Assembly: GCF_012927485.1 (NCBI RefSeq)
Contig: NZ_JABBPC010000009.1
Span: forward strand, 124,001-188,000
Reading direction: 5' to 3'
Length of the DNA: 64,000 nt
Origin: Polaromonas sp.
GTDB taxonomy: Bacteria > Pseudomonadota > Gammaproteobacteria > Burkholderiales > Burkholderiaceae_C
Shown here: piece by piece, positions 1 through 64,000 of the stretch
Position numbering within the stretch: position 1 is the stretch's first letter
Layout of the letters: every line of letters starts with the position of its first letter
Notes under the pieces: model-generated
Databases searched by the model: none
What the model was told of the DNA's origin: nothing
What the model saw: only the letters and a program-made list of their open reading frames with translations
Translations under genes and position numbers: made by a program

Positions 1-732
1 CACCAGCAGGCGCCAGCCCTTGCCGCGGCCCACTTTGGCAGGCTCGCAGTAAACGGCATCGTCAAAGTCGCGGGCGTCTTCGCCATCGATGGTGACCAGA
101 GGAATATCGGTCAGATCAACGCGGTGCTTTTTGTCGGCAGGTCGCACCGAGTCCGGCAACGTGCGGGCCAAGGCCAGTGCGGCATCGGTAAATTCATGCG
201 GCACGCCGTATTTACGGACGGCAATTTCAATTTCCATGCCCGGATCGTCCAACTCGCCCAGCACCTCCGTGACGCGGCCGACAGGTTGCCCGAACAGCGC
301 GGGAGGTTCGGTCAGTTGAACCACCACCACCTGTCCAGTCTTCGCTAAACCGGTAGCACTTTTAGGAATCAGTACATCCTGTCCGTAGCGCTTGTCTTCG
401 GGGGCGACCAGCCAGACGCCGCTTTCCTGCAGCAGTCGGCCGATGATCGGGCCAGAGGAGCGCTCGATGATTTCGGTAACGCGCCCTTCTGGCCGATTTT
501 TGCGGTCGTGCCGCACAACACGCACTTTGACGCGATCCTTGTGCAGCACTGCGCGCATTTCGTTGGGAGGAAGGTAAATGTCGGCCTCTCCGTCATCTCG
601 CAGAACGAAGCCATGGCCGTCGCGATGACCAGAAACGGTTCCCTCAAATTCAGCGAGGAGTCCGGCTGATGCGCCGGGAGTTTGATGATTTGTTTTGATA
701 AAAAGTCTCTTTTTGTTAGGTGCCGCTAGCAA
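1..732 (-). CDS. rnr: Ribonuclease R, N-terminal part (runs off the window start)
   Basis: 3'-5' exoribonuclease that degrades structured RNA. The minus frame reads a cold-shock/OB region (GTVSGHRDGHGF, then YLPPNEMRAVLHKDRVKVR) and enters the RNB catalytic domain with the metal-binding motif TIDGEDARDFDDAVYC near positions 1-110. The catalytic core lies beyond the window. No ATG precedes the first cold-shock segment: the frame is closed by a TGA at about 783-781 and the only usual start is TTG at 732-730. The N-terminal helix-turn-helix domain of E. coli RNase R is absent. Family assignment is firm; the start is uncertain. Confidence 0.85.
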   Translation of the reverse strand, partial: MLAAPNKKRLFIKTNHQTPGASAGLLAEFEGTVSGHRDGHGFVLRDDGEADIYLPPNEMRAVLHKDRVKVRVVRHDRKNRPEGRVTEIIERSSGPIIGRLLQESGVWLVAPEDKRYGQDVLIPKSATGLAKTGQVVVVQLTEPPALFGQPVGRVTEVLGELDDPGMEIEIAVRKYGVPHEFTDAALALARTLPDSVRPADKKHRVDLTDIPLVTIDGEDARDFDDAVYCEPAKVGRGKGWRLLV

Positions 733-996
733 CCGTCTGGTGAACTGCGGACTTGAATAATGGAATTGGCCATCTGGTGATCAGTTTTGTATTAGTTGCC
801 AAACCAGATACTAGCCGCGATTTGTGAAAAACTGCAGCGTCCGTCGGCGAATGGCGTGGTGCCGGCAAGATTTTTCGAGGCTTCGCTGATTGCCCTCGCC
901 CCTTACATTCCTGTGACACCCAATCTCCCGAGAAAATGAAATATTTCTGGACTGCGATTCGTTAAGCTAAAGACGTGATGGTAAACTTCCCGCTGT

Positions 997-1081
997 GCCC
1001 GGGTGGCGGAATTGGTAGACGCGCACGGTTCAGGTCCGTGTATCGCAAGATGTGGAGATTCGAGTTCTCTCCCGGGCACCA
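997..1081 (+). tRNA. tRNA-Leu (anticodon CAG)
   Basis: 85-nt class II tRNA. The acceptor stem pairs GCCCGGG (997-1003) with CCCGGGC (1071-1077), followed by A and an encoded CCA. The anticodon loop TTCAGGT carries CAG, there is a long variable arm, and the T arm contains the usual TTCGA element. It is followed by a strong intrinsic terminator. Confidence 0.96.
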
Positions 1082-1129
1082 AAATTAATTAGCCTACTGA
1101 ATAAAATCAGGAAAGTTAACGCAAAAAAT

Positions 1130-1156
1130 GCCACCATCGTCTGGTGGCTTTTTTTT
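1130..1156 (+). terminator. Rho-independent terminator of the tRNA-Leu transcript
   Basis: A 7-bp stem, GCCACCA (1130-1136) with TGGTGGC (1142-1148), has a 5-nt loop and is followed by eight T residues. It lies about 50 bp after the tRNA. Confidence 0.85.
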
Positions 1157-1225
1157 CGTCCGGAATTTCTCGTATGCTTTGCCCCGGCAGAATTCGGTCT
1201 CGTTACCAAGTTTTAATCCGGCAAA

Positions 1226-2650
1226 TCAAATCGGAACAGCAATCAAGTCATGGCCTTGAGCTCCGACAATGCGGGCCTTCGTAAATTCGCCAACCTTCAG
1301 CGTTTTACTGATTTTCTCGGGCGGCAGCAGTTTGACCACGCCATCAATCTCGGGCGCATCAGCGTAAGAACGGCCTATCGCGCCTTTTCGGCCCAGGGCC
1401 GGCGCAGAGTCCACCAACACTTGCATGATCGCACCCACACGGTGCTGCAACTTCTTGCTGGATACCGCTTCAGCAACCGCCATGAAACGCGCTCGCCGAT
1501 CTTCCCGCACTTCCAGCGGCAGCATGCCAGGAATCAGGTTGGCGGTTGCGCCTTCCACCGCGCTGTAGGCGAAACAGCCTGCCCGATCAATTTTGGCCTC
1601 GCGCAAAAAATCAAGTAAATGTTCGAATTCGGATTCGGTTTCACCGGGAAAGCCTGCAATAAAGGTGCTGCGAATGACGATCTCTGGGCATAGGTCGCGC
1701 CAGCGCCCAATCCGTTCCAGGTTCTTCTCGCCACTGGCTGGCCGTTTCATACGCTTTAGAACGTCGGGATGACTGTGTTGAAAGGGCACGTCCAAATAGG
1801 GCAAAACCTTTCCTGTCGCCATCAGCGGCAGCACCTCGTCCACGCTGGGATAGGGATACACGTAGTGCAAACGCACCCACGCGCCAAAGGGCTCGGCGAT
1901 ATCGCCGAGTGCCTGGACCAGCTCCAACATACGGGTTTTGATCGGCTTACCCTCCCAGAAGCCGGTGCGATATTTCACATCGACGCCGTAGGCCGAGGTG
2001 TCTTGGCTGATCACCAGCAATTCTTTCACGCCGCCTTCAAACAACGCGCGCGCTTCGTTCAGCACATCGCCGATAGGCCGCGACACCAAGTCACCGCGCA
2101 TGGACGGAATAATGCAGAAGGTACAGCGATGGTTGCAGCCTTCGCTGATCTTCAGGTAGGCATAGTGTCGGGGCGTGAGCTTGATGCCGGCAATACCAAA
2201 GGAATTGGGTACTAGATCAACAAACGGATGGTGCGGCTTGGGAAGATTCGAGTGCACCGCATCCATGACTTCCTGCGTGGCGTGGGGGCCGGTCACCGCC
2301 AGCACACTCGGGTGCATCCGGCGCACCAGATTATTACCGTCATCACTCACCTTGGCCCCCAAACAGCCGGTGACGATGACCTTGCCGTTTGTAGCCAAGG
2401 CCTCACCAATGGTGTCCAGACTTTCCCGGACGGCGTCGTCAATGAAGCCGCAGGTATTGACGATCACCAGGTCTGCGCCTTCGAAAGTTTTGGAGGTCTC
2501 GTAGCCTTCAGCGCTGAGTTGTGTCAGGATCAACTCGGAGTCGGTCAGCGCCTTGGGGCAACCCAAACTGACGAAACCGACGCGTGGAGCTGGCTTGATA
2601 CCGGGAGCAGGAATCGGGGGAAAAGGGGTGGGGGAAATAACTTCGCTCAT
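1226..2650 (-). CDS. rimO: Ribosomal protein S12 methylthiotransferase RimO
   Basis: Radical-SAM enzyme that beta-methylthiolates the conserved aspartate of ribosomal protein S12. From the chosen ATG (2650) the protein has 474 residues. Three N-terminal cluster cysteines are at about C31 (SLGCPK), C67 (NTCGF) and C96 (GCLGAK). The radical-SAM motif [10 protein letters not shown] has cysteines at about 172, 176 and 179. A C-terminal TRAM-like domain follows. The frame is open 18 codons further upstream, but that extension is low-complexity; the ATG at 2650 gives MSEVIS and the normal family length. phaR lies upstream on the same strand after 91 bp. Confidence 0.93.
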
Positions 2651-2741
2651 AAACTCTATTGTCTCAGAGCAGGCCGTACCACCAGCGAAAGTCCCTGAAC
2701 ACACCCTGGATTGTCGTCAGGAAACAAATCACGAGTTAACG

Positions 2742-3344
2742 TCAGCGCTTCAACCCGAAAGCCGACAACATCTGCTCATTCTGCTTCTGCATTTGTTCCT
2801 GCAACTGGGTAAAAACGTCTTTGGATTGCTCGACATAGTTGCCCATCATGCCCTGCATCATGGGGGACTTCGCGTTCATAAACTGAGCCCACATTTCGGG
2901 GCTGAGCCCCTTTGACTGCTCAGCCATTTTGAGCTGCAGATCCATAAACGTCTGAACGTTTTTTTCAAGATAGGCGCCCATGAAGCCCTGCATCGCGTTA
3001 CCGTAAAAACGGATAATGTTCCCCAACACCGCTTCGGTGAACATGGGAGCTCCGCCGGCCTCTTCTTCGAGAATGATCTGCAGCAGAATGCTTCGCGTGA
3101 GGTCTTCGTTGGTTTTGGCATCGCGCACGACAAACTGCGCGCTGTCCATTACCAGTTGACGGACATCGGTCAGCGTGATGTAGGTCGAAGTTTCGGTATC
3201 GTACAACCGCCGGTTCGGATATTTCTTGATGACGCGGATCGTCCCCTCTTTGCTTTTCCTGGCGCTGGGAATGTCTCCGGTAGCGGCGCTGGCCGGCGAT
3301 GGTGATTCAGCCAATTTCTGGCTAGTAGATTTGCTTTTCTGCAT
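2742..3344 (-). CDS. phaR: Polyhydroxyalkanoate synthesis repressor PhaR
   Basis: DNA-binding regulator that represses phasin and PHB-granule genes and also senses PHB. The DNA-binding/accumulation domain begins IRVIKKYPNRRLYDTETSTY, about residues 37-56. The C-terminal half is rich in M, Q and helical residues, as in PhaR tails (MQGMMGNYVEQSK). The start at 3344 (MQKSKS) follows an AGGG-type ribosome-binding site at a good distance; an upstream in-frame extension of 45 codons looks non-coding. Together with hbdH at 7 kb it indicates PHB metabolism. 200 residues. Confidence 0.92.
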   Translation of the reverse strand: MQKSKSTSQKLAESPSPASAATGDIPSARKSKEGTIRVIKKYPNRRLYDTETSTYITLTDVRQLVMDSAQFVVRDAKTNEDLTRSILLQIILEEEAGGAPMFTEAVLGNIIRFYGNAMQGFMGAYLEKNVQTFMDLQLKMAEQSKGLSPEMWAQFMNAKSPMMQGMMGNYVEQSKDVFTQLQEQMQKQNEQMLSAFGLKR

Positions 3345-3498
3345 AAATTTGCCCTGTGAATGACGACTTGCGGCGACACGCAGAAGTTCGGCACATTCTA
3401 GGAAGTTTGTATGTACGCAATTTCCCTGATTTTCCCTGTGCGATAAGCTGCTGAGCACAAAGTGCGGCATCAAAAACAAGGAACGTCTGCAAAGAAAT

Positions 3499-3575
3499 TG
3501 GTAGGCGCGATTGGACTCGAACCAACGACCCCCACCATGTCAAGGTGGTGCTCTAACCAGCTGAGCTACGCGCCT
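3499..3575 (-). tRNA. tRNA-Val (anticodon GAC)
   Basis: 77-nt cloverleaf on the minus strand with encoded CCA (3501-3499). The acceptor arms AGGCGCG and CGCGCCT pair. The anticodon arm CCACC-TTGACAT-GGTGG carries GAC, and the T arm GGTTCGAGTCC is canonical. Confidence 0.96.
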
Positions 3576-3663
3576 AAATACTGTTCGATCCTAATATTGT
3601 AGCAGGGCAAACCCACGGTCCAGCCCTGCTGTCAGAAATGCCCAAAAATAAACGCGCTATCCG

Positions 3664-5961
3664 TCACCGTCTTCGAGCTGATCGCACCCCGGGCACCTCA
3701 GCCACGATGCTCAGCACCTGTTTGAGACGGCTTGATTGCGCCACCTCCACCGTGAAGGTCATCCTGGCGGTGCCTCCCCGATTATCCTTGACCGACTGGG
3801 TCTGCACACCGATCACGTTCATCTTCTCCTTGGTGAACACCTCAGAAATGTCGCGCAGCAAGCCCTGCCGGTCCGCAGCTTCCACGGCCACATCGACCGG
3901 ATAAACGGAGCCGTCCGGCGTTTTGGAGGAGTTCCATTCGACTTCAATTACACGGTCAGGGCTTCCGCTGGCCATGTTGCGAAAATTACTGCAGTCGCTG
4001 CGATGAATGCTGACGCCCCGTCCCTTGGTCACAAAACCGAGAATGTCGTCAGGTGGCGCGGGTTTGCAGCACTTTGCCAACTGCGTTAACAAGGAGTCAA
4101 CGCCCACCACCAGCACGCTCCCCTTACCGCGCTGGCCGGATCTGCCGGGCTGATGGGGTTTTCTGGCCACCACGTAGCTGTCTTGCACCGTCACTGGCTC
4201 CGGCGGTCTGAGCAGGTTTTCGATAGTGCGCAGGGACAACTCATCTTTACCCACTACTTCAAACAAGTCGTCGGCTGCTTTGAAACCCAGTTGAAGCGCT
4301 AACGCATCCAGCTTCATGGCGGTTTTGCCTTCGCGCTGCAGAAGCTTTTCAACGGCTTCTCGACCTTTTGCGACGGTTTGGGCCATGGCCAATGTGTTGA
4401 ACCACGCACGCACTTTTGATTTCGCCCTATGGCTCGACAGAAAGCCCAACTCCGGGTTAAGCCAGTCACGAGAAGGCCCCCCCTCTTTGACCGTGATCAC
4501 TTCAACCGTCTGACCGTTTTGCAACGGTGTATTCAGCGGCACCATGACGCCGTCAATTCGGGCTCCGCGGCAGCGGTGGCCCAGACTGGTGTGCACGCTG
4601 TAGGCAAAATCCACGGTTGTGGCGCCTTGGGGCAATTCCACAATAGCGGCATCGGGCGTCAGCACATAAATGCGGTCTTCAAACAAGCCTTGCTTGTCAT
4701 CCCGCGCGCGCTGTGCAGCGGGACCTGAGAGGTCACGCTCCCATGCCAGCAATTGCCGCAGGACAGCGATCTTGACGTCGTATTCGCTGCTGGCCGACAC
4801 ACCGCTGTAGCCCTTGGTGCCAGCCTCTTTATAGGCCCAATGGGCCGCGACGCCATTTTCCGCATAGTCGTGCATGGCTTGCGTGCGTATTTGGATTTCA
4901 ACCGCCCTGCCCGCCTCGTCACGGACCACGGTATGCAAAGACTGATACCCATTGGTTTTTGGCTTGGCAATATAGTCGTCAAATTCACCGTCAACTGGGA
5001 TAAATCGCGAGTGAACGAACCCCAAAGCCGCATAGCAGCCGTTTACATCCGCCGCAATCACGCGCAAGGCTCGAATGTCAAACACCTGGTCAAAGTCAAG
5101 CGACTTGCCACGCATTTTTTTGACAATGCTGTAAATGTGTTTGGGTCTACCCTGCACCAGCGCGGCGATTCCCGCCTGATTCAGCTCGCCCTCAAGCTGT
5201 GCACGCAGGGCCTCCATGAATCCTTCGCGTTCTACCCGTTTTTGATCGAGCAATCGGGCTGTTTTTCGGTAGGTATCGGGTTCAAGAAAACGGAAAGACA
5301 AGTCTTCCATTTCCCATTTGATCTGCCAGATACCCAATCGGTTGGCCAATGGCGCAAAAACGTGCAGCGATTCGTAAGCCAAAGCGGCCGGGGCCACTTG
5401 CTTGGTCGCCGCATAGTGGCGCAAAGTCTGCAGGCGAGAGGCCAGCCGCAGCATGACCACCCGCAAATCGCGCGAAAAAGCCAGCAGCATCTTGCGGACG
5501 TTCTCAGTCTGCGCAGCGGGGTCTTCCAGCAGCTGCGCTTTGGGATCTGCGGTACGCGCCTGGCGCTGCACCTGAACCAGCTTGGTCGTTTCTATCGCAA
5601 GTGCTGCATAGTTGGCTCCAAAGGCTTTAGCAATCACGTCCTGCGGCCGCTGAAGGTGCTGGCACGAATGGACCAGATACGTCGCGGCCTGCATGGCTTC
5701 CGAACCACCGACCGACTTGAGAATGGCCGCCACCGCATCGGCATGTGCCAAGATATTTTCGCCGGTATCCAACGTTTCGCTGGCGATCAGCGGCTCGGCA
5801 AAAGCGCGGGCTCGTGCCAACGCATTCGGCTGATCCTGGAGGCTGTCAGCCGTGGCCGTCACGATGGTGGCGGGGATTCCGTGAAAGGCCGTTGGGCCAT
5901 GAGGCTCAACGATATTATTTTTCATGAAAACTTGATAAAAATTTGACCTGCGATCAAGCAT
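3664..5961 (-). CDS. relA: GTP pyrophosphokinase RelA ((p)ppGpp synthetase)
   Basis: RSH-family stringent-response enzyme, 765 residues from ATG 5961. Order: degenerate HD-hydrolase region (about 65-200), synthetase domain (about 260-370) with GRPKHIYSIVKKM at 271-283 and TNGYQSLHT near 336, TGS domain (about 428-490), and a C-terminal ACT domain. The hydrolase HD pair is replaced by H-S (YLVHSCQH near residue 98), which points to a synthetase-only RelA rather than SpoT. The start at 5961 overlaps the stop of the upstream hydrolase as TGATG, suggesting translational coupling. An alternative ATG at 5925 (MKNNIV) is also reasonable. Confidence 0.93.
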   Translation of the reverse strand: MLDRRSNFYQVFMKNNIVEPHGPTAFHGIPATIVTATADSLQDQPNALARARAFAEPLIASETLDTGENILAHADAVAAILKSVGGSEAMQAATYLVHSCQHLQRPQDVIAKAFGANYAALAIETTKLVQVQRQARTADPKAQLLEDPAAQTENVRKMLLAFSRDLRVVMLRLASRLQTLRHYAATKQVAPAALAYESLHVFAPLANRLGIWQIKWEMEDLSFRFLEPDTYRKTARLLDQKRVEREGFMEALRAQLEGELNQAGIAALVQGRPKHIYSIVKKMRGKSLDFDQVFDIRALRVIAADVNGCYAALGFVHSRFIPVDGEFDDYIAKPKTNGYQSLHTVVRDEAGRAVEIQIRTQAMHDYAENGVAAHWAYKEAGTKGYSGVSASSEYDVKIAVLRQLLAWERDLSGPAAQRARDDKQGLFEDRIYVLTPDAAIVELPQGATTVDFAYSVHTSLGHRCRGARIDGVMVPLNTPLQNGQTVEVITVKEGGPSRDWLNPELGFLSSHRAKSKVRAWFNTLAMAQTVAKGREAVEKLLQREGKTAMKLDALALQLGFKAADDLFEVVGKDELSLRTIENLLRPPEPVTVQDSYVVARKPHQPGRSGQRGKGSVLVVGVDSLLTQLAKCCKPAPPDDILGFVTKGRGVSIHRSDCSNFRNMASGSPDRVIEVEWNSSKTPDGSVYPVDVAVEAADRQGLLRDISEVFTKEKMNVIGVQTQSVKDNRGGTARMTFTVEVAQSSRLKQVLSIVAEVPGVRSARRR

Positions 5962-6890
5962 CAATCCAACAAGAATCTCGTGACAACCTCAACCTGGTCT
6001 TTCGCAATCAGGGTTGGCGCATGTCCGACCCCTTCAAACTCCACCAGACGGGCATGCGGGCCTCGTTTCGTCATCGCGTGAGCTGTCTCGGGACTGAGCA
6101 AATCGGACAACGCGCCCCGGGTGAGCAGTGTCTGGGTTCTGATAGTGTCGTAAAGCCCCCAGAGCGCGACTTCGTCCTGCTGCGTTGAAATTTCAGTGGT
6201 CAACTGAAACGGCACGGCAATCGCGGGGTCGTAATGCAGTCGCAACGGACTGTCGGTTGCGGCTGAAACCGGCTTGAGCATGGGGCGTGACAGCGCCAAC
6301 CACTGTTCTGGCGTGTGGGGGCCAAAACTTTTAGAAATGACCCACATCGCGTCGGCTGCCGCCTGCACCGTGCTGAAATGGCCCGCCTGTCCAAGGTAAG
6401 CCCCAATCCGCACAATCGCTTGCCACTGCAGGGCTGGTCCGACGTCATTCAACACCAGCCGACGCACCGGTACGGGAAGCGGAAGGTCAGGCTGGCCGCA
6501 AACCAGCAGGCCAATCAGCCCGCCCATGCTGGTACCCACCCAGTCCAGCGTCACGACAGGAGATCGCGCATGCAGCTGGGCCAGTAAAACCACCATGTCT
6601 GCCGCATAGGCCGGTATCTGATAGCCCATGGGATCTTTCAGCCAGTCACTCGCCCCACGGCCCACCACATCGGGACAGATCACGCGAATGCCGCCCGGGC
6701 GATCAACCAACTGCGCAGCTTGCTCACATAAGGCCCGGGCGAGCACGTCAAAATCCCGCCCTTGCCGAGTCAGTCCATGCACGCACAGCACAACGTGTTC
6801 GGCATTTGGCTGGCCCCACTGCCAATAGGCCATGCGATGACCGGCTGCGGCATCGGGGCAGGAGACGTAATTCAGGCTAGGTTCAATCAT
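5961..6890 (-). CDS. Alpha/beta-fold hydrolase
   Basis: 309-residue alpha/beta hydrolase of unknown substrate. It shows the oxyanion strand VVLCVHGLTRQGRDF (about 33-47), a nucleophile elbow GTSMGG with serine about 121, and a late histidine in GVGHAPTL. The protein is cytosolic; no signal peptide is visible. It is the first gene of a two-gene unit with relA, whose start overlaps its stop by one base. The link to (p)ppGpp metabolism is positional only. Confidence 0.85.
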   Translation of the reverse strand: MIEPSLNYVSCPDAAAGHRMAYWQWGQPNAEHVVLCVHGLTRQGRDFDVLARALCEQAAQLVDRPGGIRVICPDVVGRGASDWLKDPMGYQIPAYAADMVVLLAQLHARSPVVTLDWVGTSMGGLIGLLVCGQPDLPLPVPVRRLVLNDVGPALQWQAIVRIGAYLGQAGHFSTVQAAADAMWVISKSFGPHTPEQWLALSRPMLKPVSAATDSPLRLHYDPAIAVPFQLTTEISTQQDEVALWGLYDTIRTQTLLTRGALSDLLSPETAHAMTKRGPHARLVEFEGVGHAPTLIAKDQVEVVTRFLLD

Positions 6891-7016
6891 GGTGCAGACA
6901 GTCAGGACAGAGAGGTTGATAAGGCTTGATAATTACTTCAGCAAATTTTGCGTCGCCTATCCGCGTAACGCTGCTCAAATCACAAGTCAACCATCGTAAA
7001 TCATCCGGAGAAACAT

Positions 7017-7799
7017 ATGCTCAAAGGTAAAACGGCTCTTGTCACAGGCTCCACCAGCGGCATCGGCCTGGGAATTGCCAAGGCCCTGGCCGCCCAAGGG
7101 GCGAACATCGTTCTAAATGGGTTCGGGGACGTTGACGGGCCGAAAGCCCAGATTGCCGCGTTGGGCGTCGAAGTGGCGTATCACGGTGCCGACATGAGCA
7201 AGCCCGCTGACATTGAAGACATGATGAAGTTTGCCGCCGCCAAATTTAGCCGGGTCGATATTCTGGTCAATAACGCAGGCATCCAGCACGTGGCCCGAAT
7301 CGAAAATTTTCCAGTTGAAAAATGGGATGCCATCATCGCCATCAACCTGAGCAGTGCCTTTCATGCCACCCGTTTGGCGCTACCCGCCATGCAAGCTGCC
7401 GACAGTGGAAAGGGATGGGGCCGGATCATAAACATCGCTTCGGCTCACGGCCTGGTCGGTTCTCCGGAAAAGTCGGCCTATGTCGCTGCCAAGCACGGTA
7501 TCGTAGGGCTGACCAAAGTCACAGCCCTGGAAAACGCCACCTCGGGTATCACCTGCAACGCCATCTGTCCGGGTTGGGTGCTAACCCCATTGGTGCAAAA
7601 GCAGGTCGATGCAAAGGCTGCCGAGGGCGGCATTTCCAATGAAGAGGCGATGCAGCATTTGCTGGGCGAAAAAGAGCCTTCCCTGCAATTCACCACACCG
7701 GAAGAGCTCGGTGCGTTGGCCGTGTTTTTCTGCTCGCCGGCTGGCAACAATGTGCGCGGCGTCGCCTGGAATATGGATGGTGGCTGGGTCGCTCAATAA
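7017..7799 (+). CDS. hbdH: D-3-hydroxybutyrate dehydrogenase
   Basis: NAD-dependent short-chain dehydrogenase that interconverts 3-hydroxybutyrate and acetoacetate in PHB breakdown. 260 residues. The nucleotide-binding motif TGSTSGIG is at 10-17 and NNAG at about 85-88; catalytic Ser142, Tyr155 and Lys159 are present (IASAHG, YVAAKHG). IQHVARIENFP and ICPGWVLTPLVQKQ are typical of the 3-HBDH subfamily rather than acetoacetyl-CoA reductase. A GGAG ribosome-binding site precedes the ATG. It stands alone on the plus strand. Confidence 0.93.
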   Translation: MLKGKTALVTGSTSGIGLGIAKALAAQGANIVLNGFGDVDGPKAQIAALGVEVAYHGADMSKPADIEDMMKFAAAKFSRVDILVNNAGIQHVARIENFPVEKWDAIIAINLSSAFHATRLALPAMQAADSGKGWGRIINIASAHGLVGSPEKSAYVAAKHGIVGLTKVTALENATSGITCNAICPGWVLTPLVQKQVDAKAAEGGISNEEAMQHLLGEKEPSLQFTTPEELGALAVFFCSPAGNNVRGVAWNMDGGWVAQ

Positions 7800-8013
7800 G
7801 CAAGATTTTTAATACGCTTTAAAACAGTCGGCAGACCCACACGTTGATTGCGATCAGAGTAGTTCGCTTTGGCGATTCGATCGCAGCCAGGTGAATTGAT
7901 TCAAATCCATCTGGCACTGCACCGCTTGCAACCAAAAGTCCTAGGTTGGTGAAATTTTTCTCACCGCCTAAATCCATTCAGCCGGCAGCCCTGGATAGCC
8001 AACCTCGAAACGC

Positions 8014-8859
8014 TCAAAGCGGTCGCGGATCGGTATCAAGCAGCAACTCGACCAGTCCATGCAGCGTGGCTTTCAGGGCGCCAAAACCCGATGTCAACTT
8101 AAGCGTCGCTTCATTCATATAGAGCTTGCGGTTGATTTCCAGCTGAAGGCTGTGCCGATGCAGCGCGGGGTTGCCGTAACGTCGTACCAACTCCACGCCC
8201 TTGTAAGGATGGTTGTAGGAAACGCTGTAACCTCGTTCGCTCAAATACCGGCACACCAGTTTGGACAGCGCAGGACTCGCTGTGCTGCCGTCTCTGTCGC
8301 CCACCACGAAGTCCGCATGCACCTCTCCCGGAAAATCGGTCGCACTGCTCGCCGCTATGGCAGGCATGGAGTGGCAGTTCACGTGGATGCAATAGCCCTT
8401 CTTCTGGTGCGCTGAGGCAATGGCCTGCGCCACTGCCGCGTGGTAGGGCCTCCAGCATCGATCGATGCGCGCCTGAACCTCTTTTACCGAAAGCTTGCGC
8501 GCATAAATGGGGATGCCTTCGTCGGTGCTTCGCCAAATCAAACCCTTACCCAAACGAACCTTGGAAAGTGCTTTTGGGTCTGCCTCAACCGGCTCAGGCC
8601 AAAACGCGTCGAGCAGCGTGACATCCAACTCCGTCGTGTTGCGGTTGACGTCAAGATAGCTGCGAGGAAAGTGCGCCTCGATCCAGTGCACGCCCAAGGT
8701 CTGGGCGAAGTCGTAGAGCTTTTCGACATGGGTGTCTTCAGCCCGGCGCAGAGGCATCAGCTCGCACGCATACAAAAAATCTGCTGGGTAGGTGGTTCCG
8801 CTGTGAGGAGAGTCGAGCACCAGTGCACAGCTTCCTGGCAAATGGGTAATAAACGGCAT
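8014..8859 (-). CDS. N-formylglutamate amidohydrolase family protein
   Basis: 281 residues. The N-terminal LVLDSPHSGTTYP, the internal RSYLDVNRN with an upstream AEDTHVEKLYD, and the CIHVNCHSMP motif are characteristic of the N-formylglutamate amidohydrolase fold, which uses zinc-binding H, E and D residues. The classical role is the last step of one histidine-degradation route, but no hut genes are nearby, so the physiological substrate is open. Single gene, convergent with hbdH. Confidence 0.88.
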   Translation of the reverse strand: MPFITHLPGSCALVLDSPHSGTTYPADFLYACELMPLRRAEDTHVEKLYDFAQTLGVHWIEAHFPRSYLDVNRNTTELDVTLLDAFWPEPVEADPKALSKVRLGKGLIWRSTDEGIPIYARKLSVKEVQARIDRCWRPYHAAVAQAIASAHQKKGYCIHVNCHSMPAIAASSATDFPGEVHADFVVGDRDGSTASPALSKLVCRYLSERGYSVSYNHPYKGVELVRRYGNPALHRHSLQLEINRKLYMNEATLKLTSGFGALKATLHGLVELLLDTDPRPL

Positions 8860-9102
8860 GACCCAACTTTAGCAGCCAGCCTTCAGGCGAGCCCTATCAA
8901 CCGCTCTTGGCAACTAGCCGCGTGGCGAATTAAAACTCAGCGCGCGCCATGCAAGTGGCTTGTAAAGTTCTATCTGTCCTACAAACATTGACTTTGCCAA
9001 CTCACAAATGCAGGCACACAGCCCATTTATATTTTAGAAAGGAAACCGAATGCGCAGTTTTCTCTCCCACCGGAGTTGAATCATTTTTCTAAGGCCTTAA
9101 CC

Positions 9103-9696
9103 ATGCAATTATTTACTCGAACTTTTTCCACCATGGCAGTCGCCATGGCCGCGCTGGCAGTCGGTACAAGCGTCCAGGCTCAAAGCAGCGATTACTCACT
9201 GTACGCACCCGGCTCAGGGTACATTGGTTTGAATGCGGGCCAATCCAATTTTTCACTCGACAACGGTGCGGGCGGGTTTTCTTCAGACAAGAGAGACTCG
9301 GCCTATAACATTTACGGCGGCAGCTACTTCAATAACAATTTTGGCCTGGAATTGGGTTATACCAACTTCGGCAGGGTGTCCCGTGCTGGCGGTACCACCA
9401 AAGCCGAAGGCATCAATCTAAGTTTGGTTGGCAAATTGCCGCTCAGTTCATCGTTCAACTTGCTGGGTAAATTAGGCACGACCTACGGCAGAACCAACGT
9501 GTCGTCAGCACCCGCATCGGGAGTCGGGTCCGGTAGCGAAACCGGCTTCGGCGTTTCGTACGGTCTGGGCGCTGAATATCTATTCACCCCCAACTGGTCG
9601 GCAGTCCTGCAATACGACGAGCATGACCTGAAATTCCCGAATAGTGGCCGCAACCGCATTAGCGCAACCACCCTGGGTGCTCGCTATCGGTTCTAA
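9103..9696 (+). CDS. Small outer-membrane beta-barrel protein (OmpA/OmpX-like)
   Basis: 197 residues with a Sec signal peptide (hydrophobic core MAVAMAALAVG, cleavage near VQAQ). The mature part has alternating strands such as GYIGLNAGQSNFSL, SAYNIYGGSYF and NNFGLELGYTNF, and it ends in ARYRF, the aromatic C-terminal signature for outer-membrane assembly. The ATG at 9103 has an AAGG site upstream; a TTG at 9076 in frame is less likely. Transcription ends at the strong terminator 50 bp downstream. Specific function is unknown. Confidence 0.85.
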   Translation: MQLFTRTFSTMAVAMAALAVGTSVQAQSSDYSLYAPGSGYIGLNAGQSNFSLDNGAGGFSSDKRDSAYNIYGGSYFNNNFGLELGYTNFGRVSRAGGTTKAEGINLSLVGKLPLSSSFNLLGKLGTTYGRTNVSSAPASGVGSGSETGFGVSYGLGAEYLFTPNWSAVLQYDEHDLKFPNSGRNRISATTLGARYRF

Positions 9697-9748
9697 CAAA
9701 AACATTATTTGAGTTCAAGCAGTACTTTGAGCAAGCTGCTAACGTCAA

Positions 9749-9784
9749 GCCTGCAGACCTGTTAAGGTCTGCAGGCTTTTTTTG
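9749..9784 (+). terminator. Strong intrinsic terminator of the outer-membrane protein gene
   Basis: A perfect 12-bp stem (GCCTGCAGACCT at 9749-9760 with AGGTCTGCAGGC at 9765-9776) has a GTTA loop and a run of eight T residues. Confidence 0.93.
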
Positions 9785-10068
9785 CACGAGAAACCGTTTT
9801 TCTCATCACTAAAAAATTAAGCCAGGCCTGTCCACTCCCTTACAAGCTTCCGGGCTATTTCATTCAAAAGCGCGTCAACGCCTTAAGCTTGCGCGGGGCG
9901 CCGCCTTGGCCCTGCAGCCACCTGCCAGGTTTTTGCAGCAGAACCCAAGTCGCCGTGCTTGATTAAACGGCTCAGTTTCTGAGTCCCGTTTTTTGGATGC
10001 TTCTCAAGCCATTCAAAATAACGTCGAAAATACACTCCACTTCTAAATTTCAGCGCGAAAACTGCACC

Positions 10069-10512
10069 ATGAGTCTCCAAAAATCAGTCAAGGAACGTTT
10101 TTTCCATGCCCTCGGATTCGAGATCTTGGCTATCGGTATTTGTGCGCCTGCGGGTGCCTGGTTGCTAGGCTATCCGCTACTGCACATCGGTCTGTTAACA
10201 CTGATGATTTCTCTGATCGCAATGGTCTGGAATATGGTGTTCAACGCCCTCTTCGACCGGGCACAGCGCCGCATGGGCTTCAAACGGACGCTGTTAGCGC
10301 GGGGCGTACATGCTGTGTTGTTCGAAGTGGGTCTGATCATGGCCGTGGTGCCGCTGGCCGCTTGGTGGCTGAACATCGGTCTTTGGGAGGCCTTTGTGCT
10401 GGACATCGGTATCGCACTCTTCTTCCTGCCCTATAGCTTCGCTTTCAACTGGACCTACGACCATGTGCGCGAGGCGATAGTTGCTCGCCGACGCAACTCC
10501 GTAACTGCTTGA
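10069..10512 (+). CDS. PACE-family multidrug/biocide efflux transporter
   Basis: 147 residues with four hydrophobic segments in two tandem bacterial transmembrane-pair units. The first starts ERFFHALGFEILAI and the second RTLLARGVHAVLFEVGLIM. Conserved family features visible are the membrane glutamate (FEILAI), WNMVFNALFDR, and the repeat end FNWTYDHVR. Members related to AceI export chlorhexidine, proflavine or short diamines; the natural substrate here is unknown. The frame is open upstream to 9997, but MSLQKSVKERFFHA at 10069 is the usual family N-terminus. Confidence 0.88.
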   Translation: MSLQKSVKERFFHALGFEILAIGICAPAGAWLLGYPLLHIGLLTLMISLIAMVWNMVFNALFDRAQRRMGFKRTLLARGVHAVLFEVGLIMAVVPLAAWWLNIGLWEAFVLDIGIALFFLPYSFAFNWTYDHVREAIVARRRNSVTA

Positions 10513-10530
10513 GGCCGTTTTGCCAAGGCG

Positions 10531-11238
10531 TTACTTCATTTGAACTGAACCGCTGACGTTCACCACCACCGTGCTCTTGCCGGCTTCCACCGAAATTGGC
10601 GAATCTGACGTTCCCACCTTTGCCTGCATGGCCATCAAGCGTGGACGCGGCGTGTACCCCTGGTCGCTGGAGTTGATGGAGACCTCGCGCAAAGCGTAGC
10701 CGCCAAAACCAAAGCTTTTGGCGATTTCGCCCGCTTTGGACTTGAAGTGCTCAATCGCCTCGGTTTGTGCGTCGCCCTCCACCTTGGCGCGTCGCTCTCG
10801 ACTCAGGGCAAAACTGACACTCCCCATGGTGAGGGTCTGAATCTTTCCGGCCGTACTGGTGATACGTGGAAAATCCTTGCCTTCCAGAACCAATTCGGTA
10901 GAACCGCTCCAACCATTGATCTTGCCGTCTTTTCCAAAGCGCGGGTTGAGACTGAAGTTGCCAGTTCGTACCTCCATCTGACTGGGCACTGCGGCTTGCT
11001 TAGCTTGGGCCAGCGCGGCATCGAGCGCCTGCTTAAGCTGTGTCTGGACGCTGCTCGCGTCGGCGCCGTCGCGCGTGGTGTTCATCGATATTGAAATTAA
11101 ATCTTGCTGCACTTCCACCGTTCCGCTGGCTGAGAGCTGTGCCACATTCTGCAGCGATTCACGCTGTGCAGACTGCGCAAATACCCCTGTCACGCAAGCC
11201 AACAGGGCAGAAGCTGCTATTAGTTTTGTAGTACGCAT
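10531..11238 (-). CDS. Periplasmic SIMPL-domain (DUF541) protein
   Basis: 235 residues. A signal peptide (KLIAASALLACVTGVFAQ) is followed by a SIMPL domain: QLSASGTVEVQQDLISISMNT, a helix LKQALDAALAQAKQ, NFSLNPRF, and the C-terminal strand STVVVNVSGSVQMK. E. coli YggE, a relative, is linked to oxidative stress; mechanism is unknown. It is convergent with the PACE gene (18 bp apart). Confidence 0.86.
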   Translation of the reverse strand: MRTTKLIAASALLACVTGVFAQSAQRESLQNVAQLSASGTVEVQQDLISISMNTTRDGADASSVQTQLKQALDAALAQAKQAAVPSQMEVRTGNFSLNPRFGKDGKINGWSGSTELVLEGKDFPRITSTAGKIQTLTMGSVSFALSRERRAKVEGDAQTEAIEHFKSKAGEIAKSFGFGGYALREVSINSSDQGYTPRPRLMAMQAKVGTSDSPISVEAGKSTVVVNVSGSVQMK

Positions 11239-11902
11239 TGAATTATTTACCTTTCAGGTGGTGAAAAAGCAATAGAAACAGGAAAAAAATTCCCTGGCGA
11301 CGCGGCGTAAAGGAAAGCCGGCGCGGTACCTTGCATTTTGCTTGCTATCCGGCCGCAACAAGTCGGGGGTCTATTCAACACGGCTATCGCGTTGGTGATA
11401 CCGCCTCTAAGCCGAACGCGGTTTATTGACGTTGATTAATAGGTACGCAAGGAAAAGACGCATCAAATACCAGCACTTGACCAAAAAAATCAGTCTTACC
11501 GATAGACCTGTCAAGTCATCCACCTTCAACATGTCGGGCGAAATGCTGACGCGCTACGGAAAATTCCAAGTTGCCCCGGCGAACATCCGTCGCGACACAA
11601 CCGCATGGATACACACGTCGGCCAGGGCAATCGGGCGAGAAAGTGATTATTTTTGACGTTCTCATAGGTGGATTATTTTGACTTTTAAGAGAGAGTTCGT
11701 CTCAGAAAAGTACCCACTCTTCAATGGGCGACTAAGCCTTTTTAGAACAACGTTTTGAGACTTAAGTAACGCCAATAAGCCTTTAGGTTTACCATCTGCA
11801 TGTAATAGAAACTTTTGTAATAGTGTGTCAAGGTGACTAAAAAAAGAGACATCTTGAGGTTTCAGCGCTCAGAATAGCGCTGTTACAAATTACCAAATAC
11901 CT
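11239..11902. other. Intergenic region without a supported gene
   Basis: The 664 bp between the divergent SIMPL gene and ompR hold only one short frame (11426-11656, 76 residues) of no recognisable family and no clear ribosome-binding site. The 3' part (about 11640-11900) is AT-rich and probably contains the ompR promoter; no operator was identified. Confidence 0.5.
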
Positions 11903-12640
11903 ATGACTCAAGCTACCTCAACGGCTCGTGCCGACAAAATCCTGATTCTTGATGATGACGCTCGAATTCGCGACCTATTACGCCGCTATTTGGCCCAGGA
12001 AGGTTTTGAGGTGATCCTCGCAGAAGACAGCAAGGCACTCAACCGCATCATGATGCGCGACGCCGTCGATCTGATCGTGCTGGACCTGATGATGCCCGGC
12101 GAAGACGGCCTCTCCATTTGCCGTCGCTTGCGTGCGGCCAATGACCGTACACCCATCATCATGCTCACGGCCAAGGGCGAAGACGTAGACCGCATCGTCG
12201 GGCTGGAAGTCGGCGCCGATGATTACCTGGCCAAACCCTTCAATCCGCGGGAACTACTGGCTCGGATTCACGCTGTCTTGCGCCGCCGACCCGCAGCCGA
12301 GGTGCCGGGTGCACCGTCCAGTGACCAAGAGGTGATTACATTCGGCCCATTTTCGTTTGACATGGGCCTCAGGACTCTGCATAAAAATGGCGAAGAGTTG
12401 CCCCTTACCACGGGCGAATTTGCCATGCTAAAAACCTTGGTGCGCCACCCCCGTCAGCCGCTTTCCCGCGAAAAACTGGCGCAACTGGCGCGTGGCCGTG
12501 AGTTCGAGCCCTTTGACCGCAGCTTGGACGTGCAGGTGTCACGCCTCCGAAAATTGATCGAGATGGACGCCGCCGTGCCGCGCTACATCCAGACAGTCTG
12601 GGGCATCGGCTATGTGTTTGTACCGGACGGAACCAACTAG
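11903..12640 (+). CDS. ompR: OmpR-type two-component response regulator
   Basis: 245 residues. Receiver domain (about 12-125): acidic pair LILDDDARIR, phospho-acceptor aspartate in LIVLDLMMPGEDG, and lysine in DYLAKPFNPREL. A winged-helix DNA-binding domain of the OmpR/PhoB class follows (LTTGEFAMLKTLVRHPRQPLSREKL, then SLDVQVSRLRKLIE and YIQTVWGIGYVF). The neighbouring sensor kinase is 141 bp downstream on the same strand. The match to OmpR itself is good but its targets cannot be read from the window. Confidence 0.85.
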   Translation: MTQATSTARADKILILDDDARIRDLLRRYLAQEGFEVILAEDSKALNRIMMRDAVDLIVLDLMMPGEDGLSICRRLRAANDRTPIIMLTAKGEDVDRIVGLEVGADDYLAKPFNPRELLARIHAVLRRRPAAEVPGAPSSDQEVITFGPFSFDMGLRTLHKNGEELPLTTGEFAMLKTLVRHPRQPLSREKLAQLARGREFEPFDRSLDVQVSRLRKLIEMDAAVPRYIQTVWGIGYVFVPDGTN

Positions 12641-12781
12641 GCCACACCGGATACGCCGACCTTTGCCCGAATCGCAAGCGCCATTGCGTGCTCCCATCGT
12701 CTTGTTGTCGGGCACCGGGCGCTTGATACTTTGAGATAGCCACGTCCATCTTCGCATCGCCAAGTCCCTGTCATCTCCCCC

Positions 12782-14158
12782 ATGGACGCTACTAATCCAA
12801 TGCCGCTTGAAACTGGACCTGCGCCGCTGGAAATGCGACCGCACAGGGGCTACAGCCTGTTCTGGCGGACCTTTTTCTTTCTGGCGCTGCTCCTGTTCGG
12901 CTCAATTGTGGCCTGGCTGCAAACCTTCCGCGCGCTGGAATCCGAACCGCGCGCGATCCAAAGCGCGCAGCAGCTCGCATCGCTCGTCAATTTGAGCCGT
13001 GTCGCGCTTCGCTATTCCGATTCCATCGCCCGCGTCTCATTGATCAAGACCCTGGCCGACGAGGAGCAGGTCCGCATCACGCAGCGTGAACCCACCGACA
13101 AGTTCGAACTGTTCGATAGCGACGAACTGGGCAAGCGCATTGGAGAAAAACTTAAGACCCGACTGGGCTATGACACGGTTGTAGCCAGCGCTGTCAATGG
13201 GCAAAAGGGTTTGTGGGTCGGCTTTACCATCGACGAAGACTCTTATTGGCTGCTCACCGACCCCTCTAAAGTCGGCCCCTCTCGCAACAGCACCTGGGTG
13301 ATCTGGCTCATTACAGCCGCCGCCTTATCGCTCGCCGGAGCGGCCTTCATCGCGCGCCTGATCAACCGGCCGCTCAAGCAGCTTTCGTTTGCGGCCAGCC
13401 GCATGCGTGATGGGGATTTCGATGCCAGTCGGCTCGACGAGAAAGTCGCCACCAGCGAGATCCGTGAGGTCAATATCGGCTTTAACCGGATGGCTGAGCA
13501 ACTGTCAAAAATAGAGCAGGACCGCGTCATCATGTTGGCCGGCATTTCCCACGATTTGCGCACGCCGCTGGCGCGCCTGCGACTGGAAACCGAACTGAGC
13601 GTGTCAGACCTCGATGCGCGCGCCCACATGGCGGCGGACATTGCCCAGCTCGATGCGATCATCGATAAATTTCTGGACTACGCGCGGCCCGAGCCACCGC
13701 ACCTTGAGGCAGTGTCTCTGAATGCCGTGGTTGCCGCTGCCGTGTACGCCGTATCCGACTATGAAGACATGCGCGTGACCGTGAACATTTCTGAGAACAT
13801 GACTATTCTGGCTGATCAGGTTGAGCTTTCTCGCGTCATCTCCAACCTGCTTGAAAATGCCAGGCGTTATGGCAAAACCCCTGAAACGGGTATCGCCTGG
13901 GTCGAAATTGTTGCCCGGATTCGCGACCAATGGGTGCTGATCAAAGTGCGTGACCATGGCAAGGGAGTGGCGCCTGAAATTCTTCCCAAGCTTACAAGCC
14001 CGTTTTTTCGGGGTGACGCAGCCCGCACCGCGGCAACGGGTGCCGGCTTAGGCTTGGCGATTGTCGAAAAAACCATTCACCGCATGGGCGGTATGTTTAG
14101 TTTGGCCAACACGGCTTCAGGTGGACTGGTCGCGCATATCAAGTTGCGCAGGGCTTAA
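12782..14158 (+). CDS. envZ: EnvZ-like membrane sensor histidine kinase
   Basis: 458 residues. Two transmembrane segments flank a periplasmic region (first about FFFLALLLFGSIVAWL; second about VIWLITAAALSLAGAAFIARLI), then HAMP, a HisKA box GISHDLRTPLARLRLETEL with the phospho-accepting His, and an ATPase domain with the N box (LSRVISNLLENARRYG), VRDHGKGV, and the G box (GAGLGLAIVEKTI). Partner of the upstream regulator. Convergent with ispF. No strong ribosome-binding site before the ATG; a start 17 codons later (MRPHRG) is possible. Confidence 0.84.
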   Translation: MDATNPMPLETGPAPLEMRPHRGYSLFWRTFFFLALLLFGSIVAWLQTFRALESEPRAIQSAQQLASLVNLSRVALRYSDSIARVSLIKTLADEEQVRITQREPTDKFELFDSDELGKRIGEKLKTRLGYDTVVASAVNGQKGLWVGFTIDEDSYWLLTDPSKVGPSRNSTWVIWLITAAALSLAGAAFIARLINRPLKQLSFAASRMRDGDFDASRLDEKVATSEIREVNIGFNRMAEQLSKIEQDRVIMLAGISHDLRTPLARLRLETELSVSDLDARAHMAADIAQLDAIIDKFLDYARPEPPHLEAVSLNAVVAAAVYAVSDYEDMRVTVNISENMTILADQVELSRVISNLLENARRYGKTPETGIAWVEIVARIRDQWVLIKVRDHGKGVAPEILPKLTSPFFRGDAARTAATGAGLGLAIVEKTIHRMGGMFSLANTASGGLVAHIKLRRA

Positions 14159-14263
14159 CGTTTCTTCGGCAACGTTGGCATTTAAAGAAGGTGTGCATCG
14201 TCGGCTATGCCGCGAGCTGTCTTTTAAATAATCTGGCTTTAGACTTAGCAAACCGTCCTATTA

Positions 14264-14282
14264 TGCTATCAATAAAATAGCA
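14264..14282. repeat. Short hairpin TGCTAT-loop-ATAGCA after ispF
   Basis: A 6-bp inverted repeat (14264-14269 with 14277-14282) lies directly before the ispF stop codon complement. It could be a weak end-of-transcript structure or a short interspersed repeat; there is no T tract in the ispF direction beyond the loop. Confidence 0.4.
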
Positions 14283-14801
14283 CTAGACCAGCAACACCAC
14301 GGCGCGAGCTTCCATGCTCAAGCCCTGCCCAACCGGGCCGAGCTTTTCTGCAGTCTTAGCTTTGACATTGACTCGGTCTTCTTCCACCCCCAGCGCCTCT
14401 GCGATTCGGGCGCGCATGGCTGGAATGTACGGCGCGAGTTTCGGAGCCTGCGCGATCACGGTACTGTCGATGTTGCCAATCGTGTGCCCACGCCCGACCA
14501 GCAGACGCCCTACCTCTGAAAGAAGTTGCATCGAATCCGCGCCTTTAAAACGCGCGTCCGTGTCCGGAAAATGAGCCCCGATGTCACCCAGCCCCGCAGC
14601 GCCCAGCAATGCGTCAGTAATCGCATGCAAAAGGACGTCGGCGTCGGAATGTCCCAACAATCCCAGCGGGTGTGGAATTTCAACGCCACCGATCATGAGC
14701 TTGCGCCCCGGTACCAGCGCATGGGTATCCCAGCCTTCACCGATCCGAACTGATCGGAACTGTGGGACCTGCGGGCGCTCGGGCGTCTGGTCGGAATTCA
14801 T
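14283..14801 (-). CDS. ispF: 2-C-methyl-D-erythritol 2,4-cyclodiphosphate synthase
   Basis: MEP-pathway enzyme that makes MEcPP for isoprenoid synthesis. 172 residues from ATG 14801. The zinc-site motif [14 protein letters not shown] is near the N-terminus, with [38 protein letters not shown] split across the active site, and [12 protein letters not shown] and [12 protein letters not shown] further on. A TTG five codons upstream (14816) is also in frame. ispD lies immediately upstream on the same strand (55 bp), forming the usual ispDF unit. Confidence 0.95.
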
Positions 14802-14856
14802 GGCATCGACTTTCAAATAGATTTGAGGAATTGTTTTTGCGCGGCTGGCGAAAACA

Positions 14857-15573
14857 TTAGTCCGCGCGCCTGCGGTTCAAAAGGATCGCTTCGGCCAACA
14901 CGAAGTCGTCAGGATAGGTGACCTTAAAATTTTGTGCGCTGCCAGGGACGAGTTTTGGGGCCAGGCCCAAAGCCTCGATGGCGCTGGATTCGTCAGTGAC
15001 GGCTCCCACCGCAACGTCCAGCGCCTGCATCAAGGTACCGATGCGGAACATCTGTGGCGTTTGTGCCAGCCATTTGTCGGCGCGGTCCATCGTGGCGGCC
15101 ACACGCCCCTTGTCTGCTAACAGTCCTTCACACTTCAGTGTGTCCGGTAAGCGGTGTGCGAGCAGCCCCCCCACGTCATCCTGCTGGCAGGCATCAATCA
15201 ATTGGTTGATTTGCGCAACGGTCACCAGGCACCGGGCCGCATCGTGCACGAGCACCCAGTCATGCGGCGCAGCCCCGGAATCGATCAGCGCTTCGAGGCC
15301 ATTGCGCACACTGTCGGCCCGGCTAGTCCCGCCGCACGCGACCACCTCAAACGGCTTGTCCTGAATCTGCCCAAAAAATTGATCGCCCGGTGCCACCACG
15401 ACAAGCGTTCGGGCCAAGCGGGCCACCTCCAAAAAAGCCTTTAAAGTGTGTAGAACCATGGCCTGGCCCGCAATCACTTGGTATTGTTTAGCGACGAGCG
15501 ATCCAGCGCGGCTGCCCTGCCCCGCGCAAGGGATCAGTGCAAAAAAACGGGGATTGGCACTGTTTGTCATCAT
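14857..15573 (-). CDS. ispD: 2-C-methyl-D-erythritol 4-phosphate cytidylyltransferase
   Basis: MEP-pathway enzyme that joins CTP and MEP. About 239 residues. The nucleotide-binding motif [14 protein letters not shown] is at the N-terminus (family A-A-G-x-G-x-R pattern, here C-A-G), then [25 protein letters not shown] and the C-terminal [19 protein letters not shown]. The long open frame up to 15615 adds 14 residues that do not resemble the family, so a start at the ATG pair 15573/15570 is chosen. Divergent from mfd. Confidence 0.93.
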
Positions 15574-15742
15574 CACTTCATCATAGATTCTAAAATCGAG
15601 GCTTAAACCAAGCATTGCTGCTCCTAAAACGGCCCACTTCGCAGTGGGATGAGTTGCCCCGCTTTTGCAGCAAATTTTCCATCCAATGATTTTTGAATGC
15701 TTTTTTCAAGCCTAGACTTGACCTTCGACGGCGCACCCATTA

Positions 15743-18700
15743 ATGCATCTACCTTCACTTGTTTCCGGCAAACGCTACACCCTACCGCAACCTGCAGGCT
15801 CAGCCGACGCCTTGCTGTTGGCCCGCCTGGGGCAACGTGAAAAAGCCGCAGGCAAGCCCACCGCGATCATTACGTCGGACGCGAGCACCGCCCAACGCTT
15901 GATGGACGAGATCGCATTTTTTGCGCCTGATCTGCGTTGTGCGCTTTTCCCCGACTGGGAAACCCTGCCTTACGACACCTTCTCACCGCACCAGGATCTC
16001 ATCAGCGAACGGCTCGCGACGCTTTGGCGCATTTCGCAGCGCGACAAGGAAACTGGCGCGGACGTCGTCATCGTGCCAGCCACCACCGCGCTGTACCGAC
16101 TTGCCCCCCCCAGTTTTTTGGCGGGCTACACGTTCGAGTTCAAGGTCAAGCAAAAACTCGACGAAACCCGGCTGAAAGCTCAACTCACACTGGCCGGCTA
16201 CAGCCACGTCGCGCAGGTAGTCAGCCCGGGCGAGTACGCGGTGCGCGGCGGCCTGATTGACCTTTTCCCGATGGGCTCCGCGGTGCCCTACCGGGTAGAC
16301 CTGTTTGACGACGAGATCGACAGCATTCGCACCTTTGACCCGGACAGCCAGCGCAGTCTCTATCCCGTGCCGGAAATACGCTTGCTGCCCGGCCGCGAGT
16401 TTCCAATGGACGAGGATGCGCGCGCCAAATTTCGCAGCCGCTGGCGCGAGTTGCTCGCCGGCGATCCGACCAAAAGCCGTCTCTACAAGGACATGGGAAA
16501 CGGAGTCGCCACCGCCGGAATCGAATACTACTTGCCGCTGTTTTTCGAAGAAACCGCCACTGTCTTCGATTACCTGGGGAATGACGCAACGGTCGTGCTG
16601 CACGGCGACCTGGAACCGGCTTTTCAGCGTTTCTGGCAAGACACCAAAGATCGTTATCGGCTGGTGCGTGACGCGCCTGATCGTCCTGCGCTGCCACCCG
16701 AGTCGCTTTTTTTAAGTACCGAGCAGTTTTACGCCCGGGCCAACGAATACGCACAACTGGCGATACGAGGCGCTGTAGAAGACGTTGCCGACAATGCCCA
16801 GTTCCAGAAACTCGGTGAAATGGCGGTCGTGCGCGGCGCCGAAGAGCCGCTGGCCCGTTTTAAGGGCCACGTGCGTACGACCCCGCACCGGGTACTGGTT
16901 CTGGCCGAAAGCGATGGCCGCCGCGAAAGCCTGCTCGACTTTCTGCGCGCCAGCAATGTCAGCCCGCCCGCGTTTGACTCGCTCGAAGATTTTCAGGCCA
17001 GCGACGAAAAAATCGGCATCGCCACCGCAGCGTTGAACACTGGCTTCAGCTGGATCGAAGCGGGTATCGACTTTGTCACAGAGACGGAGCTGTTTGCCGC
17101 AGGCGTCACCATTCGCCGACGCAACAAACGGCAGGAGCAGGTCAGCGATGTCGAAGCGCTGATCAAGGATCTCTCCGAACTCAAGGTCGGTGACCCTGTG
17201 GTTCACAGCGCGCACGGCATCGGGCGCTACCGCGGTCTGATGAATATGGATTTGGGTCAGGACAAGAACCCGGATGGTTCGCCCTCGCTGCAAGAATTTT
17301 TGCACCTTGAATATGCCGACAACGCCACGCTGTATGTGCCGGTTAGCCAGCTGCATCTGATTAGCCGCTACACCGGTGTAAGCGCCGAAGAAGCGCCGCT
17401 ACACCGGCTAGGCAGCGGCCAGTGGGAAAAAGCCAAGCGCAAGGCGGCCGAGCAAATCCGCGATTCTGCCGCCGAGCTGTTGAACATCTATGCCCGCCGC
17501 GCTGCGCGAGAAGGCCATGCCTTTCGCTACTCACCAAGTGACTACGAAACATTTGCCAACGATTTCGGTTTTGATGAAACCGCCGACCAACTCGCCGCCA
17601 TTCATGCGGTGATTCAGGACATGATCAGCCCGCGTCCGATGGATCGGCTGATCTGCGGCGATGTGGGTTTCGGAAAAACAGAAGTCGCCTTGCGCGCAGC
17701 TTTTATTGCCATCACGGGGGGCAAACAGGTCGCATTGCTCGCCCCGACCACGCTGCTCGCCGAGCAGCATTACCAAACGCTGGTAGACCGCTTTGCCAAG
17801 TGGCCGGTCAAGGTCGCCGAAATGAGTCGCTTCAGGTCGGCCAAAGAAATTACAGCTGCCGTCAAAGGTCTTGCTGACGGCAGCGTGGACATCGTGGTGG
17901 GCACCCATAAACTGCTGAGCAAAGACGTGAAGTTCCAGCAGCTGGGCCTGCTCATCATTGACGAAGAGCACCGGTTTGGTGTGCGTCACAAAGAATCCAT
18001 GAAAGCCATTCGCGCCGAGGTAGATGTGCTGACGCTTACCGCCACGCCTATTCCGCGCACGCTGGGCATGGCACTGGAAGGCCTGCGCGACCTCAGCGTC
18101 ATCGCCACCGCACCGCAGCGTCGTCTGGCGATCAAGACTTTCGTGCGCAGCGAAAGCAACGGTGTGATCCGTGAAGCCGTGCTGCGCGAGCTTAAACGCG
18201 GTGGACAGGTTTATTTTCTCCATAATGAAGTGGAGACCATTGAGAACCGACGGCAGAAACTCGAAGAATTGCTGCCCGAAGCGCGGATTGCAGTGGCCCA
18301 CGGCCAGATGCCCGAGCGCGACCTTGAGCGCGTGATGAAAGACTTTGTGGCCCAGCGCTACAACCTGCTGCTGTGTTCCACCATCATTGAAACCGGCATC
18401 GATGTGCCCAGCGCGAACACCATCTTGATGAGCCGAGCCGACAAGTTCGGCCTGGCACAACTGCACCAACTGCGCGGTCGTGTGGGTCGGAGCCACCATC
18501 AGGCATATGCCTACCTCATGGTGCCCGACATTGAGGGGCTCACCAAACAGGCGAGCCAGCGTTTGGAGGCGATCCAGCAAATGGAGGAACTTGGCTCAGG
18601 CTTTTACCTGGCCATGCACGACCTGGAGATTCGTGGCACGGGCGAGGTGCTGGGTGAAAACCAAAGCGGCAATATGCTGGAAATCGGCTTTCAACTCTAC

Positions 18701-19231
18701 AACGAGATGCTCGGCGAAGCCGTCGCTTCCCTCAAGGCCGGGCGTGAACCCGATTTGCTGTCGCCATTAAGCGTGACCACCGAGATTAACTTGCACTCCC
18801 CGGCGCTGCTACCCTCCGACTTCTGCGGCGATGTCCATCTGCGTCTGAGCTTCTACAAAAAGCTGGCCACGGCTAAAAACACTGATCAAATTGATGCCTT
18901 GCTCGAAGAAATAGTCGACCGTTTTGGCAAATTGCCAGCGCAAGCCCAAACCCTGATTGACGTGCATCGCCTGCGTGTGATTGCCAAACCTTATGGTGTG
19001 GTCAAGGTCGATGCGGCTCCTGGAGCGATCACCATCACGTTCAAAAAAGATCCTCCTATCGACTCAATGGCCATCATGCATTTGATTCAAAAAAACCGAC
19101 ACATTAAACTGGTCAGTAACGACAAACTGCGCATTGAGCGCGCGCTGGAAAAACCCAAAGACCGCGCGCAAATGGTACGCGACGTGTTGCGCTCGCTCGG
19201 ACAACCCCTCACGGAAGCTATCACCGCATGA
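15743..19231 (+). CDS. mfd: Transcription-repair coupling factor Mfd
   Basis: 1162-residue ATP-dependent translocase that removes stalled RNA polymerase and recruits UvrA. The N-terminal UvrB-like module is followed by an RNA-polymerase-interaction (CarD-like) domain around VGDPVVHSAHGIGRYRG. The helicase core has Walker A GDVGFGKTEVALRAA, a DEEH box (IIDEEHRFGVRH), TLTATPIPRT, and the RecG-like LRGRVGRS. A C-terminal TRCF domain completes the full-length architecture. The last codon overlaps the serB start (ATGA), so the two are probably co-translated. Confidence 0.97.
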   Translation: MHLPSLVSGKRYTLPQPAGSADALLLARLGQREKAAGKPTAIITSDASTAQRLMDEIAFFAPDLRCALFPDWETLPYDTFSPHQDLISERLATLWRISQRDKETGADVVIVPATTALYRLAPPSFLAGYTFEFKVKQKLDETRLKAQLTLAGYSHVAQVVSPGEYAVRGGLIDLFPMGSAVPYRVDLFDDEIDSIRTFDPDSQRSLYPVPEIRLLPGREFPMDEDARAKFRSRWRELLAGDPTKSRLYKDMGNGVATAGIEYYLPLFFEETATVFDYLGNDATVVLHGDLEPAFQRFWQDTKDRYRLVRDAPDRPALPPESLFLSTEQFYARANEYAQLAIRGAVEDVADNAQFQKLGEMAVVRGAEEPLARFKGHVRTTPHRVLVLAESDGRRESLLDFLRASNVSPPAFDSLEDFQASDEKIGIATAALNTGFSWIEAGIDFVTETELFAAGVTIRRRNKRQEQVSDVEALIKDLSELKVGDPVVHSAHGIGRYRGLMNMDLGQDKNPDGSPSLQEFLHLEYADNATLYVPVSQLHLISRYTGVSAEEAPLHRLGSGQWEKAKRKAAEQIRDSAAELLNIYARRAAREGHAFRYSPSDYETFANDFGFDETADQLAAIHAVIQDMISPRPMDRLICGDVGFGKTEVALRAAFIAITGGKQVALLAPTTLLAEQHYQTLVDRFAKWPVKVAEMSRFRSAKEITAAVKGLADGSVDIVVGTHKLLSKDVKFQQLGLLIIDEEHRFGVRHKESMKAIRAEVDVLTLTATPIPRTLGMALEGLRDLSVIATAPQRRLAIKTFVRSESNGVIREAVLRELKRGGQVYFLHNEVETIENRRQKLEELLPEARIAVAHGQMPERDLERVMKDFVAQRYNLLLCSTIIETGIDVPSANTILMSRADKFGLAQLHQLRGRVGRSHHQAYAYLMVPDIEGLTKQASQRLEAIQQMEELGSGFYLAMHDLEIRGTGEVLGENQSGNMLEIGFQLYNEMLGEAVASLKAGREPDLLSPLSVTTEINLHSPALLPSDFCGDVHLRLSFYKKLATAKNTDQIDALLEEIVDRFGKLPAQAQTLIDVHRLRVIAKPYGVVKVDAAPGAITITFKKDPPIDSMAIMHLIQKNRHIKLVSNDKLRIERALEKPKDRAQMVRDVLRSLGQPLTEAITA

Positions 19232-19941
19232 CTCCTGCCGAAATCTCTCCTGGCCTTGTCATCAACGTCGCCACGCCGGACTTGAAATTAAGCGACTTCA
19301 AACTCATCGCGTTCGACATGGACTCCACGCTCATCAACATTGAGTGTGTGGACGAAATCGCCGATGCGGCAGGCCGTAAAACGGAAGTGGCAGTCATCAC
19401 CGAAGCTGCCATGCGCGGAGAAATCATTGACTACAAAGAAAGCCTGCGCCAGCGCGTGGCGCTGCTAAAAGGCGTTACCGTCGCCCACATGGAACAGGTC
19501 TACACCCAGCGGCTGCAACTCAACCCGGGCGCGGCGGAACTGGTGCGTGCCTGCAAAACCGCAGGTATGAAGACTTTGCTGGTCAGCGGAGGTTTCACTT
19601 TTTTCACAGACCGTATCCGCGACGAGCTGGACCTTGACTACACCCGCTCCAATGTCCTGGAGATCAAAGACGGCTTGCTGACCGGACGCATGGTGGACCA
19701 GCCTTGGGGCGACATTTGCGATGGCGAAGAAAAACGCAAGATGCTGCTTCAAACCTGCGGAAATTTGGGCATCAATCCCCTGCAAGCCATTGCCATGGGA
19801 GACGGCGCCAACGACTTGCCTATGATGGGGATGGCCGGCTTGTCAGTGGCTTACCATGCCAAGCCCAAAGTACGTGAGCAGGCGATGGTTGCCATCAACG
19901 AAGGCGGTCTGGATCGCTTGCTCGAGATCTTGCTCGACTAA
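19228..19941 (+). CDS. serB: Phosphoserine phosphatase
   Basis: HAD-superfamily enzyme for the last step of serine synthesis. 237 residues. Motif I FDMDSTLINIE (DxDST), motif II LLVSGGFTFFTDRI, a Lys near KPKVREQA, and motif III IAMGDGANDLPMM. It lacks the N-terminal ACT regulatory domain of longer SerB proteins. Four-base overlap with mfd. Confidence 0.95.
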   Translation: MTPAEISPGLVINVATPDLKLSDFKLIAFDMDSTLINIECVDEIADAAGRKTEVAVITEAAMRGEIIDYKESLRQRVALLKGVTVAHMEQVYTQRLQLNPGAAELVRACKTAGMKTLLVSGGFTFFTDRIRDELDLDYTRSNVLEIKDGLLTGRMVDQPWGDICDGEEKRKMLLQTCGNLGINPLQAIAMGDGANDLPMMGMAGLSVAYHAKPKVREQAMVAINEGGLDRLLEILLD

Positions 19942-20190
19942 AGGGATCGCCGCCCCCGCTGGCAGCCAGCAGACTTGAAGACGGGTTCGGTGAAGGCCCC
20001 GTTAATTTCTGCTGATTCAACAGCGCGACAAGACCGCGCGGCACCGGCTCGTCGCTAAATTCCTTCTAACAATCCGGGCATTTAGCCGCTCTCGGCTGTG
20101 GCGATCCTACAAGTAAGTAGGAAACGTCTGATAGCGCGGCGTCCAAACTTTACCTAAACTCGCGCATATGTTTTAGCTGGAGACTTCCCT

Positions 20191-20904
20191 ATGAACAGTC
20201 CGACGCAAGCGCCCGAACTCCGTGAAGTTCGCATTCCTTGTGGCAACACTTGGCTCTACGGCGACTTGGCGGTGCCTGTTAACTTCAGCGGCCTAGTGCT
20301 GTTTGCCCATGGCAGTGGAAGTGGTCGGCACAGCGCTCGCAATCGGCAGGTTGCTCAAACGCTACAACGAGCCGGCCTGGCCACTCTGCTATTTGACTTG
20401 CTCACGGCGCAGGAAGAAGAGGTCGATTCACACACTCGGGAACACCGCTTCGACATCGCCCTCCTGACGCGGCGCATGCAGGATGCGACGGTTTGGGCGA
20501 TGGCTCAGCCGGGCTTGCAACATACGCCGATCGGCTACTTCGGCGCCAGCACCGGCAGCGCAGCGGCGATCATCGCTGCGGCCCGGCTGGGCCATAGCAT
20601 CAGCGCCATAGTGTCGCGCGGCGGCCGCCCGGACTTGGTTGGGCCGGTGGCGCTTGCAGCGGTCACCGCGCCCACCTTGCTTCTGGTGGGCGGTGCGGAC
20701 CCCGAGGTGATTGCATTCAACCAGCGCGCCCTGCAGCATTTGCAAAGCATCAAGCGTCTGGACATCATTCCCGGCGCCACGCATCTGTTCGAGGAACGTG
20801 GCGCGCTGGAACAGGTCGCCGGGCTGGCGGCCTCTTGGTTTACCACCCACTTCGCGCACAAGGAGAACCCGGAGCGCAGGGAACACACGGAGCACTCCTC
20901 ATAA
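20191..20904 (+). CDS. Dienelactone hydrolase-family alpha/beta hydrolase
   Basis: 237 residues. LVLFAHGSGSGRHSARNRQVAQTL matches the DLH-like group. A nucleophile region GYFGASTGSAAA has serine at GAST(G)S, LLLVGGADPEVI carries the likely acid, and GATHLFEERGALE carries the histidine. The last base of its TAA is the first base of the next gene's ATG, so it is coupled to the phosphoribosyltransferase-esterase fusion. Substrate unknown; such pairs are often found in stress-associated clusters. Confidence 0.85.
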   Translation: MNSPTQAPELREVRIPCGNTWLYGDLAVPVNFSGLVLFAHGSGSGRHSARNRQVAQTLQRAGLATLLFDLLTAQEEEVDSHTREHRFDIALLTRRMQDATVWAMAQPGLQHTPIGYFGASTGSAAAIIAAARLGHSISAIVSRGGRPDLVGPVALAAVTAPTLLLVGGADPEVIAFNQRALQHLQSIKRLDIIPGATHLFEERGALEQVAGLAASWFTTHFAHKENPERREHTEHSS

Positions 20905-22925
20905 TGGATCTGCCGCTTCCTTTTGAAGACCGATACCAAGCCGGGCGCGTGCTGGCCACAAAGCTGAAACACTACCGGGGTCGCCCCAACCTGCTTGTTC
21001 TCGCCTTGCCGCGAGGCGGCGTAGCCGTCGGCTATGAGGTGGCGCGTGCGCTAGAAGCCCCGCTAGACGTTTTTGTGGTGCGCAAGCTCGGCCTTCCCGG
21101 CAATGAGGAATACGCCATGGGCGCGATCGCTAGCGGCGGCGTACGCGTGATGAATTCCCTGCCCGGCATTACCGTCGCTCCCGAAGTAGTGGCGACGGTT
21201 GTGGCGCGTGAGCAGGCCGAACTGATCCGGCGCGAGCTACTCTATCGCGGTCAGCGCGCAGCCATCCCCCTTAGCGGCCGCACGGTGATTGTGGTGGATG
21301 ACGGACTTGCAACCGGCGCCACCATGCGCGCAGCGGTGTTGGCTATTCGCCAGCAACACCCGGCGCACTTGGTGGTGGCTGTGCCGGTGGGCGCCGAAGA
21401 CACCTGCCAGTCGCTGCGGAACGACGGGGCGGAAGTGGTTTGTGCGGCGACGCCGGAGCCCTTTCGTTCGGTCGGCTTGTGGTACGAAAAATTCCCACAG
21501 GCCAGCGACGACGAGGTAAGCAGGTTGCTGGAAAAGGCCCGCCGCGAGCATGCGCTGTTGGTCGAGTCCAAACCCGTTCCAACGCATCATGCCGAAGTTC
21601 AAAGTACTCTCGTGGAAGGCATGCAGCGGCATCTGCAACCCCTCCTCGGGAACGCAGATGACTACGACAAACTGCTGCAACTGATCGGTCCTGCACGTTT
21701 TGCGCTGCTTGGGGAGGCCTCGCATGGCACGCACGAGTTTTACCGCGAGCGCGCCGCCATCACCCGGCGTCTGATCACTGAAAAAGGTTTCACTGCAATC
21801 GCCGTAGAAGCCGACTGGCCAGATGCCTGGCGCGTTAACCGCTACGTGCGCGGCTTGCCGGGCGACGCCGATGCTGTCGCAGCGCTATCGGGCTTCCAGC
21901 GCTTCCCGGCCTGGATGTGGCGTAACACCGAGGTGCGTGACTTCGTCGAATGGCTACGCGATTACAACATTGGCCGTAGCTCAGTTCACCAAGTTGGTTT
22001 TTATGGCATTGATCTGTATAGCCTGTTCACCTCGATGCAGGAGGTGTTGGCCTACCTCGACCGTACCGATTCCGAAGCCGCAAGCCGTGCCCGGTATCGG
22101 TACGCCTGTTTCGACCATTCTGCGGAAGACAGCCAGGCTTATGGTTATGCCGCCAACTTCGGACTCGCACCGAGTTGTGAGAACGAAGTGGTGCAGCAGT
22201 TGCGCGAGATGATCCGCCGCGCTGGCGAAAATCCAACTACCCCAGGACTGGAACGCGACGAGGCCTTTTACGCCCAACAGAACTCGCGTCTGGTGCGCAA
22301 CGCCGAAGAGTATTACCGCACCATGTTTCATGCCCGCGTGTCGTCATGGAACCTGCGTGACAGCCACATGGTGGAAACGCTGCAGGCCTTGGACCGCCAC
22401 TTGGGCGAAGGCCGCGCGTCACCCCGTATCGCCGTGTGGGCGCACAACTCGCATTTGGGCAATGCCGCAGCCACCGAGATGGGTGAGAGGGGCGAATGGA
22501 ATGTGGGCCAGCTCATGCGCGACCGTTACGCCGGCGACGCCGTGCTGGTGGGCTTCAGCACGCACCATGGCTGGGTCACGGCAGCGGCCGACTGGAATAA
22601 GCCGGCACAGCGCAAACGGGTGCAGGATGCCCTTCCCGGAAGCTGGGAGGACATATTTCACCAGACCGGTAGCAGCCGCTTTTTGCTGAATTTGCGCGAC
22701 GACGTGGCGTTGAGAACATTGGTGGCGGCGCATCGGCTGCAGCGCGCCATTGGTGTTATTTATCGGCCTGAAACCGAGCGCCAAAGCCACTACTTCCATA
22801 CCCACCTGGCCGAACAGTTCGACGCGTTGATCCACATCGACGAAACCACCGCTTTGGAGCCGCTGGACAAGGGAGCCGTATGGAATACCGGCGAGGCACC
22901 GGAAACATTTCCGTCAGGCATCTAG
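20904..22925 (+). CDS. Phosphoribosyltransferase / erythromycin esterase-like fusion protein
   Basis: 673 residues with two enzyme-like modules. Residues about 1-215 form a type I phosphoribosyltransferase fold with ALPRGGVAVGYEVA and the PRPP loop VIVVDDGLATGAT (129-141). Residues about 235-660 form an erythromycin-esterase (EreB-like) domain with LLGEASHGTHEFYRER (His about 274), AIAVEADWPDAWRVN (Glu about 302) and VWAHNSHLGNA. The start at 20904 overlaps the upstream stop (TAATG). Family homologues of the esterase module need not act on macrolides. The fusion is seen in other proteobacteria (from memory); its function is unsettled. Confidence 0.88.
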   Translation: MDLPLPFEDRYQAGRVLATKLKHYRGRPNLLVLALPRGGVAVGYEVARALEAPLDVFVVRKLGLPGNEEYAMGAIASGGVRVMNSLPGITVAPEVVATVVAREQAELIRRELLYRGQRAAIPLSGRTVIVVDDGLATGATMRAAVLAIRQQHPAHLVVAVPVGAEDTCQSLRNDGAEVVCAATPEPFRSVGLWYEKFPQASDDEVSRLLEKARREHALLVESKPVPTHHAEVQSTLVEGMQRHLQPLLGNADDYDKLLQLIGPARFALLGEASHGTHEFYRERAAITRRLITEKGFTAIAVEADWPDAWRVNRYVRGLPGDADAVAALSGFQRFPAWMWRNTEVRDFVEWLRDYNIGRSSVHQVGFYGIDLYSLFTSMQEVLAYLDRTDSEAASRARYRYACFDHSAEDSQAYGYAANFGLAPSCENEVVQQLREMIRRAGENPTTPGLERDEAFYAQQNSRLVRNAEEYYRTMFHARVSSWNLRDSHMVETLQALDRHLGEGRASPRIAVWAHNSHLGNAAATEMGERGEWNVGQLMRDRYAGDAVLVGFSTHHGWVTAAADWNKPAQRKRVQDALPGSWEDIFHQTGSSRFLLNLRDDVALRTLVAAHRLQRAIGVIYRPETERQSHYFHTHLAEQFDALIHIDETTALEPLDKGAVWNTGEAPETFPSGI

Positions 22926-22956
22926 CTTTAAGTTTCGGACCCGCATATTAAAGAGC

Positions 22957-25900
22957 CTAGTGAAAATCGCGACTTGATGTACCCAACCGCCCGAGCAGTG
23001 GCGTCAGGTCTTCCAGCCGGTGCGCCACCAGGTTGCGGACCGCGCCGTAACCCTTTCTGTCGCCTTCCTTGCCTTCGGTGTTGCCACTTTCCTCACTGCG
23101 CTGCCAGACACCATAGACTGCCAGTAGCCGGGCGTGAAGCACTTCGGTCCGCTGCGTCTCGCGCAGTGACTTCCACACAATCACATTGACCGGGCCCGTT
23201 TCGTCTTCCAGCGTGATAAAGATAGTGCCTTTGGCCGTTTGCGGTTGCTGGCGCACCGTGACAATGCCACAAGCCGCCACCTCACTCCCACCAGGCAGCG
23301 CATTCAACTGATGGGCGCTAAGCAGCCCCTTTCGAATCAGCCGCGGCCTCAACAAAGCCAGCGGATGGCGACGCAGCGTCAATCCGGTGGTTTGGTAATC
23401 AAACAGAATGTTTTCGCCCTCAGGCGTTTCGGGTAAGTTCAGCACGACTTCATGCGTGGGTACGGCTTTTAAAAGCAGCGGTGCCGGCTTAATGGCAGCG
23501 GCCTGCCAGACCTGCTGGCGCCTATGACCCGCCAGCACTAGCAGCGCATCGGCTGCGGCCAAAGCATTGATGTCCAACGTGCCCAGCTGCGCGCGCAAAG
23601 CCAGATCTTCAGTGCTGGTGAAAGTAACTTGCGCCCGCGCGGCAACAAGACGTTGGGCGCCGTTTTCAGACAGGCTCGCCACCAGGCGCAGACCCAGTCG
23701 GACTGCGAGCTGCTCGGGCCTAATGCCGGGATAACCGGCATTAGGCGACAACATGACTGGTTGCTCGCCAGACTCCCCCGCAGGCTCCAGCGTGCAATCC
23801 CATTCACTCTGGGTCACATCCACAGGACGCACTTCCACACCATGTCTGCGGGCATCTTGCACCAGTTGCGAAGGCGCATAAAACCCCATCGGCTGGGAAT
23901 TGAGCATAGCGGCCAGAAAGCAGGCTGGCTCATGGCATTTAAGCCAGCAGCTGACGTAAACCAATTTGGCAAAACTGGCCGCGTGACTTTCTGGAAATCC
24001 GTATTCACCAAACCCCTTGATCTGCTTGAAGATGTTTTCGGAAAATTCGGTGTCATACCCTCGCTCGGTCATCGTGCCCACCAATCGGTCATGAAAGCGG
24101 TCCACTCCACCTTTGCGTTTCCAGGCGGCCATGGAGCGGCGAAGGTCATCGGCTTCATCGGCAGAAAACTTCGCGGCAATCATGGCAATTTGCATGACTT
24201 GCTCTTGAAAAATAGGAACGCCCAGCGTGCGTCCCAAGGCATCGCGCAATTCTTCATTAGGGTAAGTCTCTTCTTCCGGGTGCTCGCGTCGCCGCAAATA
24301 CGGGTGCACCATACCACCCTGAATCGGGCCCGGCCTCACAATGGCGACCTCTACCACCAAGTCGTAAAAGCAGCGTGGTTTGAGACGCGGCAACATGGAC
24401 ATCTGCGCCCGGCTTTCAATCTGGAAAACGCCAACCGTGTCGGCCTCGCAAATCATGTCGTAGGTCTGTACGTCACCCGATTCAATTTGATGCATTTCCA
24501 GCGGATTGCCCCGCGTGCAGCCGACCAAATCAAGACAACGCCGAATAGCCGACAGCATGCCTAGCGCCAGTACATCCACTTTAAGCAGGCCCATCGCATC
24601 AAGATCGTCTTTGTCCCACTGAATAATGCGGCGCGCCTCCATGGCGGCCGGTTGAATTGGCACCAGTCGGGTCAGCTTGCCCTGCGTCAGCACAAAGCCG
24701 CCGACATGTTGACCCAGGTGTCTCGGAAAACCGATCAATTGGGTTGCCAAATCCAACCACTGCAGAAGCGGCCCCATTTCGGTCAGAAGGCCGGCCTCTT
24801 GCAGTTTTTTTTCTAGCACGTCGCGGCCGTCAAACCAGAAATTCTCTTTGGCAAACTGCTCAATTAACCAGGGCTCCACGGCCAGCGCTTTGCCTACATC
24901 GCGCAAGGCGCTGCGCGGCCGGTAGCAGGTGACCGTCGCAGCAATGGCGGCGCGATCATGACCGTATTTTTGATAGATGTACTGAATGACTTCTTCGCGC
25001 CTCTGGTGCTCAAAATCCACGTCAATATCAGGCGGTTCTTTGCGCTCGCGGCTCATAAAACGCTCAAATAACAGATCACTTTCAGCCGGGTTGACTGCCG
25101 TGACACCAAGGCAAAAACACACTGCGGAATTAGCAGCCGAGCCACGCCCCTGGCAAAGAATTTTCTGTGAATTGGCAAAACGCACGATGTCATGGACCGT
25201 GATAAAGAACATTTCGTATTGCAGTTCTTCAATCAGGGCGAGTTCGTAGTTGAGCTGGCGCTGGATTTTTTCAGGCGCACCGTTGGGGTAACGGGTGAGT
25301 GCGCCCTCTGCGGTCAGCCTGCGAAGACATTGCGCCGGTGTTTCGGCAGCAGGAACCATATCCTGCTGTGGGTAACGATACAAATCACGAATCTCGTCCA
25401 GACTAAAAAGACAGTGCGCAGCGACTTCCAGAGTGTTTTGCAACAGTTCCGCCGGGTAAATATCGGCCAATCGCATACGGGGCCGTAAATGAGCCTCGGC
25501 ATTCATCTGCAAAGCAAAGCCGCATTCATGCACGGTCCGGCCAAGCCGGATGGCGGTCATCACATCGTGCAAGGGCTTGCGGGACCGCACATGCATCAGC
25601 ACATTGCCTGCGGCCACCAGCCGGATGCCAGTGCGCAAGGCCACAGCCTGCAACTGCTGCAAACGCAGCGCGTCGTCAAGATCCTGCAATAGCTCGACAG
25701 CAAGCCATATTTTTAAACCCAACTGCTCTTTAGCCCAGTCAATACAGGTGCAAAGAGCGTCTATATTGATGGCGTCAGCCAACGGACAAAGCAGGACTTC
25801 ACAATCAACCAGCAGAGAAAAATCTGTTTCACCCAGCACTACGCGGTAGCTGCCTTTTTCAATCACGTCGCCGGACTGGCGCGCGGCGGTGATGAATTCA

Positions 25901-26187
25901 CAGAGGTTTCCCCAGCCCGAAGCGTTATGAGGCAACACAACCATCCGGAAGAAAGGGGCCGCCTGCACCAGAAACTCAGCGCCCGGCAACAGCTTGAGCC
26001 CGTGCTTTTTCGCCGCCACATGCGCTCGCACCACGCCCGCGACCGAGCATTCGTCGGTAATGGCCATCGCCCGGTAGCCCAAAGCGCAGGCGCGCTCGAC
26101 CAGCTCTTCGGCATGCGAAGCGCCGCGCTGAAAACTAAAGTTGCTGAGCGCATGCAGTTCGGCGTAGTCGGGAAGCTGGTTGGCCAT
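22957..26187 (-). CDS. dnaE2: Error-prone DNA polymerase III alpha subunit ImuC/DnaE2
   Basis: C-family polymerase of the SOS mutasome, about 1076 residues. An N-terminal PHP domain (YAELHALSNFSFQRGASHAEELV, AITDECSVAGVVRAH), polymerase palm motifs (QGRGSAANSAVCFCLG; PPDIDVDFEHQRREEVI), a helix-hairpin-helix zone and a C-terminal OB fold (AACGIVTVRQQPQTAKGT, FITLEDETGPVNVIVW) are visible. It lacks the tail that binds the replicative tau and clamp in DnaE. The ATG at 26187 has a GAGG site and follows the imuB stop by 10 bp. Third gene of imuA-imuB-dnaE2. Confidence 0.95.
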   Translation of the reverse strand: MANQLPDYAELHALSNFSFQRGASHAEELVERACALGYRAMAITDECSVAGVVRAHVAAKKHGLKLLPGAEFLVQAAPFFRMVVLPHNASGWGNLCEFITAARQSGDVIEKGSYRVVLGETDFSLLVDCEVLLCPLADAINIDALCTCIDWAKEQLGLKIWLAVELLQDLDDALRLQQLQAVALRTGIRLVAAGNVLMHVRSRKPLHDVMTAIRLGRTVHECGFALQMNAEAHLRPRMRLADIYPAELLQNTLEVAAHCLFSLDEIRDLYRYPQQDMVPAAETPAQCLRRLTAEGALTRYPNGAPEKIQRQLNYELALIEELQYEMFFITVHDIVRFANSQKILCQGRGSAANSAVCFCLGVTAVNPAESDLLFERFMSRERKEPPDIDVDFEHQRREEVIQYIYQKYGHDRAAIAATVTCYRPRSALRDVGKALAVEPWLIEQFAKENFWFDGRDVLEKKLQEAGLLTEMGPLLQWLDLATQLIGFPRHLGQHVGGFVLTQGKLTRLVPIQPAAMEARRIIQWDKDDLDAMGLLKVDVLALGMLSAIRRCLDLVGCTRGNPLEMHQIESGDVQTYDMICEADTVGVFQIESRAQMSMLPRLKPRCFYDLVVEVAIVRPGPIQGGMVHPYLRRREHPEEETYPNEELRDALGRTLGVPIFQEQVMQIAMIAAKFSADEADDLRRSMAAWKRKGGVDRFHDRLVGTMTERGYDTEFSENIFKQIKGFGEYGFPESHAASFAKLVYVSCWLKCHEPACFLAAMLNSQPMGFYAPSQLVQDARRHGVEVRPVDVTQSEWDCTLEPAGESGEQPVMLSPNAGYPGIRPEQLAVRLGLRLVASLSENGAQRLVAARAQVTFTSTEDLALRAQLGTLDINALAAADALLVLAGHRRQQVWQAAAIKPAPLLLKAVPTHEVVLNLPETPEGENILFDYQTTGLTLRRHPLALLRPRLIRKGLLSAHQLNALPGGSEVAACGIVTVRQQPQTAKGTIFITLEDETGPVNVIVWKSLRETQRTEVLHARLLAVYGVWQRSEESGNTEGKEGDRKGYGAVRNLVAHRLEDLTPLLGRLGTSSRDFH

Positions 26188-26197
26188 CCTCAAACCC

Positions 26198-27622
26198 TCA
26201 GGCAAAAAACCCGTGCAAGTACCACGCGCAGGGCGGCTCAAATACCACTTGCGGCGGCGTCACAGGCAAACGCTCCCTGTAAATCCACAGCAGGCCGGCC
26301 TGCAAACTGCGGTAGATGAAATAGTCCCGAATTGCCGGAGGCTTTCCGCGTGCGCGCTCGCCGAGCCTATCGCCTGCCATTAGCCAGCCGGTCGCTTCCA
26401 GCCGCTGCGGCCCTGCCAGCCGCACTAGCTGACCCTGATACACCGGGCTCTCTCCATGCACCGCCAACTTCAGCGGCTCGGGCAACAGCCAGGTCGGGTA
26501 GAGAGCTTCATTTTTTTCGTCTTTATTGAGGTCATTAAGTTTTCTGGTCTTTTCATGCCGGTTCCCTGCAGCTATTGATTTATTAGCGATTTGGGGACTG
26601 ATCCAGCGCTGCATCTGCTCAGGTCGGTGGTCTGCACAGGGCTGCCAAACTTGCACATGTGCCTCGCCCAAGCGCGCGCTCAAACGTTCGACCAGCTCCA
26701 GGGCACTGTCGCCTTGTTTGCGGGCCTCCATCAGCAGGCTGTTCGTAAAGGCCGCTGAATCCAGCAGTCTTTCGGTTTCTAAAGACTGCATGCTTAAAGC
26801 ATGCACAGGTGCTGGCAAACGTTGCTGCGCCAGATGTTCGGCGATGAGGCGTCCGACATGACGCAAATCCTGTGCGGGCTGGGCTGTGCGAATGACCAGC
26901 TCGCCGGTGGCAGGCACATCACGGCGCTTGTCCAGATACCAGATGAGCTTCAAGGCGCAGAGTCCACTTTGACGACCCAGCAGCCAAGCCTGCAAATGCA
27001 CCAGCAAGCCCTCAACACCAGCCATCAGTGCGGGCGCATGGATCAAAAGCGCGTCCAGTTCCAGTTTTTCATCGAAATGCTCAGGCAGAACGCGCCATTC
27101 GTAGCTATCAGGCACATGGCCCCGGGCACGGTCCAGCGCCTGTAGCAGCGGCGCACCAAAGCGTCGGGCGACGCCACTGCGCGGCAGGCGCAGCAAATCA
27201 TCCCAGGTGCGGCAGCCCACCCGCTCCAACACGCCCAAGTGTGGCCGGGCTGCTGTCAGGGTATGCATGGGCAGCTCGGCCACCCGTTTACACACCGCCT
27301 CTGGCTGGTGACTGAACTGTCGCAAACGCCCAAGCGCTATTAGAGATGTAGCGCCTTGTGCACGTTTTATAGAAGCTGAAACTTTATTTTTTTCAAAAAA
27401 CTGGCTCGCTTTCTGTTCCAGCTGCAACGCGAGCCGGGCCAGTCCGCCAAAGAGGCGCAGGCTGCCGGCCACTTCCATCAGAACAGCCTCGTCCACCAAC
27501 GCGACGCGCGGCGTAAAGCTCAGCGCGAGACAGGACAAGGACAGTTGCGCGGTGACTTCGTCCATCACGGACACGGTGCCAGGCTCAGTGCGGATGCAGG
27601 CTTGAAGTGCGATCCAGCGCAT
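26198..27622 (-). CDS. imuB: Y-family polymerase-like mutasome protein ImuB
   Basis: 474 residues. In known systems ImuB lacks polymerase activity and tethers ImuA and DnaE2 to the beta clamp. MRWIALQACIRTE, TPRVALVDEAVLMEVAGSLRLFGG and the HhH stretch LGVLERVGCRTWDDLLRLPRSGVARRFG are typical. Its start lies inside imuA (38-bp overlap). Two A/T- and K/N-rich stretches (about residues 72-95 and 345-375; DNA about 27340-27410 and 26500-26600) break the otherwise GC-rich gene and look like insertions in linkers. Confidence 0.92.
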   Translation of the reverse strand: MRWIALQACIRTEPGTVSVMDEVTAQLSLSCLALSFTPRVALVDEAVLMEVAGSLRLFGGLARLALQLEQKASQFFEKNKVSASIKRAQGATSLIALGRLRQFSHQPEAVCKRVAELPMHTLTAARPHLGVLERVGCRTWDDLLRLPRSGVARRFGAPLLQALDRARGHVPDSYEWRVLPEHFDEKLELDALLIHAPALMAGVEGLLVHLQAWLLGRQSGLCALKLIWYLDKRRDVPATGELVIRTAQPAQDLRHVGRLIAEHLAQQRLPAPVHALSMQSLETERLLDSAAFTNSLLMEARKQGDSALELVERLSARLGEAHVQVWQPCADHRPEQMQRWISPQIANKSIAAGNRHEKTRKLNDLNKDEKNEALYPTWLLPEPLKLAVHGESPVYQGQLVRLAGPQRLEATGWLMAGDRLGERARGKPPAIRDYFIYRSLQAGLLWIYRERLPVTPPQVVFEPPCAWYLHGFFA

Positions 27623-28376
27623 CGAGTGGCCTCCGAGATGAAATAGAAGGGACAGAAGGTACCTGCAAGGGCGTGACGTCTTCCCGCCGACGGCGCACGC
27701 GCTCCCGACTGGCCGCCAGTAGCGCCGTCAAGCGGACGGGCCGGGTAGCCAACAGCACGGGCGACGCCAGCGGCGGTCCACGGCGTTTAAGTACGTGCAC
27801 CAACAGATTGCCCTCTTCACGCACAGTGCCTTCCAGCAGCAAACGCAGCGTTGCCGACGATGACTCGTGCTGCGCTCTGAGGGGACGAAACACAAACAGC
27901 AGTTTGTTGTGCGCATGGGCGGCGATCTGCAAGCGACGCAAATGGGCGTTACGGGTTTCGGGCAACCACGCCAGCACGCTGGAGACGTCGGCACACTGCA
28001 AGGCCTCGCGCGTGGCCCAGAGCAACGCAGACCCTTGAGCGCGCACGCACAGCAGGCGCTTCATATTGAGCTGGCGCGCACCCAGCGCCGGGCCGAAAGG
28101 CAAGTACGGCGCACCCACCAGAACCATGAACTGGCCCGGGGAGGCAAGCTGCAGGGCAGCCAGCGAAGGGGTTAGCAAGCCCCACTCATGCAAACCCGCC
28201 TGTGGCTGTAACAACTCAATCAGCGCGCCTTGCGGCCACCCGCCGCCAGGCAGTACGCGGTTAAGTCCTGCGTAACCGGTATCTACTGTGCTTAAGCTCG
28301 CGCTGCCCAACTCACCGGCACGCCACACATGGGAAAGGCCCGGCAAGGCACGATCTGCAGAAATTAGGGGCAGCAT
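27585..28376 (-). CDS. imuA: Translesion-synthesis protein ImuA (RecA-like)
   Basis: 263 residues, first gene of the mutasome operon. It resembles a degraded RecA/SulA fold: VDTGYAGLNRVLPGGGWPQGALIEL, LAALQLASPGQFMVLVGAPYLPFGPAL, and the C-terminal RPVRLTALLAASRERVRRRR rich in arginine. A perfect SOS-type palindrome lies 27 bp upstream of the start codon, so the operon should be LexA-repressed and induced by DNA damage. Confidence 0.9.
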   Translation of the reverse strand: MLPLISADRALPGLSHVWRAGELGSASLSTVDTGYAGLNRVLPGGGWPQGALIELLQPQAGLHEWGLLTPSLAALQLASPGQFMVLVGAPYLPFGPALGARQLNMKRLLCVRAQGSALLWATREALQCADVSSVLAWLPETRNAHLRRLQIAAHAHNKLLFVFRPLRAQHESSSATLRLLLEGTVREEGNLLVHVLKRRGPPLASPVLLATRPVRLTALLAASRERVRRRREDVTPLQVPSVPSISSRRPLDALDRTSSLHPH

Positions 28377-28402
28377 GGGATGGACTTGATCAGATCAATA
28401 AA

Positions 28403-28418
28403 CTGTATAAACGTACAG
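28403..28418 (-). promoter_or_regulatory. LexA (SOS) box upstream of imuA
   Basis: CTGT (28403-28406), 8 bp, ACAG (28415-28418): a perfect match to the CTGT-N8-ACAG LexA palindrome of gamma- and betaproteobacteria, 27 bp before the imuA ATG. Confidence 0.88.
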
Positions 28419-28568
28419 TATATGACCTGATTTCAAAAGCTGCGTAATATCCCGCCGCAAGCGCATGGACTTTGCCAAGGGGACGGCCAGCCGTGAAGGC
28501 TGGGTAGCGCGCATGCTGCATTGGATAAGCCATCCCGCGTGTTCTCATAGCCTGATTTATTTTGTAGC

Positions 28569-28606
28569 TCCTAACGATGTTAGGATTAGCACCTAACGCT
28601 GTTAGG
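28569..28606 (+). promoter_or_regulatory. Two phased palindromes, probable TetR-family operators
   Basis: Palindrome 1 is TCCTAAC-gat-GTTAGGA (28569-28585) and palindrome 2 is CCTAAC-gct-GTTAGG (28592-28606). Their centres are 22 bp apart, two helical turns, and the second ends 6 bp before the tetR-type start. This fits autoregulation by the adjacent repressor (inference). Confidence 0.75.
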
Positions 28607-28612
28607 AGTTTT

Positions 28613-29182
28613 ATGAGCACACGCGACGATCTGGTGCAGACGTGTACGCAAATGATTGCGGAAAACGGATTAGCGGCTTTCTCGCTCCGCAAGGTGGCAG
28701 ACCGAGTGGGCATCAAGGCACCCTCCATTTACGAGCACTTTGAAAGCAAAGAAGCGCTTCTGGGTGAAGCACGCCGTGCTGCTACGGTGGCATTGAATGC
28801 ATCCATGGTGGCTCACTGCAAGGGGCTCGACCCCCGACAGCGTTTGCTCACAACGGCAATGGGTTATCTGCAGTTTGCACAAGAGCAACCCTCCTTATTC
28901 GCGCTGCTTTTTATGGAAACACCGTCAAAGCGCCGCAGCTTGGCGGAGTTGCCCGAGCAGAACTCGCCTTACGCTTTTCTGTTAGCGCGCGTCAACGATT
29001 TTCTTGTGACGATGCACTCCGAGGGCGAGGTCCTGAGTTTTGGTATTTGGTCACTGGTCCACGGTGCGGCGGTGCTGCGGCATACCCATTTGAAAGAGTT
29101 TTCAGCGCCGGTTCTCACCAGCACCCGGAAAAACCTGGAAGCGCTGCTGGATGGTTGGAAAACTCAACCCGCGCAGGTTTAA
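28613..29182 (+). CDS. TetR/AcrR-family transcriptional regulator
   Basis: 189 residues. The N-terminal helix-turn-helix reads QTCTQMIAENGLAAFSLRKVADRVGIKAPSIYEHFESKEAL, the textbook TetR pattern. The C-terminal half is a WHG-type ligand domain (LLTTAMGYLQFAQEQPSLFALLF, WSLVHGAAVL). The ATG at 28613 is preceded by TTAGGAG, which is also the right arm of the second palindrome. The ligand is unknown. Likely target: its own gene, and possibly the hydrolase at 29359. Confidence 0.88.
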   Translation: MSTRDDLVQTCTQMIAENGLAAFSLRKVADRVGIKAPSIYEHFESKEALLGEARRAATVALNASMVAHCKGLDPRQRLLTTAMGYLQFAQEQPSLFALLFMETPSKRRSLAELPEQNSPYAFLLARVNDFLVTMHSEGEVLSFGIWSLVHGAAVLRHTHLKEFSAPVLTSTRKNLEALLDGWKTQPAQV

Positions 29183-29358
29183 CAACCGCGCACGCTGACC
29201 TCACATCATGGACTTCAATATGACATCGGCCATCCTCGCGTCGGAAAGCCGTATCGAACGCGTGATCGTGACCTCCCATCGCCTTGCTTGGTTCGGTTTG
29301 CTTTCTCGTCGTTGCAGTCGCTGGTCGCGCTTGAAACCGGCCCGGTGAATTATCTGAA

Positions 29359-30384
29359 ATGTCTCACCGAAACCGGCTGCTGACCGCTATGCCTTTTTCA
29401 TTTCCAGGATTCTTCGCCGGTTGCACTGCCGTGCCTCCCACCGTTGAAGGCAACGCATCCCTTAAGTTTGTTGAACTGGAAAATTACAAGTTTCATGTCC
29501 GTACTTTTGGCGACAAGCGCCTGCCACCGCTCATCGTGGTCCATGGAGGTCCGGGCGGAGATTCCAAGTACCTTTATCCGATTAAAGACTTCGCCAAGAC
29601 CCATTTCCTGGTCTTCTATGACCAACGGGGAACGGGGCTGTCCCCACGCGTCGATAAAGCATTTTTAACATTGGAGACTAGCCTGGACGACTTACACAAC
29701 ATAGTGAGTCATTACGGCGGGTCAGGGCAAGTCAAGTTGATCGGCCATTCATGGGGCGCCATGCTGGTGGTGGGCTATCTCGGCAGGCATCCAGAACGGG
29801 TTAGCCACGCAGTTCTGGTCGAGCCAGGTCTTCTCACTCCCCTCGCCGCTAAGGCGTTCGTTCGCCGCTTCAAGGCGTCTCAATCCTGGTGGGATGCGTT
29901 GCCACTTGTGAAGTATTTGTTGCTAGCGCCCTTCGTGTCAACGCGAGACGGCCATGAGCGATTCGACTACGTCATGACGCGGCTCATGAACCGAGCCAAG
30001 CCAGGCGGACCGTACCAGTGTGCGGGAGAATGCATGCCGCCCAACGCTTTTGCGCGTGCTGGTTATGCCGCCTTTTCAAACATGCTCAAGCCGGTGCTCG
30101 ATCATCCTGAAAACTTCGCGCTGGACCTTACTCACAACACGGAGGCCTACAAAGGCCCGCTGCTGCTCTTGAGCAGCGAATGCAGCTTTATCGGCTACCG
30201 GTTTCAGCAAGAGTTTCACTTGCCTTTTTTGCCCGTACAGACCATTCATCTGGAGGCAAAAGCGATGGGCCACAACATGCTCACGCTCAACCCGGCTTGG
30301 AGCGTGGCCGCCATCCAAGCCTTTTTCGGTGAAGGCAGCCTCCCCCTTTCTGAAAAGAAGCCCCTGGAGGGGGGCACCAGTTGA
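29359..30384 (+). CDS. Proline iminopeptidase-like alpha/beta hydrolase, putative lipoprotein
   Basis: 341 residues of the S33/alpha-beta hydrolase type: LIVVHGGPGGDSKYLYPI (oxyanion HGGPGG), VFYDQRGTGLSPR, nucleophile elbow LIGHSWGAMLVVGYL, and late histidine in AMGHNMLTLNP. The N-terminus (LLTAMPFSFPGFFAGCTAVPP) has a hydrophobic run ending in FAGC, which resembles a lipobox, so it may be anchored in the envelope. Substrate unknown. Follows the TetR gene by 176 bp on the same strand. Confidence 0.82.
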   Translation: MSHRNRLLTAMPFSFPGFFAGCTAVPPTVEGNASLKFVELENYKFHVRTFGDKRLPPLIVVHGGPGGDSKYLYPIKDFAKTHFLVFYDQRGTGLSPRVDKAFLTLETSLDDLHNIVSHYGGSGQVKLIGHSWGAMLVVGYLGRHPERVSHAVLVEPGLLTPLAAKAFVRRFKASQSWWDALPLVKYLLLAPFVSTRDGHERFDYVMTRLMNRAKPGGPYQCAGECMPPNAFARAGYAAFSNMLKPVLDHPENFALDLTHNTEAYKGPLLLLSSECSFIGYRFQQEFHLPFLPVQTIHLEAKAMGHNMLTLNPAWSVAAIQAFFGEGSLPLSEKKPLEGGTS

Positions 30385-30537
30385 CATTGCCCAGCCGTGC
30401 CGATTTAATTTTGACCAGTGCTGGCCGAGCGGTATTGCCAATCGTTTTAAATCAGCAAACTAGCTTTAAAAAGTCACGATGAAGTCGGCCGCAATTTACG
30501 CAAACGACTCTTCACTGAACGCACAGGAGGACACGCC

Positions 30538-31836
30538 ATGAAACTATCCGCGGATGCCGAACTGCGATTACTCCAACAGGATGCGTTCGGCTATTTCTTG
30601 CACGAAACCAGTCCTGCCAACGGACTGGTGGTCGATAAAACTGCGTCCGATTGGCCCGCCAGCATCGCGGCAACCGGGCTCGCGCTGGCGTCTTACCCGG
30701 TCGGCGTAGAACGCGGATTTATGGCGCGCGCCGCGGCGGTGGAACGCACGCTCAAAACATTGCGCTTTTTCTGGAATAGTCCGCAAGGTACCGAACCCGA
30801 CGCGACGGGATACCGCGGGTTTTACTATCATTTCCTCGACATGCAGACCGGGCGGCGCGCCTGGAAATGTGAGATTTCTACGGTGGACAGCGCCTTTTTA
30901 TTGGCTGGCGCACTGACAGCGAGCATTTATTTTGATGCGAAGACGGCCGACGAACAAGAAATTCGAACGCTTGCCGATGGGCTTTACCGGCGAGCCGATT
31001 GGCAGTGGGCACAAAACGAGGGCACGACCCTCACACACGGCTGGAAGCCGGAAAGCGGATTTATAAAATATCGCTGGGAAGGTTACGACGAAGCATTGCT
31101 GCTCTACATTCTCGGACTGGGATCACCGACTCATCCCTTGCCGGAAAGCAGCTATGCGGCGTGGGCCTCGACTTACGAATGGAAGCATTGCTACGACCTG
31201 GACTATTTGTACGCAGGACCGTTATTTACGCACCAGCTCTCACATATCTGGATCGATTTTCGCGGCATTCAGGATGAGTTCATGCGTGCCAAAGGTATCG
31301 ATTACTTTGAAAACAGCCGTCGTGCGACCTACGTGCAACAGCGATATGCAATCGACAACCCGCTCAAATTTACTGGTTTTAATGACTGTTGCTGGGGCAT
31401 TTCCGCCAGTGATGGACCAGGCCCCGACTCGGTCAAAGTGAACGGTATCGTGCGACAGTTTTACGACTACGTGGGGCGCGGCGTTCCCTACGGCCCTGAT
31501 GACGGCACGATTGCGCCGTGGGCGGTAGTCGCCTCATTGCCGTTTGCGTCTGAAATCGTGTTGCCGGTAATCGATTATTTTATTCACCAGGTGAAATTGA
31601 AAATACCCAATTCCTATGGTTTCAAGGCGACTTTCAATCCGACCTACCCCGATAAATCCACCAACCCCTATGGCTGGGTATCACAGTGGCATTACGGGCT
31701 AAATCAAGGGCCGATTGTCTTGATGATAGAAAATTATCGGACTGGCTTACTGTGGCGATGGATGAGGCGCTGCCCCTATCTCATCACGGGTTTGCAGCGC
31801 GCGGGTTTTAGCGGAGGATGGCTTTTACCGCAGTAG
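30538..31836 (+). CDS. Glucoamylase-family (PF10091-type) glycoside hydrolase-like protein
   Basis: 432 residues. LLQQDAFGYFLHETSPANGLVVDKT, the alpha/alpha-barrel stretches ASIAATGLALASYPVGVERG and STVDSAFLLAGALTASIYF, WKPESGFIKYRWEGYDEALLLYILGLGSP, and NPYGWVSQWHYGLNQGPIVLMIENYRTGLLW are typical of the putative glucoamylase family, some members of which are beta-1,2-glucan hydrolases. No signal peptide is visible, so it may act in the cytoplasm. A strong AGGAGG site precedes the ATG. Confidence 0.85.
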   Translation: MKLSADAELRLLQQDAFGYFLHETSPANGLVVDKTASDWPASIAATGLALASYPVGVERGFMARAAAVERTLKTLRFFWNSPQGTEPDATGYRGFYYHFLDMQTGRRAWKCEISTVDSAFLLAGALTASIYFDAKTADEQEIRTLADGLYRRADWQWAQNEGTTLTHGWKPESGFIKYRWEGYDEALLLYILGLGSPTHPLPESSYAAWASTYEWKHCYDLDYLYAGPLFTHQLSHIWIDFRGIQDEFMRAKGIDYFENSRRATYVQQRYAIDNPLKFTGFNDCCWGISASDGPGPDSVKVNGIVRQFYDYVGRGVPYGPDDGTIAPWAVVASLPFASEIVLPVIDYFIHQVKLKIPNSYGFKATFNPTYPDKSTNPYGWVSQWHYGLNQGPIVLMIENYRTGLLWRWMRRCPYLITGLQRAGFSGGWLLPQ

Positions 31837-32210
31837 CTTTTGATTATTCATAGGTTTTGCGGTTTCTAACCTTACTTCGGGCTCTACCGCCTACCCCTGC
31901 AACGGTTGCACTCACGACGATCAGCAGATCATGAAGGCCGGCAAGCTCTGTTAGCAGCAGCACAAAAAGAAACGGACACAACGAGTGTGCCCTCTGCATC
32001 TAGTTGGCTCCCCGCCACGTGCGATGCCAAGAACTGGAAACTCACGGTTTCGGTTCTCTGATTTCAAATCACGGCATCGCCAGTCAAATAGCTTATCCAC
32101 AAAAATCCGCAGGCTGAAGGCCCGGCGACCCCCCGGGGCATCGCTCAATACGGGGTGGGAGACGGGGAACCTGTGGAGGCTTGTGGCCAAGCGCAACGAC
32201 GGGTGATTAA
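31837..32210. other. Intergenic region, left edge of the accessory region
   Basis: About 370 bp without a gene I can support. Short frames on both strands (for example 31951-32253 minus) have no family resemblance. It is where the sequence changes from core-like genes to the AT-richer AIPR gene, so an element boundary is plausible, but no repeat of the tRNA-Asn 3' end was found. Confidence 0.4.
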
Positions 32211-33932
32211 TTACTTGGCGGTGGAAACCGTATGTAGTTTTGGGAGTTTCCAACTGGCTAACTTGGCTAACCGAAGTGTCAAAGTCCTTTTCAGTTTTTC
32301 CAAGAACGGCCTGATCCTGATTTCATTTCGTGTGTTTGAGCCCGCATCGCTTGAGCTAACAATATTCACAGCGATCTCCGAGTAAAGCTCCATTGCTTTC
32401 TTCGCATACTTTGTGATGGCGTTCTTGAAGTCTTCAGTGTTCATTTTTTGAAGTGTCATTTTCGACAAATCTGAACCAGAACGCTCAATCAGAGTATTGG
32501 CAACATAGATACCCCACGGAGTACCGTGAATTCCCAATATTGTCTTCATCACGAGATCTTCATTTTCGGCGATCGCGGCAAGCAAATTACCGCGTTCAAC
32601 CTCGACTGCTTTTGCAATTTGCCACGCAAGAAACACTTTTTCTGCACGGAGTCCACGGGGAAATATTGATTTGTAGGACTTATCGAAAAGCTCGGTTTTG
32701 CGTCTAACCGCATCCAAAATTGTTTCGTCCGACATTGATGCCAAATACTGAGCGATTCGATCTAATTCAATACGCTTCGTGTTTTTGATCAGGCGGGAGC
32801 CTTCCTGTTTTGGAGCATATGAATATTCAATTCTTGCAAACGCAGTTCGAAGTGCTTCTTGGATCGGATCAAGCAGTCTGACCGCAGACAGTTTTACCGG
32901 ATTCTGCGTATTGTTGTAACGGACAATGTCCGTGAGCAGAGCCTTTTTGGCCGCGACCACTCGAACCAGCACTTGAGATTTTTTGGCATCCTCTGAGCCC
33001 TCAATTGCTTTGGACAGGCTGACCGTAGTTTGGCAGCCATTCACAATCGAAAAGTGCCTAAGCTTGTACTTAGTGTCGGATAGTCCCTCAAAGCTTTCCG
33101 CGACGATCGTTATCCCGTTATTTAGTGCCCAAAATTCTCCATGGCGATTGGTTGCGGTTTCAATGATCTTTTCGTTTATGCCGCCCTTCCGTTGCCCAAT
33201 AAAAAGCCGCACATTGCCTTCGAACAGTTGATTGGAATATTTGTCATACCATCTCGCAAATTCACTCGCAGCTACCGAACCAATGATGGCTTGTCCAAAA
33301 TCACCCTTCATTTCCGACAATCGAGTGGTGAAAGTTAACGTGTCTTCCTTAACAGTGCGATCTGCGGTTTTGGCAATTAGATACTTGTCATATAGACCAT
33401 CTTGATGTTCATAGAAAAATGAGATGCCAGCTCCATACGTCTTTGATCTGACCGTGGTTTCCAATTGGCGAGCGATCTGATCCGACTTTGCAGCCAACGT
33501 GATAAGGCCGAATACTTGCACGTAATTCTGCAGATCTAACTCTTGCAGAGTTTCATATATGTCTAGCCGACCGGCATGTTTGAATGAAATTGGGTCCTTG
33601 ATGCTTGGAATGGCTGCCACGAGCGCGTTCCATTTTTTTACGCCAGCCGCTCGCTCTGGACGGTCTGAGACATATCCTTGTAGGACATAGATGGTTTCTT
33701 GATCTTGATCCACATATATGAAATCACAACCGTTGTCTTCAGGTCCATCGGCGGACGCCGCGTCAATTGCCTCGTCCTCATCGATCCCAAGCAATGTTAT
33801 TGCATACCAGGCGGTGATAGCGCGGTCGCGCGTTATCCCACCACGCGTTGCAATCGCATCGATGGCCGCGAATAGCTCCTTTCGCGATTCACCTGTTTGC
33901 TTGTTGTCTGCTGATGTAATGTTTGCTGCCAT
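32211..33932 (-). CDS. AIPR-family protein (abortive infection/phage resistance-associated)
   Basis: 573 residues. The central AIPR signature is clear: EFWALNNGITIVAES (NNGI at 271-274) and FSIVNGCQTTVSLSKAI (298-310). An N-terminal nuclease-like segment (about 50-90: DEAIDAASADGPEDNGCDFIYV, then IYVLQGYVSD) resembles the D...QxK pattern of PD-(D/E)xK enzymes, but the lysine position is tyrosine (QGY, 85-87). The gene is visibly AT-richer than its neighbours, a sign of transfer. AIPR proteins are associated with anti-phage defence. No partner gene (methylase, toxin) is adjacent. Confidence 0.85.
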   Translation of the reverse strand: MAANITSADNKQTGESRKELFAAIDAIATRGGITRDRAITAWYAITLLGIDEDEAIDAASADGPEDNGCDFIYVDQDQETIYVLQGYVSDRPERAAGVKKWNALVAAIPSIKDPISFKHAGRLDIYETLQELDLQNYVQVFGLITLAAKSDQIARQLETTVRSKTYGAGISFFYEHQDGLYDKYLIAKTADRTVKEDTLTFTTRLSEMKGDFGQAIIGSVAASEFARWYDKYSNQLFEGNVRLFIGQRKGGINEKIIETATNRHGEFWALNNGITIVAESFEGLSDTKYKLRHFSIVNGCQTTVSLSKAIEGSEDAKKSQVLVRVVAAKKALLTDIVRYNNTQNPVKLSAVRLLDPIQEALRTAFARIEYSYAPKQEGSRLIKNTKRIELDRIAQYLASMSDETILDAVRRKTELFDKSYKSIFPRGLRAEKVFLAWQIAKAVEVERGNLLAAIAENEDLVMKTILGIHGTPWGIYVANTLIERSGSDLSKMTLQKMNTEDFKNAITKYAKKAMELYSEIAVNIVSSSDAGSNTRNEIRIRPFLEKLKRTLTLRLAKLASWKLPKLHTVSTAK

Positions 33933-33970
33933 TTGGTCTATCAGATTCGGATGTCGGCGAGCGACCTTAA

Positions 33971-33993
33971 CCCCCGTTTGAGTAACACGGGGG
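33971..33993. repeat. GC-rich hairpin between AIPR and the rep module
   Basis: CCCCCGT (33971-33977) pairs with ACGGGGG (33987-33993) across a 9-nt loop. Possible structural element or end of the replication module; not followed by a T tract on either strand. Confidence 0.5.
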
Positions 33994-34055
33994 GCTATAA
34001 ATACAAACGCACATATTACGGGCTTAGTTACATTTTGTCATTATTTTTAGGTGTT

Positions 34056-34113
34056 CAAGGCTGCATTTAAGGGCGAGGGGCCCCCTCGGGGGAACCGCCC
34101 TTACTGCAGCCTT
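34056..34113. repeat. Long compound inverted repeat, candidate replication origin or structured RNA
   Basis: Outer arms CAAGGCTGCA (34056-34065) and TGCAGCCTTG (34104-34113) are a perfect 10-bp match. Inner arms AAGGGCG (34069-34075) and CGCCCTT (34096-34102) add 7 bp. The top holds a GC-only run with a further CCCCC-TC-GGGGG foldback. It lies 500 bp upstream of the Rep_trans-type gene. A double-strand origin for rolling-circle replication is a hypothesis. Confidence 0.6.
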
Positions 34114-34268
34114 GTAGCAAATACAAAATATATTTGACACTTAAGGAAATATAAAAGGCACTTCATAAAACTTTTGGAGTATTTAGGAAGGCGTCTCAAC
34201 TTATCAGCATCTGGGGTTCCCCGGACAACAGCCGACTAACCTCTAAGCAGTCATCACTGCGACTGCCT

Positions 34269-34574
34269 GTGCATGTGGCGGCCAAACTTGCAGCTTTGTC
34301 GGAGATGTATCCCCAAAAGACCAAAACACAAATGGTGGCCGATTTGCTCGCGGCTGCATTGGTGGAATTGGAAACCGGATTGCCCTCGTCACCGGGTAAG
34401 TTTTTCGTCGAGGACGAAGACGGGAAGCCCCTATTTGAGGCGGTCGGCCCGGCAGCGACTTACCGCACATTGACCAACAAGCATTACGTCGGGCTTGAAA
34501 AAGAGCTTGGAAATGAATCTCCGACGCCTTTCCTTTCGAGCGCATTACTCGTCCATAAAGAAGAAGAGAAATGA
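34269..34574 (+). CDS. Small DNA-binding-like protein upstream of rep
   Basis: 101 residues from GTG 34269, but the frame is open from about 34155 and reads FRKASQLISIWGSPDNSRLTSKQSS-LRLPVHVAAKL before that GTG, which looks like genuine N-terminal coding sequence. No ATG, GTG or TTG exists in that upstream part, so the true start is non-canonical or mutated. The segment LRLPVHVAAKLAALSEMYPQKTKTQMVADLLAAAL is helical and resembles ribbon-helix-helix-type regulators. Its stop overlaps the rep ATG (ATGA), so the two are coupled. Confidence 0.7.
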   Translation: MHVAAKLAALSEMYPQKTKTQMVADLLAAALVELETGLPSSPGKFFVEDEDGKPLFEAVGPAATYRTLTNKHYVGLEKELGNESPTPFLSSALLVHKEEEK

Positions 34575-35621
34575 AGCTGCTCGCTTCCGGCCTGGACACC
34601 ATCGAATGCGCGTACTACCTCTACGCCGGTCCTGGCTGCAAGCTCGATTTCGCCGCACTCAGGCTGCAACGCGAGGTGATGCGCGAGTCCAAGCAACCCG
34701 AGGCCGCTGTCCTTGAGCTGGGCGGCATGGAGTTTTTGCTATCGCCCAACGGCACCAAATCCGGCTACCCCTTCGTCATGTCCAATCAGGACTGCACCAT
34801 TCAGTTTTGTGAGTTCAATAATCCCAGCTTTTTCGTGCGGTACAGCAGCTTTGCGCTGTGGCGCCTGGGAGCCAAATTTTTGCATGAACGCTTTATGGCT
34901 TGGGCTGATGCGCTCGGTCTGCATCCAATCAAGCCCGAAGGGCTGTCACGGGCTGATTTTGCGTTTGACTTTTTGCTGCCACACATGGATTTTGACGAAG
35001 ACAGCTTCGTCACTGCAGCCACCAAAGACAGCCAGCACCGCAAAGACGGCAAGGTGCAGACCTTCACTTTTGGCCGTGACGAGATCGTGCTGCGGGTCTA
35101 TAACAAGTCCGACGAGATCGTCGAGGCCAGCAACAAATACTGGTTTTATCTGTTCTGGCAAGAGGAAAGAGAAAACGTCTGGCGCGTTGAATGGCAGGTT
35201 CGCAAGGAAACGCTGAAACGCTTTGGCCTGCGCACGTTTCAAGACCTGTTCGATGGCTATGGCGATGTGTTGCGCTACCTCATCGGCGAGCACACCAGCC
35301 TGCGGATCAAGACCGAGGACAGCAACCGTTCGCGCTGGCCTGTGCACCCGCTCTGGTCGATGCTTGCTGAGCATATTGGCACCCTGCCCGCACAAGGCGT
35401 GTACCGCGAAATTGATCCGCGCATGATGCTCGATGAGATCTTGATGCGCATGGCAATTAGCATGGAGGGCTATGGGCTTCTCCGAGGCGGCCGCGGCTTC
35501 CTATGCGTCGATGACGGCACTTACCCGGGACAAGAAGTACTTGCTGCCAGATCGACCTGTGCGAGGCGACACCACGCTACAGAACTACGTCAGGGAGCTG
35601 GTGCGTAAAGACGCCGCCTAG
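34571..35621 (+). pseudogene. Rep_trans-type replication initiation protein, frameshifted near the 3' end
   Basis: The uninterrupted frame (34571-35608, 345 residues) shows a rolling-circle initiator of the plasmid/filamentous-phage Rep_trans type: GLDTIECAYYLY, PEGLSRADFAFDFLLP, VQTFTFGRDEIVLRVYNKSDEI and NVWRVEWQVRKETLKRFGL. After about 35470 the frame reads arginine-rich, non-protein-like sequence. The next frame instead encodes MGFSEAAAASYASMTALTRD through VRELVRKDAA and stops at TAG 35619-35621. A one-base insertion near 35465-35475 explains this. The catalytic part is intact, so the protein may still work. Confidence 0.75.
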
Positions 35622-35675
35622 CAATTTATTCAAGCCGAACCCGCTTCGCGGATCGGCTAAATTCAGGCGTTAGGG
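35616..35675 (+). mobile_element. Integron attC-like recombination site
   Basis: About 60 bp directly at the end of rep. It has an R''-like box GCCTAGC (35616-35622), L''-like TTCAAGCCGA, a central CCGCTTCGCGG loop, L'-like CGGCTAAATTCAGG, and an R'-like box GTTAGGG (35669-35675). The arms and extrahelical pattern closely match class 1-type cassette attC sites. Each R box differs from consensus (RYYYAAC, GTTRRRY) by one base. No integron integrase is in the window. The original rep stop codon lies inside the R'' box. Confidence 0.75.
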
Positions 35676-35825
35676 CGCAGAAAAGCTACCTATCTCTACT
35701 TCTAATGTCACGCTATTGGAAGTCGTCAAGGCCGTCAGGCGGTGCCAGCAGCTCTGACTGTGGCGATGGTGATATTGGCTGCGCCGTCAACGTGACTGGC
35801 ACGAATGCAAGTTGTTGAACTGCCG

Positions 35826-35961
35826 GAGTGTCCGCCGCAGAATGAACGCCTTCGGACAACATGGCCGAACTGACGGTGATTCCGGCAACCATGAACTTCA
35901 TAACAGCAATGGCGACGCTGGCACCGGTCGCGCCATAAATCGCCAGCTTGGAGTGCGCCAT
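35826..35961 (-). pseudogene. Cation diffusion facilitator transporter, N-terminal fragment
   Basis: The first 45 codons from ATG 35961 read MAHSKLAIYGATGASVAIAV and then KFMVAGITVSSAMLSEGVHSAADT, the first transmembrane segment and the SE(G)xHS..D motif of CDF metal exporters. The rest (to 35713) no longer resembles the family, and the other five membrane segments are missing. This is a truncated remnant. Confidence 0.75.
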
Positions 35962-35997
35962 CGCGGCATGCGCGTCAGGCCCGTGCGTTGGCGCGGC

Positions 35998-36423
35998 TCA
36001 TGTCATGCGCCCCAGGACCCAGCGTCCCGCCGCAGCTGCGGTAGCAGTGAGTGCCGTGCCCCAAGCGATATCTACTAAGGTCAGGCGCAACGGCCAGCCC
36101 CTCAGAGTGGCCAGGTTGCTGAGGTCGTAAGTGGCATAAGCAAAGAAGCCAAACAGTGCCCCAGCCAAGATTGCGCGCGGCCAGGGCACGTGTGCCGGAG
36201 CTGTAAGGCCGCCGGACCAAGCCGCAGGTGCAACGGCAAAAAGCAATACGCCGGCCGGGTAGAGCAAGTAGAAGACGCCGCCCGCCACCAAGTTGGGGGT
36301 GTCTGCCATCAGATGTCCGATGCCGTCACGGTAGAAGGACTTGGCGATGAAACCGAGCCACACGACATCCAGGGCCAGCAACGCCAACGCAGTAGCGCCG
36401 TATGCGGCGAGGTAATTCAGCAT
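35998..36423 (-). CDS. DUF2177-family membrane protein
   Basis: 141 residues, four predicted membrane segments (YLAAYGATALALLALDVVWLGF, LVAGGVFYLLYPAGVLLFAV, AILAGALFGFFAYATYDLSN, VDIAWGTALTATAAAAGRWVL). DVVWLGFIAKSFYRDGIGHLM and FAYATYDLSNLATLRGWP are family hallmarks. ATG 36423 follows an AGGA site. In other proteobacteria DUF2177 genes sit with DUF1295 and cyclopropane-synthase genes in ECF/ChrR-type oxidative-stress clusters. Exact function unknown. Confidence 0.85.
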   Translation of the reverse strand: MLNYLAAYGATALALLALDVVWLGFIAKSFYRDGIGHLMADTPNLVAGGVFYLLYPAGVLLFAVAPAAWSGGLTAPAHVPWPRAILAGALFGFFAYATYDLSNLATLRGWPLRLTLVDIAWGTALTATAAAAGRWVLGRMT

Positions 36424-36604
36424 ATTAGTTTTTTCCTGCTTCAATCTGGTGGTAAAGGAATTCATTGACGCGGTTAGGCGTCAACCGGTTTTTAAAATCA
36501 TGTCGCATAGAAGTGGTCATCCTGCTCAAGCCGGTGGCACGGGTCTGTGCGGAAGGCAGCACAGCATGTTGGCGTCTTGCACGCCGGCCCGTCGTGCAAT
36601 GCAA

Positions 36605-37396
36605 TCATGTGCTGAGGTTTACTTGACTTGTCTGCCGCCGCCTACCGGGGAAGAAAGCATTCGTGCGGGCGATGTAGTCGCGGTAGCCGGGACGTCGCTC
36701 GCCAATGTCCTTCGCCTGCAACGCCACGCCCGAAGCCTTGAGAAGCAGAACCGTCATGAGCACCGGAGACGAGAGGGCCCACCAGTTTTGTCCCGACAGC
36801 GCGATCAGATAGAGGCCCCACCATACACAAAACTCGCCGAAGTAATTGGGGTGGCGGGAGTTCCGCCACAAACTACGGTCCATAAGCTGCCCTTTATGGG
36901 CCGCGTCGGACTTAAAGCGGGCTAGCTGCCAGTCTGCCACAGCTTCAAACGAGGCGCCAGTTACTACGGCGCACACGCCCAGTGAATCAAGCCAGTGCCA
37001 TGGTCGCAAATTCACGACAGCAGCGAGCACGGGCCAAGAGACGACCCACGCCAGCGCGGCCTGCAAAACGAACACTAGTACCAGACTTTTCCATCGAAGA
37101 TGGGGCTCGTTGCGAGTGCGAATGGCCTTGTAGCGGCGGTCTTCGGGTTTCCCCCTGTAGCGCCAAGTAATGTGAGTCGCCAATCGCGCCGCCCACGGCG
37201 CTACCAGTGTGACCACAACGATCGCCCGGGGGCCGGTTTGGGAAGCGGCCAGCGCGTAGGCCGCTCCGCCAATCAGGATGTACAGCGGCTAAGCAATGTC
37301 TGCGATGCTGACATCGTTCTTGCTCAGGCTCACCATCCACGCGCAGGGTGCCAACAGGTAAATCAGCAGCAAGGCTTGCAGCGCAACGGTCAGCAT
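36605..37396 (-). pseudogene. DUF1295 (steroid 5-alpha-reductase-like) membrane protein with an internal amber codon
   Basis: The full-length frame from ATG 37396 (MLTVALQALLLIYLLAPCAW, then SLSKNDVSIADIA) meets TAG at 37291-37289 exactly where the family has W in DIxWPLY. It then continues in the same frame (PLYILIGGAAYALAASQTGP) to the normal end at 36605. The 3' part contains the family motif SLWRNSRHPNYFGEFCVWWGLYLIAL. One base change (TGG to TAG) has inactivated an otherwise complete 263-codon gene. A downstream GTG (37216) could still give a 203-residue product. Confidence 0.85.
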
Positions 37397-37448
37397 ATCG
37401 TGTGGCCGACACTGAGCCCGGGGCGTAATCAGGGCACCCCGACCGCTG

Positions 37449-37904
37449 TCATTTTGGCATCAGCACCGTGTCGATGGCATGGATGACACCGTTATCCGCC
37501 GCCACGTCGGCGGAAACCACCTTGGCTTTGTCGACCATCACGCCGCCAGCCGTGCTGATGGTCAATTGCGCGCCCTGCACCGACTTGACCTTGCCAGCCT
37601 TGATGTCCGTGGACATGACCTTACCAGGGACCACGTGGTACGTCAGCACCGACTTGAGCTTTGCCTTGTTTGCCAGCAACTTGTCCAAGTCCGCCTTCGG
37701 GATCTTCGCAAATGCTTCATCTGTAGGCGCAAAAACAGTGAAGGGCCCCGGGCCCTTGAGTGTGTCCACCAATCCGGCTGCCTTAAGCGCCGTCACTAGG
37801 GTGTTGAAATTGCCTGCAGCCACGGCTGTGTCGACAATATCCGCTGCTTGGGCAGATAGTGAGGCGAGGGCAATTACTGCAGCGGCGAGGAAATGCTTTT
37901 TCAT
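37449..37904 (-). CDS. Secreted fasciclin-domain protein
   Basis: 151 residues. A Sec signal peptide ([20 protein letters not shown]) precedes one fasciclin (FAS1) domain: [20 protein letters not shown]1-like motif [29 protein letters not shown], and H2-like [17 protein letters not shown]1 domains mediate adhesion or matrix contacts; bacterial roles are poorly known. Tandem with the next fasciclin gene (75 bp apart). Confidence 0.92.
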
Positions 37905-37934
37905 AGTGTTCTTTCGAGTGAGGCGATGAGTATC

Positions 37935-37960
37935 CCGATGCTGGGCGGCACCAGCATTGG
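37935..37960. repeat. Intercistronic hairpin between the two fasciclin genes
   Basis: CCGATGCTGG (37935-37944) pairs with CCAGCATTGG (37951-37960) with one mismatch and a 6-nt loop. No T tract follows, so it is more likely an mRNA-processing or attenuating structure than a terminator. Confidence 0.45.
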
Positions 37961-37978
37961 GTTAAAGGACTGTCGGTA

Positions 37979-38392
37979 TCAGGCCGGCGGCATCAGCACC
38001 GCATCGACCACGTGAATCACGCCGTTGCTGCAGTCGATGTCGGTCTTGGTTACGTGCACGCTGCCATTGAGCTTCACACCGCCCTGCGTGCTGATCTTCA
38101 AATCGGCACCGTTAACCGTCTTGGCCGTCTTGCCGTCTATCTTCATCACGTCGGCTGCCATGACCTTGCCGCTGAGCACGTGATATGTGAGGATGGCCTT
38201 AAGCTTAGGCACGTCTTTGAGCAGCTTGTCCACGGTGCCTTCCGGTAGTTTGGCGAAGGCGTCGTCGGTGGGCGCGAACACCGTGAAAGGTCCGGCGCTC
38301 TTAAGTGTGTCCACCAGCCCGGCGGCCGTCAATGCGGCGGCCAAAGTCTTGAAGCTTCCGGCCGCAATGGCCGTGTCGATAATGTTCTGCAT
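37979..38392 (-). CDS. Fasciclin-domain protein without signal peptide
   Basis: 137 residues from ATG 38392, preceded by an AGGA site. One FAS1 domain: [73 protein letters not shown]. Unlike its neighbour it starts directly at the domain, so it should remain in the cytoplasm unless the upstream frame (to 38497) is used, and that extension does not look like a signal peptide. Probable duplicate of the 37449 gene. Confidence 0.88.
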
Positions 38393-38730
38393 GTCAGTTG
38401 TCCTAGTTCGGGTGGGTCGCTCAAAGAGATGTCTGGCGCGACCCAGGGGCAGATGAATTCGCCGCCCAAAGAAAGTGTGGCGGCTGGAGCACAACATGTG
38501 CGTAGGACAGCGCGCATAGCAGCCATAAGGTTCGATGCAGGCCCAGTGGCCATCCGTGTCCGAGTGTTGGGAATTGGCTCATTCGGGCCTCAGACACCAA
38601 CTGAAGGAGTGTTCCTCGTGTAAAGCTACCGACATGCTGCCCTGCTGGAGCTCAATGCGAATGTCAGTCTGCACAGGCATGGGGGCGCTGCGTAAGTGCA
38701 GCGTATTAGTGCCGGTCGAAAATCGACCAG
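38393..38730. other. Intergenic region with no supported gene
   Basis: About 340 bp between fasciclin and the integrase fragment. It carries a small inverted repeat GGTCG-aaaat-CGACC near 38716-38730, of the kind seen at some insertion-sequence ends, but no second end or transposase. Probably a junction left by deletion of the rest of the integrase. Confidence 0.35.
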
Positions 38731-39108
38731 TTGGGGGTCAAGATTGGATTGGCGCTAACAGTTGAAGTATTGAAAGAGCAAATTGGCAAACACCTGCAGT
38801 TCTGCTTCACGTATGAAGGCAAGCCCTTACGGGCGGACGTGACCAACACGGCCTGGCACAACGCTTTAGAAAAAGCGGGAATTGAGGACTTTCGTTTTCA
38901 CGACTTGCGCCACACCTGGGCATCCTGGCACCGCCAGGCGGGAACATCTTGCGATGAACTCAAGGACCTGGGCGGCTGGAAGTCGCGAACGATGGTGGAC
39001 CGCTATGCCAAATTTGCCACTGAGAACTTATTGTCCGCAGCGTCTCGAATCGAGCGCGGGGGAAATGGCAGGAACGTGGTCGATTTGTCACGTTTTCGTC
39101 ACGCTTAG
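38731..39108 (+). pseudogene. Tyrosine recombinase (phage-type integrase), C-terminal fragment
   Basis: 125 codons covering the end of an integrase. [21 protein letters not shown] is followed by [18 protein letters not shown] (the HxxR box), [21 protein letters not shown] (catalytic Tyr). The N-terminal core-binding domain and the first catalytic Arg are missing. It points to tRNA-Asn, whose 3' end is 43 bp away, as expected for a tRNA-integrating element. Confidence 0.85.
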
Positions 39109-39151
39109 AAAGACAAAAGGCCTGCACTTACATGCAAGCCCTTGAATTGAT

Positions 39152-39227
39152 TGGCTCCTCAACCTGGGCTCGAACCAGGGACCTACGGATTAACAGTCCG
39201 GCGCTCTACCAACTGAGCTATTGAGGA
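39152..39227 (-). tRNA. tRNA-Asn (anticodon GTT)
   Basis: 76-nt cloverleaf on the minus strand. The acceptor TCCTCAA/TTGAGGA pairs, with discriminator G and encoded CCA (39154-39152). The anticodon loop CTGTTAA carries GTT, and the T arm CCTGGTTCGAGCCCAGG is perfect. Its 3' end faces the integrase remnant, so it is the likely attachment site. Confidence 0.96.
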
Positions 39228-39598
39228 ATACAGCCTCAAATTATAGCGTTAATTTTCCCGGATTCTTGTGACGGCTTTGCCAAGAAGACTTCTTCGCGAG
39301 CGGGTACAGCAATACAACGCCGATGGCTTGGGCGGATTAAAGTCTGAAGTGCAATAGATGAAATTCGGTCAATGGCGATGGTTTGACTTGAGACGACTTA
39401 CCAGTGCGCCACCGGTTACGACGGCTTTAGCCCTTGCAAGGTCACAGCACCATACGCGATCACATTTTATGCTTCGTAACTCTTGTCGAGTTGCACGCCA
39501 TACTTGCTTCCGGCCTTGGTGCGCCTTTTTTAACGTCCAACGAATAGCCTTCAAACTTTCGTAATCGAGGGGCGCCGCAGCACGCTCACCACACAGGA
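39228..39598. other. Intergenic region downstream of the AddB-like gene
   Basis: A 90-residue minus-strand frame (39369-39641) overlaps the end of the nuclease gene but shows no known domain. No AddA/UvrD-like helicase partner is seen. I see nothing else supportable here. Confidence 0.4.
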
Positions 39599-42151
39599 TC
39601 AGGTCCAAAAGTCTTTGCGGCAAAGGCCTCGGGCCGCGCAATAGTCGCAGGCCTTGCCTTCGCCCAACGCTGGCATTGCAATGCCCCGGGCAATGCGCGC
39701 CATGTCAACCAGGATGCTGTCGATCAACTCATCGCGCAGAGTCACGATGTCGGGCTGCTCGTAGGTGCGGGTGGGCTCTTTTTCGCCCAGGTTGACATAG
39801 GCGGCGGTTAGCGTGTCGTCGGCCATCAAGGCGGCATAAAACGCCAGTTGGGTGTCTTCCTGTCCGTCCTTGATGCGCTCTGCCGTAGTTGTTCGCGGCT
39901 CGGTCTTGTAGTCGATAAGCAATGTGTGGCCATCGGAATCGCGGTCAATGCGGTCCAGCTTGCCGACCAGCGTCAGCTTGCCGAAAGGCATTTCCCGCCA
40001 CGTTTCTGCGGTGTCAAATCGGGCGCCAGTGGCTTCGTGCGCGGTTAGCCACGCCAGATAGCCGTCGCGCACCGCGGGCCACGCGGCGGCAAACGGCAAG
40101 AACTCACTACCACTCAAGCCCAAGGCGCGCGTGGCTTGCTCAGCCGCGATGTTGATCATGGCTACTCGCGAAGACATATCGGACGCAGGAGCCGCTTTAA
40201 GGGCTTCATGGAAGTAGCTCAACAAACTGTGCAGCCAATTGCCAAATTCGCGCTTCCCGGTCTCGCTTTCCAGCTCTTCGGACTCCTGCAGCTTGAGTTG
40301 GCGTAGCGCAAAAAAGCGGTACGGGCAACGCCGCAAGTCTTCATAGGCACTGGCCGACAGCCGGGTCACAGGCAAGGCTTCGCCTGTGGGCAATGGGCGG
40401 GGCGTAGCCTTGACAGGCACGGCGCGCAGGCTGCGCGGGTCAGGCGCTTGGGCACGGTAAATGTCAAGGCTTTGCGCGAGCAGCAACTCCTGCACGAAAC
40501 CGCTCGGCATCAGCTGCTCGCCGCCTTCGCTGGCTCGCCACAGTACATCCACATGCGACATTTGCAAGGCGTAGTCCCAGGCTTGTCGGGCAGCACTGGC
40601 GAGCGTTTCCCGCGACGGCAAGCCGAGCAACTTGCGCTGGCCAGGCGTCCACTGACCGGGAGGCTCAGGCGACACCGGCAGCCGGATCTCGTCGCAACCT
40701 GGAAGCACTACCGCCTGCACGGATCGGCCGAGGAGTTGCTGAAGCGGCAGGATCACCACCTGCTCTGTCGGCGGATGTGGAGGAAAAAACTTGCCCCCTT
40801 CCAAAGTCTGGTTGACCCAATGGGTAAAGTCGTTGATCTTCATGGTAGGACCGGCTTCAAACTCTGCCTCGGCGCCCTCCTGTAAACGAAGCACATCCAG
40901 CACTGTCTGCCCGGCCTGATCCAGTGCCAGCGCATCCCACTGCCCGGCCGCCTGCAGGGCCGCGCGCAGATCGCGCAACCACACGGCCAGCGGGCGTGCA
41001 CGGCCTAAGCTATTGCGAAGGACGTTCACGCCCGCTGCCAATGGCTGGGTAACCGCGAAAGTGGGTAGCGGGGTCAGGGGAAGCTCACGCCAAGCGCGCA
41101 CACGGGATTTGCGCAGCTCCGTTTCAGCCGCCATCACCGAATCCGCCGCAAACGCAGGTGCGTTTTTCAACCAATCCAGCAACGCGTCGGTCGATACATC
41201 CCACGGCATAGCGCGCAACAAGCCCATCAGGCTGGCCGCAGCGCGCGTGGTGGAAAGCTTCCAGCCAGTCTCGTCGCGCATGACGATGCCGCGCTTTGTA
41301 AGCATGGCGCCGACACGGCGCGTGAGCTGCCGGTCTTGCGAGATCAGCGCGACAGGGCGGCGGCCTTGCGCCAAATGCACCATGACGCACGCAGCGGCCC
41401 GCTCAGCCTCATCTTCTGCGTCAAGCGCGGCGTGCAGCGACGCATACGCCGCTAATGGCACCTCGACGGACGGCGATAGATAAAGAGGAATAGATATCGA
41501 CCGATCACCAAAATGCAGCCTGAGCGCTTCTGTCAGCGGCTCAGACTGAAAGCCCTCGAAGACAGCAAGCAGTGCTGGTCGGGCTTGGAAAAGACGGTCG
41601 GAAGGATAGGCGGAAGCGGCAACCCAAGCCAACGCGATGCGCCCTACCGCGGCCTCCAATGCCAGCACCGGCGAATCAAGGCCCTCGCCCAGCGACTCTG
41701 CCAAAGCCAGACTCCAAGCCTGGCGATTCAAAGGCAGCACTGCAGCAGCCACTCGGCTCAGGCTCCATGCGGCCTCAACTAAGCGCCCAGCGAGCATGTC
41801 CTGCTGCTCCACCAAACCCGCGCGGCCTAGAAGCGAGGCAGCCGTCAACGTGTCCACAGCCACATCCATGCGCAAATCGTCAGCGGAAGGCGTAAAAAGC
41901 CCGAGCGTGCCACCCAAGCTGCTGGCCCAGTTCATGGTGGTTTCAAAGCGAGGCACGAAAAACGTCTCCCCGGCTTGCACGGCCCAGGCCTGGCGCGCCT
42001 GCTGAATCAGTTGGGCATAGGGCAGTAACACCACCACTTCGGCGGGGTGTACACCCCGAGCCTGCATGACCTCGGCCAGTTTGGCCGTGGCATTCTGCCA
42101 ACAACGAGTAGTCAGCGTTGCACTGGTTTCAGGGGTATCTATAGCGGCCAT
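39599..42151 (-). CDS. AddB/RecB-like PD-(D/E)xK nuclease family protein
   Basis: 850 residues. Residues about 1-550 are an inactive-helicase-like region (VVVLLPYAQLIQQARQAWA, RRPVALISQDRQLTRRVGAML, QAVVLPGCDEIRLPVSPEPPGQW). The C-terminal nuclease contains LSASAYEDLRRCPYRFFALRQL, GKLDRIDRDSDGHTLLIDYKT (D...DYK catalytic set) and ACDYCAARGLCRKDFW, with cysteines typical of the 4Fe-4S AddB fold. It should process double-strand breaks with an AddA-type helicase, but none is adjacent. Divergent from trxA. Confidence 0.82.
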   Translation of the reverse strand: MAAIDTPETSATLTTRCWQNATAKLAEVMQARGVHPAEVVVLLPYAQLIQQARQAWAVQAGETFFVPRFETTMNWASSLGGTLGLFTPSADDLRMDVAVDTLTAASLLGRAGLVEQQDMLAGRLVEAAWSLSRVAAAVLPLNRQAWSLALAESLGEGLDSPVLALEAAVGRIALAWVAASAYPSDRLFQARPALLAVFEGFQSEPLTEALRLHFGDRSISIPLYLSPSVEVPLAAYASLHAALDAEDEAERAAACVMVHLAQGRRPVALISQDRQLTRRVGAMLTKRGIVMRDETGWKLSTTRAAASLMGLLRAMPWDVSTDALLDWLKNAPAFAADSVMAAETELRKSRVRAWRELPLTPLPTFAVTQPLAAGVNVLRNSLGRARPLAVWLRDLRAALQAAGQWDALALDQAGQTVLDVLRLQEGAEAEFEAGPTMKINDFTHWVNQTLEGGKFFPPHPPTEQVVILPLQQLLGRSVQAVVLPGCDEIRLPVSPEPPGQWTPGQRKLLGLPSRETLASAARQAWDYALQMSHVDVLWRASEGGEQLMPSGFVQELLLAQSLDIYRAQAPDPRSLRAVPVKATPRPLPTGEALPVTRLSASAYEDLRRCPYRFFALRQLKLQESEELESETGKREFGNWLHSLLSYFHEALKAAPASDMSSRVAMINIAAEQATRALGLSGSEFLPFAAAWPAVRDGYLAWLTAHEATGARFDTAETWREMPFGKLTLVGKLDRIDRDSDGHTLLIDYKTEPRTTTAERIKDGQEDTQLAFYAALMADDTLTAAYVNLGEKEPTRTYEQPDIVTLRDELIDSILVDMARIARGIAMPALGEGKACDYCAARGLCRKDFWT

Positions 42152-42306
42152 GGAAGAGGGGATGTTCTAAAATATGGGAAGTGGGGCGCCAGGAGGTGCA
42201 GAAGGACTATGAAAGTCATAGCCGTTCCTCACCGATACCGCTACTTGCTTTCTGCCACAATGACACTAACTTTAGCCGTATCCGAAACTAGTCCAAAGGA
42301 GCCATC

Positions 42307-42639
42307 ATGGCGAGCGAACTAATCAAACATACCACCGACGCCACTTTTGAAGTCGACGTGCTGAAATCCACTAAACCGGTGCTGGTGGACTACTGGGCCG
42401 AATGGTGCGGTCCCTGCAAGATGATTGCCCCTATTCTTGACGAAGTGGCTAGCAGCTACGATGGCAAGCTGCAGATTGCAAAAATGAATGTGGACGAGAA
42501 CCGCGACATTCCTGCTAAATTTGGCATTCGAGGTATTCCTACCTTGATGATTTTCAAGGACGGCCAGTTGGCCGCTACCAAAGTAGGCGCCATGAGCAAG
42601 GGCCAGTTAACTGCATTTATCGACCAGCAATTAGCCTGA
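42307..42639 (+). CDS. trxA: Thioredoxin 1
   Basis: 110 residues. The active site [10 protein letters not shown] has the redox cysteines at 34 and 37, with [15 protein letters not shown] including the cis-proline and [16 protein letters not shown] at the end. Cytosolic disulfide reductase. A good AAGGAG site lies before the ATG. trxA next to rho is a common proteobacterial order. Confidence 0.97.
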
Positions 42640-42653
42640 ACGATTTTTCGCTG

Positions 42654-42686
42654 AAAGGGGAAACAAGGCCGGCTGTTTCTCCTTTT
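42654..42686 (+). terminator. Possible terminator or attenuator after trxA
   Basis: AAAGGGGAAACA (42654-42665) pairs with TGTTTCTCCTTT (42674-42685) with one G-U pair and an 8-nt loop. The T run after the stem is short, so activity as a terminator is uncertain. Confidence 0.5.
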
Positions 42687-42895
42687 ATCGCAACCCTCGC
42701 ATCTGGAACTCCAAGCATTTAGGCGCTAGCCGACTACGCCTCAATTACTGTTTGAATTTCCTGTCATAATTCGCTTTATTCGCCAGTTAGCTGTCATCGG
42801 CTGGTTCGAGTTCCCGGTTTGTAAGCCTTCGGTTTCTGCGGCTTCTTTTCAAACCTCCCCCGTCTTTTCAAATGAACTCCGCAAGGAGCAATTCC

Positions 42896-44158
42896 ATGCA
42901 CTTAAACGAACTCAAGGCACTGCATGTGTCTGAAGTCCTCAAGCAGGCCGAAGCTCTTGAGATTGAAAATGTTGGACGCATGCGCAAACAGGAGCTGATG
43001 TTTGCCATCATCAAAAAACGCGCGAAAACGGGCGAAACCATTGTTGCCGACGGCGTACTGGAAGTACTGCCCGACGGGTTCGGCTTTTTGCGGGCGCCCG
43101 ATTCAAGCTACACCGCCAGCACCGACGACATCTATATCAGCCCCAGCCAGATCCGCCGCTTCAATCTACACACGGGTGACATGATTGAAGGCGAAGTACG
43201 CACGCCCAAAGACGGCGAGCGCTACTTTGCCCTCAACAAGCTCGACAAGATCAACGATGGCCCACCCGAAGACAACAAGCACAAGGTCATGTTTGAGAAC
43301 TTGACGCCCTTGTTTCCAAGGGAGCAGTTCAAGCTGGAACGTGACATCAAGGGTGAAGAAAACCTGACCAGCCGGATCATCGACATTGTGGCGCCCATCG
43401 GCAAAGGGCAACGCGCCTTGCTGGTGGCCCCGCCGAAGTCCGGCAAGACCGTGATGATGCAAAACATTGCCCACGCGATTACCGCCAACTACCCCGAAGT
43501 CGTCATGATGGTACTGCTGGTGGACGAGCGCCCTGAGGAGGTGACCGAGATGCAGCGCAGCGTGCGCGGCGAGGTAATTTCATCGACGTTTGACGAACCG
43601 GCCGCGCGTCACGTGCACGTGGCTGAGATGGTGATCGAGCGTGCCAAGCGCTTGGTTGAACTCGGCAAGGATGTCGTCATTTTGCTGGACTCCATCACCC
43701 GCCTTGCACGCGCTTACAACAATGTGCTGCCGTCCTCAGGCAAAGTATTGACCGGCGGCGTAGATGCCAATGCACTGCAGCGTCCCAAGCGCTTTTTCGG
43801 CGCAGCCCGTAACATTGAAGAAGGTGGCAGCCTGACCATCATCGGCACTGCGCTGGTCGACACCGGCAGCCGGATGGACGAGGTAATCTTTGAGGAATTC
43901 AAGGGCACCGGCAACTGCGAAATTCACCTGGACCGCCGCTTGTACGAAAAGCGCGTTTTTCCTGCCATTCACCTTAACCGTAGCGGCACCCGCAAGGAAG
44001 AACTTCTTCTAGCCCCTGAAATTCTTCAAAAGTCGCGCATCTTGCGTCAATTCATGTACAACATGGATGAAATCGAGTCCATGGAACTGATGCTGAAAAA
44101 CATGAAAGCAACCAAAAATAACCATGAATTCTTCGACATGATGCGTCGCGGAGGTTAA
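42896..44158 (+). CDS. rho: Transcription termination factor Rho
   Basis: 420 residues from ATG 42896, which has a strong AAGGAG site (the open frame begins eight codons earlier). N-terminal RNA-binding OB domain ([38 protein letters not shown]), Walker [13 protein letters not shown], Walker [17 protein letters not shown], and Q/R-loop region [29 protein letters not shown]. Full length. The 250-bp leader between trxA and rho probably holds its promoter and autoregulatory region. Confidence 0.97.
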
Positions 44159-44381
44159 CCCGCCAATCTTCCCAGCGCAGCTTTACCGAGGCTGGGAGCC
44201 TCTTCGCAGATCCCAAGTTTTTTTGGCGGGTCACTGCCGAAAATACGCGCATTAAGGGGCAGGATTAACACAACGAGACGCACGGATCTATCGACCATTT
44301 TCCATGCGATAATCGTGGGCTTCATGGAAAGTGCCTGGAAATGGTTCGGGTGGCTACCAAAATAATGAAAAAGGAAAGATC

Positions 44382-44675
44382 ATGAAAGAAGGCATTCACC
44401 CCAACTACCGCGAAGTTTGTTTCTTGGACATGTCCAATAACTTCAAGTTTGTGACCCGCTCATGCGCGAACACAAAAGAGATGGTGAAAATGGAAGATGG
44501 CCGCGAGTTGCCGCTGTACAAGCTTGACACATCCAGCGAGTCACACCCCTTCTACACAGGTACACAAAAATCTGTGGACAACATGGGCGGTCGCGTTGAG
44601 AGGTTCCGCAACCGTTTTGGCAAAACTGCCGCCAAAGATACAGTGCCAGTATCGGCTCCCGAAGCGGCGCAGTAA
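44382..44675 (+). CDS. rpmE2: Ribosomal protein L31 type B
   Basis: 97 residues from ATG 44382 after an AAAGGAAAG site. [22 protein letters not shown] and [17 protein letters not shown] are diagnostic for L31 type B. The zinc-binding CxxC pair of type A is absent (only isolated cysteines are present), consistent with the zinc-independent form. The tail after GKTAAKD is longer than usual. Followed by a strong terminator. Confidence 0.95.
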
Positions 44676-44708
44676 GCTGCGAAAAACGCTTTCGCTAGCC
44701 TGCAAGAA

Positions 44709-44737
44709 GCAGCCTGAAATTCAGGCTGCTTTTTTTT
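44709..44737 (+). terminator. Intrinsic terminator of rpmE2
   Basis: A 9-bp stem (GCAGCCTGA at 44709-44717 with TCAGGCTGC at 44721-44729), 3-nt loop and eight T residues. Confidence 0.92.
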
Positions 44738-44833
44738 CGGAATAAATTCTCGAACTTTTAGACTTAAAGTTGTCGCGCGGGTCGCCATTCAACGTTACAG
44801 AGACGCAGCCCTATTTCTGATCATCAAACCGTT

Positions 44834-46597
44834 TTGAACAAGCCTTCCCCCGCTCTCATTGCCCAATCTGCCGTGCGCCGCCTGCCCCGGTTTGCGCTGC
44901 TGCTTTTTTCCGTGGCGTATGTGTTGCCAGGATTTTTAGGTCGTGGACCCTGGAAATACGAGGATATCGCCGCGTTCGGCGTCATGCGCGAACTGACCTC
45001 CGCCACCGCCAATTGGCTGCAGCCGCAGCTACTGGGTCAAGTCACCGGGTTTGACGCACTCATGCCCTATTGGCTCGGCGCGATCGCCATTAAAGGCCTG
45101 CCTTTTCTGGATCCTGCGGTTGCCGTCCGCGTTCCCTTCGGCATGCTGCTGATTCTGACGCTCCTTGCCACTTGGTACGCTGTCTATTACTTGGCGCGCA
45201 GTCCGCAGGCTCAGCCGGTCGCGTTCGCATTTGGCGGAGAAGCCAGCCCGGTGGACTACGCCCGAGCGATTGCTGATGCCGGTTTGCTTGCACTTATTGC
45301 CAGTCTGGGCTTGGCCCAGTTATCGCATGAAACGACCCCTGCGATGGCGCAACTCGGCTTTACGGCCTTGGCGTTCTACGCGATGGCTTCCAGCCCATAC
45401 CGCCGGGCGACCAAAATCCTCGGCCCTGCACTGGGTCTGCTGGCAGGCCTCGCGGGGCTCGCCTTAAGTGGCGCACCAACGCTGGCCGTGCTGCTGGGCA
45501 TAGGAGGGGCACTCGTGGAGTGGACCCACATGCGTTGGGGAAGTAACCAAACCGATGCTGCAAGCAAGCGCCAGTCCTGGCAATGGGTCTTGCTAATCGC
45601 TGGCATTACGTTGTTAGTTTGCCTGCTGGCCTATGGGTTGGATTTGTGGCGCTGGCGAATTCTCCTGCCTGGTGCGGACGGCCAGCCAGCCTGGAACGAG
45701 TGGCGAAGTTTGGGACGTTTGCTATTGTGGTTTACCTGGCCGACATGGCCCCTTGCGCTATGGACGCTCTGGCGCTGGCGCAAACAACTTGCGAGCCGTC
45801 ACGTGGCGCTGCCCCTGTGGTTTGCCGGTATGGCCGTGGCTGCCACGCTGACCACCACCGCTTCTGACCGCAGCCTGCTCCTCAGCTTGCCACCGCTGGC
45901 TGCACTGGCCGCTTTTGCCTTACCGACCCTCAAACGCAGTGTGGCCTCGCTGATTGACTGGTTCACCCTACTTTTTTTCACTGGCTGCGGCACTATCATC
46001 TGGGTCGTCTGGATTGCGATGCAAACTGGGATACCCCGGCAACCTGCCGCCAATGTAGCCAGGCTGGCACCTGGGTTTGAACCCAGTTTTTCCTGGCTCG
46101 CTTTTTTGTCGGCGGTAGCTGCGACGCTGGCGTGGACCTGGCTGGTGAAATGGCGGGCCAGCGCGCAACGTGCCCCCATTTGGAAGTCGCTCGTTCTGCC
46201 TGCTGGCGGCGCCACTTTATGTTGGCTGCTGCTGATGACTCTATGGCTGCCCTTGCTCGACTATGCGCGCAGCTATGCACCAACCTCGCGCCTGGTCGCA
46301 AGCTTGGTCAATAAAAATGCCTGTGTCGAAATCTACGGCGTGGGCAGCGCCCAGGCTGCGGCCTTGCAATACCACGGCAAACTCGAACTGCGTCAGGCCA
46401 CCTCGACAGCTGTTTGCCCGTATCTGGTTGTGGACATCGACGCTCAGACAACGCTCAGCAACACGGTAAATTTACCGGATTGGGCGTTTCAGGCCACCAT
46501 ACGCAGGCCCACCGATAAGAAGGAAGATTTGTTGCTGTTCAAACGGGTCAGCATTGACAACCACGCCAAGCCTGGCGTAAAACTCCCGCCGCCCTAG
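44834..46597 (+). CDS. Polytopic glycosyltransferase-like membrane protein (ArnT/PMT-like)
   Basis: 587 residues from TTG 44834, with about ten hydrophobic segments (ALLLFSVAYVLPGFLG, LLILTLLATWYAVYYL, ILGPALGLLAGLAGLAL, WVLLIAGITLLVCLLAYGL and others). The early acidic site GPWKYEDIAAFGVMRE resembles the first periplasmic loop of GT-C enzymes, which use polyprenyl-phosphate sugars. A small soluble C-terminal domain follows (ACVEIYGVGSAQAAALQYHGKLEL). Sugar and acceptor are unknown. Convergent with phoR. Confidence 0.75.
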   Translation: MNKPSPALIAQSAVRRLPRFALLLFSVAYVLPGFLGRGPWKYEDIAAFGVMRELTSATANWLQPQLLGQVTGFDALMPYWLGAIAIKGLPFLDPAVAVRVPFGMLLILTLLATWYAVYYLARSPQAQPVAFAFGGEASPVDYARAIADAGLLALIASLGLAQLSHETTPAMAQLGFTALAFYAMASSPYRRATKILGPALGLLAGLAGLALSGAPTLAVLLGIGGALVEWTHMRWGSNQTDAASKRQSWQWVLLIAGITLLVCLLAYGLDLWRWRILLPGADGQPAWNEWRSLGRLLLWFTWPTWPLALWTLWRWRKQLASRHVALPLWFAGMAVAATLTTTASDRSLLLSLPPLAALAAFALPTLKRSVASLIDWFTLLFFTGCGTIIWVVWIAMQTGIPRQPAANVARLAPGFEPSFSWLAFLSAVAATLAWTWLVKWRASAQRAPIWKSLVLPAGGATLCWLLLMTLWLPLLDYARSYAPTSRLVASLVNKNACVEIYGVGSAQAAALQYHGKLELRQATSTAVCPYLVVDIDAQTTLSNTVNLPDWAFQATIRRPTDKKEDLLLFKRVSIDNHAKPGVKLPPP

Positions 46598-46732
46598 TTG
46601 AGAAAACTCAAAACCATCGGTCAGCATCCAGACGCTGAGACATCGGCAGGCACAAGCTGTTACCGCTCTCCCCATGCTTATTCTCGGCCTGACACGCTCC
46701 GGCGGAGCCAGTTTCCGAGCCGCCGGCAAGAA

Positions 46733-48091
46733 TTAACTGGCTTGTAGCCGACGAACCCGTGTTGCCGGAAAAATGAGTGAAAAGAGCGACCCCAGCCCCG
46801 GCTGGCTCTCGATCTGAAGTTCGACACCGTGGCGCTGGGCTACGTGTTTGACGATGGCAAGGCCCAAACCAGTTCCGCCTGTCTCGCGCGAGCGACTACG
46901 GTCAATCCGGTAAAACCGCTCCGTTAGACGCGGCAGGTGTTCAGGTGCGATTCCCGGCCCCGTGTCCTTGACCTGGAATTTTCCGCGCCCATCTTCCAGA
47001 ACTGTCCAGCTCACTTTGACCAATCCCCGCTCCGCCGTGTAACGCACTGCATTGGTGATCAGGTTAGACATGGCACTGTAGAGCTCGGTTTGGGCGCCTG
47101 CGATTTCACACGCCGGTCCAGGCTCAAACTCCAGTTGCTGCCCCTGTGGCGCAATCACCACCGACAAAGCCTTTGCGTCTTGTTCACATTGGGCAAACAG
47201 GGCTCGGGTGGTTATCCAGTCATTGGCATCCGGCAATGGGCTGCCTTCCAGGCGGGACAGAATCAGCAAGTCGCTCACGAGGGTCTGCATGCGCTTGGAT
47301 TGTTGCGCCATCAGCGCAAGATAACGGCCACGTTCCGCCTCCTTTAAAGGCAAGGTTTGCAAGGTTTCGATGAAGCCGGACAACACCGTTAATGGCGTGC
47401 GTATTTCATGCGACACGTTGGCCACAAAATCCCGGCGCATCGCTTCTGCGAGCTCGATGGCCGTGATGTCGCGAGAGAGTAACAATTTGCGGTTTTTACC
47501 ATACGAATGCGCATGCACCGACAGCTTCACTGGGCGCGCCGGTGTGCTGAAGCTGCCTGGGATCAGCACGTCTCGTGAAAAGTTTCCGGCTGCCATATAG
47601 GCCTTGAACGCGGGCTCTCGCACCAAATTGGCGATGTGTTGCAACACATCACGCTGCGCATCAAACCCGAAATGCTGCGTTGCCACCTGGTTACACCATT
47701 CAATTCGCCCGCGTGCATCAAGCAACACCACGCCGCTTGGTGAAGCCTGCAGCGCCGCCAAAAACTCGCCAAGTCGCGCCTGACTTTCAAGATTCTGCTG
47801 ATCGCGATTTTTTAACAGCCTGCGAGTGCGGTCGGCCACCTCTCCCAACACCCCTGGCAGGCTGGGTGCGACGGCTAGCGTACTGACCAGCCCCTCCTGC
47901 GGTTCGTTGCTCTGTTCGGTGCGGAGCCAGTTAAGTAGCCTCGCCATGTAGAGACTGTCGACCAGCAGCCAGACAAAAGCGCCCAACGCGATCCCCATGC
48001 CCAGCCCAAGGCCTTCCTTCGCCGTCGTCCACCACCCTAAACTGCCGCCGACAAACATGCAGACCGCAAAAATGATCCAGCGATTGATCAT
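46733..48091 (-). CDS. phoR: Phosphate-regulon sensor histidine kinase PhoR
   Basis: 452 residues. Two close membrane segments at the N-terminus (IIFAVCMFVGGSLGWW; LGMGIALGAFVWLLVDSLYM), then a PAS domain (LAALQASPSGVVLLDARGRIEWCN), HisKA box ANVSHEIRTPLTVLSGFIETL, and ATPase boxes SNLITNAVRYTA, KDTGPGI and GGTGLGLAIVKH. Autophosphorylates when PstSCAB-PhoU signals low phosphate and then activates PhoB. Its ATG overlaps the phoB stop (ATGA). Confidence 0.94.
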   Translation of the reverse strand: MINRWIIFAVCMFVGGSLGWWTTAKEGLGLGMGIALGAFVWLLVDSLYMARLLNWLRTEQSNEPQEGLVSTLAVAPSLPGVLGEVADRTRRLLKNRDQQNLESQARLGEFLAALQASPSGVVLLDARGRIEWCNQVATQHFGFDAQRDVLQHIANLVREPAFKAYMAAGNFSRDVLIPGSFSTPARPVKLSVHAHSYGKNRKLLLSRDITAIELAEAMRRDFVANVSHEIRTPLTVLSGFIETLQTLPLKEAERGRYLALMAQQSKRMQTLVSDLLILSRLEGSPLPDANDWITTRALFAQCEQDAKALSVVIAPQGQQLEFEPGPACEIAGAQTELYSAMSNLITNAVRYTAERGLVKVSWTVLEDGRGKFQVKDTGPGIAPEHLPRLTERFYRIDRSRSRETGGTGLGLAIVKHVAQRHGVELQIESQPGLGSLFSLIFPATRVRRLQAS

Positions 48092-48813
48092 CTCCCGGAG
48101 GGTGTTGCAGCAAGCACACTTTGGGCCACGACGGCTGTTAAGCGATAACCGGCACCGCGAACAGTTTCCACCATCGGGCCAGCAGTGCCCAGGGCTTCCC
48201 GCAAGCGCTTGACGTGAACGTCGACCGTACGCTCTTCAATAAATACGTGGTCACCCCACACCTTGTCCAGCAAGGAACTGCGGCTGTGCACCCGTTCTGC
48301 GTGCTTCATCAGATAGTGAAGCAGCTTGAACTCCGTCGGTCCCAGCTTGAGTTCCTGGTTTTGAAATGAAATACGGTGAGTCGCTGCGTCCAATATCAAA
48401 CCGGCCACGGTGACGCTGTCGTTTACCGACTCGGGAGCCCGGCGACGCAGTACCGCACGAATGCGTGCAAGCAATTCCTGCGTAGAAAAAGGCTTGGTAA
48501 TGTAATCGTCGGCGCCAGCATCCAGTCCGGCCACTTTGTCCGTCTCATCGCCCCGAGCCGTTAACATCAGAATGGGAATACTTTTGGTACGGGGCTGCTT
48601 GCGCCAGTAACGCGCCAGCGCAAGGCCGCTCTGCCCCGGAAGCATCCAGTCCAGCAGGATGACATCCGGCAGCACGGCGTCAAGTTCGCGCTGGGCCGCA
48701 ACACTGTCCTCCACTACCACTGGCGCAAAGCCGCCATGCCGCAGGTTGACGGCAATCAGTTCGGCGATGGCCGGCTCATCCTCAACAATCAATACGCGTG
48801 GCAGATGTTTCAT
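48088..48813 (-). CDS. phoB: Phosphate-regulon response regulator PhoB
   Basis: 241 residues from ATG 48813 (two TTG codons upstream are less likely). Receiver: VEDEPAIAELI, phospho-acceptor D55 in VILLDWMLPGQSG, and lysine in DYITKPFSTQEL. The winged helix (LKLGPTEFKLLHYLMKHAERVHSR, ERTVDVHVKRLREAL, VRGAGYRL) binds PHO boxes. Two or three candidate PHO-box arrays lie in this window, so several nearby operons are likely direct targets. Confidence 0.95.
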   Translation of the reverse strand: MKHLPRVLIVEDEPAIAELIAVNLRHGGFAPVVVEDSVAAQRELDAVLPDVILLDWMLPGQSGLALARYWRKQPRTKSIPILMLTARGDETDKVAGLDAGADDYITKPFSTQELLARIRAVLRRRAPESVNDSVTVAGLILDAATHRISFQNQELKLGPTEFKLLHYLMKHAERVHSRSSLLDKVWGDHVFIEERTVDVHVKRLREALGTAGPMVETVRGAGYRLTAVVAQSVLAATPSGR

Positions 48814-48819
48814 CAACAA

Positions 48820-49521
48820 TTACTTTATGGCCGACTCAATCTGATCCATGGGGCTGTGCCTGACATCTGCCCCCTTAACGATGTAAATGATGAACTCTGC
48901 GATGTTCTTGGCATGGTCGCCAATGCGCTCAATGGCCTTGGCTAAAAACAACAAGTCCAGACTCGCGGAAATGGTGCGGGGATCTTCCATCATGTAAGTG
49001 ATCAACTTGCGCACGAAGCCGTCAAACTCCTGGTCGATCTGGTCGTCCTCCTTGAGGATGGAAACTGCAGCCGTGGTATCCAGCCGGGCGAAGGCATCGA
49101 GTGCCTTGCGCAACAGACCGGACGCAAGATCTGCCGCCACGCCCAACTCAGAGGCTGGCAGCAAGCGGGCCGAGCCGCTGAGAATGATGGACTTGACCAT
49201 TCGTGCGATTTTTGCAGCCTCATCACCAACCCGCTCCAGGTTGGCTGTCGTCTTGGAAATGGCAATCAACAGGCGCAGATCCCGGGCCGTAGGCTGGCGG
49301 CGCGCAATGATGGAAGACAACTCGCGGTCAATGTCTATCTCCATCATGTTTACACGCGCCTCGGTCTCGGCGACCTGGTCAGCGCTTTCCGCATTGAACT
49401 GCGACAGCGCGTGAATGGCCAAACGAATCTGAGATTCCACCAATCCGCCCATCTCCATCACGCGTGAAGACACGCCGTTGAGTTCGCTGTCAAACTGGGT
49501 GGACAAATGTTTGTCAGGCAT
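48820..49521 (-). CDS. phoU: Phosphate-specific transport regulator PhoU
   Basis: 233 residues, two similar three-helix units. Conserved segments include ELNGVSSRVMEMGGLVESQIRLAI, an acidic metal-cluster motif (E-x-x-x-D type; METEARVNMMEID region), and in the second unit AKAIERIGDHAKNIAEFIIYIVKG. In known systems PhoU links the Pst transporter to PhoR inhibition. Between pstB and phoB in one minus-strand operon; 20 bp from pstB and 6 bp from phoB. Confidence 0.95.
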   Translation of the reverse strand: MPDKHLSTQFDSELNGVSSRVMEMGGLVESQIRLAIHALSQFNAESADQVAETEARVNMMEIDIDRELSSIIARRQPTARDLRLLIAISKTTANLERVGDEAAKIARMVKSIILSGSARLLPASELGVAADLASGLLRKALDAFARLDTTAAVSILKEDDQIDQEFDGFVRKLITYMMEDPRTISASLDLLFLAKAIERIGDHAKNIAEFIIYIVKGADVRHSPMDQIESAIK

Positions 49522-49541
49522 ACTTTGTTCCTTGATCCTTT

Positions 49542-50321
49542 TCAGCCGAAGCGGCCGGTAATATAGTCTTCGGTCTCTTTGCGCCTAGGCTTGAAGAAAA
49601 GATCTTCCGTCGCGCCGAATTCAACCAGATCCCCCAAGTACATATAGGCTGTGTAGTCACTGCAACGGGCAGCCTGCTGCATATTGTGGGTCACGATAAC
49701 CACCGTATATTCACTTTTTAACTCGGCGATGAGTTCCTCGATCTTGGCTGTAGAAATCGGATCCAATGCCGAGCAAGGCTCGTCCAGCAGCAGCACTTCC
49801 GGCTTGATGGCGATGCCACGCGCAATGCAAAGCCGCTGCTGCTGACCGCCCGACAGGCTGGCGCCGCTCTGATGCAATTTGTCCTTGACCTCTGTCCAAA
49901 GAGCGGCCTTGCGCAATGCCCATTCCACCCGCTCATCCAGGTCTGCAGCGTTCAGGCTGTCAAACAACTTTACGCCAAAGGCGATGTTGTCATATATCGA
50001 CATCGGAAAAGGGGTCGGCTTTTGAAAAACCATGCCTACTTTCGAGCGAATCAGCGCCACGTCCTTTTTGGACGTCAGCAGATTCTCGCCGTCGAATATG
50101 ATTTCACCTTCCGCGCGCTGCTCCGGATAAAGCTCGTACATACGGTTGAAAATACGCAGTAACGTGGATTTACCGCAGCCCGAAGGGCCAATGAATGCGG
50201 TGACTTTCTTTTCAGGAATCTCCAGGTTGATACCTTTCAAAGCGTGAAACTTGCCGTAATAGAAATCGAGATTTTTAACCGATATTTTTGACTGTTGACG
50301 CTTTTCGCCAGAGCTATTCAT
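49542..50321 (-). CDS. pstB: Phosphate ABC transporter ATPase PstB
   Basis: 259 residues. Walker [13 protein letters not shown]-loop [20 protein letters not shown], signature [16 protein letters not shown], Walker [14 protein letters not shown] and switch histidine [10 protein letters not shown]. The [11 protein letters not shown] stretch is typical for PstB. Energises PstCA-mediated phosphate uptake. Confidence 0.97.
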
Positions 50322-50369
50322 CTTTAACCTTGTCTTATTGTGTTCGTTGAACGGCGATCAGCCTCGCTG

Positions 50370-51230
50370 TCAGCCTTTAACACGCGTCAACATCCGCGCA
50401 AGAATATTCAACCCGAGTACCGCCACTGTAATCAAGAACACGCCCGCCCATGCGAGCTGCTGCCAGTTCTCGTAGGGACTCATCGCAAACTTGAAAATAA
50501 TCACAGGCAAGCTAGCCATTGGCTGACTTAAATCCGAGTTCCAGAACTGGTTGTTCAATGCCGTGAACAGCAAGGGAGCGGTTTCACCCGCGATACGCGC
50601 TACGGCCAGCAATATGCCCGTCACCACCCCCGAGCGGGCGGCCTTGAGCGTGATGCTTGTGATGACCTTCCACTTCGGCGCACCCAATGCGTAAGCCGCC
50701 TCACGCAGGCCCGGCGGAACCAGCTGCAGCATATTTTCAGTCGTGCGTATGACCACCGGAATCACAATCAGGGCAAGGGCCAGCACACCCGCCCAGCCAG
50801 AGAAGGAATGAAATCGGGACACCACGATCGCGTACACAAACAGACCAATCACGATCGACGGCGCTGACAGCAAAATGTCATTCACGAAGCGAGTCACCGA
50901 GGCCAGCCAACCCTTCGTGTTGTATTCAGCAAGGTAGATACCAGCCATGATGCCGATCGGCGTACCCACAAACGTAGCCAGCAGCACCATCAAAAAAGAG
51001 CCATAAAGCGCGTTAGCAAGACCGCCCGCTTCGTTGGGTGGAGGCGTCATTTCAGTGAAGGTCGCAAGCGCGATACCGCCAAGGCCCAGTCGTACGGTTT
51101 CCCACAGAATCCAGAACAACCAGAATAGGCCAAACGACATGGCTGCCAGGGACAACGCGAGGGCTACCCCATTGATCCGTTTACGACGAGCGAACTTGGC
51201 CAAGCGCGCATCACGCATCACGGCGCTCAT
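50370..51230 (-). CDS. pstA: Phosphate ABC transporter permease PstA
   Basis: 286 residues, six membrane segments beginning with [22 protein letters not shown]. The coupling (EAA-like) region is [31 protein letters not shown], followed by [13 protein letters not shown]. Overlaps the pstC stop by four bases (ATGA), so it is translationally coupled. Confidence 0.96.
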
Positions 51231-52258
51231 GATTTGCTTCCTTCATTTTTCCTTAATTGGGCCAGCAGCAGTTTGGACAACGCCAACACCACAAAGGTGA
51301 TGAAGAACAGAACCAGACCCAGATAAATTAATGCGGCTTGATGCAAGCCTTCAGCCGCCTCGGCGAATTCGTTCGCCAGTGCTGACGTGATGCTGTTGGC
51401 TGCCTGAAACAGGCTCAGCGAATCTAACTGGTTGAAGTTCCCGATGACGAAAGTCACTGCCATGGTTTCCCCCAGAGCACGACCTAAGCCCAGCATGATG
51501 CCGCCCATCACACCGGCTTTGGTATAGGGCAGCACCACTTTAAAAACCACCTCCCAGGTAGTAGACCCTAAACCGTAGGCCGATTCTTTCAGCAGCACCG
51601 GTGTGACTTCAAACACATCGCGCATCACTGAAGCAATGAACGGAATGATCATGATCGCGAGGATGATGCCCGCCGACAAAATACCGATACCCACCGGCGG
51701 GCCAGAAAACAGGGCACCGAGGTAAGGCACATTGCCAAAAAGATTTTGCAGGGGTTGCTGCACATAGGTCGCCAGGATGGGACCAAACACCAGCAGCCCC
51801 CACATCCCGTAAACAATAGAGGGGACGGCTGCCAGCAGCTCGATGGCTGTCCCCAAAGGCCTCTTGAGCCAAGCCGGCGACAGCTCGGTCAAAAACAGCG
51901 CGATGCCAAAACTGACAGGCACCGCGATCAGCACTGCGATCAATGAGGTAGCCAGCGTGCCATAAATCATGACCAGGCCACCGTACTCGTTCTTCACGGG
52001 GTCCCAAACGCTGCTGGTCAAAAAACCGAGCCCATACTCGCTGATGGCAGGCCACGCCCCAACGATGAGTGATGCCAGAATGCCGATCAACAGGCCCAGC
52101 GTCAGCAAAGCTGCGCCTAGCGCAGCCCAGCTGAAAAGCCGGTCTGCCAAGGGACCTCTGCGCACAGTATTTACGGGAGAAGGCTTAATCATGTCGCGTC
52201 CGGTCACTTGTGCCGGCTGGTCAATCAATGCCCGGCTAGCAGGAAGTGTAGAGGACAC
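51227..52258 (-). CDS. pstC: Phosphate ABC transporter permease PstC
   Basis: 343 residues from GTG 52258. An alternative ATG at 52192 (MIKPSPVN) would remove 22 residues of low conservation. Six membrane segments; [30 protein letters not shown] and the coupling region [42 protein letters not shown] are typical of PstC. Follows pstS by 41 bp. Confidence 0.95.
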
Positions 52259-52299
52259 GTAAAAAACCTTGTAGTTGGTGGCGGAGGATGACAGCTTAC

Positions 52300-53343
52300 T
52301 TACTTGTAGGCGATTGCTTTACCGGAGACATCCTTGATATCGCCCCAAGATTTTTCGATGATGGTTTTCACGCTGGCAGGAATGGCCACATAGTCCAGAT
52401 CGCCCGCGGTCTTGTCGCCGTTTTTGTAAGCCCACTCAAAGAATTTTAGCGATGCAGCCGCTTGCGCCGGTTTGTCTTGTAGCTTGTGCATCAGAATGAA
52501 GGTTGCACCCGTGATCGGCCACGCATCTTTGCCTGGCTGTTCCGTCAGGATTTGATAAAAACTCTTGGACCACGCCGCGCCGCCGGCGGCGGCTTTGAAA
52601 GCCGCTTCGTCAGGCGACACAAAATTACCGGCAGCGTTCTTCAGTTGGGCGTAGGCCATTTTGCTCTGCTTGACATAGGCATATTCGACAAATCCAATCG
52701 AATTAGGCAGGCGACCAACAAACGCGGCCACCCCTTCGTTGCCCTTGCCGCCCGCACCCACTGGCCAGTTCACGGCCGTACCTTCTCCCACTTTGGCCTT
52801 CCACTCCGGGTTGACCTTGCTGAGGTAGTTGGTGAAAATAAAACTGGTACCGGAACCGTCCGCGCGGCGAACCGGCGCGATGGCGGCATCAGGCAAAGCG
52901 AGCGTAGGGTTCAAAGCCTTGATGGCCGGATCTGTCCACTTGGTGATTTTACCAAGATAGATATCACCGAGAACCTGGCCAGTAAGTTTGAGTTGACCCC
53001 CGGTAACGCCTTTGATGTTTACAACTGGAATAACGCCGCCGATCACCGTCGGAAACTGCAACAACCCCTTCTTGGCCAACTCGTCATCCTTGAGGGGCAT
53101 ATCCGATGCACCAAAATCGACCGTTTTGGTATCGATCTGCTTGATGCCAGCGCCCGACCCGACCGATTGATAGTTGATTTTGACGCCAGTGGCCTTGTTG
53201 TAGTCAGCAGCCCATTTGAAATAGAGCGGCGCCGGGAAGCTGGCTCCAGCACCCGTTACGCCTTGCGCAGCGGATAGTGTGGAAAACGACATGACAGCAA
53301 TACCCATCACAGTCATCACAGAAGCTTTGGAACTCAATTTCAT
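52300..53343 (-). CDS. pstS: Periplasmic phosphate-binding protein PstS
   Basis: 347 residues. Signal peptide [19 protein letters not shown], then [42 protein letters not shown], and [17 protein letters not shown], all phosphate-contacting motifs of PstS. First gene of pstSCAB-phoU-phoBR. A PHO-box-like repeat lies about 50 bp upstream of the ATG. Confidence 0.97.
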
Positions 53344-53395
53344 CAGAATACCTCTTGGGTTGGTAGGAAAGATGCGTCGACTGTAGAAGTCTTAT

Positions 53396-53413
53396 ATGAC
53401 AAACATGTGACAA
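53396..53413 (-). promoter_or_regulatory. PHO box upstream of pstS
   Basis: TTGTCAC (53413-53407), 4 bp, TTGTCAT (53402-53396) on the minus strand: the 11-bp direct-repeat spacing and heptamers match the PhoB box (consensus CTGTCAT-like). The pstS start is 53 bp downstream. Confidence 0.85.
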
Positions 53414-53450
53414 CTGGCTCGGGATAGCCGATGATTTTCATCATTGTGCG

Positions 53451-53490
53451 GCGTCATAAAACATTCAAGTTTCCGTCACAAAGTTGTCAT
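53451..53490 (+). promoter_or_regulatory. PHO-box repeats upstream of the fasciclin lipoprotein gene
   Basis: CCGTCAC (53473-53479) and TTGTCAT (53484-53490) are 11 bp apart, and GCGTCAT (53451-53457) is exactly two repeat units further upstream. The pair faces the fasciclin gene at 53537, divergent from pstS. Confidence 0.75.
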
Positions 53491-53536
53491 TAAGTTCTTC
53501 TACGCTTGGCGCTGTCTTAATCAGGAGCTTTATCGC

Positions 53537-54019
53537 ATGTTCAACTGCCGTATTTTGTTTGCCGCTGCAACTATTGCCGCCCTCTCCGGCTGCGCCACCC
53601 ACTCAACTCCCTTGTCGGTGGCCGACACCATCGCAGCCGAGCCACAACTGAGCACGCTCAACCGCCTGGTTGTCAAAGCCGGCCTGACCGACACGCTCAA
53701 AGGCGCAGGGCCCTTTACCATCTTCGCGCCTAGCAACGAGGCTTTCTCCAAAGTAGCGGCCAAAACCATGGACGAATTGGGCAACAACCCTGCGGAACTC
53801 AAGGCAGTCCTGAGTTACCACGTTGTTCCGGGGAAGTTCATGGCCGCCGATGTCAAAAATGGCACGATTAAAACCGTCAATGGCGCCAACGTGGCGCTCT
53901 CCAAAGCAGGCGAATTTGTCACCATTGAAGAAGCCTTGGTTCAGACTGCCGATATTTCTGCAACCAACGGTGTCGTGCATGTCATAGACAGCGTTCTGAT
54001 TCCTCCAGCAAAGCACTAG
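53537..54019 (+). CDS. Fasciclin-domain lipoprotein, probable Pho-regulon member
   Basis: 160 residues from ATG 53537 with an AGGAG site. Lipoprotein signal FAAATIAALSGCATHS (lipobox LSGC). One FAS1 domain: RLVVKAGLTDTLKGAGPFTIFAPSNEAFSKV, VLSYHVVPGKFMAADV, and NGVVHVIDSVLIPP. Third fasciclin gene in the window. Divergent from pstS with PHO-type repeats in front, so phosphate-starvation induction is inferred. Role possibly adhesion or envelope change. Confidence 0.9.
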   Translation: MFNCRILFAAATIAALSGCATHSTPLSVADTIAAEPQLSTLNRLVVKAGLTDTLKGAGPFTIFAPSNEAFSKVAAKTMDELGNNPAELKAVLSYHVVPGKFMAADVKNGTIKTVNGANVALSKAGEFVTIEEALVQTADISATNGVVHVIDSVLIPPAKH

Positions 54020-54149
54020 GCGGATGCCAGGCTTTGAAGCCGTGCATAAATCATCTTTCAGGCCAGCATCCTTTAAAAGTTGGTGCTAGCCGCTGCAAAT
54101 TGCGCAGAATTTCATATCGAACGGCAGGCGCTGCTGCGCCTGGAAATTA

Positions 54150-55301
54150 GTGACGTCCTTACAGAAATCAGTTTTCAGCCGTCGCCAGATCCTGCAGCAT
54201 GCGAGCTTGCTAACTGCAGGCGCTGCCGCACCAAACTGGGCTCAGCCTCGCAAGTCGGTCGCCTCATCACACAGCATCATCGTGGCGCAGGTCGTTGATT
54301 TTTCTCCAGCACAGCAGGACGTGTCTAAAGATTTCTTGATCGGATCTCGCGCCGCCTGGCAGGACATCAACGCACGCGGCGGGATCCGCGGACGGCCGGT
54401 GCAACATCTCGCGCTTGAAACTGACGGCACCCCGGCCAGTTTACGGACTGCCCTGAACTCGGTTAAAGACAACTCTTCCTGCCTCGCCCTTTCGGGCAGT
54501 GTCGGCGACCAGATCGCCAGCCAGGTCGTGGCCCTTTCCCGTCAAGGGGAGATCAACATTGCTCACGCCGCACCCTGGCTGCAAAACTCCAGCCTCGAAA
54601 TCGACGACAAGACCTTCCCCATTTTTGCAGCGCGCCAGCAACAAATTGCCTATGCGCTGAAAACCTTGTCGGTAATGGGTTTGAAGGAGGTGGGGGCAAT
54701 TTATGGAACTGCCCAAGACCACACCGCTTACCATGTCGAGCTTGAGCGCATAGCGGCAGGCATGCATCTTCGGCTGAAGTCGTTTCACGGTTTGTGGGAC
54801 CTGCGCCTGCTGAGCCAGAAGTTAAGCGCCAGTACCCCTGCTGTTTTGCTGTTTGTAGGTGGTACGCCGGAACTTGCCGAGTTCACGAAAGGCCTGGAAA
54901 AACAGGCACGCCAGCGTTATATCGTGGCACTCGCCGATGTCAACCTGCAGACCCTGCTTCAGATGGGGGCAGCGCGCCACACGCCGGTCATCGCGACTCA
55001 GCCGGTGCCGCTGGTCAAGTCCAACCTACCTATCGTCAGGAACTATCGCGAAACGCTCTCGCGTTTATTTGACGAGCCTCCAACCCCGTTGGGCATGGCT
55101 GGTTTTATTGCCGCTCGATTCACCTACGAGGTGCTCAATGAAGCAGAAGTCCCGTTGACGCGCCAGAGCGCTCTTGCTGCATTTCAGCGGCGCGCCAGTT
55201 TGGATATCGGCGGTTTTCGGGTCAGCTTTAATGCTCAGCGCAGAAGCGGCAGCTACGTCACACAAAGCATGATGACGGTCGATGGTCGGGTGATTGGTTA
55301 A
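54150..55301 (+). CDS. ABC transporter substrate-binding protein (Leu/Ile/Val-type)
   Basis: 383 residues from GTG 54150. An N-terminal SRRQILQHASLLTAGAAAPNWAQ resembles a signal peptide, perhaps twin-arginine-like. The periplasmic-binding-protein type I fold follows: DFLIGSRAAWQDINARGGIRGRPV, LALETDGTPASLRTAL, AGFIAARFTYEVLNEAEV. No permease or ATPase genes are adjacent, so it is an orphan binding or sensory protein. Ligand unknown. Confidence 0.82.
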   Translation: MTSLQKSVFSRRQILQHASLLTAGAAAPNWAQPRKSVASSHSIIVAQVVDFSPAQQDVSKDFLIGSRAAWQDINARGGIRGRPVQHLALETDGTPASLRTALNSVKDNSSCLALSGSVGDQIASQVVALSRQGEINIAHAAPWLQNSSLEIDDKTFPIFAARQQQIAYALKTLSVMGLKEVGAIYGTAQDHTAYHVELERIAAGMHLRLKSFHGLWDLRLLSQKLSASTPAVLLFVGGTPELAEFTKGLEKQARQRYIVALADVNLQTLLQMGAARHTPVIATQPVPLVKSNLPIVRNYRETLSRLFDEPPTPLGMAGFIAARFTYEVLNEAEVPLTRQSALAAFQRRASLDIGGFRVSFNAQRRSGSYVTQSMMTVDGRVIG

Positions 55302-55367
55302 ACCGAAGGACGACTGATGAGGGTTTCGCGCGAATGCTATGCTGAGTCTGGAAAAAGAACTCTAGAC

Positions 55368-56867
55368 ATGCAAAATGGAACCCGCCTCGCCGCTGTAGAT
55401 CTTGGATCCAACAGTTTTCGCCTCGAAATCGGGCGTCTTGACCACGGACAGATTCACCGAACAGAATATCTCAAGGAGACCGTCCGCCAGGGAAACGGAC
55501 TGGACGCTGATCGCAACCTGACACCAGAGGCGATGCAGCGTGGCTGGGACTGCCTAGCCCGCTTCGGCGAGCGGCTAGCAGGCTTCAAAAGAACACAGGT
55601 CAGGGCGGTGGCCACCCAGACCTTGAGAGAGGCGCGCAATCGCGAAGAGTTTCTGGTGCGCGCTCACAAAATCCTCGGATTCCCGATCGATGTCATTTCG
55701 GGTCGTGAAGAAGCCCGGTTGATTTACCAGGGTGTGGCCCACATGCTGCCCCAGTCAGACGAGCGGCGGCTGGTGGTGGATATTGGCGGTCGCTCAACGG
55801 AAATGATTCTAGGCAAAGGACTGGATGCGACAGCCATGGAGTCCTACCGCGTTGGCAGCGTGGCCTGGTCGATGAAATACTTCTCCGACGGGCAGTTCAG
55901 CCCGCGCGCTTTCGAAATGGCGGAGATTGCAGCCAAAGCGGTGCTGGATGAGGCCGTCGATGCTTACCGCCCTGGCACCTGGGATGTGGCTTACGGCTCC
56001 TCCGGCACCATTGGTGCAGTCAGCGATGTACTGACTGCTGCCGGATGGCCCGCCGGCTTGGTCACGCGCGAAGGCCTTGATTGGCTGCTGGATCGGCTGC
56101 TCAAAGCGCAAAGCGCTGACCGCCTGAAATTCGATGGCATGAAGGATGACCGGCGTGCCGTCATTGGCGGCGGTGTCAGCGTGCTCCGGGCCGTGTTTGA
56201 TTTGCTCGACATTGAACAGATGGAAGCAGCGCAAGGCGCGCTTCGTCACGGCGTGCTCTACGATCTGCTGGACCGGGAGCAAGACTTGACAGATTTGCGT
56301 TCCACAACAGTGCAACGCCTGTCCAGCAAATTCAACGCCGATGTTACGCAGGCAGAGCGGGTCAGTAAAGTCTCGCGATACCTCTTCCTGATGGCTCGGA
56401 CGGGAATGCCCATCGCGGAATCAGAACGATTTCAGCGCAAGCTGGAGTGGGCGGCCCAACTCCATGAGATCGGTAGCCAGATTTCTCACAGCGATTACCA
56501 CAAGCATGGCGCCTACATTTTGGACAATGCCGACGCGCCCGGTTTCGCTCTACCGGAGTTGCACCGCCTGAGCCTGCTCGTATTGGGACATCGGGGTAAA
56601 TTGCGCAAGCTGGAAGTGGATTTTGAAGATCGCATCTTTGTTCAGCAGCTGCTTTGCTTGCGGTTGGCCGTCATTTTGTGCCATGCCCGGCGGGACCCCG
56701 ACCTCAAGGGGTTGCAGCTCGAATTCGGCGCCGAGCCCGGCCAGCTTTTCGTGCTGAACTGCAGACCAGGCTGGGGCGAAGCCTTTCCGCAATCAGCGTA
56801 TTTGCTGCACGAAGAAGTGCTGGCATGGCAAAAAACGCCTTGGACCTTGATCGTTTCCGGCCTGTGA
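55368..56867 (+). CDS. ppx: Exopolyphosphatase
   Basis: 499 residues from ATG 55368 (MQNGTRLAAVDLGSNSFRLEIGR); the frame is open to ATG 55317, but that extension is unlike the family. ASKHA phosphatase motifs VDLGSNSFRLEIG and LVVDIGGRSTEMILG, an E in the TLREARNREEFLVRA region, and an HD-like C-terminal helical domain. Hydrolyses polyphosphate or pppGpp. Near ppk1, but convergent with it. Confidence 0.92.
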   Translation: MQNGTRLAAVDLGSNSFRLEIGRLDHGQIHRTEYLKETVRQGNGLDADRNLTPEAMQRGWDCLARFGERLAGFKRTQVRAVATQTLREARNREEFLVRAHKILGFPIDVISGREEARLIYQGVAHMLPQSDERRLVVDIGGRSTEMILGKGLDATAMESYRVGSVAWSMKYFSDGQFSPRAFEMAEIAAKAVLDEAVDAYRPGTWDVAYGSSGTIGAVSDVLTAAGWPAGLVTREGLDWLLDRLLKAQSADRLKFDGMKDDRRAVIGGGVSVLRAVFDLLDIEQMEAAQGALRHGVLYDLLDREQDLTDLRSTTVQRLSSKFNADVTQAERVSKVSRYLFLMARTGMPIAESERFQRKLEWAAQLHEIGSQISHSDYHKHGAYILDNADAPGFALPELHRLSLLVLGHRGKLRKLEVDFEDRIFVQQLLCLRLAVILCHARRDPDLKGLQLEFGAEPGQLFVLNCRPGWGEAFPQSAYLLHEEVLAWQKTPWTLIVSGL

Positions 56868-56900
56868 AGCGGCCGCTTTGACGGTCTTTTTCAAATGGTA

Positions 56901-56920
56901 TAAACTGTATAAACAGTTTA
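56901..56920. promoter_or_regulatory. 20-bp palindrome upstream of the basic RHH-like protein gene
   Basis: TAAACTGT (56901-56908) and ACAGTTTA (56913-56920) form a perfect 8-bp inverted repeat with a 4-bp spacer, 31 bp before the ATG at 56951. Likely operator, perhaps for the protein itself. The spacing is N4, so it is not a standard LexA box. Confidence 0.6.
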
Positions 56921-56950
56921 ATTTAACTACTTATTTAGAAAGATTTTGCC

Positions 56951-57415
56951 ATGACAACCACCAAGAAACCAGCCCTTTCAGCACCCTTGGTTGTAGCCGC
57001 ACCAACCGCCGCAAAGCGTGATGTACCGGTCAAACAAAAGGCCACCACGTCAACTGCGGCAAAATTGCCTGTTCGCAAAGTCGCTGTCAAAAAAGCTGCT
57101 GTAGAAAAAGCGGCACCTCAAAAAGTCGTTGCTCAGGTGCCTCTTTCCAAAGCCTTTGCCTCAGCAAAGCCCGAAAAAATCCAAAAACCTAAAAAACCCA
57201 AACTGGTCCGCGACAGCTTTACCATTCCGAAAGCCGAATATCTGGTCCTGGATGAGCTCAAGCAGCGCGCGGCGACATTGACCCGGCCTGCCAAAAAAAG
57301 CGAACTACTGCGTGCCGGTATCAAAATCTTGGCCACCCTGTCAGACGCAAGCTTCCTGAATGCCCTGGAGCGGGTTCCCACCATTAAAACAGGCCGCCCT
57401 ACGCTGAACAAGTAA
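56951..57415 (+). CDS. Lysine/alanine-rich protein with a RHH-like C-terminal domain
   Basis: 154 residues, strongly basic. Residues about 1-85 are K/A/P/V-rich and histone-H1-like (KVAVKKAAVEKAAPQKVV; KPKKPKLVRDS). Residues about 88-140 (DSFTIPKAEYLVLDELKQRAATLTRPAKKSELLRAGIKIL) look like a ribbon-helix-helix DNA-binding unit. Probably a nucleoid-associated or regulatory DNA-binding protein; no specific function known. Preceded by a 20-bp palindrome. Confidence 0.75.
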   Translation: MTTTKKPALSAPLVVAAPTAAKRDVPVKQKATTSTAAKLPVRKVAVKKAAVEKAAPQKVVAQVPLSKAFASAKPEKIQKPKKPKLVRDSFTIPKAEYLVLDELKQRAATLTRPAKKSELLRAGIKILATLSDASFLNALERVPTIKTGRPTLNK

Positions 57416-57422
57416 GCGTACC

Positions 57423-57896
57423 TCAGAGCACCTCGGGCGACTGTACGGTGACTACGGCAGTCTGGCAACGGCCATCGCGGTCCCGGCTGCGAAGCCACCA
57501 GAGCGCGCCTTTTTTAACCGGACAGTCACTTTCCTGAAGCCCTAGAAGCTGCGCGATAGTCTGTCCGAGCGTCGGTTGATGCCCTATCACCAGAATCGGT
57601 GATTTGCTAAGGGGCCATTGCACCAGTGCCAGCAACTGCGCGGCTGTTCCACCCGGTGAAAGTTCGGAACGGATTTTGTACTTGCGTCCTAAGGCAAGCG
57701 CCGTCTGCTCGCAGCGCCGCGCTGGACTCACCAAAATACGGGCACCCTCAGGCAACTGCCGGTCCAGCCAGTTGGCCATGCGAGAGGCCTGTTTTTCCCC
57801 TCGCGCCGTGAGCGTCCGGTCCAGGTCACGGGTTCCGAGCGGATCACTTTCGAATCCCTCTTCCGCCTCTGCATGACGCCATAAAATCAGGTCCAT
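57423..57896 (-). CDS. sixA: Phosphohistidine phosphatase SixA
   Basis: 157 residues of the histidine-phosphatase superfamily: the N-terminal LILWRHAEAEEG (RHG-type motif), SPARRCEQTALAL, and LVIGHQPTLGQTIAQLLG with the second histidine. In E. coli SixA acts on phosphohistidine of NPr-type proteins. It begins one base after the ppk1 stop, so it is in the ppk1 transcript. Confidence 0.9.
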   Translation of the reverse strand: MDLILWRHAEAEEGFESDPLGTRDLDRTLTARGEKQASRMANWLDRQLPEGARILVSPARRCEQTALALGRKYKIRSELSPGGTAAQLLALVQWPLSKSPILVIGHQPTLGQTIAQLLGLQESDCPVKKGALWWLRSRDRDGRCQTAVVTVQSPEVL

Positions 57897-57897
57897 T

Positions 57898-60006
57898 TTA
57901 TTTCTCCCGATGGTGGGAAACCGAGTAGCGGGCCATCAAGGCCGCTTGTGCACCATGACGCTGCGCCGGGTCTGGCGGATTCACGCGCGCATAAGTGCCG
58001 TCCGGCTGCAAGTCCCAGGCATCGCAGCCATCGTGCAGATAGGCCACCAGGCATTCATCGATGATGCGCTGCCGGAGAGCGTGATCGATCACCGGCCATG
58101 CCAGCTCCACCCTGCGCAGCATGTTGCGATTCATCCAGTCGGCGCTTGAAAGGTAGAGAGCTTCTTCCTCTGCGCAGCGAAAATAAAACACGCGCGAGTG
58201 CTCAAGGAAACGGCCAATGACCGAACGCACCCGGATGTTGTCTGTGATGCCAGGCACCTGAGCCGGCAGCGTACAGGCACCGCGCACGATCAAATCAATT
58301 TTCACCCCGCGCTGGCCCGCCTTGACCAAAGCCACAATGAGGTCTTCGTCGGTTAGCGCATTCATCTTGGCCACAATGCGCGTGTCTTTGCCTTGCAGCG
58401 CGGCTTCGCCCAGAAAATCGATTTTTTCCACCAGTTTGTGTTGCAGCTCAAACGGTGCCAGCCAGAGGTGATTCAATCTCGGCAAGCGGCTTTGACTGGC
58501 CAGGTGCACAAATACATTGTCAATATCCGAAGTCAACAAAACATCAGCCGTCAGATAACTTACGTCTGTGTACAAGCGGGCCGTGCTTCGGTTGTAGTTG
58601 CCGGTTGACAAATGGGCATACCGCTTGAGCCGCTTACCCTCACGCCGCGTGACCAGCAGCATTTTGGCGTGGGTCTTCAGCCCCACCACGCCATAAACCA
58701 CTTGTGCGCCAATTGACTCCAGCATTTCCGCCCAATTGATATTCGCCTCCTCATCGAAACGCGCCTTCAGCTCCACCACGACCGTGACTTCCTTGCCCCG
58801 ACGAACAGCCTCCCGCAGCAGCGCCATCAATTGCGAATCAGCGCCCGTGCGGTAAATGGTTTGCTTGATCGCAAGTACTTTGGGATCGTTGACCGCCTCA
58901 CGAAGGAAATCCAGGACCGCGTCGAAGCTCTCGAACGGTTGGTGGATGGACACATCGCCCTGCTTGAGCCGCTCAAAAAAAGATTGCCCGGGCACCAGTT
59001 GCGTGGGGTAGCAGGGGTAGTAACGCGGAAAAAGAAGCCTGGGATCGTTGATCAGGTCCACGAGTTGGGTCAGCCGCACCAGATTGACCGGGCCTTGCAC
59101 CCGGTACAGGGCGAGAGCTGGCAAGTTGAACTGTTTGAGTAAAAATCCCGATAAATAGTCTGAACAGCCAGAGGACACTTCCAGACGAACCGCTTGCCCG
59201 TAGTGGCGCTGCTCCAGGCCTTGCCGTAAAGCGGTGCGAAGGTTTTTTACATCGTCTTCATCCACTGCAAGATCGGAGTGCCGGGTGACCCGGAATTGGG
59301 AAAACTGCCCCACATCACGTCCCAAAAACAGCTCGGTCAAGTGAGCCCGAATGACACTAGACAGCGATACAAACAAGCTACCCTGGTTCTTATTTTGGCT
59401 AGGCATGTGGATAAAGCGTGGCAATACCCGCGGGATCTTGACGATGGCAATCTCATTTTGACGCCCAAAGGCGTCGTGGCCCCCAAGCCTGACAATGAAG
59501 TTCAGGGACTTGTTGGCCACCTGTGGAAACGGATGAGAGGGATCAAGCCCGACCGGAATCAATAGCGGCCTAACTTCCCTCTCAAAATACTGCTTGACCC
59601 AACGTCGTTGCGCCGCATCGCGCTCGCCGTGAGACACGATGCGGATACCGTGTAATTCGAAGGCGGGCAACAAGTCGTCGTTATAAAGGGAGTACTGCCG
59701 CGCTACCAAGTCGTGTGCGGCGGTCGAAAGCGCCTTGAATGATTGAGCGGTGTACGGGCCTTTTTGCTCGTTAGTTTGGGCCGCTGTCAGGTGCGGAGCG
59801 GTGCGGACCTCAAAAAACTCATCCAGATTGGACGACACGATGCACAGAAACCTCAGCCTTTCCAGCAGGGGTACGTCCGGGCGTTTGGCCCAGTCCAGCA
59901 CCCGCTCGTTGAAAGCAAGAATACTGTGGTCGCGGTCCAGAAACGGGATGGGTGTGTCGGCAGCGGTTAACGGGACGGGAGAAATTGGCAAAGAAGGCAT
60001 TAACAA
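57898..60006 (-). CDS. ppk1: Polyphosphate kinase 1
   Basis: 702 residues (an ATG two codons in, 60000, is an alternative). N-terminal domain FLDRDHSILAFNERVLDWAKRPDVPLLERLRFLCIVSSNLDEFFEVR, then KAIKQTIYRTG, VVVELKARFDEEANINWAE, and YAHLSTGNYNRSTARLYTDVSYLT with the autophosphorylated histidine. Makes polyphosphate from ATP. Operon with sixA. Near the Pho genes, consistent with phosphate storage. Confidence 0.95.
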   Translation of the reverse strand: MLMPSLPISPVPLTAADTPIPFLDRDHSILAFNERVLDWAKRPDVPLLERLRFLCIVSSNLDEFFEVRTAPHLTAAQTNEQKGPYTAQSFKALSTAAHDLVARQYSLYNDDLLPAFELHGIRIVSHGERDAAQRRWVKQYFEREVRPLLIPVGLDPSHPFPQVANKSLNFIVRLGGHDAFGRQNEIAIVKIPRVLPRFIHMPSQNKNQGSLFVSLSSVIRAHLTELFLGRDVGQFSQFRVTRHSDLAVDEDDVKNLRTALRQGLEQRHYGQAVRLEVSSGCSDYLSGFLLKQFNLPALALYRVQGPVNLVRLTQLVDLINDPRLLFPRYYPCYPTQLVPGQSFFERLKQGDVSIHQPFESFDAVLDFLREAVNDPKVLAIKQTIYRTGADSQLMALLREAVRRGKEVTVVVELKARFDEEANINWAEMLESIGAQVVYGVVGLKTHAKMLLVTRREGKRLKRYAHLSTGNYNRSTARLYTDVSYLTADVLLTSDIDNVFVHLASQSRLPRLNHLWLAPFELQHKLVEKIDFLGEAALQGKDTRIVAKMNALTDEDLIVALVKAGQRGVKIDLIVRGACTLPAQVPGITDNIRVRSVIGRFLEHSRVFYFRCAEEEALYLSSADWMNRNMLRRVELAWPVIDHALRQRIIDECLVAYLHDGCDAWDLQPDGTYARVNPPDPAQRHGAQAALMARYSVSHHREK

Positions 60007-60041
60007 TAAGAGGCATTTCGATTAAAGATAGTCATTATTGT

Positions 60042-61163
60042 TTACTTCGTTGATGACCAGGGCGTGACGGTACTTTTCACCAATGGTGCCTTTCTATTTG
60101 CCAACTTGCAACTGGCAGTTTTAGCGGGGCTCGTGTCTTTTCGCGCAGCTTCCAAATAGCTCTCAAACAACTGCGCCGAATGTGCCCAACTGAAATCCAG
60201 GGCCCTCACACGCGCCTCATGGCGCGGTAACGCAAGTGCGGCGTAGCAAGCCTGCTGTAAATGGGCGTTCATGACGCCACCGTGACAAGTTCCATCCGCT
60301 TTTCCCAACACCTCCAGTGGACCGTCCACCGGATAAGCGGCCACCGGCGTGCCGGTTGCCATGGCTTCCAGCATCACCAGGCCAAATGTTTCCGACTTGC
60401 TTGGAAACACAAATACATCCGCAGCTGCATACACCTTGGCCAGCTCGTCCCTGGCCAATACGCCCATCCAGAGCACCTCCGGATAGCGTTCCTTGAGCAA
60501 CCGCTCCAGCGGGCCCACCCCGCAAACAACTTTGGTGCCGGGTAGGTCCAGCCGCAGGAACGCCTCGATGTTTTTCTCGTACGACACGCGCCCCACAAAC
60601 AAGGAGACAGGGCGTACTAACGCCCCCATGGGAGCGTGCAAACGCGGCTCAGGCTGAAACGCAAAAAGTTGCGTATCTACGCCGTGCGTCCAGCTGCGCA
60701 AGTTGCGGAAACCCCGCTGCTCAAGCATGCGCAGCACGCCGTTCGTCGGCACCATCACACCAGAAGACGGCTTGTGAAAGTAGCGAAACAGCGCATAGCC
60801 CCACGACAAGGGGATTCTGAGTGCCGCATGGAGGATCTCAGGAAACTTCGTGTGAAAGGCAGTGGTGAAGTTCAGACCGCGTTTGAGGCAATACCGGCGT
60901 GCCGCCCATCCGAGCGGACCTTCAGTGGCAATATGGATAGCTTCTGGCTGAAAAGCGTCCAACTGGTGCGTTAGTCCGCGCTTGGGGCGAACGGCCAGGT
61001 CAATACCGGCATAGCCGGGGCAAGGCCGGGTGATAAATAGGCCGGGATGAATCACTTCGACAGAGTGCCCCATTTGCTGAAGCTCACGCACCAGTTCCAC
61101 CAAGGTGGTCACAACGCCGTTAACCTGAGGCGCCCAAGCGTCGGTAATCAGGGCGATTTTCAC
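60042..61163 (-). CDS. GT4-family glycosyltransferase, candidate lipid glycosyltransferase (Agt-like)
   Basis: 373 residues from GTG 61163. MKIALITDAWAPQVNGVVTTL (donor/acceptor N-lobe), GHSVEVIHPG, SLFVGRVSYEKNIEAFLRL, and the GT4 nucleotide-sugar motif FVFPSKSETFGLVMLEAMATGTPVAAYPVDGPLEV (EXE-like). Its start overlaps the end of the metallophosphoesterase (GTGA). In several bacteria a GT4 enzyme next to plcP glucosylates diacylglycerol under phosphate starvation; that role is inferred here from the neighbours. Confidence 0.85.
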   Translation of the reverse strand: MKIALITDAWAPQVNGVVTTLVELVRELQQMGHSVEVIHPGLFITRPCPGYAGIDLAVRPKRGLTHQLDAFQPEAIHIATEGPLGWAARRYCLKRGLNFTTAFHTKFPEILHAALRIPLSWGYALFRYFHKPSSGVMVPTNGVLRMLEQRGFRNLRSWTHGVDTQLFAFQPEPRLHAPMGALVRPVSLFVGRVSYEKNIEAFLRLDLPGTKVVCGVGPLERLLKERYPEVLWMGVLARDELAKVYAAADVFVFPSKSETFGLVMLEAMATGTPVAAYPVDGPLEVLGKADGTCHGGVMNAHLQQACYAALALPRHEARVRALDFSWAHSAQLFESYLEAARKDTSPAKTASCKLANRKAPLVKSTVTPWSSTK

Positions 61164-62041
61164 GCGGCTAGCACCCCAGCAACCTGGCCTCGACCCTGGC
61201 TTTCATGGGATGGCGCCCAATGCACCAGTTCGAGGGTGCCATCGAAATGCTCGACCAGCGCGCTGCGGCTTTCAACCCAATCGCCGTCGTTGCAGTACAA
61301 CACGCCGTTGATGTCGCGCATCTCGGCGCGGTGGATGTGGCCGCAGACCACACCCTGATGGCCACGGCGGCGCGCCTCGTTGGCGACTGCTACTTCAAAA
61401 TCGGTGACGTAGTTGAGAGCGCTCTTGACCTTTTGCTTCAGATAAGCCGACAGCGACCAGTAAGGCAATCCCATGCGGGCGCGCAGGCTGCTGAGATACC
61501 GGTTAAGTTTGAGTGTAAATTCGTAGAGGTTGTCGCCCACGTAGGCAAGCCATTTGGCGCATTGCACCACCGCATCGAAATAGTCGCCGTGAATAATCCA
61601 CAGCTGACGGCCATCGGCGGTGGTATGGACGGCTTCGCCGGTGACTTCGATACCGCCGAACTGGTTACCGATAAATTCACGCGCAAACTCATCATGGTTG
61701 CCAGGAACATAAATGATGCGGCACCCTTTGCGGGCACGTCGCAGCAACTTTTGCACCACATCGTTGTGAGACTGCGGCCAATACCACTTGCGGCGCAGCT
61801 GCCAGCCGTCCACGATGTCACCCACCAAGTAGAGACTGTCGCTGGGATGGGCTTTCAGAAAATCCAGCAGAGCTACTGCCTGACAACCAGGTGTGCCCAA
61901 GTGAAGGTCGGAAATAAAAATGGCGCGGTAGCGCTGGCGCAGCGCGTCCTCATCGTCGTCATGACTGTTGCCGTCTGACCCCGGTACGATTCCATTGCCA
62001 ACTGATGCGATCGACCCCAAAGCGTCAAACAGCTTTCGCAT
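61160..62041 (-). CDS. PlcP-like metallophosphoesterase (LpxH-related family)
   Basis: About 293 residues from ATG 62041, with the upstream stop overlapping (TGATG). Calcineurin-like motifs: FISDLHLG (DxH), YLVGDIVDGW (GDxxD), IYVPGNHDEF (GNHD), IHGDYFD, CGHIHRAEM (GHxH). RRKWYWPQSHNDVVQKLLRRARKG and the LNRYLSSLRARMGLPYWSLSAYLKQKVKSA region resemble PlcP, the starvation-induced phospholipase C, more than LpxH. It would release diacylglycerol for the downstream glycosyltransferase (inference). Confidence 0.83.
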   Translation of the reverse strand: MRKLFDALGSIASVGNGIVPGSDGNSHDDDEDALRQRYRAIFISDLHLGTPGCQAVALLDFLKAHPSDSLYLVGDIVDGWQLRRKWYWPQSHNDVVQKLLRRARKGCRIIYVPGNHDEFAREFIGNQFGGIEVTGEAVHTTADGRQLWIIHGDYFDAVVQCAKWLAYVGDNLYEFTLKLNRYLSSLRARMGLPYWSLSAYLKQKVKSALNYVTDFEVAVANEARRRGHQGVVCGHIHRAEMRDINGVLYCNDGDWVESRSALVEHFDGTLELVHWAPSHESQGRGQVAGVLAA

Positions 62042-62907
62042 CACGAACCCCCAGGTTTGCCCGACAGTGGGCTTCCTGAAAAATGCTTTAAATAGCGCGG
62101 CGGCAGGTCGGCAATACGCATCATCATGGGTAAGTCGGCCGAGTTGAAATCCGGGTCCCAGGCCGGTGCACCCAATACTTTGGCGCCCAGCCGCAGGTAG
62201 CCCTTGATCAAGGCAGGAGGCTCTACAGCCAGCGAATCATCAAGCAACTCAACCGGCAGAGCCAGCCGCGGCGTCACGCGGTACTCAATGCCAGCCAGGT
62301 GGCTTTGTCTTACCTGGCGCCAGATGCTGGCTGCTGCATGGCCGCTGGACACCCCGTTGTGCTGCATCGGAATGCTGGCGCAACCAATCATGGTGTCGAG
62401 CTGGTTGCGCGACATGAACTCTGCCAACGCGCCCCAAAGCGCCAGAATCACGCCGCCGTGCCGGTGGTCAACATGCACGCAGCTGCGGCCCAGTTCAACC
62501 ATCCGCTCCCGTAGGCCCCGCAGCCGGGTCAGGTCGAATTCAATGTCGCTGTAGGTGCTGCCCACACGCTTGGCCTGCGTTGGCGTGAGCACCCGATAAG
62601 TACCAATCACCTCGCCGCTGTCCGCATCGCGCACCAGCAGGTGTTCGCAGTAGTCGTCAAACAAATCGACGTCATGCCCAGGCAAGGTTTTCGACAGCGT
62701 TGCACCCATCTCAAGCGCAAACACCTGATACCTCAGACGCTGCGCTTGCCGGACCTCATCCTGGTGCCGGGCCCAACTGACCGAGATTTTGCCCACTGAA
62801 GGCCTTTGGTCAGGGACTGCGCTGACCGCAGGACAGCTTTGATGAAGTGACCCCCGTGGCATGGCGACGGGCGACAATGCAAAGGTGGGATTGGGCAGTT
62901 CTTTCAT
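62041..62907 (-). CDS. OlsB-like N-acyltransferase (GNAT, ornithine lipid type)
   Basis: 288 residues. GNAT/autoinducer-synthase-like fold: VRQAQRLRYQVFALEMGATL, DLFDDYCEHLLVRDADSGEVIGTYRVL, ELGRSCVHVDHRHGGVILALWGAL, and MIGCASIPM. It matches hemolysin/OlsB-type acyltransferases that N-acylate ornithine, the first step of ornithine lipid formation, or a related amino-lipid. A second acyltransferase (OlsA) is not in the window. First gene of the coupled unit with plcP-like and GT4 genes; AAGGAG site before the ATG. Confidence 0.82.
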   Translation of the reverse strand: MKELPNPTFALSPVAMPRGSLHQSCPAVSAVPDQRPSVGKISVSWARHQDEVRQAQRLRYQVFALEMGATLSKTLPGHDVDLFDDYCEHLLVRDADSGEVIGTYRVLTPTQAKRVGSTYSDIEFDLTRLRGLRERMVELGRSCVHVDHRHGGVILALWGALAEFMSRNQLDTMIGCASIPMQHNGVSSGHAAASIWRQVRQSHLAGIEYRVTPRLALPVELLDDSLAVEPPALIKGYLRLGAKVLGAPAWDPDFNSADLPMMMRIADLPPRYLKHFSGSPLSGKPGGS

Positions 62908-63008
62908 GGCTAACTCCTTATTTGCTCACTGTTTTAAAACGTTTAAACCCTCTGCAAGCACCAACACCGAACGCGCTGTGAGAAGCTCTTTTTAGGGGGC
63001 TTTGACTT

Positions 63009-63266
63009 TTAATTGCCAGCGGCCCGAAGAACTGCGTTTTCGCGTCTGCCGACGACTGCGGCGGAAGGGGGCGAACAACTTGATAACTGATCGAGCCACG
63101 GCCTGCTGCCGGCTTTAAATCGCAAACCGCCCGGACTGCTGGCCATAGCGTGCGCCGTGCAGCGCAAAATGCGCAGGCGCTGCTGGTCGAGGTCGTGAGC
63201 GGCAAGGCTAAAGGCCGGACCGACCATTTTTTCTTGTTCACCGACTTGGTTTGAATCCACTCCCAT
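63009..63266 (-). CDS. Small hypothetical protein between the PHO array and the lipid operon
   Basis: 85 residues from ATG 63266, which has a GGAG site; a start at 63290 is too close to the operator. MGVDSNQVGEQEKMVGPAFSL and LDQQRLRILRCTAHAMAS look protein-like, but there is no recognised domain. It may instead be the leader of the OlsB-like operon, whose first gene starts 100 bp after its end. Confidence 0.35.
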   Translation of the reverse strand: MGVDSNQVGEQEKMVGPAFSLAAHDLDQQRLRILRCTAHAMASSPGGLRFKAGSRPWLDQLSSCSPPSAAVVGRRENAVLRAAGN

Positions 63267-63312
63267 CGCGTACTCCATCGTGCTGGTCATGCAGCGATTC
63301 TGAAAGGAGGGA

Positions 63313-63352
63313 GTGACGCGCCTGTGTCAGTTCAATGGCAGTTGTGTGACAG
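63313..63352 (-). promoter_or_regulatory. Array of four PHO-type direct repeats
   Basis: On the minus strand CTGTCAC (63352-63346), CTGCCAT (63341-63335), CTGACAC (63330-63324) and GCGTCAC (63319-63313) occur at exact 11-bp intervals. The first pair is an almost perfect PhoB box. The array points toward the OlsB-like/plcP-like/GT4 operon. Confidence 0.83.
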
Positions 63353-63621
63353 TGTCCAGCGGGACTCGGCGAATCTGTGTGACCCGTTAGCGCCAGACAA
63401 TTCCTTGCAGCGGGCCGAAATAAAATTGTTCCTCAAGACGTAGCAAACTATTTTTATAAGTCATGCGTAACGGCGGGCAAACGCCCTCTGCCGCTTGAAG
63501 GATCTGGTTGGAAAAATGCTTGGCGCACAAGCTGAAGTGAAAGGTGCACCGACTCACTCGCCTTGATAGCACTTCGGCTTAAAAAACTCGATCGATAGTC
63601 GGACGATACGCTGCAAAAATA

Positions 63622-64000
63622 TCACTGGTCAGCAACACGGCCGCCGCGATCATCGATGACTTGCTCGCCATCTTCCTTGGCGAAGGCACCGGTTTGCGGT
63701 AGCGCCAGGAGCTCCAGCACGGTCTCTGACGGACGGCACAAGCGGGTGCCCAGCGGTGTCACCACAATCGGCCGATTAATCAAAATCGGATGAGCCAGCA
63801 TCGCGGTTATCAGCGCGTCATCGCTCAAGCCCGGGTAGTCGAGCTGAAGTTTATCGTAGGGCGTTCCTTTGCGCCTGAGCAGATCCCTGACAGGCATCGC
63901 CATCTGCGCAATCAACTCCTGCAGCTTTTCGCGCGTGGGTGGAGTGACCAGGTATTCGACGATGACGGGTTCGACGCCGGTGTTTCTAATCAGCGCCAGC
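63622..64000 (-). CDS. arsC: ArsC-family arsenate reductase (glutaredoxin type), 5' end outside the window
   Basis: Partial gene. LALIRNTGVEPVIVEYLVTPP, then TREKLQELIAQMAMPVRDLLRRKGTPY, HPILINRPIVVTPLGTRLCRPSETVLELL are the hallmark C-terminal three quarters of glutaredoxin-coupled ArsC; the catalytic N-terminal cysteine lies outside. ArsC reduces arsenate, which enters by phosphate transporters, so the neighbourhood fits. The assignment is to the ArsC/YfgD/Spx-like family with arsC as best guess. Confidence 0.85.
   Translation of the reverse strand, partial: LALIRNTGVEPVIVEYLVTPPTREKLQELIAQMAMPVRDLLRRKGTPYDKLQLDYPGLSDDALITAMLAHPILINRPIVVTPLGTRLCRPSETVLELLALPQTGAFAKEDGEQVIDDRGGRVADQ

What the first reader, a model, noticed from the sequence alone, without database searches (positions are those of the whole stretch)
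60042..63352. PHO-box array in front of a compact phosphorus-free membrane-lipid operon
The window shows three coupled genes (GNAT acyltransferase of OlsB type, PlcP-like metallophosphoesterase, GT4 glycosyltransferase; overlaps TGATG and GTGA) behind four exact 11-bp PHO-type repeats. Established knowledge: PlcP plus a GT4 enzyme replaces phospholipids with glycolipids under phosphate starvation, and OlsB starts ornithine-lipid synthesis. Combining both branches in one three-gene unit in a Comamonadaceae-like genome seems unusual and is my main functional proposal.
Basis: partly seen in the sequence, partly recalled or inferred. Interest (0 to 1): 0.75.

Follow-up and report, generated by a model that had tools for sequence, protein, structure and literature searches.

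The report
Phosphate-starvation membrane-lipid operon, plus small gene
A bacterium of the Polaromonas group keeps genes for swapping phosphorus-containing membrane fats for phosphorus-free ones behind one likely phosphate-controlled switch, with a small, conserved gene of unknown function at the front.

Summary
The window is Polaromonas-like. 63313-63352 (-) is a PHO-box array; its first three half-sites are the only match within 3 mismatches in the 3.5 Mb genome (2 mismatches, reversed control 0). Spacing is exactly 11 bp, but the repeats are not identical. Behind it lie an OlsB-type acyltransferase (below NCBIfam cut-offs), a PlcP homologue (53% to S. meliloti) distinct from the genome's LpxH-like gene, and a GT4 nearer Agt1 (48%) than Agt2 (33%). 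An OlsA candidate lies elsewhere. Phosphate-controlled ornithine-lipid plus glycolipid synthesis is well supported by sequence, untested at the bench. 'Unusual' is not supported: the trio recurred in 7 of 20 and 42 of 73 family loci examined.

It matches in 66 of 87 genomes of the genus, shows purifying selection, and in three genomes stands with its own PHO array without olsB beside it. No Pfam, NCBIfam, PHROG or PDB match. Function unknown; I infer a PhoB-induced helper of remodelling.

The parts
63313..63352 (-). PHO-box array, four CTGTCAY-like half-sites at exact 11-bp spacing
   Evidence: similar arrays upstream of relatives
63297..63302 (-). predicted -10 element CAGAAT, 10 nt after the fourth half-site
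   Evidence: CANAAT at this spacing in 27 of 32 regions (31 loci and the window) with a box more than 200 nt from the gene (alignment)
63009..63290 (-). conserved small ORF (93 aa from ATG 63290; alternative start ATG 63266 with GGAG), core LRILRCTAxAMASSPGGLRFxxGxRPWLEGL
   Evidence: start codons
62041..62907 (-). OlsB-type N-acyltransferase (PF13444)
61160..62044 (-). PlcP-type metallophosphoesterase (predicted intracellular phospholipase C)
60042..61163 (-). GT4 glycosyltransferase, nearer to Agt1 than to Agt2 (predicted diacylglycerol glucosyltransferase)
57898..60006 (-). ppk1 polyphosphate kinase, next gene on the same strand; possible operon extension
   Evidence: ppk within 6 kb downstream in 12 of 19 and 55 of 64 loci
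57423..57896 (-). histidine phosphatase (His_Phos_1; the name SixA is recalled), same strand
   Evidence: synteny
46733..53343 (-). pstSCAB-phoU-phoB-phoR, phosphate transporter and the cognate regulator
   Evidence: NCBIfam cut-offs reached; ORFs
53396..53413 (-). PHO-like site in front of pstS (two half-sites, 1 mismatch each)

Best explanation
This is a PhoB-activated membrane-remodelling operon. When phosphate runs out, PhoB from the nearby pst-pho cluster binds the four-half-site array and recruits polymerase to the CAGAAT -10. The transcript carries a small protein, then OlsB, PlcP and a GT4 enzyme. PlcP cuts phospholipids to diacylglycerol plus a phosphoalcohol. The GT4 puts a sugar on the diacylglycerol (glucose predicted, because it is closer to Agt1 than to Agt2). 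OlsB makes lyso-ornithine lipid, which a PlsC-family enzyme encoded elsewhere (contig C5, beside a pyrC-like gene) turns into ornithine lipid. The small protein is a separate PhoB-regulated product, probably peripheral to the membrane or a modulator. Shown here: gene content, homology, promoter anatomy and its recurrence in relatives, coding constraint on the small ORF. Inferred: PhoB binding, co-transcription, enzyme activities, the amino acid used by OlsB, the sugar used by the GT4, the small protein's role.
For: PHO array best in the window and sole genome match of the plain pattern within 3 mismatches. A 4-half-site score of 6 or better upstream of GNAT in 42 of 98 loci, against about 2% of random 700-bp pieces of the same loci. 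In ten named loci of a Polaromonas clade, two of them fetched again as L157 and L158, the box lies about 2.1 kb upstream of GNAT, before a PhoX gene in the one locus tested (L158, 566 bits). Predicted -10 at fixed spacing in 27 of 32. PlcP 53% to the S. meliloti and 56% to the P. aeruginosa homologue; GT4 48% to the Agt1 and 33% to the Agt2 homologue. OlsB models best. The OlsA candidate has OlsA as best family and is the best of four own PlsC proteins against S. meliloti OlsA, 88 bits, next 40. OlsA homologue near the GNAT relative in 11 of 18 loci of other families. Complete pst-pho set in the window.
Against: OlsB and OlsA candidates score well below the NCBIfam cut-offs (151 of 350, 143 of 320; 127 of 300), so another amino acid cannot be excluded. 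No three-half-site PHO match on the OlsA candidate's contig (looser sites not tested). Seven of the 18 other-family loci have no OlsA nearby, and none of the 11 same-family loci of that set does. 12 of 20 and 23 of 73 family loci lack PlcP within 300 nt, so the branches are separable. 56 of 98 loci do not reach the score of 6 within 700 nt. No expression or lipid data. About 100 nt separate the small ORF from olsB; co-transcription is not shown.
Confidence: 0.85

Rival explanations
1. The N-acyltransferase makes a different aminolipid (glutamine, glycine or other), so the unit makes a non-ornithine aminolipid plus glycolipid.
For: Only 33% identical to S. meliloti OlsB over 257 residues and below the OlsB cut-offs. 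Recalled, from no call: glutamine-lipid enzymes of roseobacters are close relatives of OlsB.
Against: OlsB models score far above GlsB (18.9 bits) and OlsF (37.6 bits); OlsA homologue near the relative in 11 of 18 other-family loci, though OlsA could serve other aminolipids too. No glutamine-specific model appeared among the matches.
Confidence: 0.15
2. The small ORF is only a leader of the olsB transcript (attenuator or translational coupler), not an independent protein.
For: 64 of 68 genus matches lie directly upstream of a GNAT gene; an ATG sits at the predicted +1 in 17 of 25 chosen loci; weak AlphaFold model (mean pLDDT 61.9).
Against: Three genomes keep the ORF and a PHO array (5, 7 and 5 mismatches of 28) with no GNAT behind it. 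Conservation is at amino-acid level with variable ends: pN below pS in 276 of 276 non-independent pairs.
Confidence: 0.2
3. The phosphoesterase is a second LpxH and the unit concerns lipid A rather than membrane remodelling.
For: Where annotated, such proteins are called UDP-2,3-diacylglucosamine diphosphatase; the 7 solved sequences matched are all UDP-2,3-diacylglucosamine hydrolases, weakly.
Against: 53-56% to PlcP homologues versus a 40-residue local match to the own LpxH-like protein; 40 bits on the LpxH model, cut-off 190, the same range as the S. meliloti PlcP homologue at 39 bits; GT4 partner as in the P. aeruginosa pair.
Confidence: 0.03

Closest known systems
plcP-agt operons (P. aeruginosa PA3219-PA3218, marine bacteria, Methylosinus trichosporium)
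   Same: PlcP followed by a GT4 glycosyltransferase behind a PHO box; 56% and 48% identity to a P. aeruginosa pair on a plasmid record. PMC8528852, PMC4796936, PMC9239053: passages seen
   Different: Here olsB and a small ORF precede plcP in the same unit and ppk follows. The operon passages seen mention no olsB; supplementary tables, such as the plcP contexts of PMC4796936, were not seen
olsB/olsA ornithine-lipid genes (S. meliloti, A. tumefaciens, P. putida)
   Same: OlsB-type N-acyltransferase with a putative Pho box (A. tumefaciens olsB, PMC3972451, passage); OlsAB and PlcP lost in a phoBR mutant of P. putida BIRD-1 (PMC5082522, passages)
   Different: The olsA candidate is not adjacent here but on another contig; olsB is coupled to plcP
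PHO-box units with an extra gene before GNAT-PlcP-GT4 in a Polaromonas clade (L158 and nine further named loci)
   Same: same GNAT-PlcP-GT4 order and a PHO array at the front
   Different: about 2 kb stands where the window has the small ORF; it is phoX in L158, the only one tested by Pfam

Membership tests
PlcP (intracellular phospholipase C) | Close homology to characterised PlcP, distinct from LpxH | tested here: met
   53% over 259 aa to the S. meliloti homologue, 56% over 238 aa to the P. aeruginosa homologue, LpxH-like gene separate. The reference labels rest on homology, neighbour genes and recall; the two references are 46.6% identical, as PMC8528852 reports for PA3219 and S. meliloti PlcP (46%, passage)
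PlcP (intracellular phospholipase C) | Metal-binding motifs of the metallophosphoesterase fold (motifs recalled) | tested here: met
   SDLHLG, GDIVDGW, GNHDEF, IHGD, CGHIH aligned with the references
PlcP (intracellular phospholipase C) | Releases diacylglycerol from phospholipid | not testable with these tools
   needs an enzyme assay
Agt-type DAG glycosyltransferase (GT4) | GT4 homology to Agt, gene directly after plcP | tested here: met
   48% over 347 aa to the Agt1 homologue, 33% over 383 to the Agt2 homologue (labels by neighbour genes, and recall); 4-nt overlap with plcP
Agt-type DAG glycosyltransferase (GT4) | Sugar donor specificity | not testable with these tools
   glucose predicted only from closeness to Agt1
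OlsB (ornithine N-acyltransferase) | Membership by NCBIfam equivalog cut-off | tested here: not met
   151 of 350 and 143 of 320 bits. The cut-offs look clade-narrow: S. meliloti OlsB passes one model (511) and fails the other (242 of 350)
OlsB (ornithine N-acyltransferase) | Nearest to OlsB among acyltransferase families, with an OlsA present | tested here: met
   OlsB models best by over 100 bits; OlsA candidate on C5; OlsA homologue near the relative in 11 of 18 other-family loci
OlsB (ornithine N-acyltransferase) | Acylates ornithine | not testable with these tools
   needs an assay
PHO regulon promoter | CTGTCAY half-sites at 11-bp spacing, -10 downstream, recurring in relatives | tested here: met
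PHO regulon promoter | PhoB binding and phosphate-dependent transcription | not testable with these tools
   footprint or reporter needed
Known small-protein family | Match of the 93-aa ORF to Pfam, NCBIfam, PHROGs or PDB | tested here: not met
   no match

The most novel reading that the evidence does not exclude
The small ORF founds a new, nearly genus-restricted family of PhoB-induced small proteins, translated from a leaderless mRNA that begins at the AUG placed at +1 of the PHO promoter. Its conserved helix (residues 26-51) and SPGGLRF..RPWLEGL tail bind the membrane or the remodelling enzymes and tune the switch from phospholipid to ornithine lipid and glycolipid.
Probability: 0.22. Interest if true: 0.62.

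Novelty: new variant of a known kind. Interest (0 to 1): 0.45.

Why it matters
If true, both phosphorus-free lipid branches of a Polaromonas-type bacterium sit under one PhoB promoter, so one deletion or reporter tests the whole switch. It extends the plcP-agt theme, which the papers seen describe in marine bacteria, Pseudomonas, Agrobacterium and a methanotroph, to Comamonadaceae. It also offers a small protein family with a strong regulatory context and an obvious first phenotype to test.

Tried and rejected
Second LpxH: rejected. 'Exact' repeats: rejected as sequence identity. 'Unusual combination': rejected for the family loci examined. sigma-70 promoters in 59900-63700: none found, 1.6 expected by chance. 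Terminator-like sites there: 3 found, 5.3 expected; the one between the small ORF and olsB is on the + strand. RNA families in 59900-63900: none at gathering score. Small ORF in other families of the order: two weak matches (L140, L141), inspected as ORF lists only and judged chance; four weak family matches not inspected. Wide searches scored only 13-17 first-look candidates per genome against up to 60 in the genus search, so absence outside the genus is soft. Small ORF on plasmids: none. AlphaFold of the small protein: low confidence; no fold search made. The acyltransferase was not placed on a tree; neighbour genes and models were used instead. Literature: ten searches listed no paper that I could see describing this operon or the small gene; the library holds open-licence papers only, and beyond the six papers opened (passages) hits were seen as listings.
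Full report
Setting. The window is C34:124001-188000 of a 3.51 Mb genome. The best named matches of its acyltransferase are Polaromonas (92-93% identity). The window holds pstSCAB-phoU-phoB-phoR at 46733-53343 on the minus strand, each reaching at least one NCBIfam cut-off, ppx on the plus strand, a histidine phosphatase of SixA type, ppk1, and an arsC cut by the window edge.

The three enzymes. Protein 62041-62907 is PF13444 (118.8 bits). Its two best NCBIfam models are OlsB (151 and 143 bits), above exosortase-associated acyltransferase (38), OlsF (37.6) and GlsB (18.9), but under the OlsB cut-offs of 350 and 320. It is the only PF13444 match of the genome. The S. meliloti OlsB scores 511 on one OlsB model and 242 of 350 on the other, so the cut-offs look clade-narrow. 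Protein 61160-62044 is 53% identical over 259 residues to the S. meliloti PlcP homologue and 56% over 238 to the P. aeruginosa one. These labels rest on homology, on neighbour genes and on recall; the two references are 46.6% identical, and PMC8528852 reports 46% for PA3219 and S. meliloti PlcP (passage). Against the own LpxH-like protein it aligns over 40 residues only; that gene sits separately on C34 with 169 bits, itself below the model's cut-off of 190. Protein 60042-61163 is a GT4 enzyme, 48% identical to the Agt1 homologue and 33% to the Agt2 homologue. PMC8528852 (passages) reports that Agt1 uses UDP-glucose and Agt2 UDP-glucuronic acid, hence my glucose prediction.

OlsA. Four PF01553 proteins were found in the genome. 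The one on C5, beside a pyrC-like gene (named by eye), has OlsA as best family (126.8 bits, cut-off 300) and is the best of the four against S. meliloti OlsA (88 bits, next 40). In the 18 loci from other families of the order (the best-scoring ones among 30 loci returned; 290 of 399 genomes matched), 7 have an OlsA homologue directly downstream of the acyltransferase gene, 4 more, all one genus, have a divergent OlsA homologue, then PlcP, then the acyltransferase, and 7 have no OlsA in the stretch held. None of the 11 same-family loci of that set has one. This neighbour evidence is the strongest for OlsB.

Promoter. The array 63313-63352 has half-sites with 0, 1, 1 and 2 mismatches to CTGTCAY at exact 11-bp steps. 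The plain three-half-site pattern has one match within 3 mismatches in the genome, this array with 2; its reversed control has none. Upstream of the acyltransferase gene, 42 of 98 loci have a 4-half-site score of 6 or less within 700 nt, against about 2% of random 700-bp pieces of the same loci. Two of 100 loci had too little upstream sequence, four genomes are present twice (96 distinct acyltransferase genes), and the loci are related, so they are not independent. Of the 43 regions that pass, window included, 32 have the box more than 200 nt from the gene; 29 of these are loci with the small ORF, one is the window, and two (L111, L128) are neither. The 11 with the box closer lack the small ORF. 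In 27 of the 32 a CANAAT follows the fourth half-site after 10 nt. In ten named loci of a Polaromonas clade (two of them fetched again as L157 and L158) the array lies about 2.1 kb upstream, before a PhoX gene in the one locus tested (L158).

Neighbourhood. Among loci with at least 2.2 kb downstream, PlcP follows the acyltransferase within 300 nt in 8 of 20 and 50 of 73, and PlcP plus GT4 in 7 of 20 and 42 of 73. Among loci with at least 5 kb, ppk follows within 6 kb in 12 of 19 and 55 of 64. The acyltransferase itself occurs in 252 of 299 family genomes and 290 of 399 order genomes.

The missed gene. Between array and olsB lies 63009-63290 (minus). tblastn finds it in 45 of 100 loci. An alignment of the window's ORF and 23 of these gives invariant L42 C44 T45 A46 G54 G55 L56 G61 P64 W65 L66 with variable ends. 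In the conserved 31 codons, pN is below pS in 276 of 276 pairs (medians 0.16 and 0.58) and third positions differ most (4044 against 1788 and 1033; pairs share ancestry). It matches in 66 of 87 genomes of the window's genus, a few only weakly, and in 9 of 299 family genomes: four of the same genus, one other strong (G125), four weak. 64 of 68 genus matches have the acyltransferase gene within 2 kb downstream. Of the four exceptions one (G729) is a weak match; the other three (L153, L154, L155) keep the ORF and a PHO array (5, 7 and 5 mismatches of 28) and no acyltransferase match in the stretch. A surE gene lies nearby, confirmed by Pfam in L153 and read by eye in the others. So the gene can stand without olsB and appears to have its own promoter. 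An ATG sits exactly at the predicted +1 in 17 of 25 loci that I chose (window included), one nt off in 3, and is the only start in L074, L081 and L084, which suggests leaderless translation. The +1 is my assumption (6 nt after the -10), in the window a start at 63266 has a GGAG, and in 5 of the 25 no start lies at +1. AlphaFold gives a confident helix only at residues 26-51 (pLDDT 86-88 over residues 31-50; overall 61.9).

Prior work. PMC4796936, PMC8528852, PMC9239053, PMC3972451 and PMC5082522 were read as passages. They describe plcP-agt operons, a putative Pho box before olsB, and PhoBR-dependent PlcP and OlsAB; none of the passages seen describes olsB-plcP-agt as one unit. The ten paper searches named in Tried and rejected listed no report of this operon or of the small gene.

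Verdict. A conserved phosphate-starvation lipid operon of known components in an arrangement I did not find described, well supported by sequence and untested at the bench, plus a new small protein family whose function is open.

Noticed in passing
L072 9777-9827, L076, L077, L087, L088 9802-9841, L090: In loci of the clade with the box about 2.1 kb upstream, a second array with two or three good PHO half-sites lies just before ppk, so ppk may have its own PhoB promoter there.
   Followed up: no
window 53444-54019 (+): A fasciclin-domain gene divergent from pstS, with PHO-like half-sites at 53451-53490 on its strand that overlap the listed TTG start; the true start may be further in.
   Followed up: partly
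L091, L093 (6618-6851): An acyltransferase copy with no ppk match in the stretch, preceded by a decayed copy of the small ORF (conserved GG and W changed; one has an in-frame stop), still with a PHO array of 6 mismatches.
   Followed up: partly
L103 13694-14832: PlcP-GT4 lies on the far side of ppx while the acyltransferase gene is next to ppk: the pair behaves like a movable module.
   Followed up: no
L191, L198, L199, L200: In 1.3 Mb genomes of another family, a divergent OlsA homologue, PlcP and the acyltransferase gene are neighbours, in three loci with a convergent GT4 match: a different clustering of both lipid branches.
   Followed up: partly
window 56951-57415 (+): A 154-aa Ala/Lys-rich protein between ppx and the histidine phosphatase gene, with no Pfam match.
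   Followed up: no
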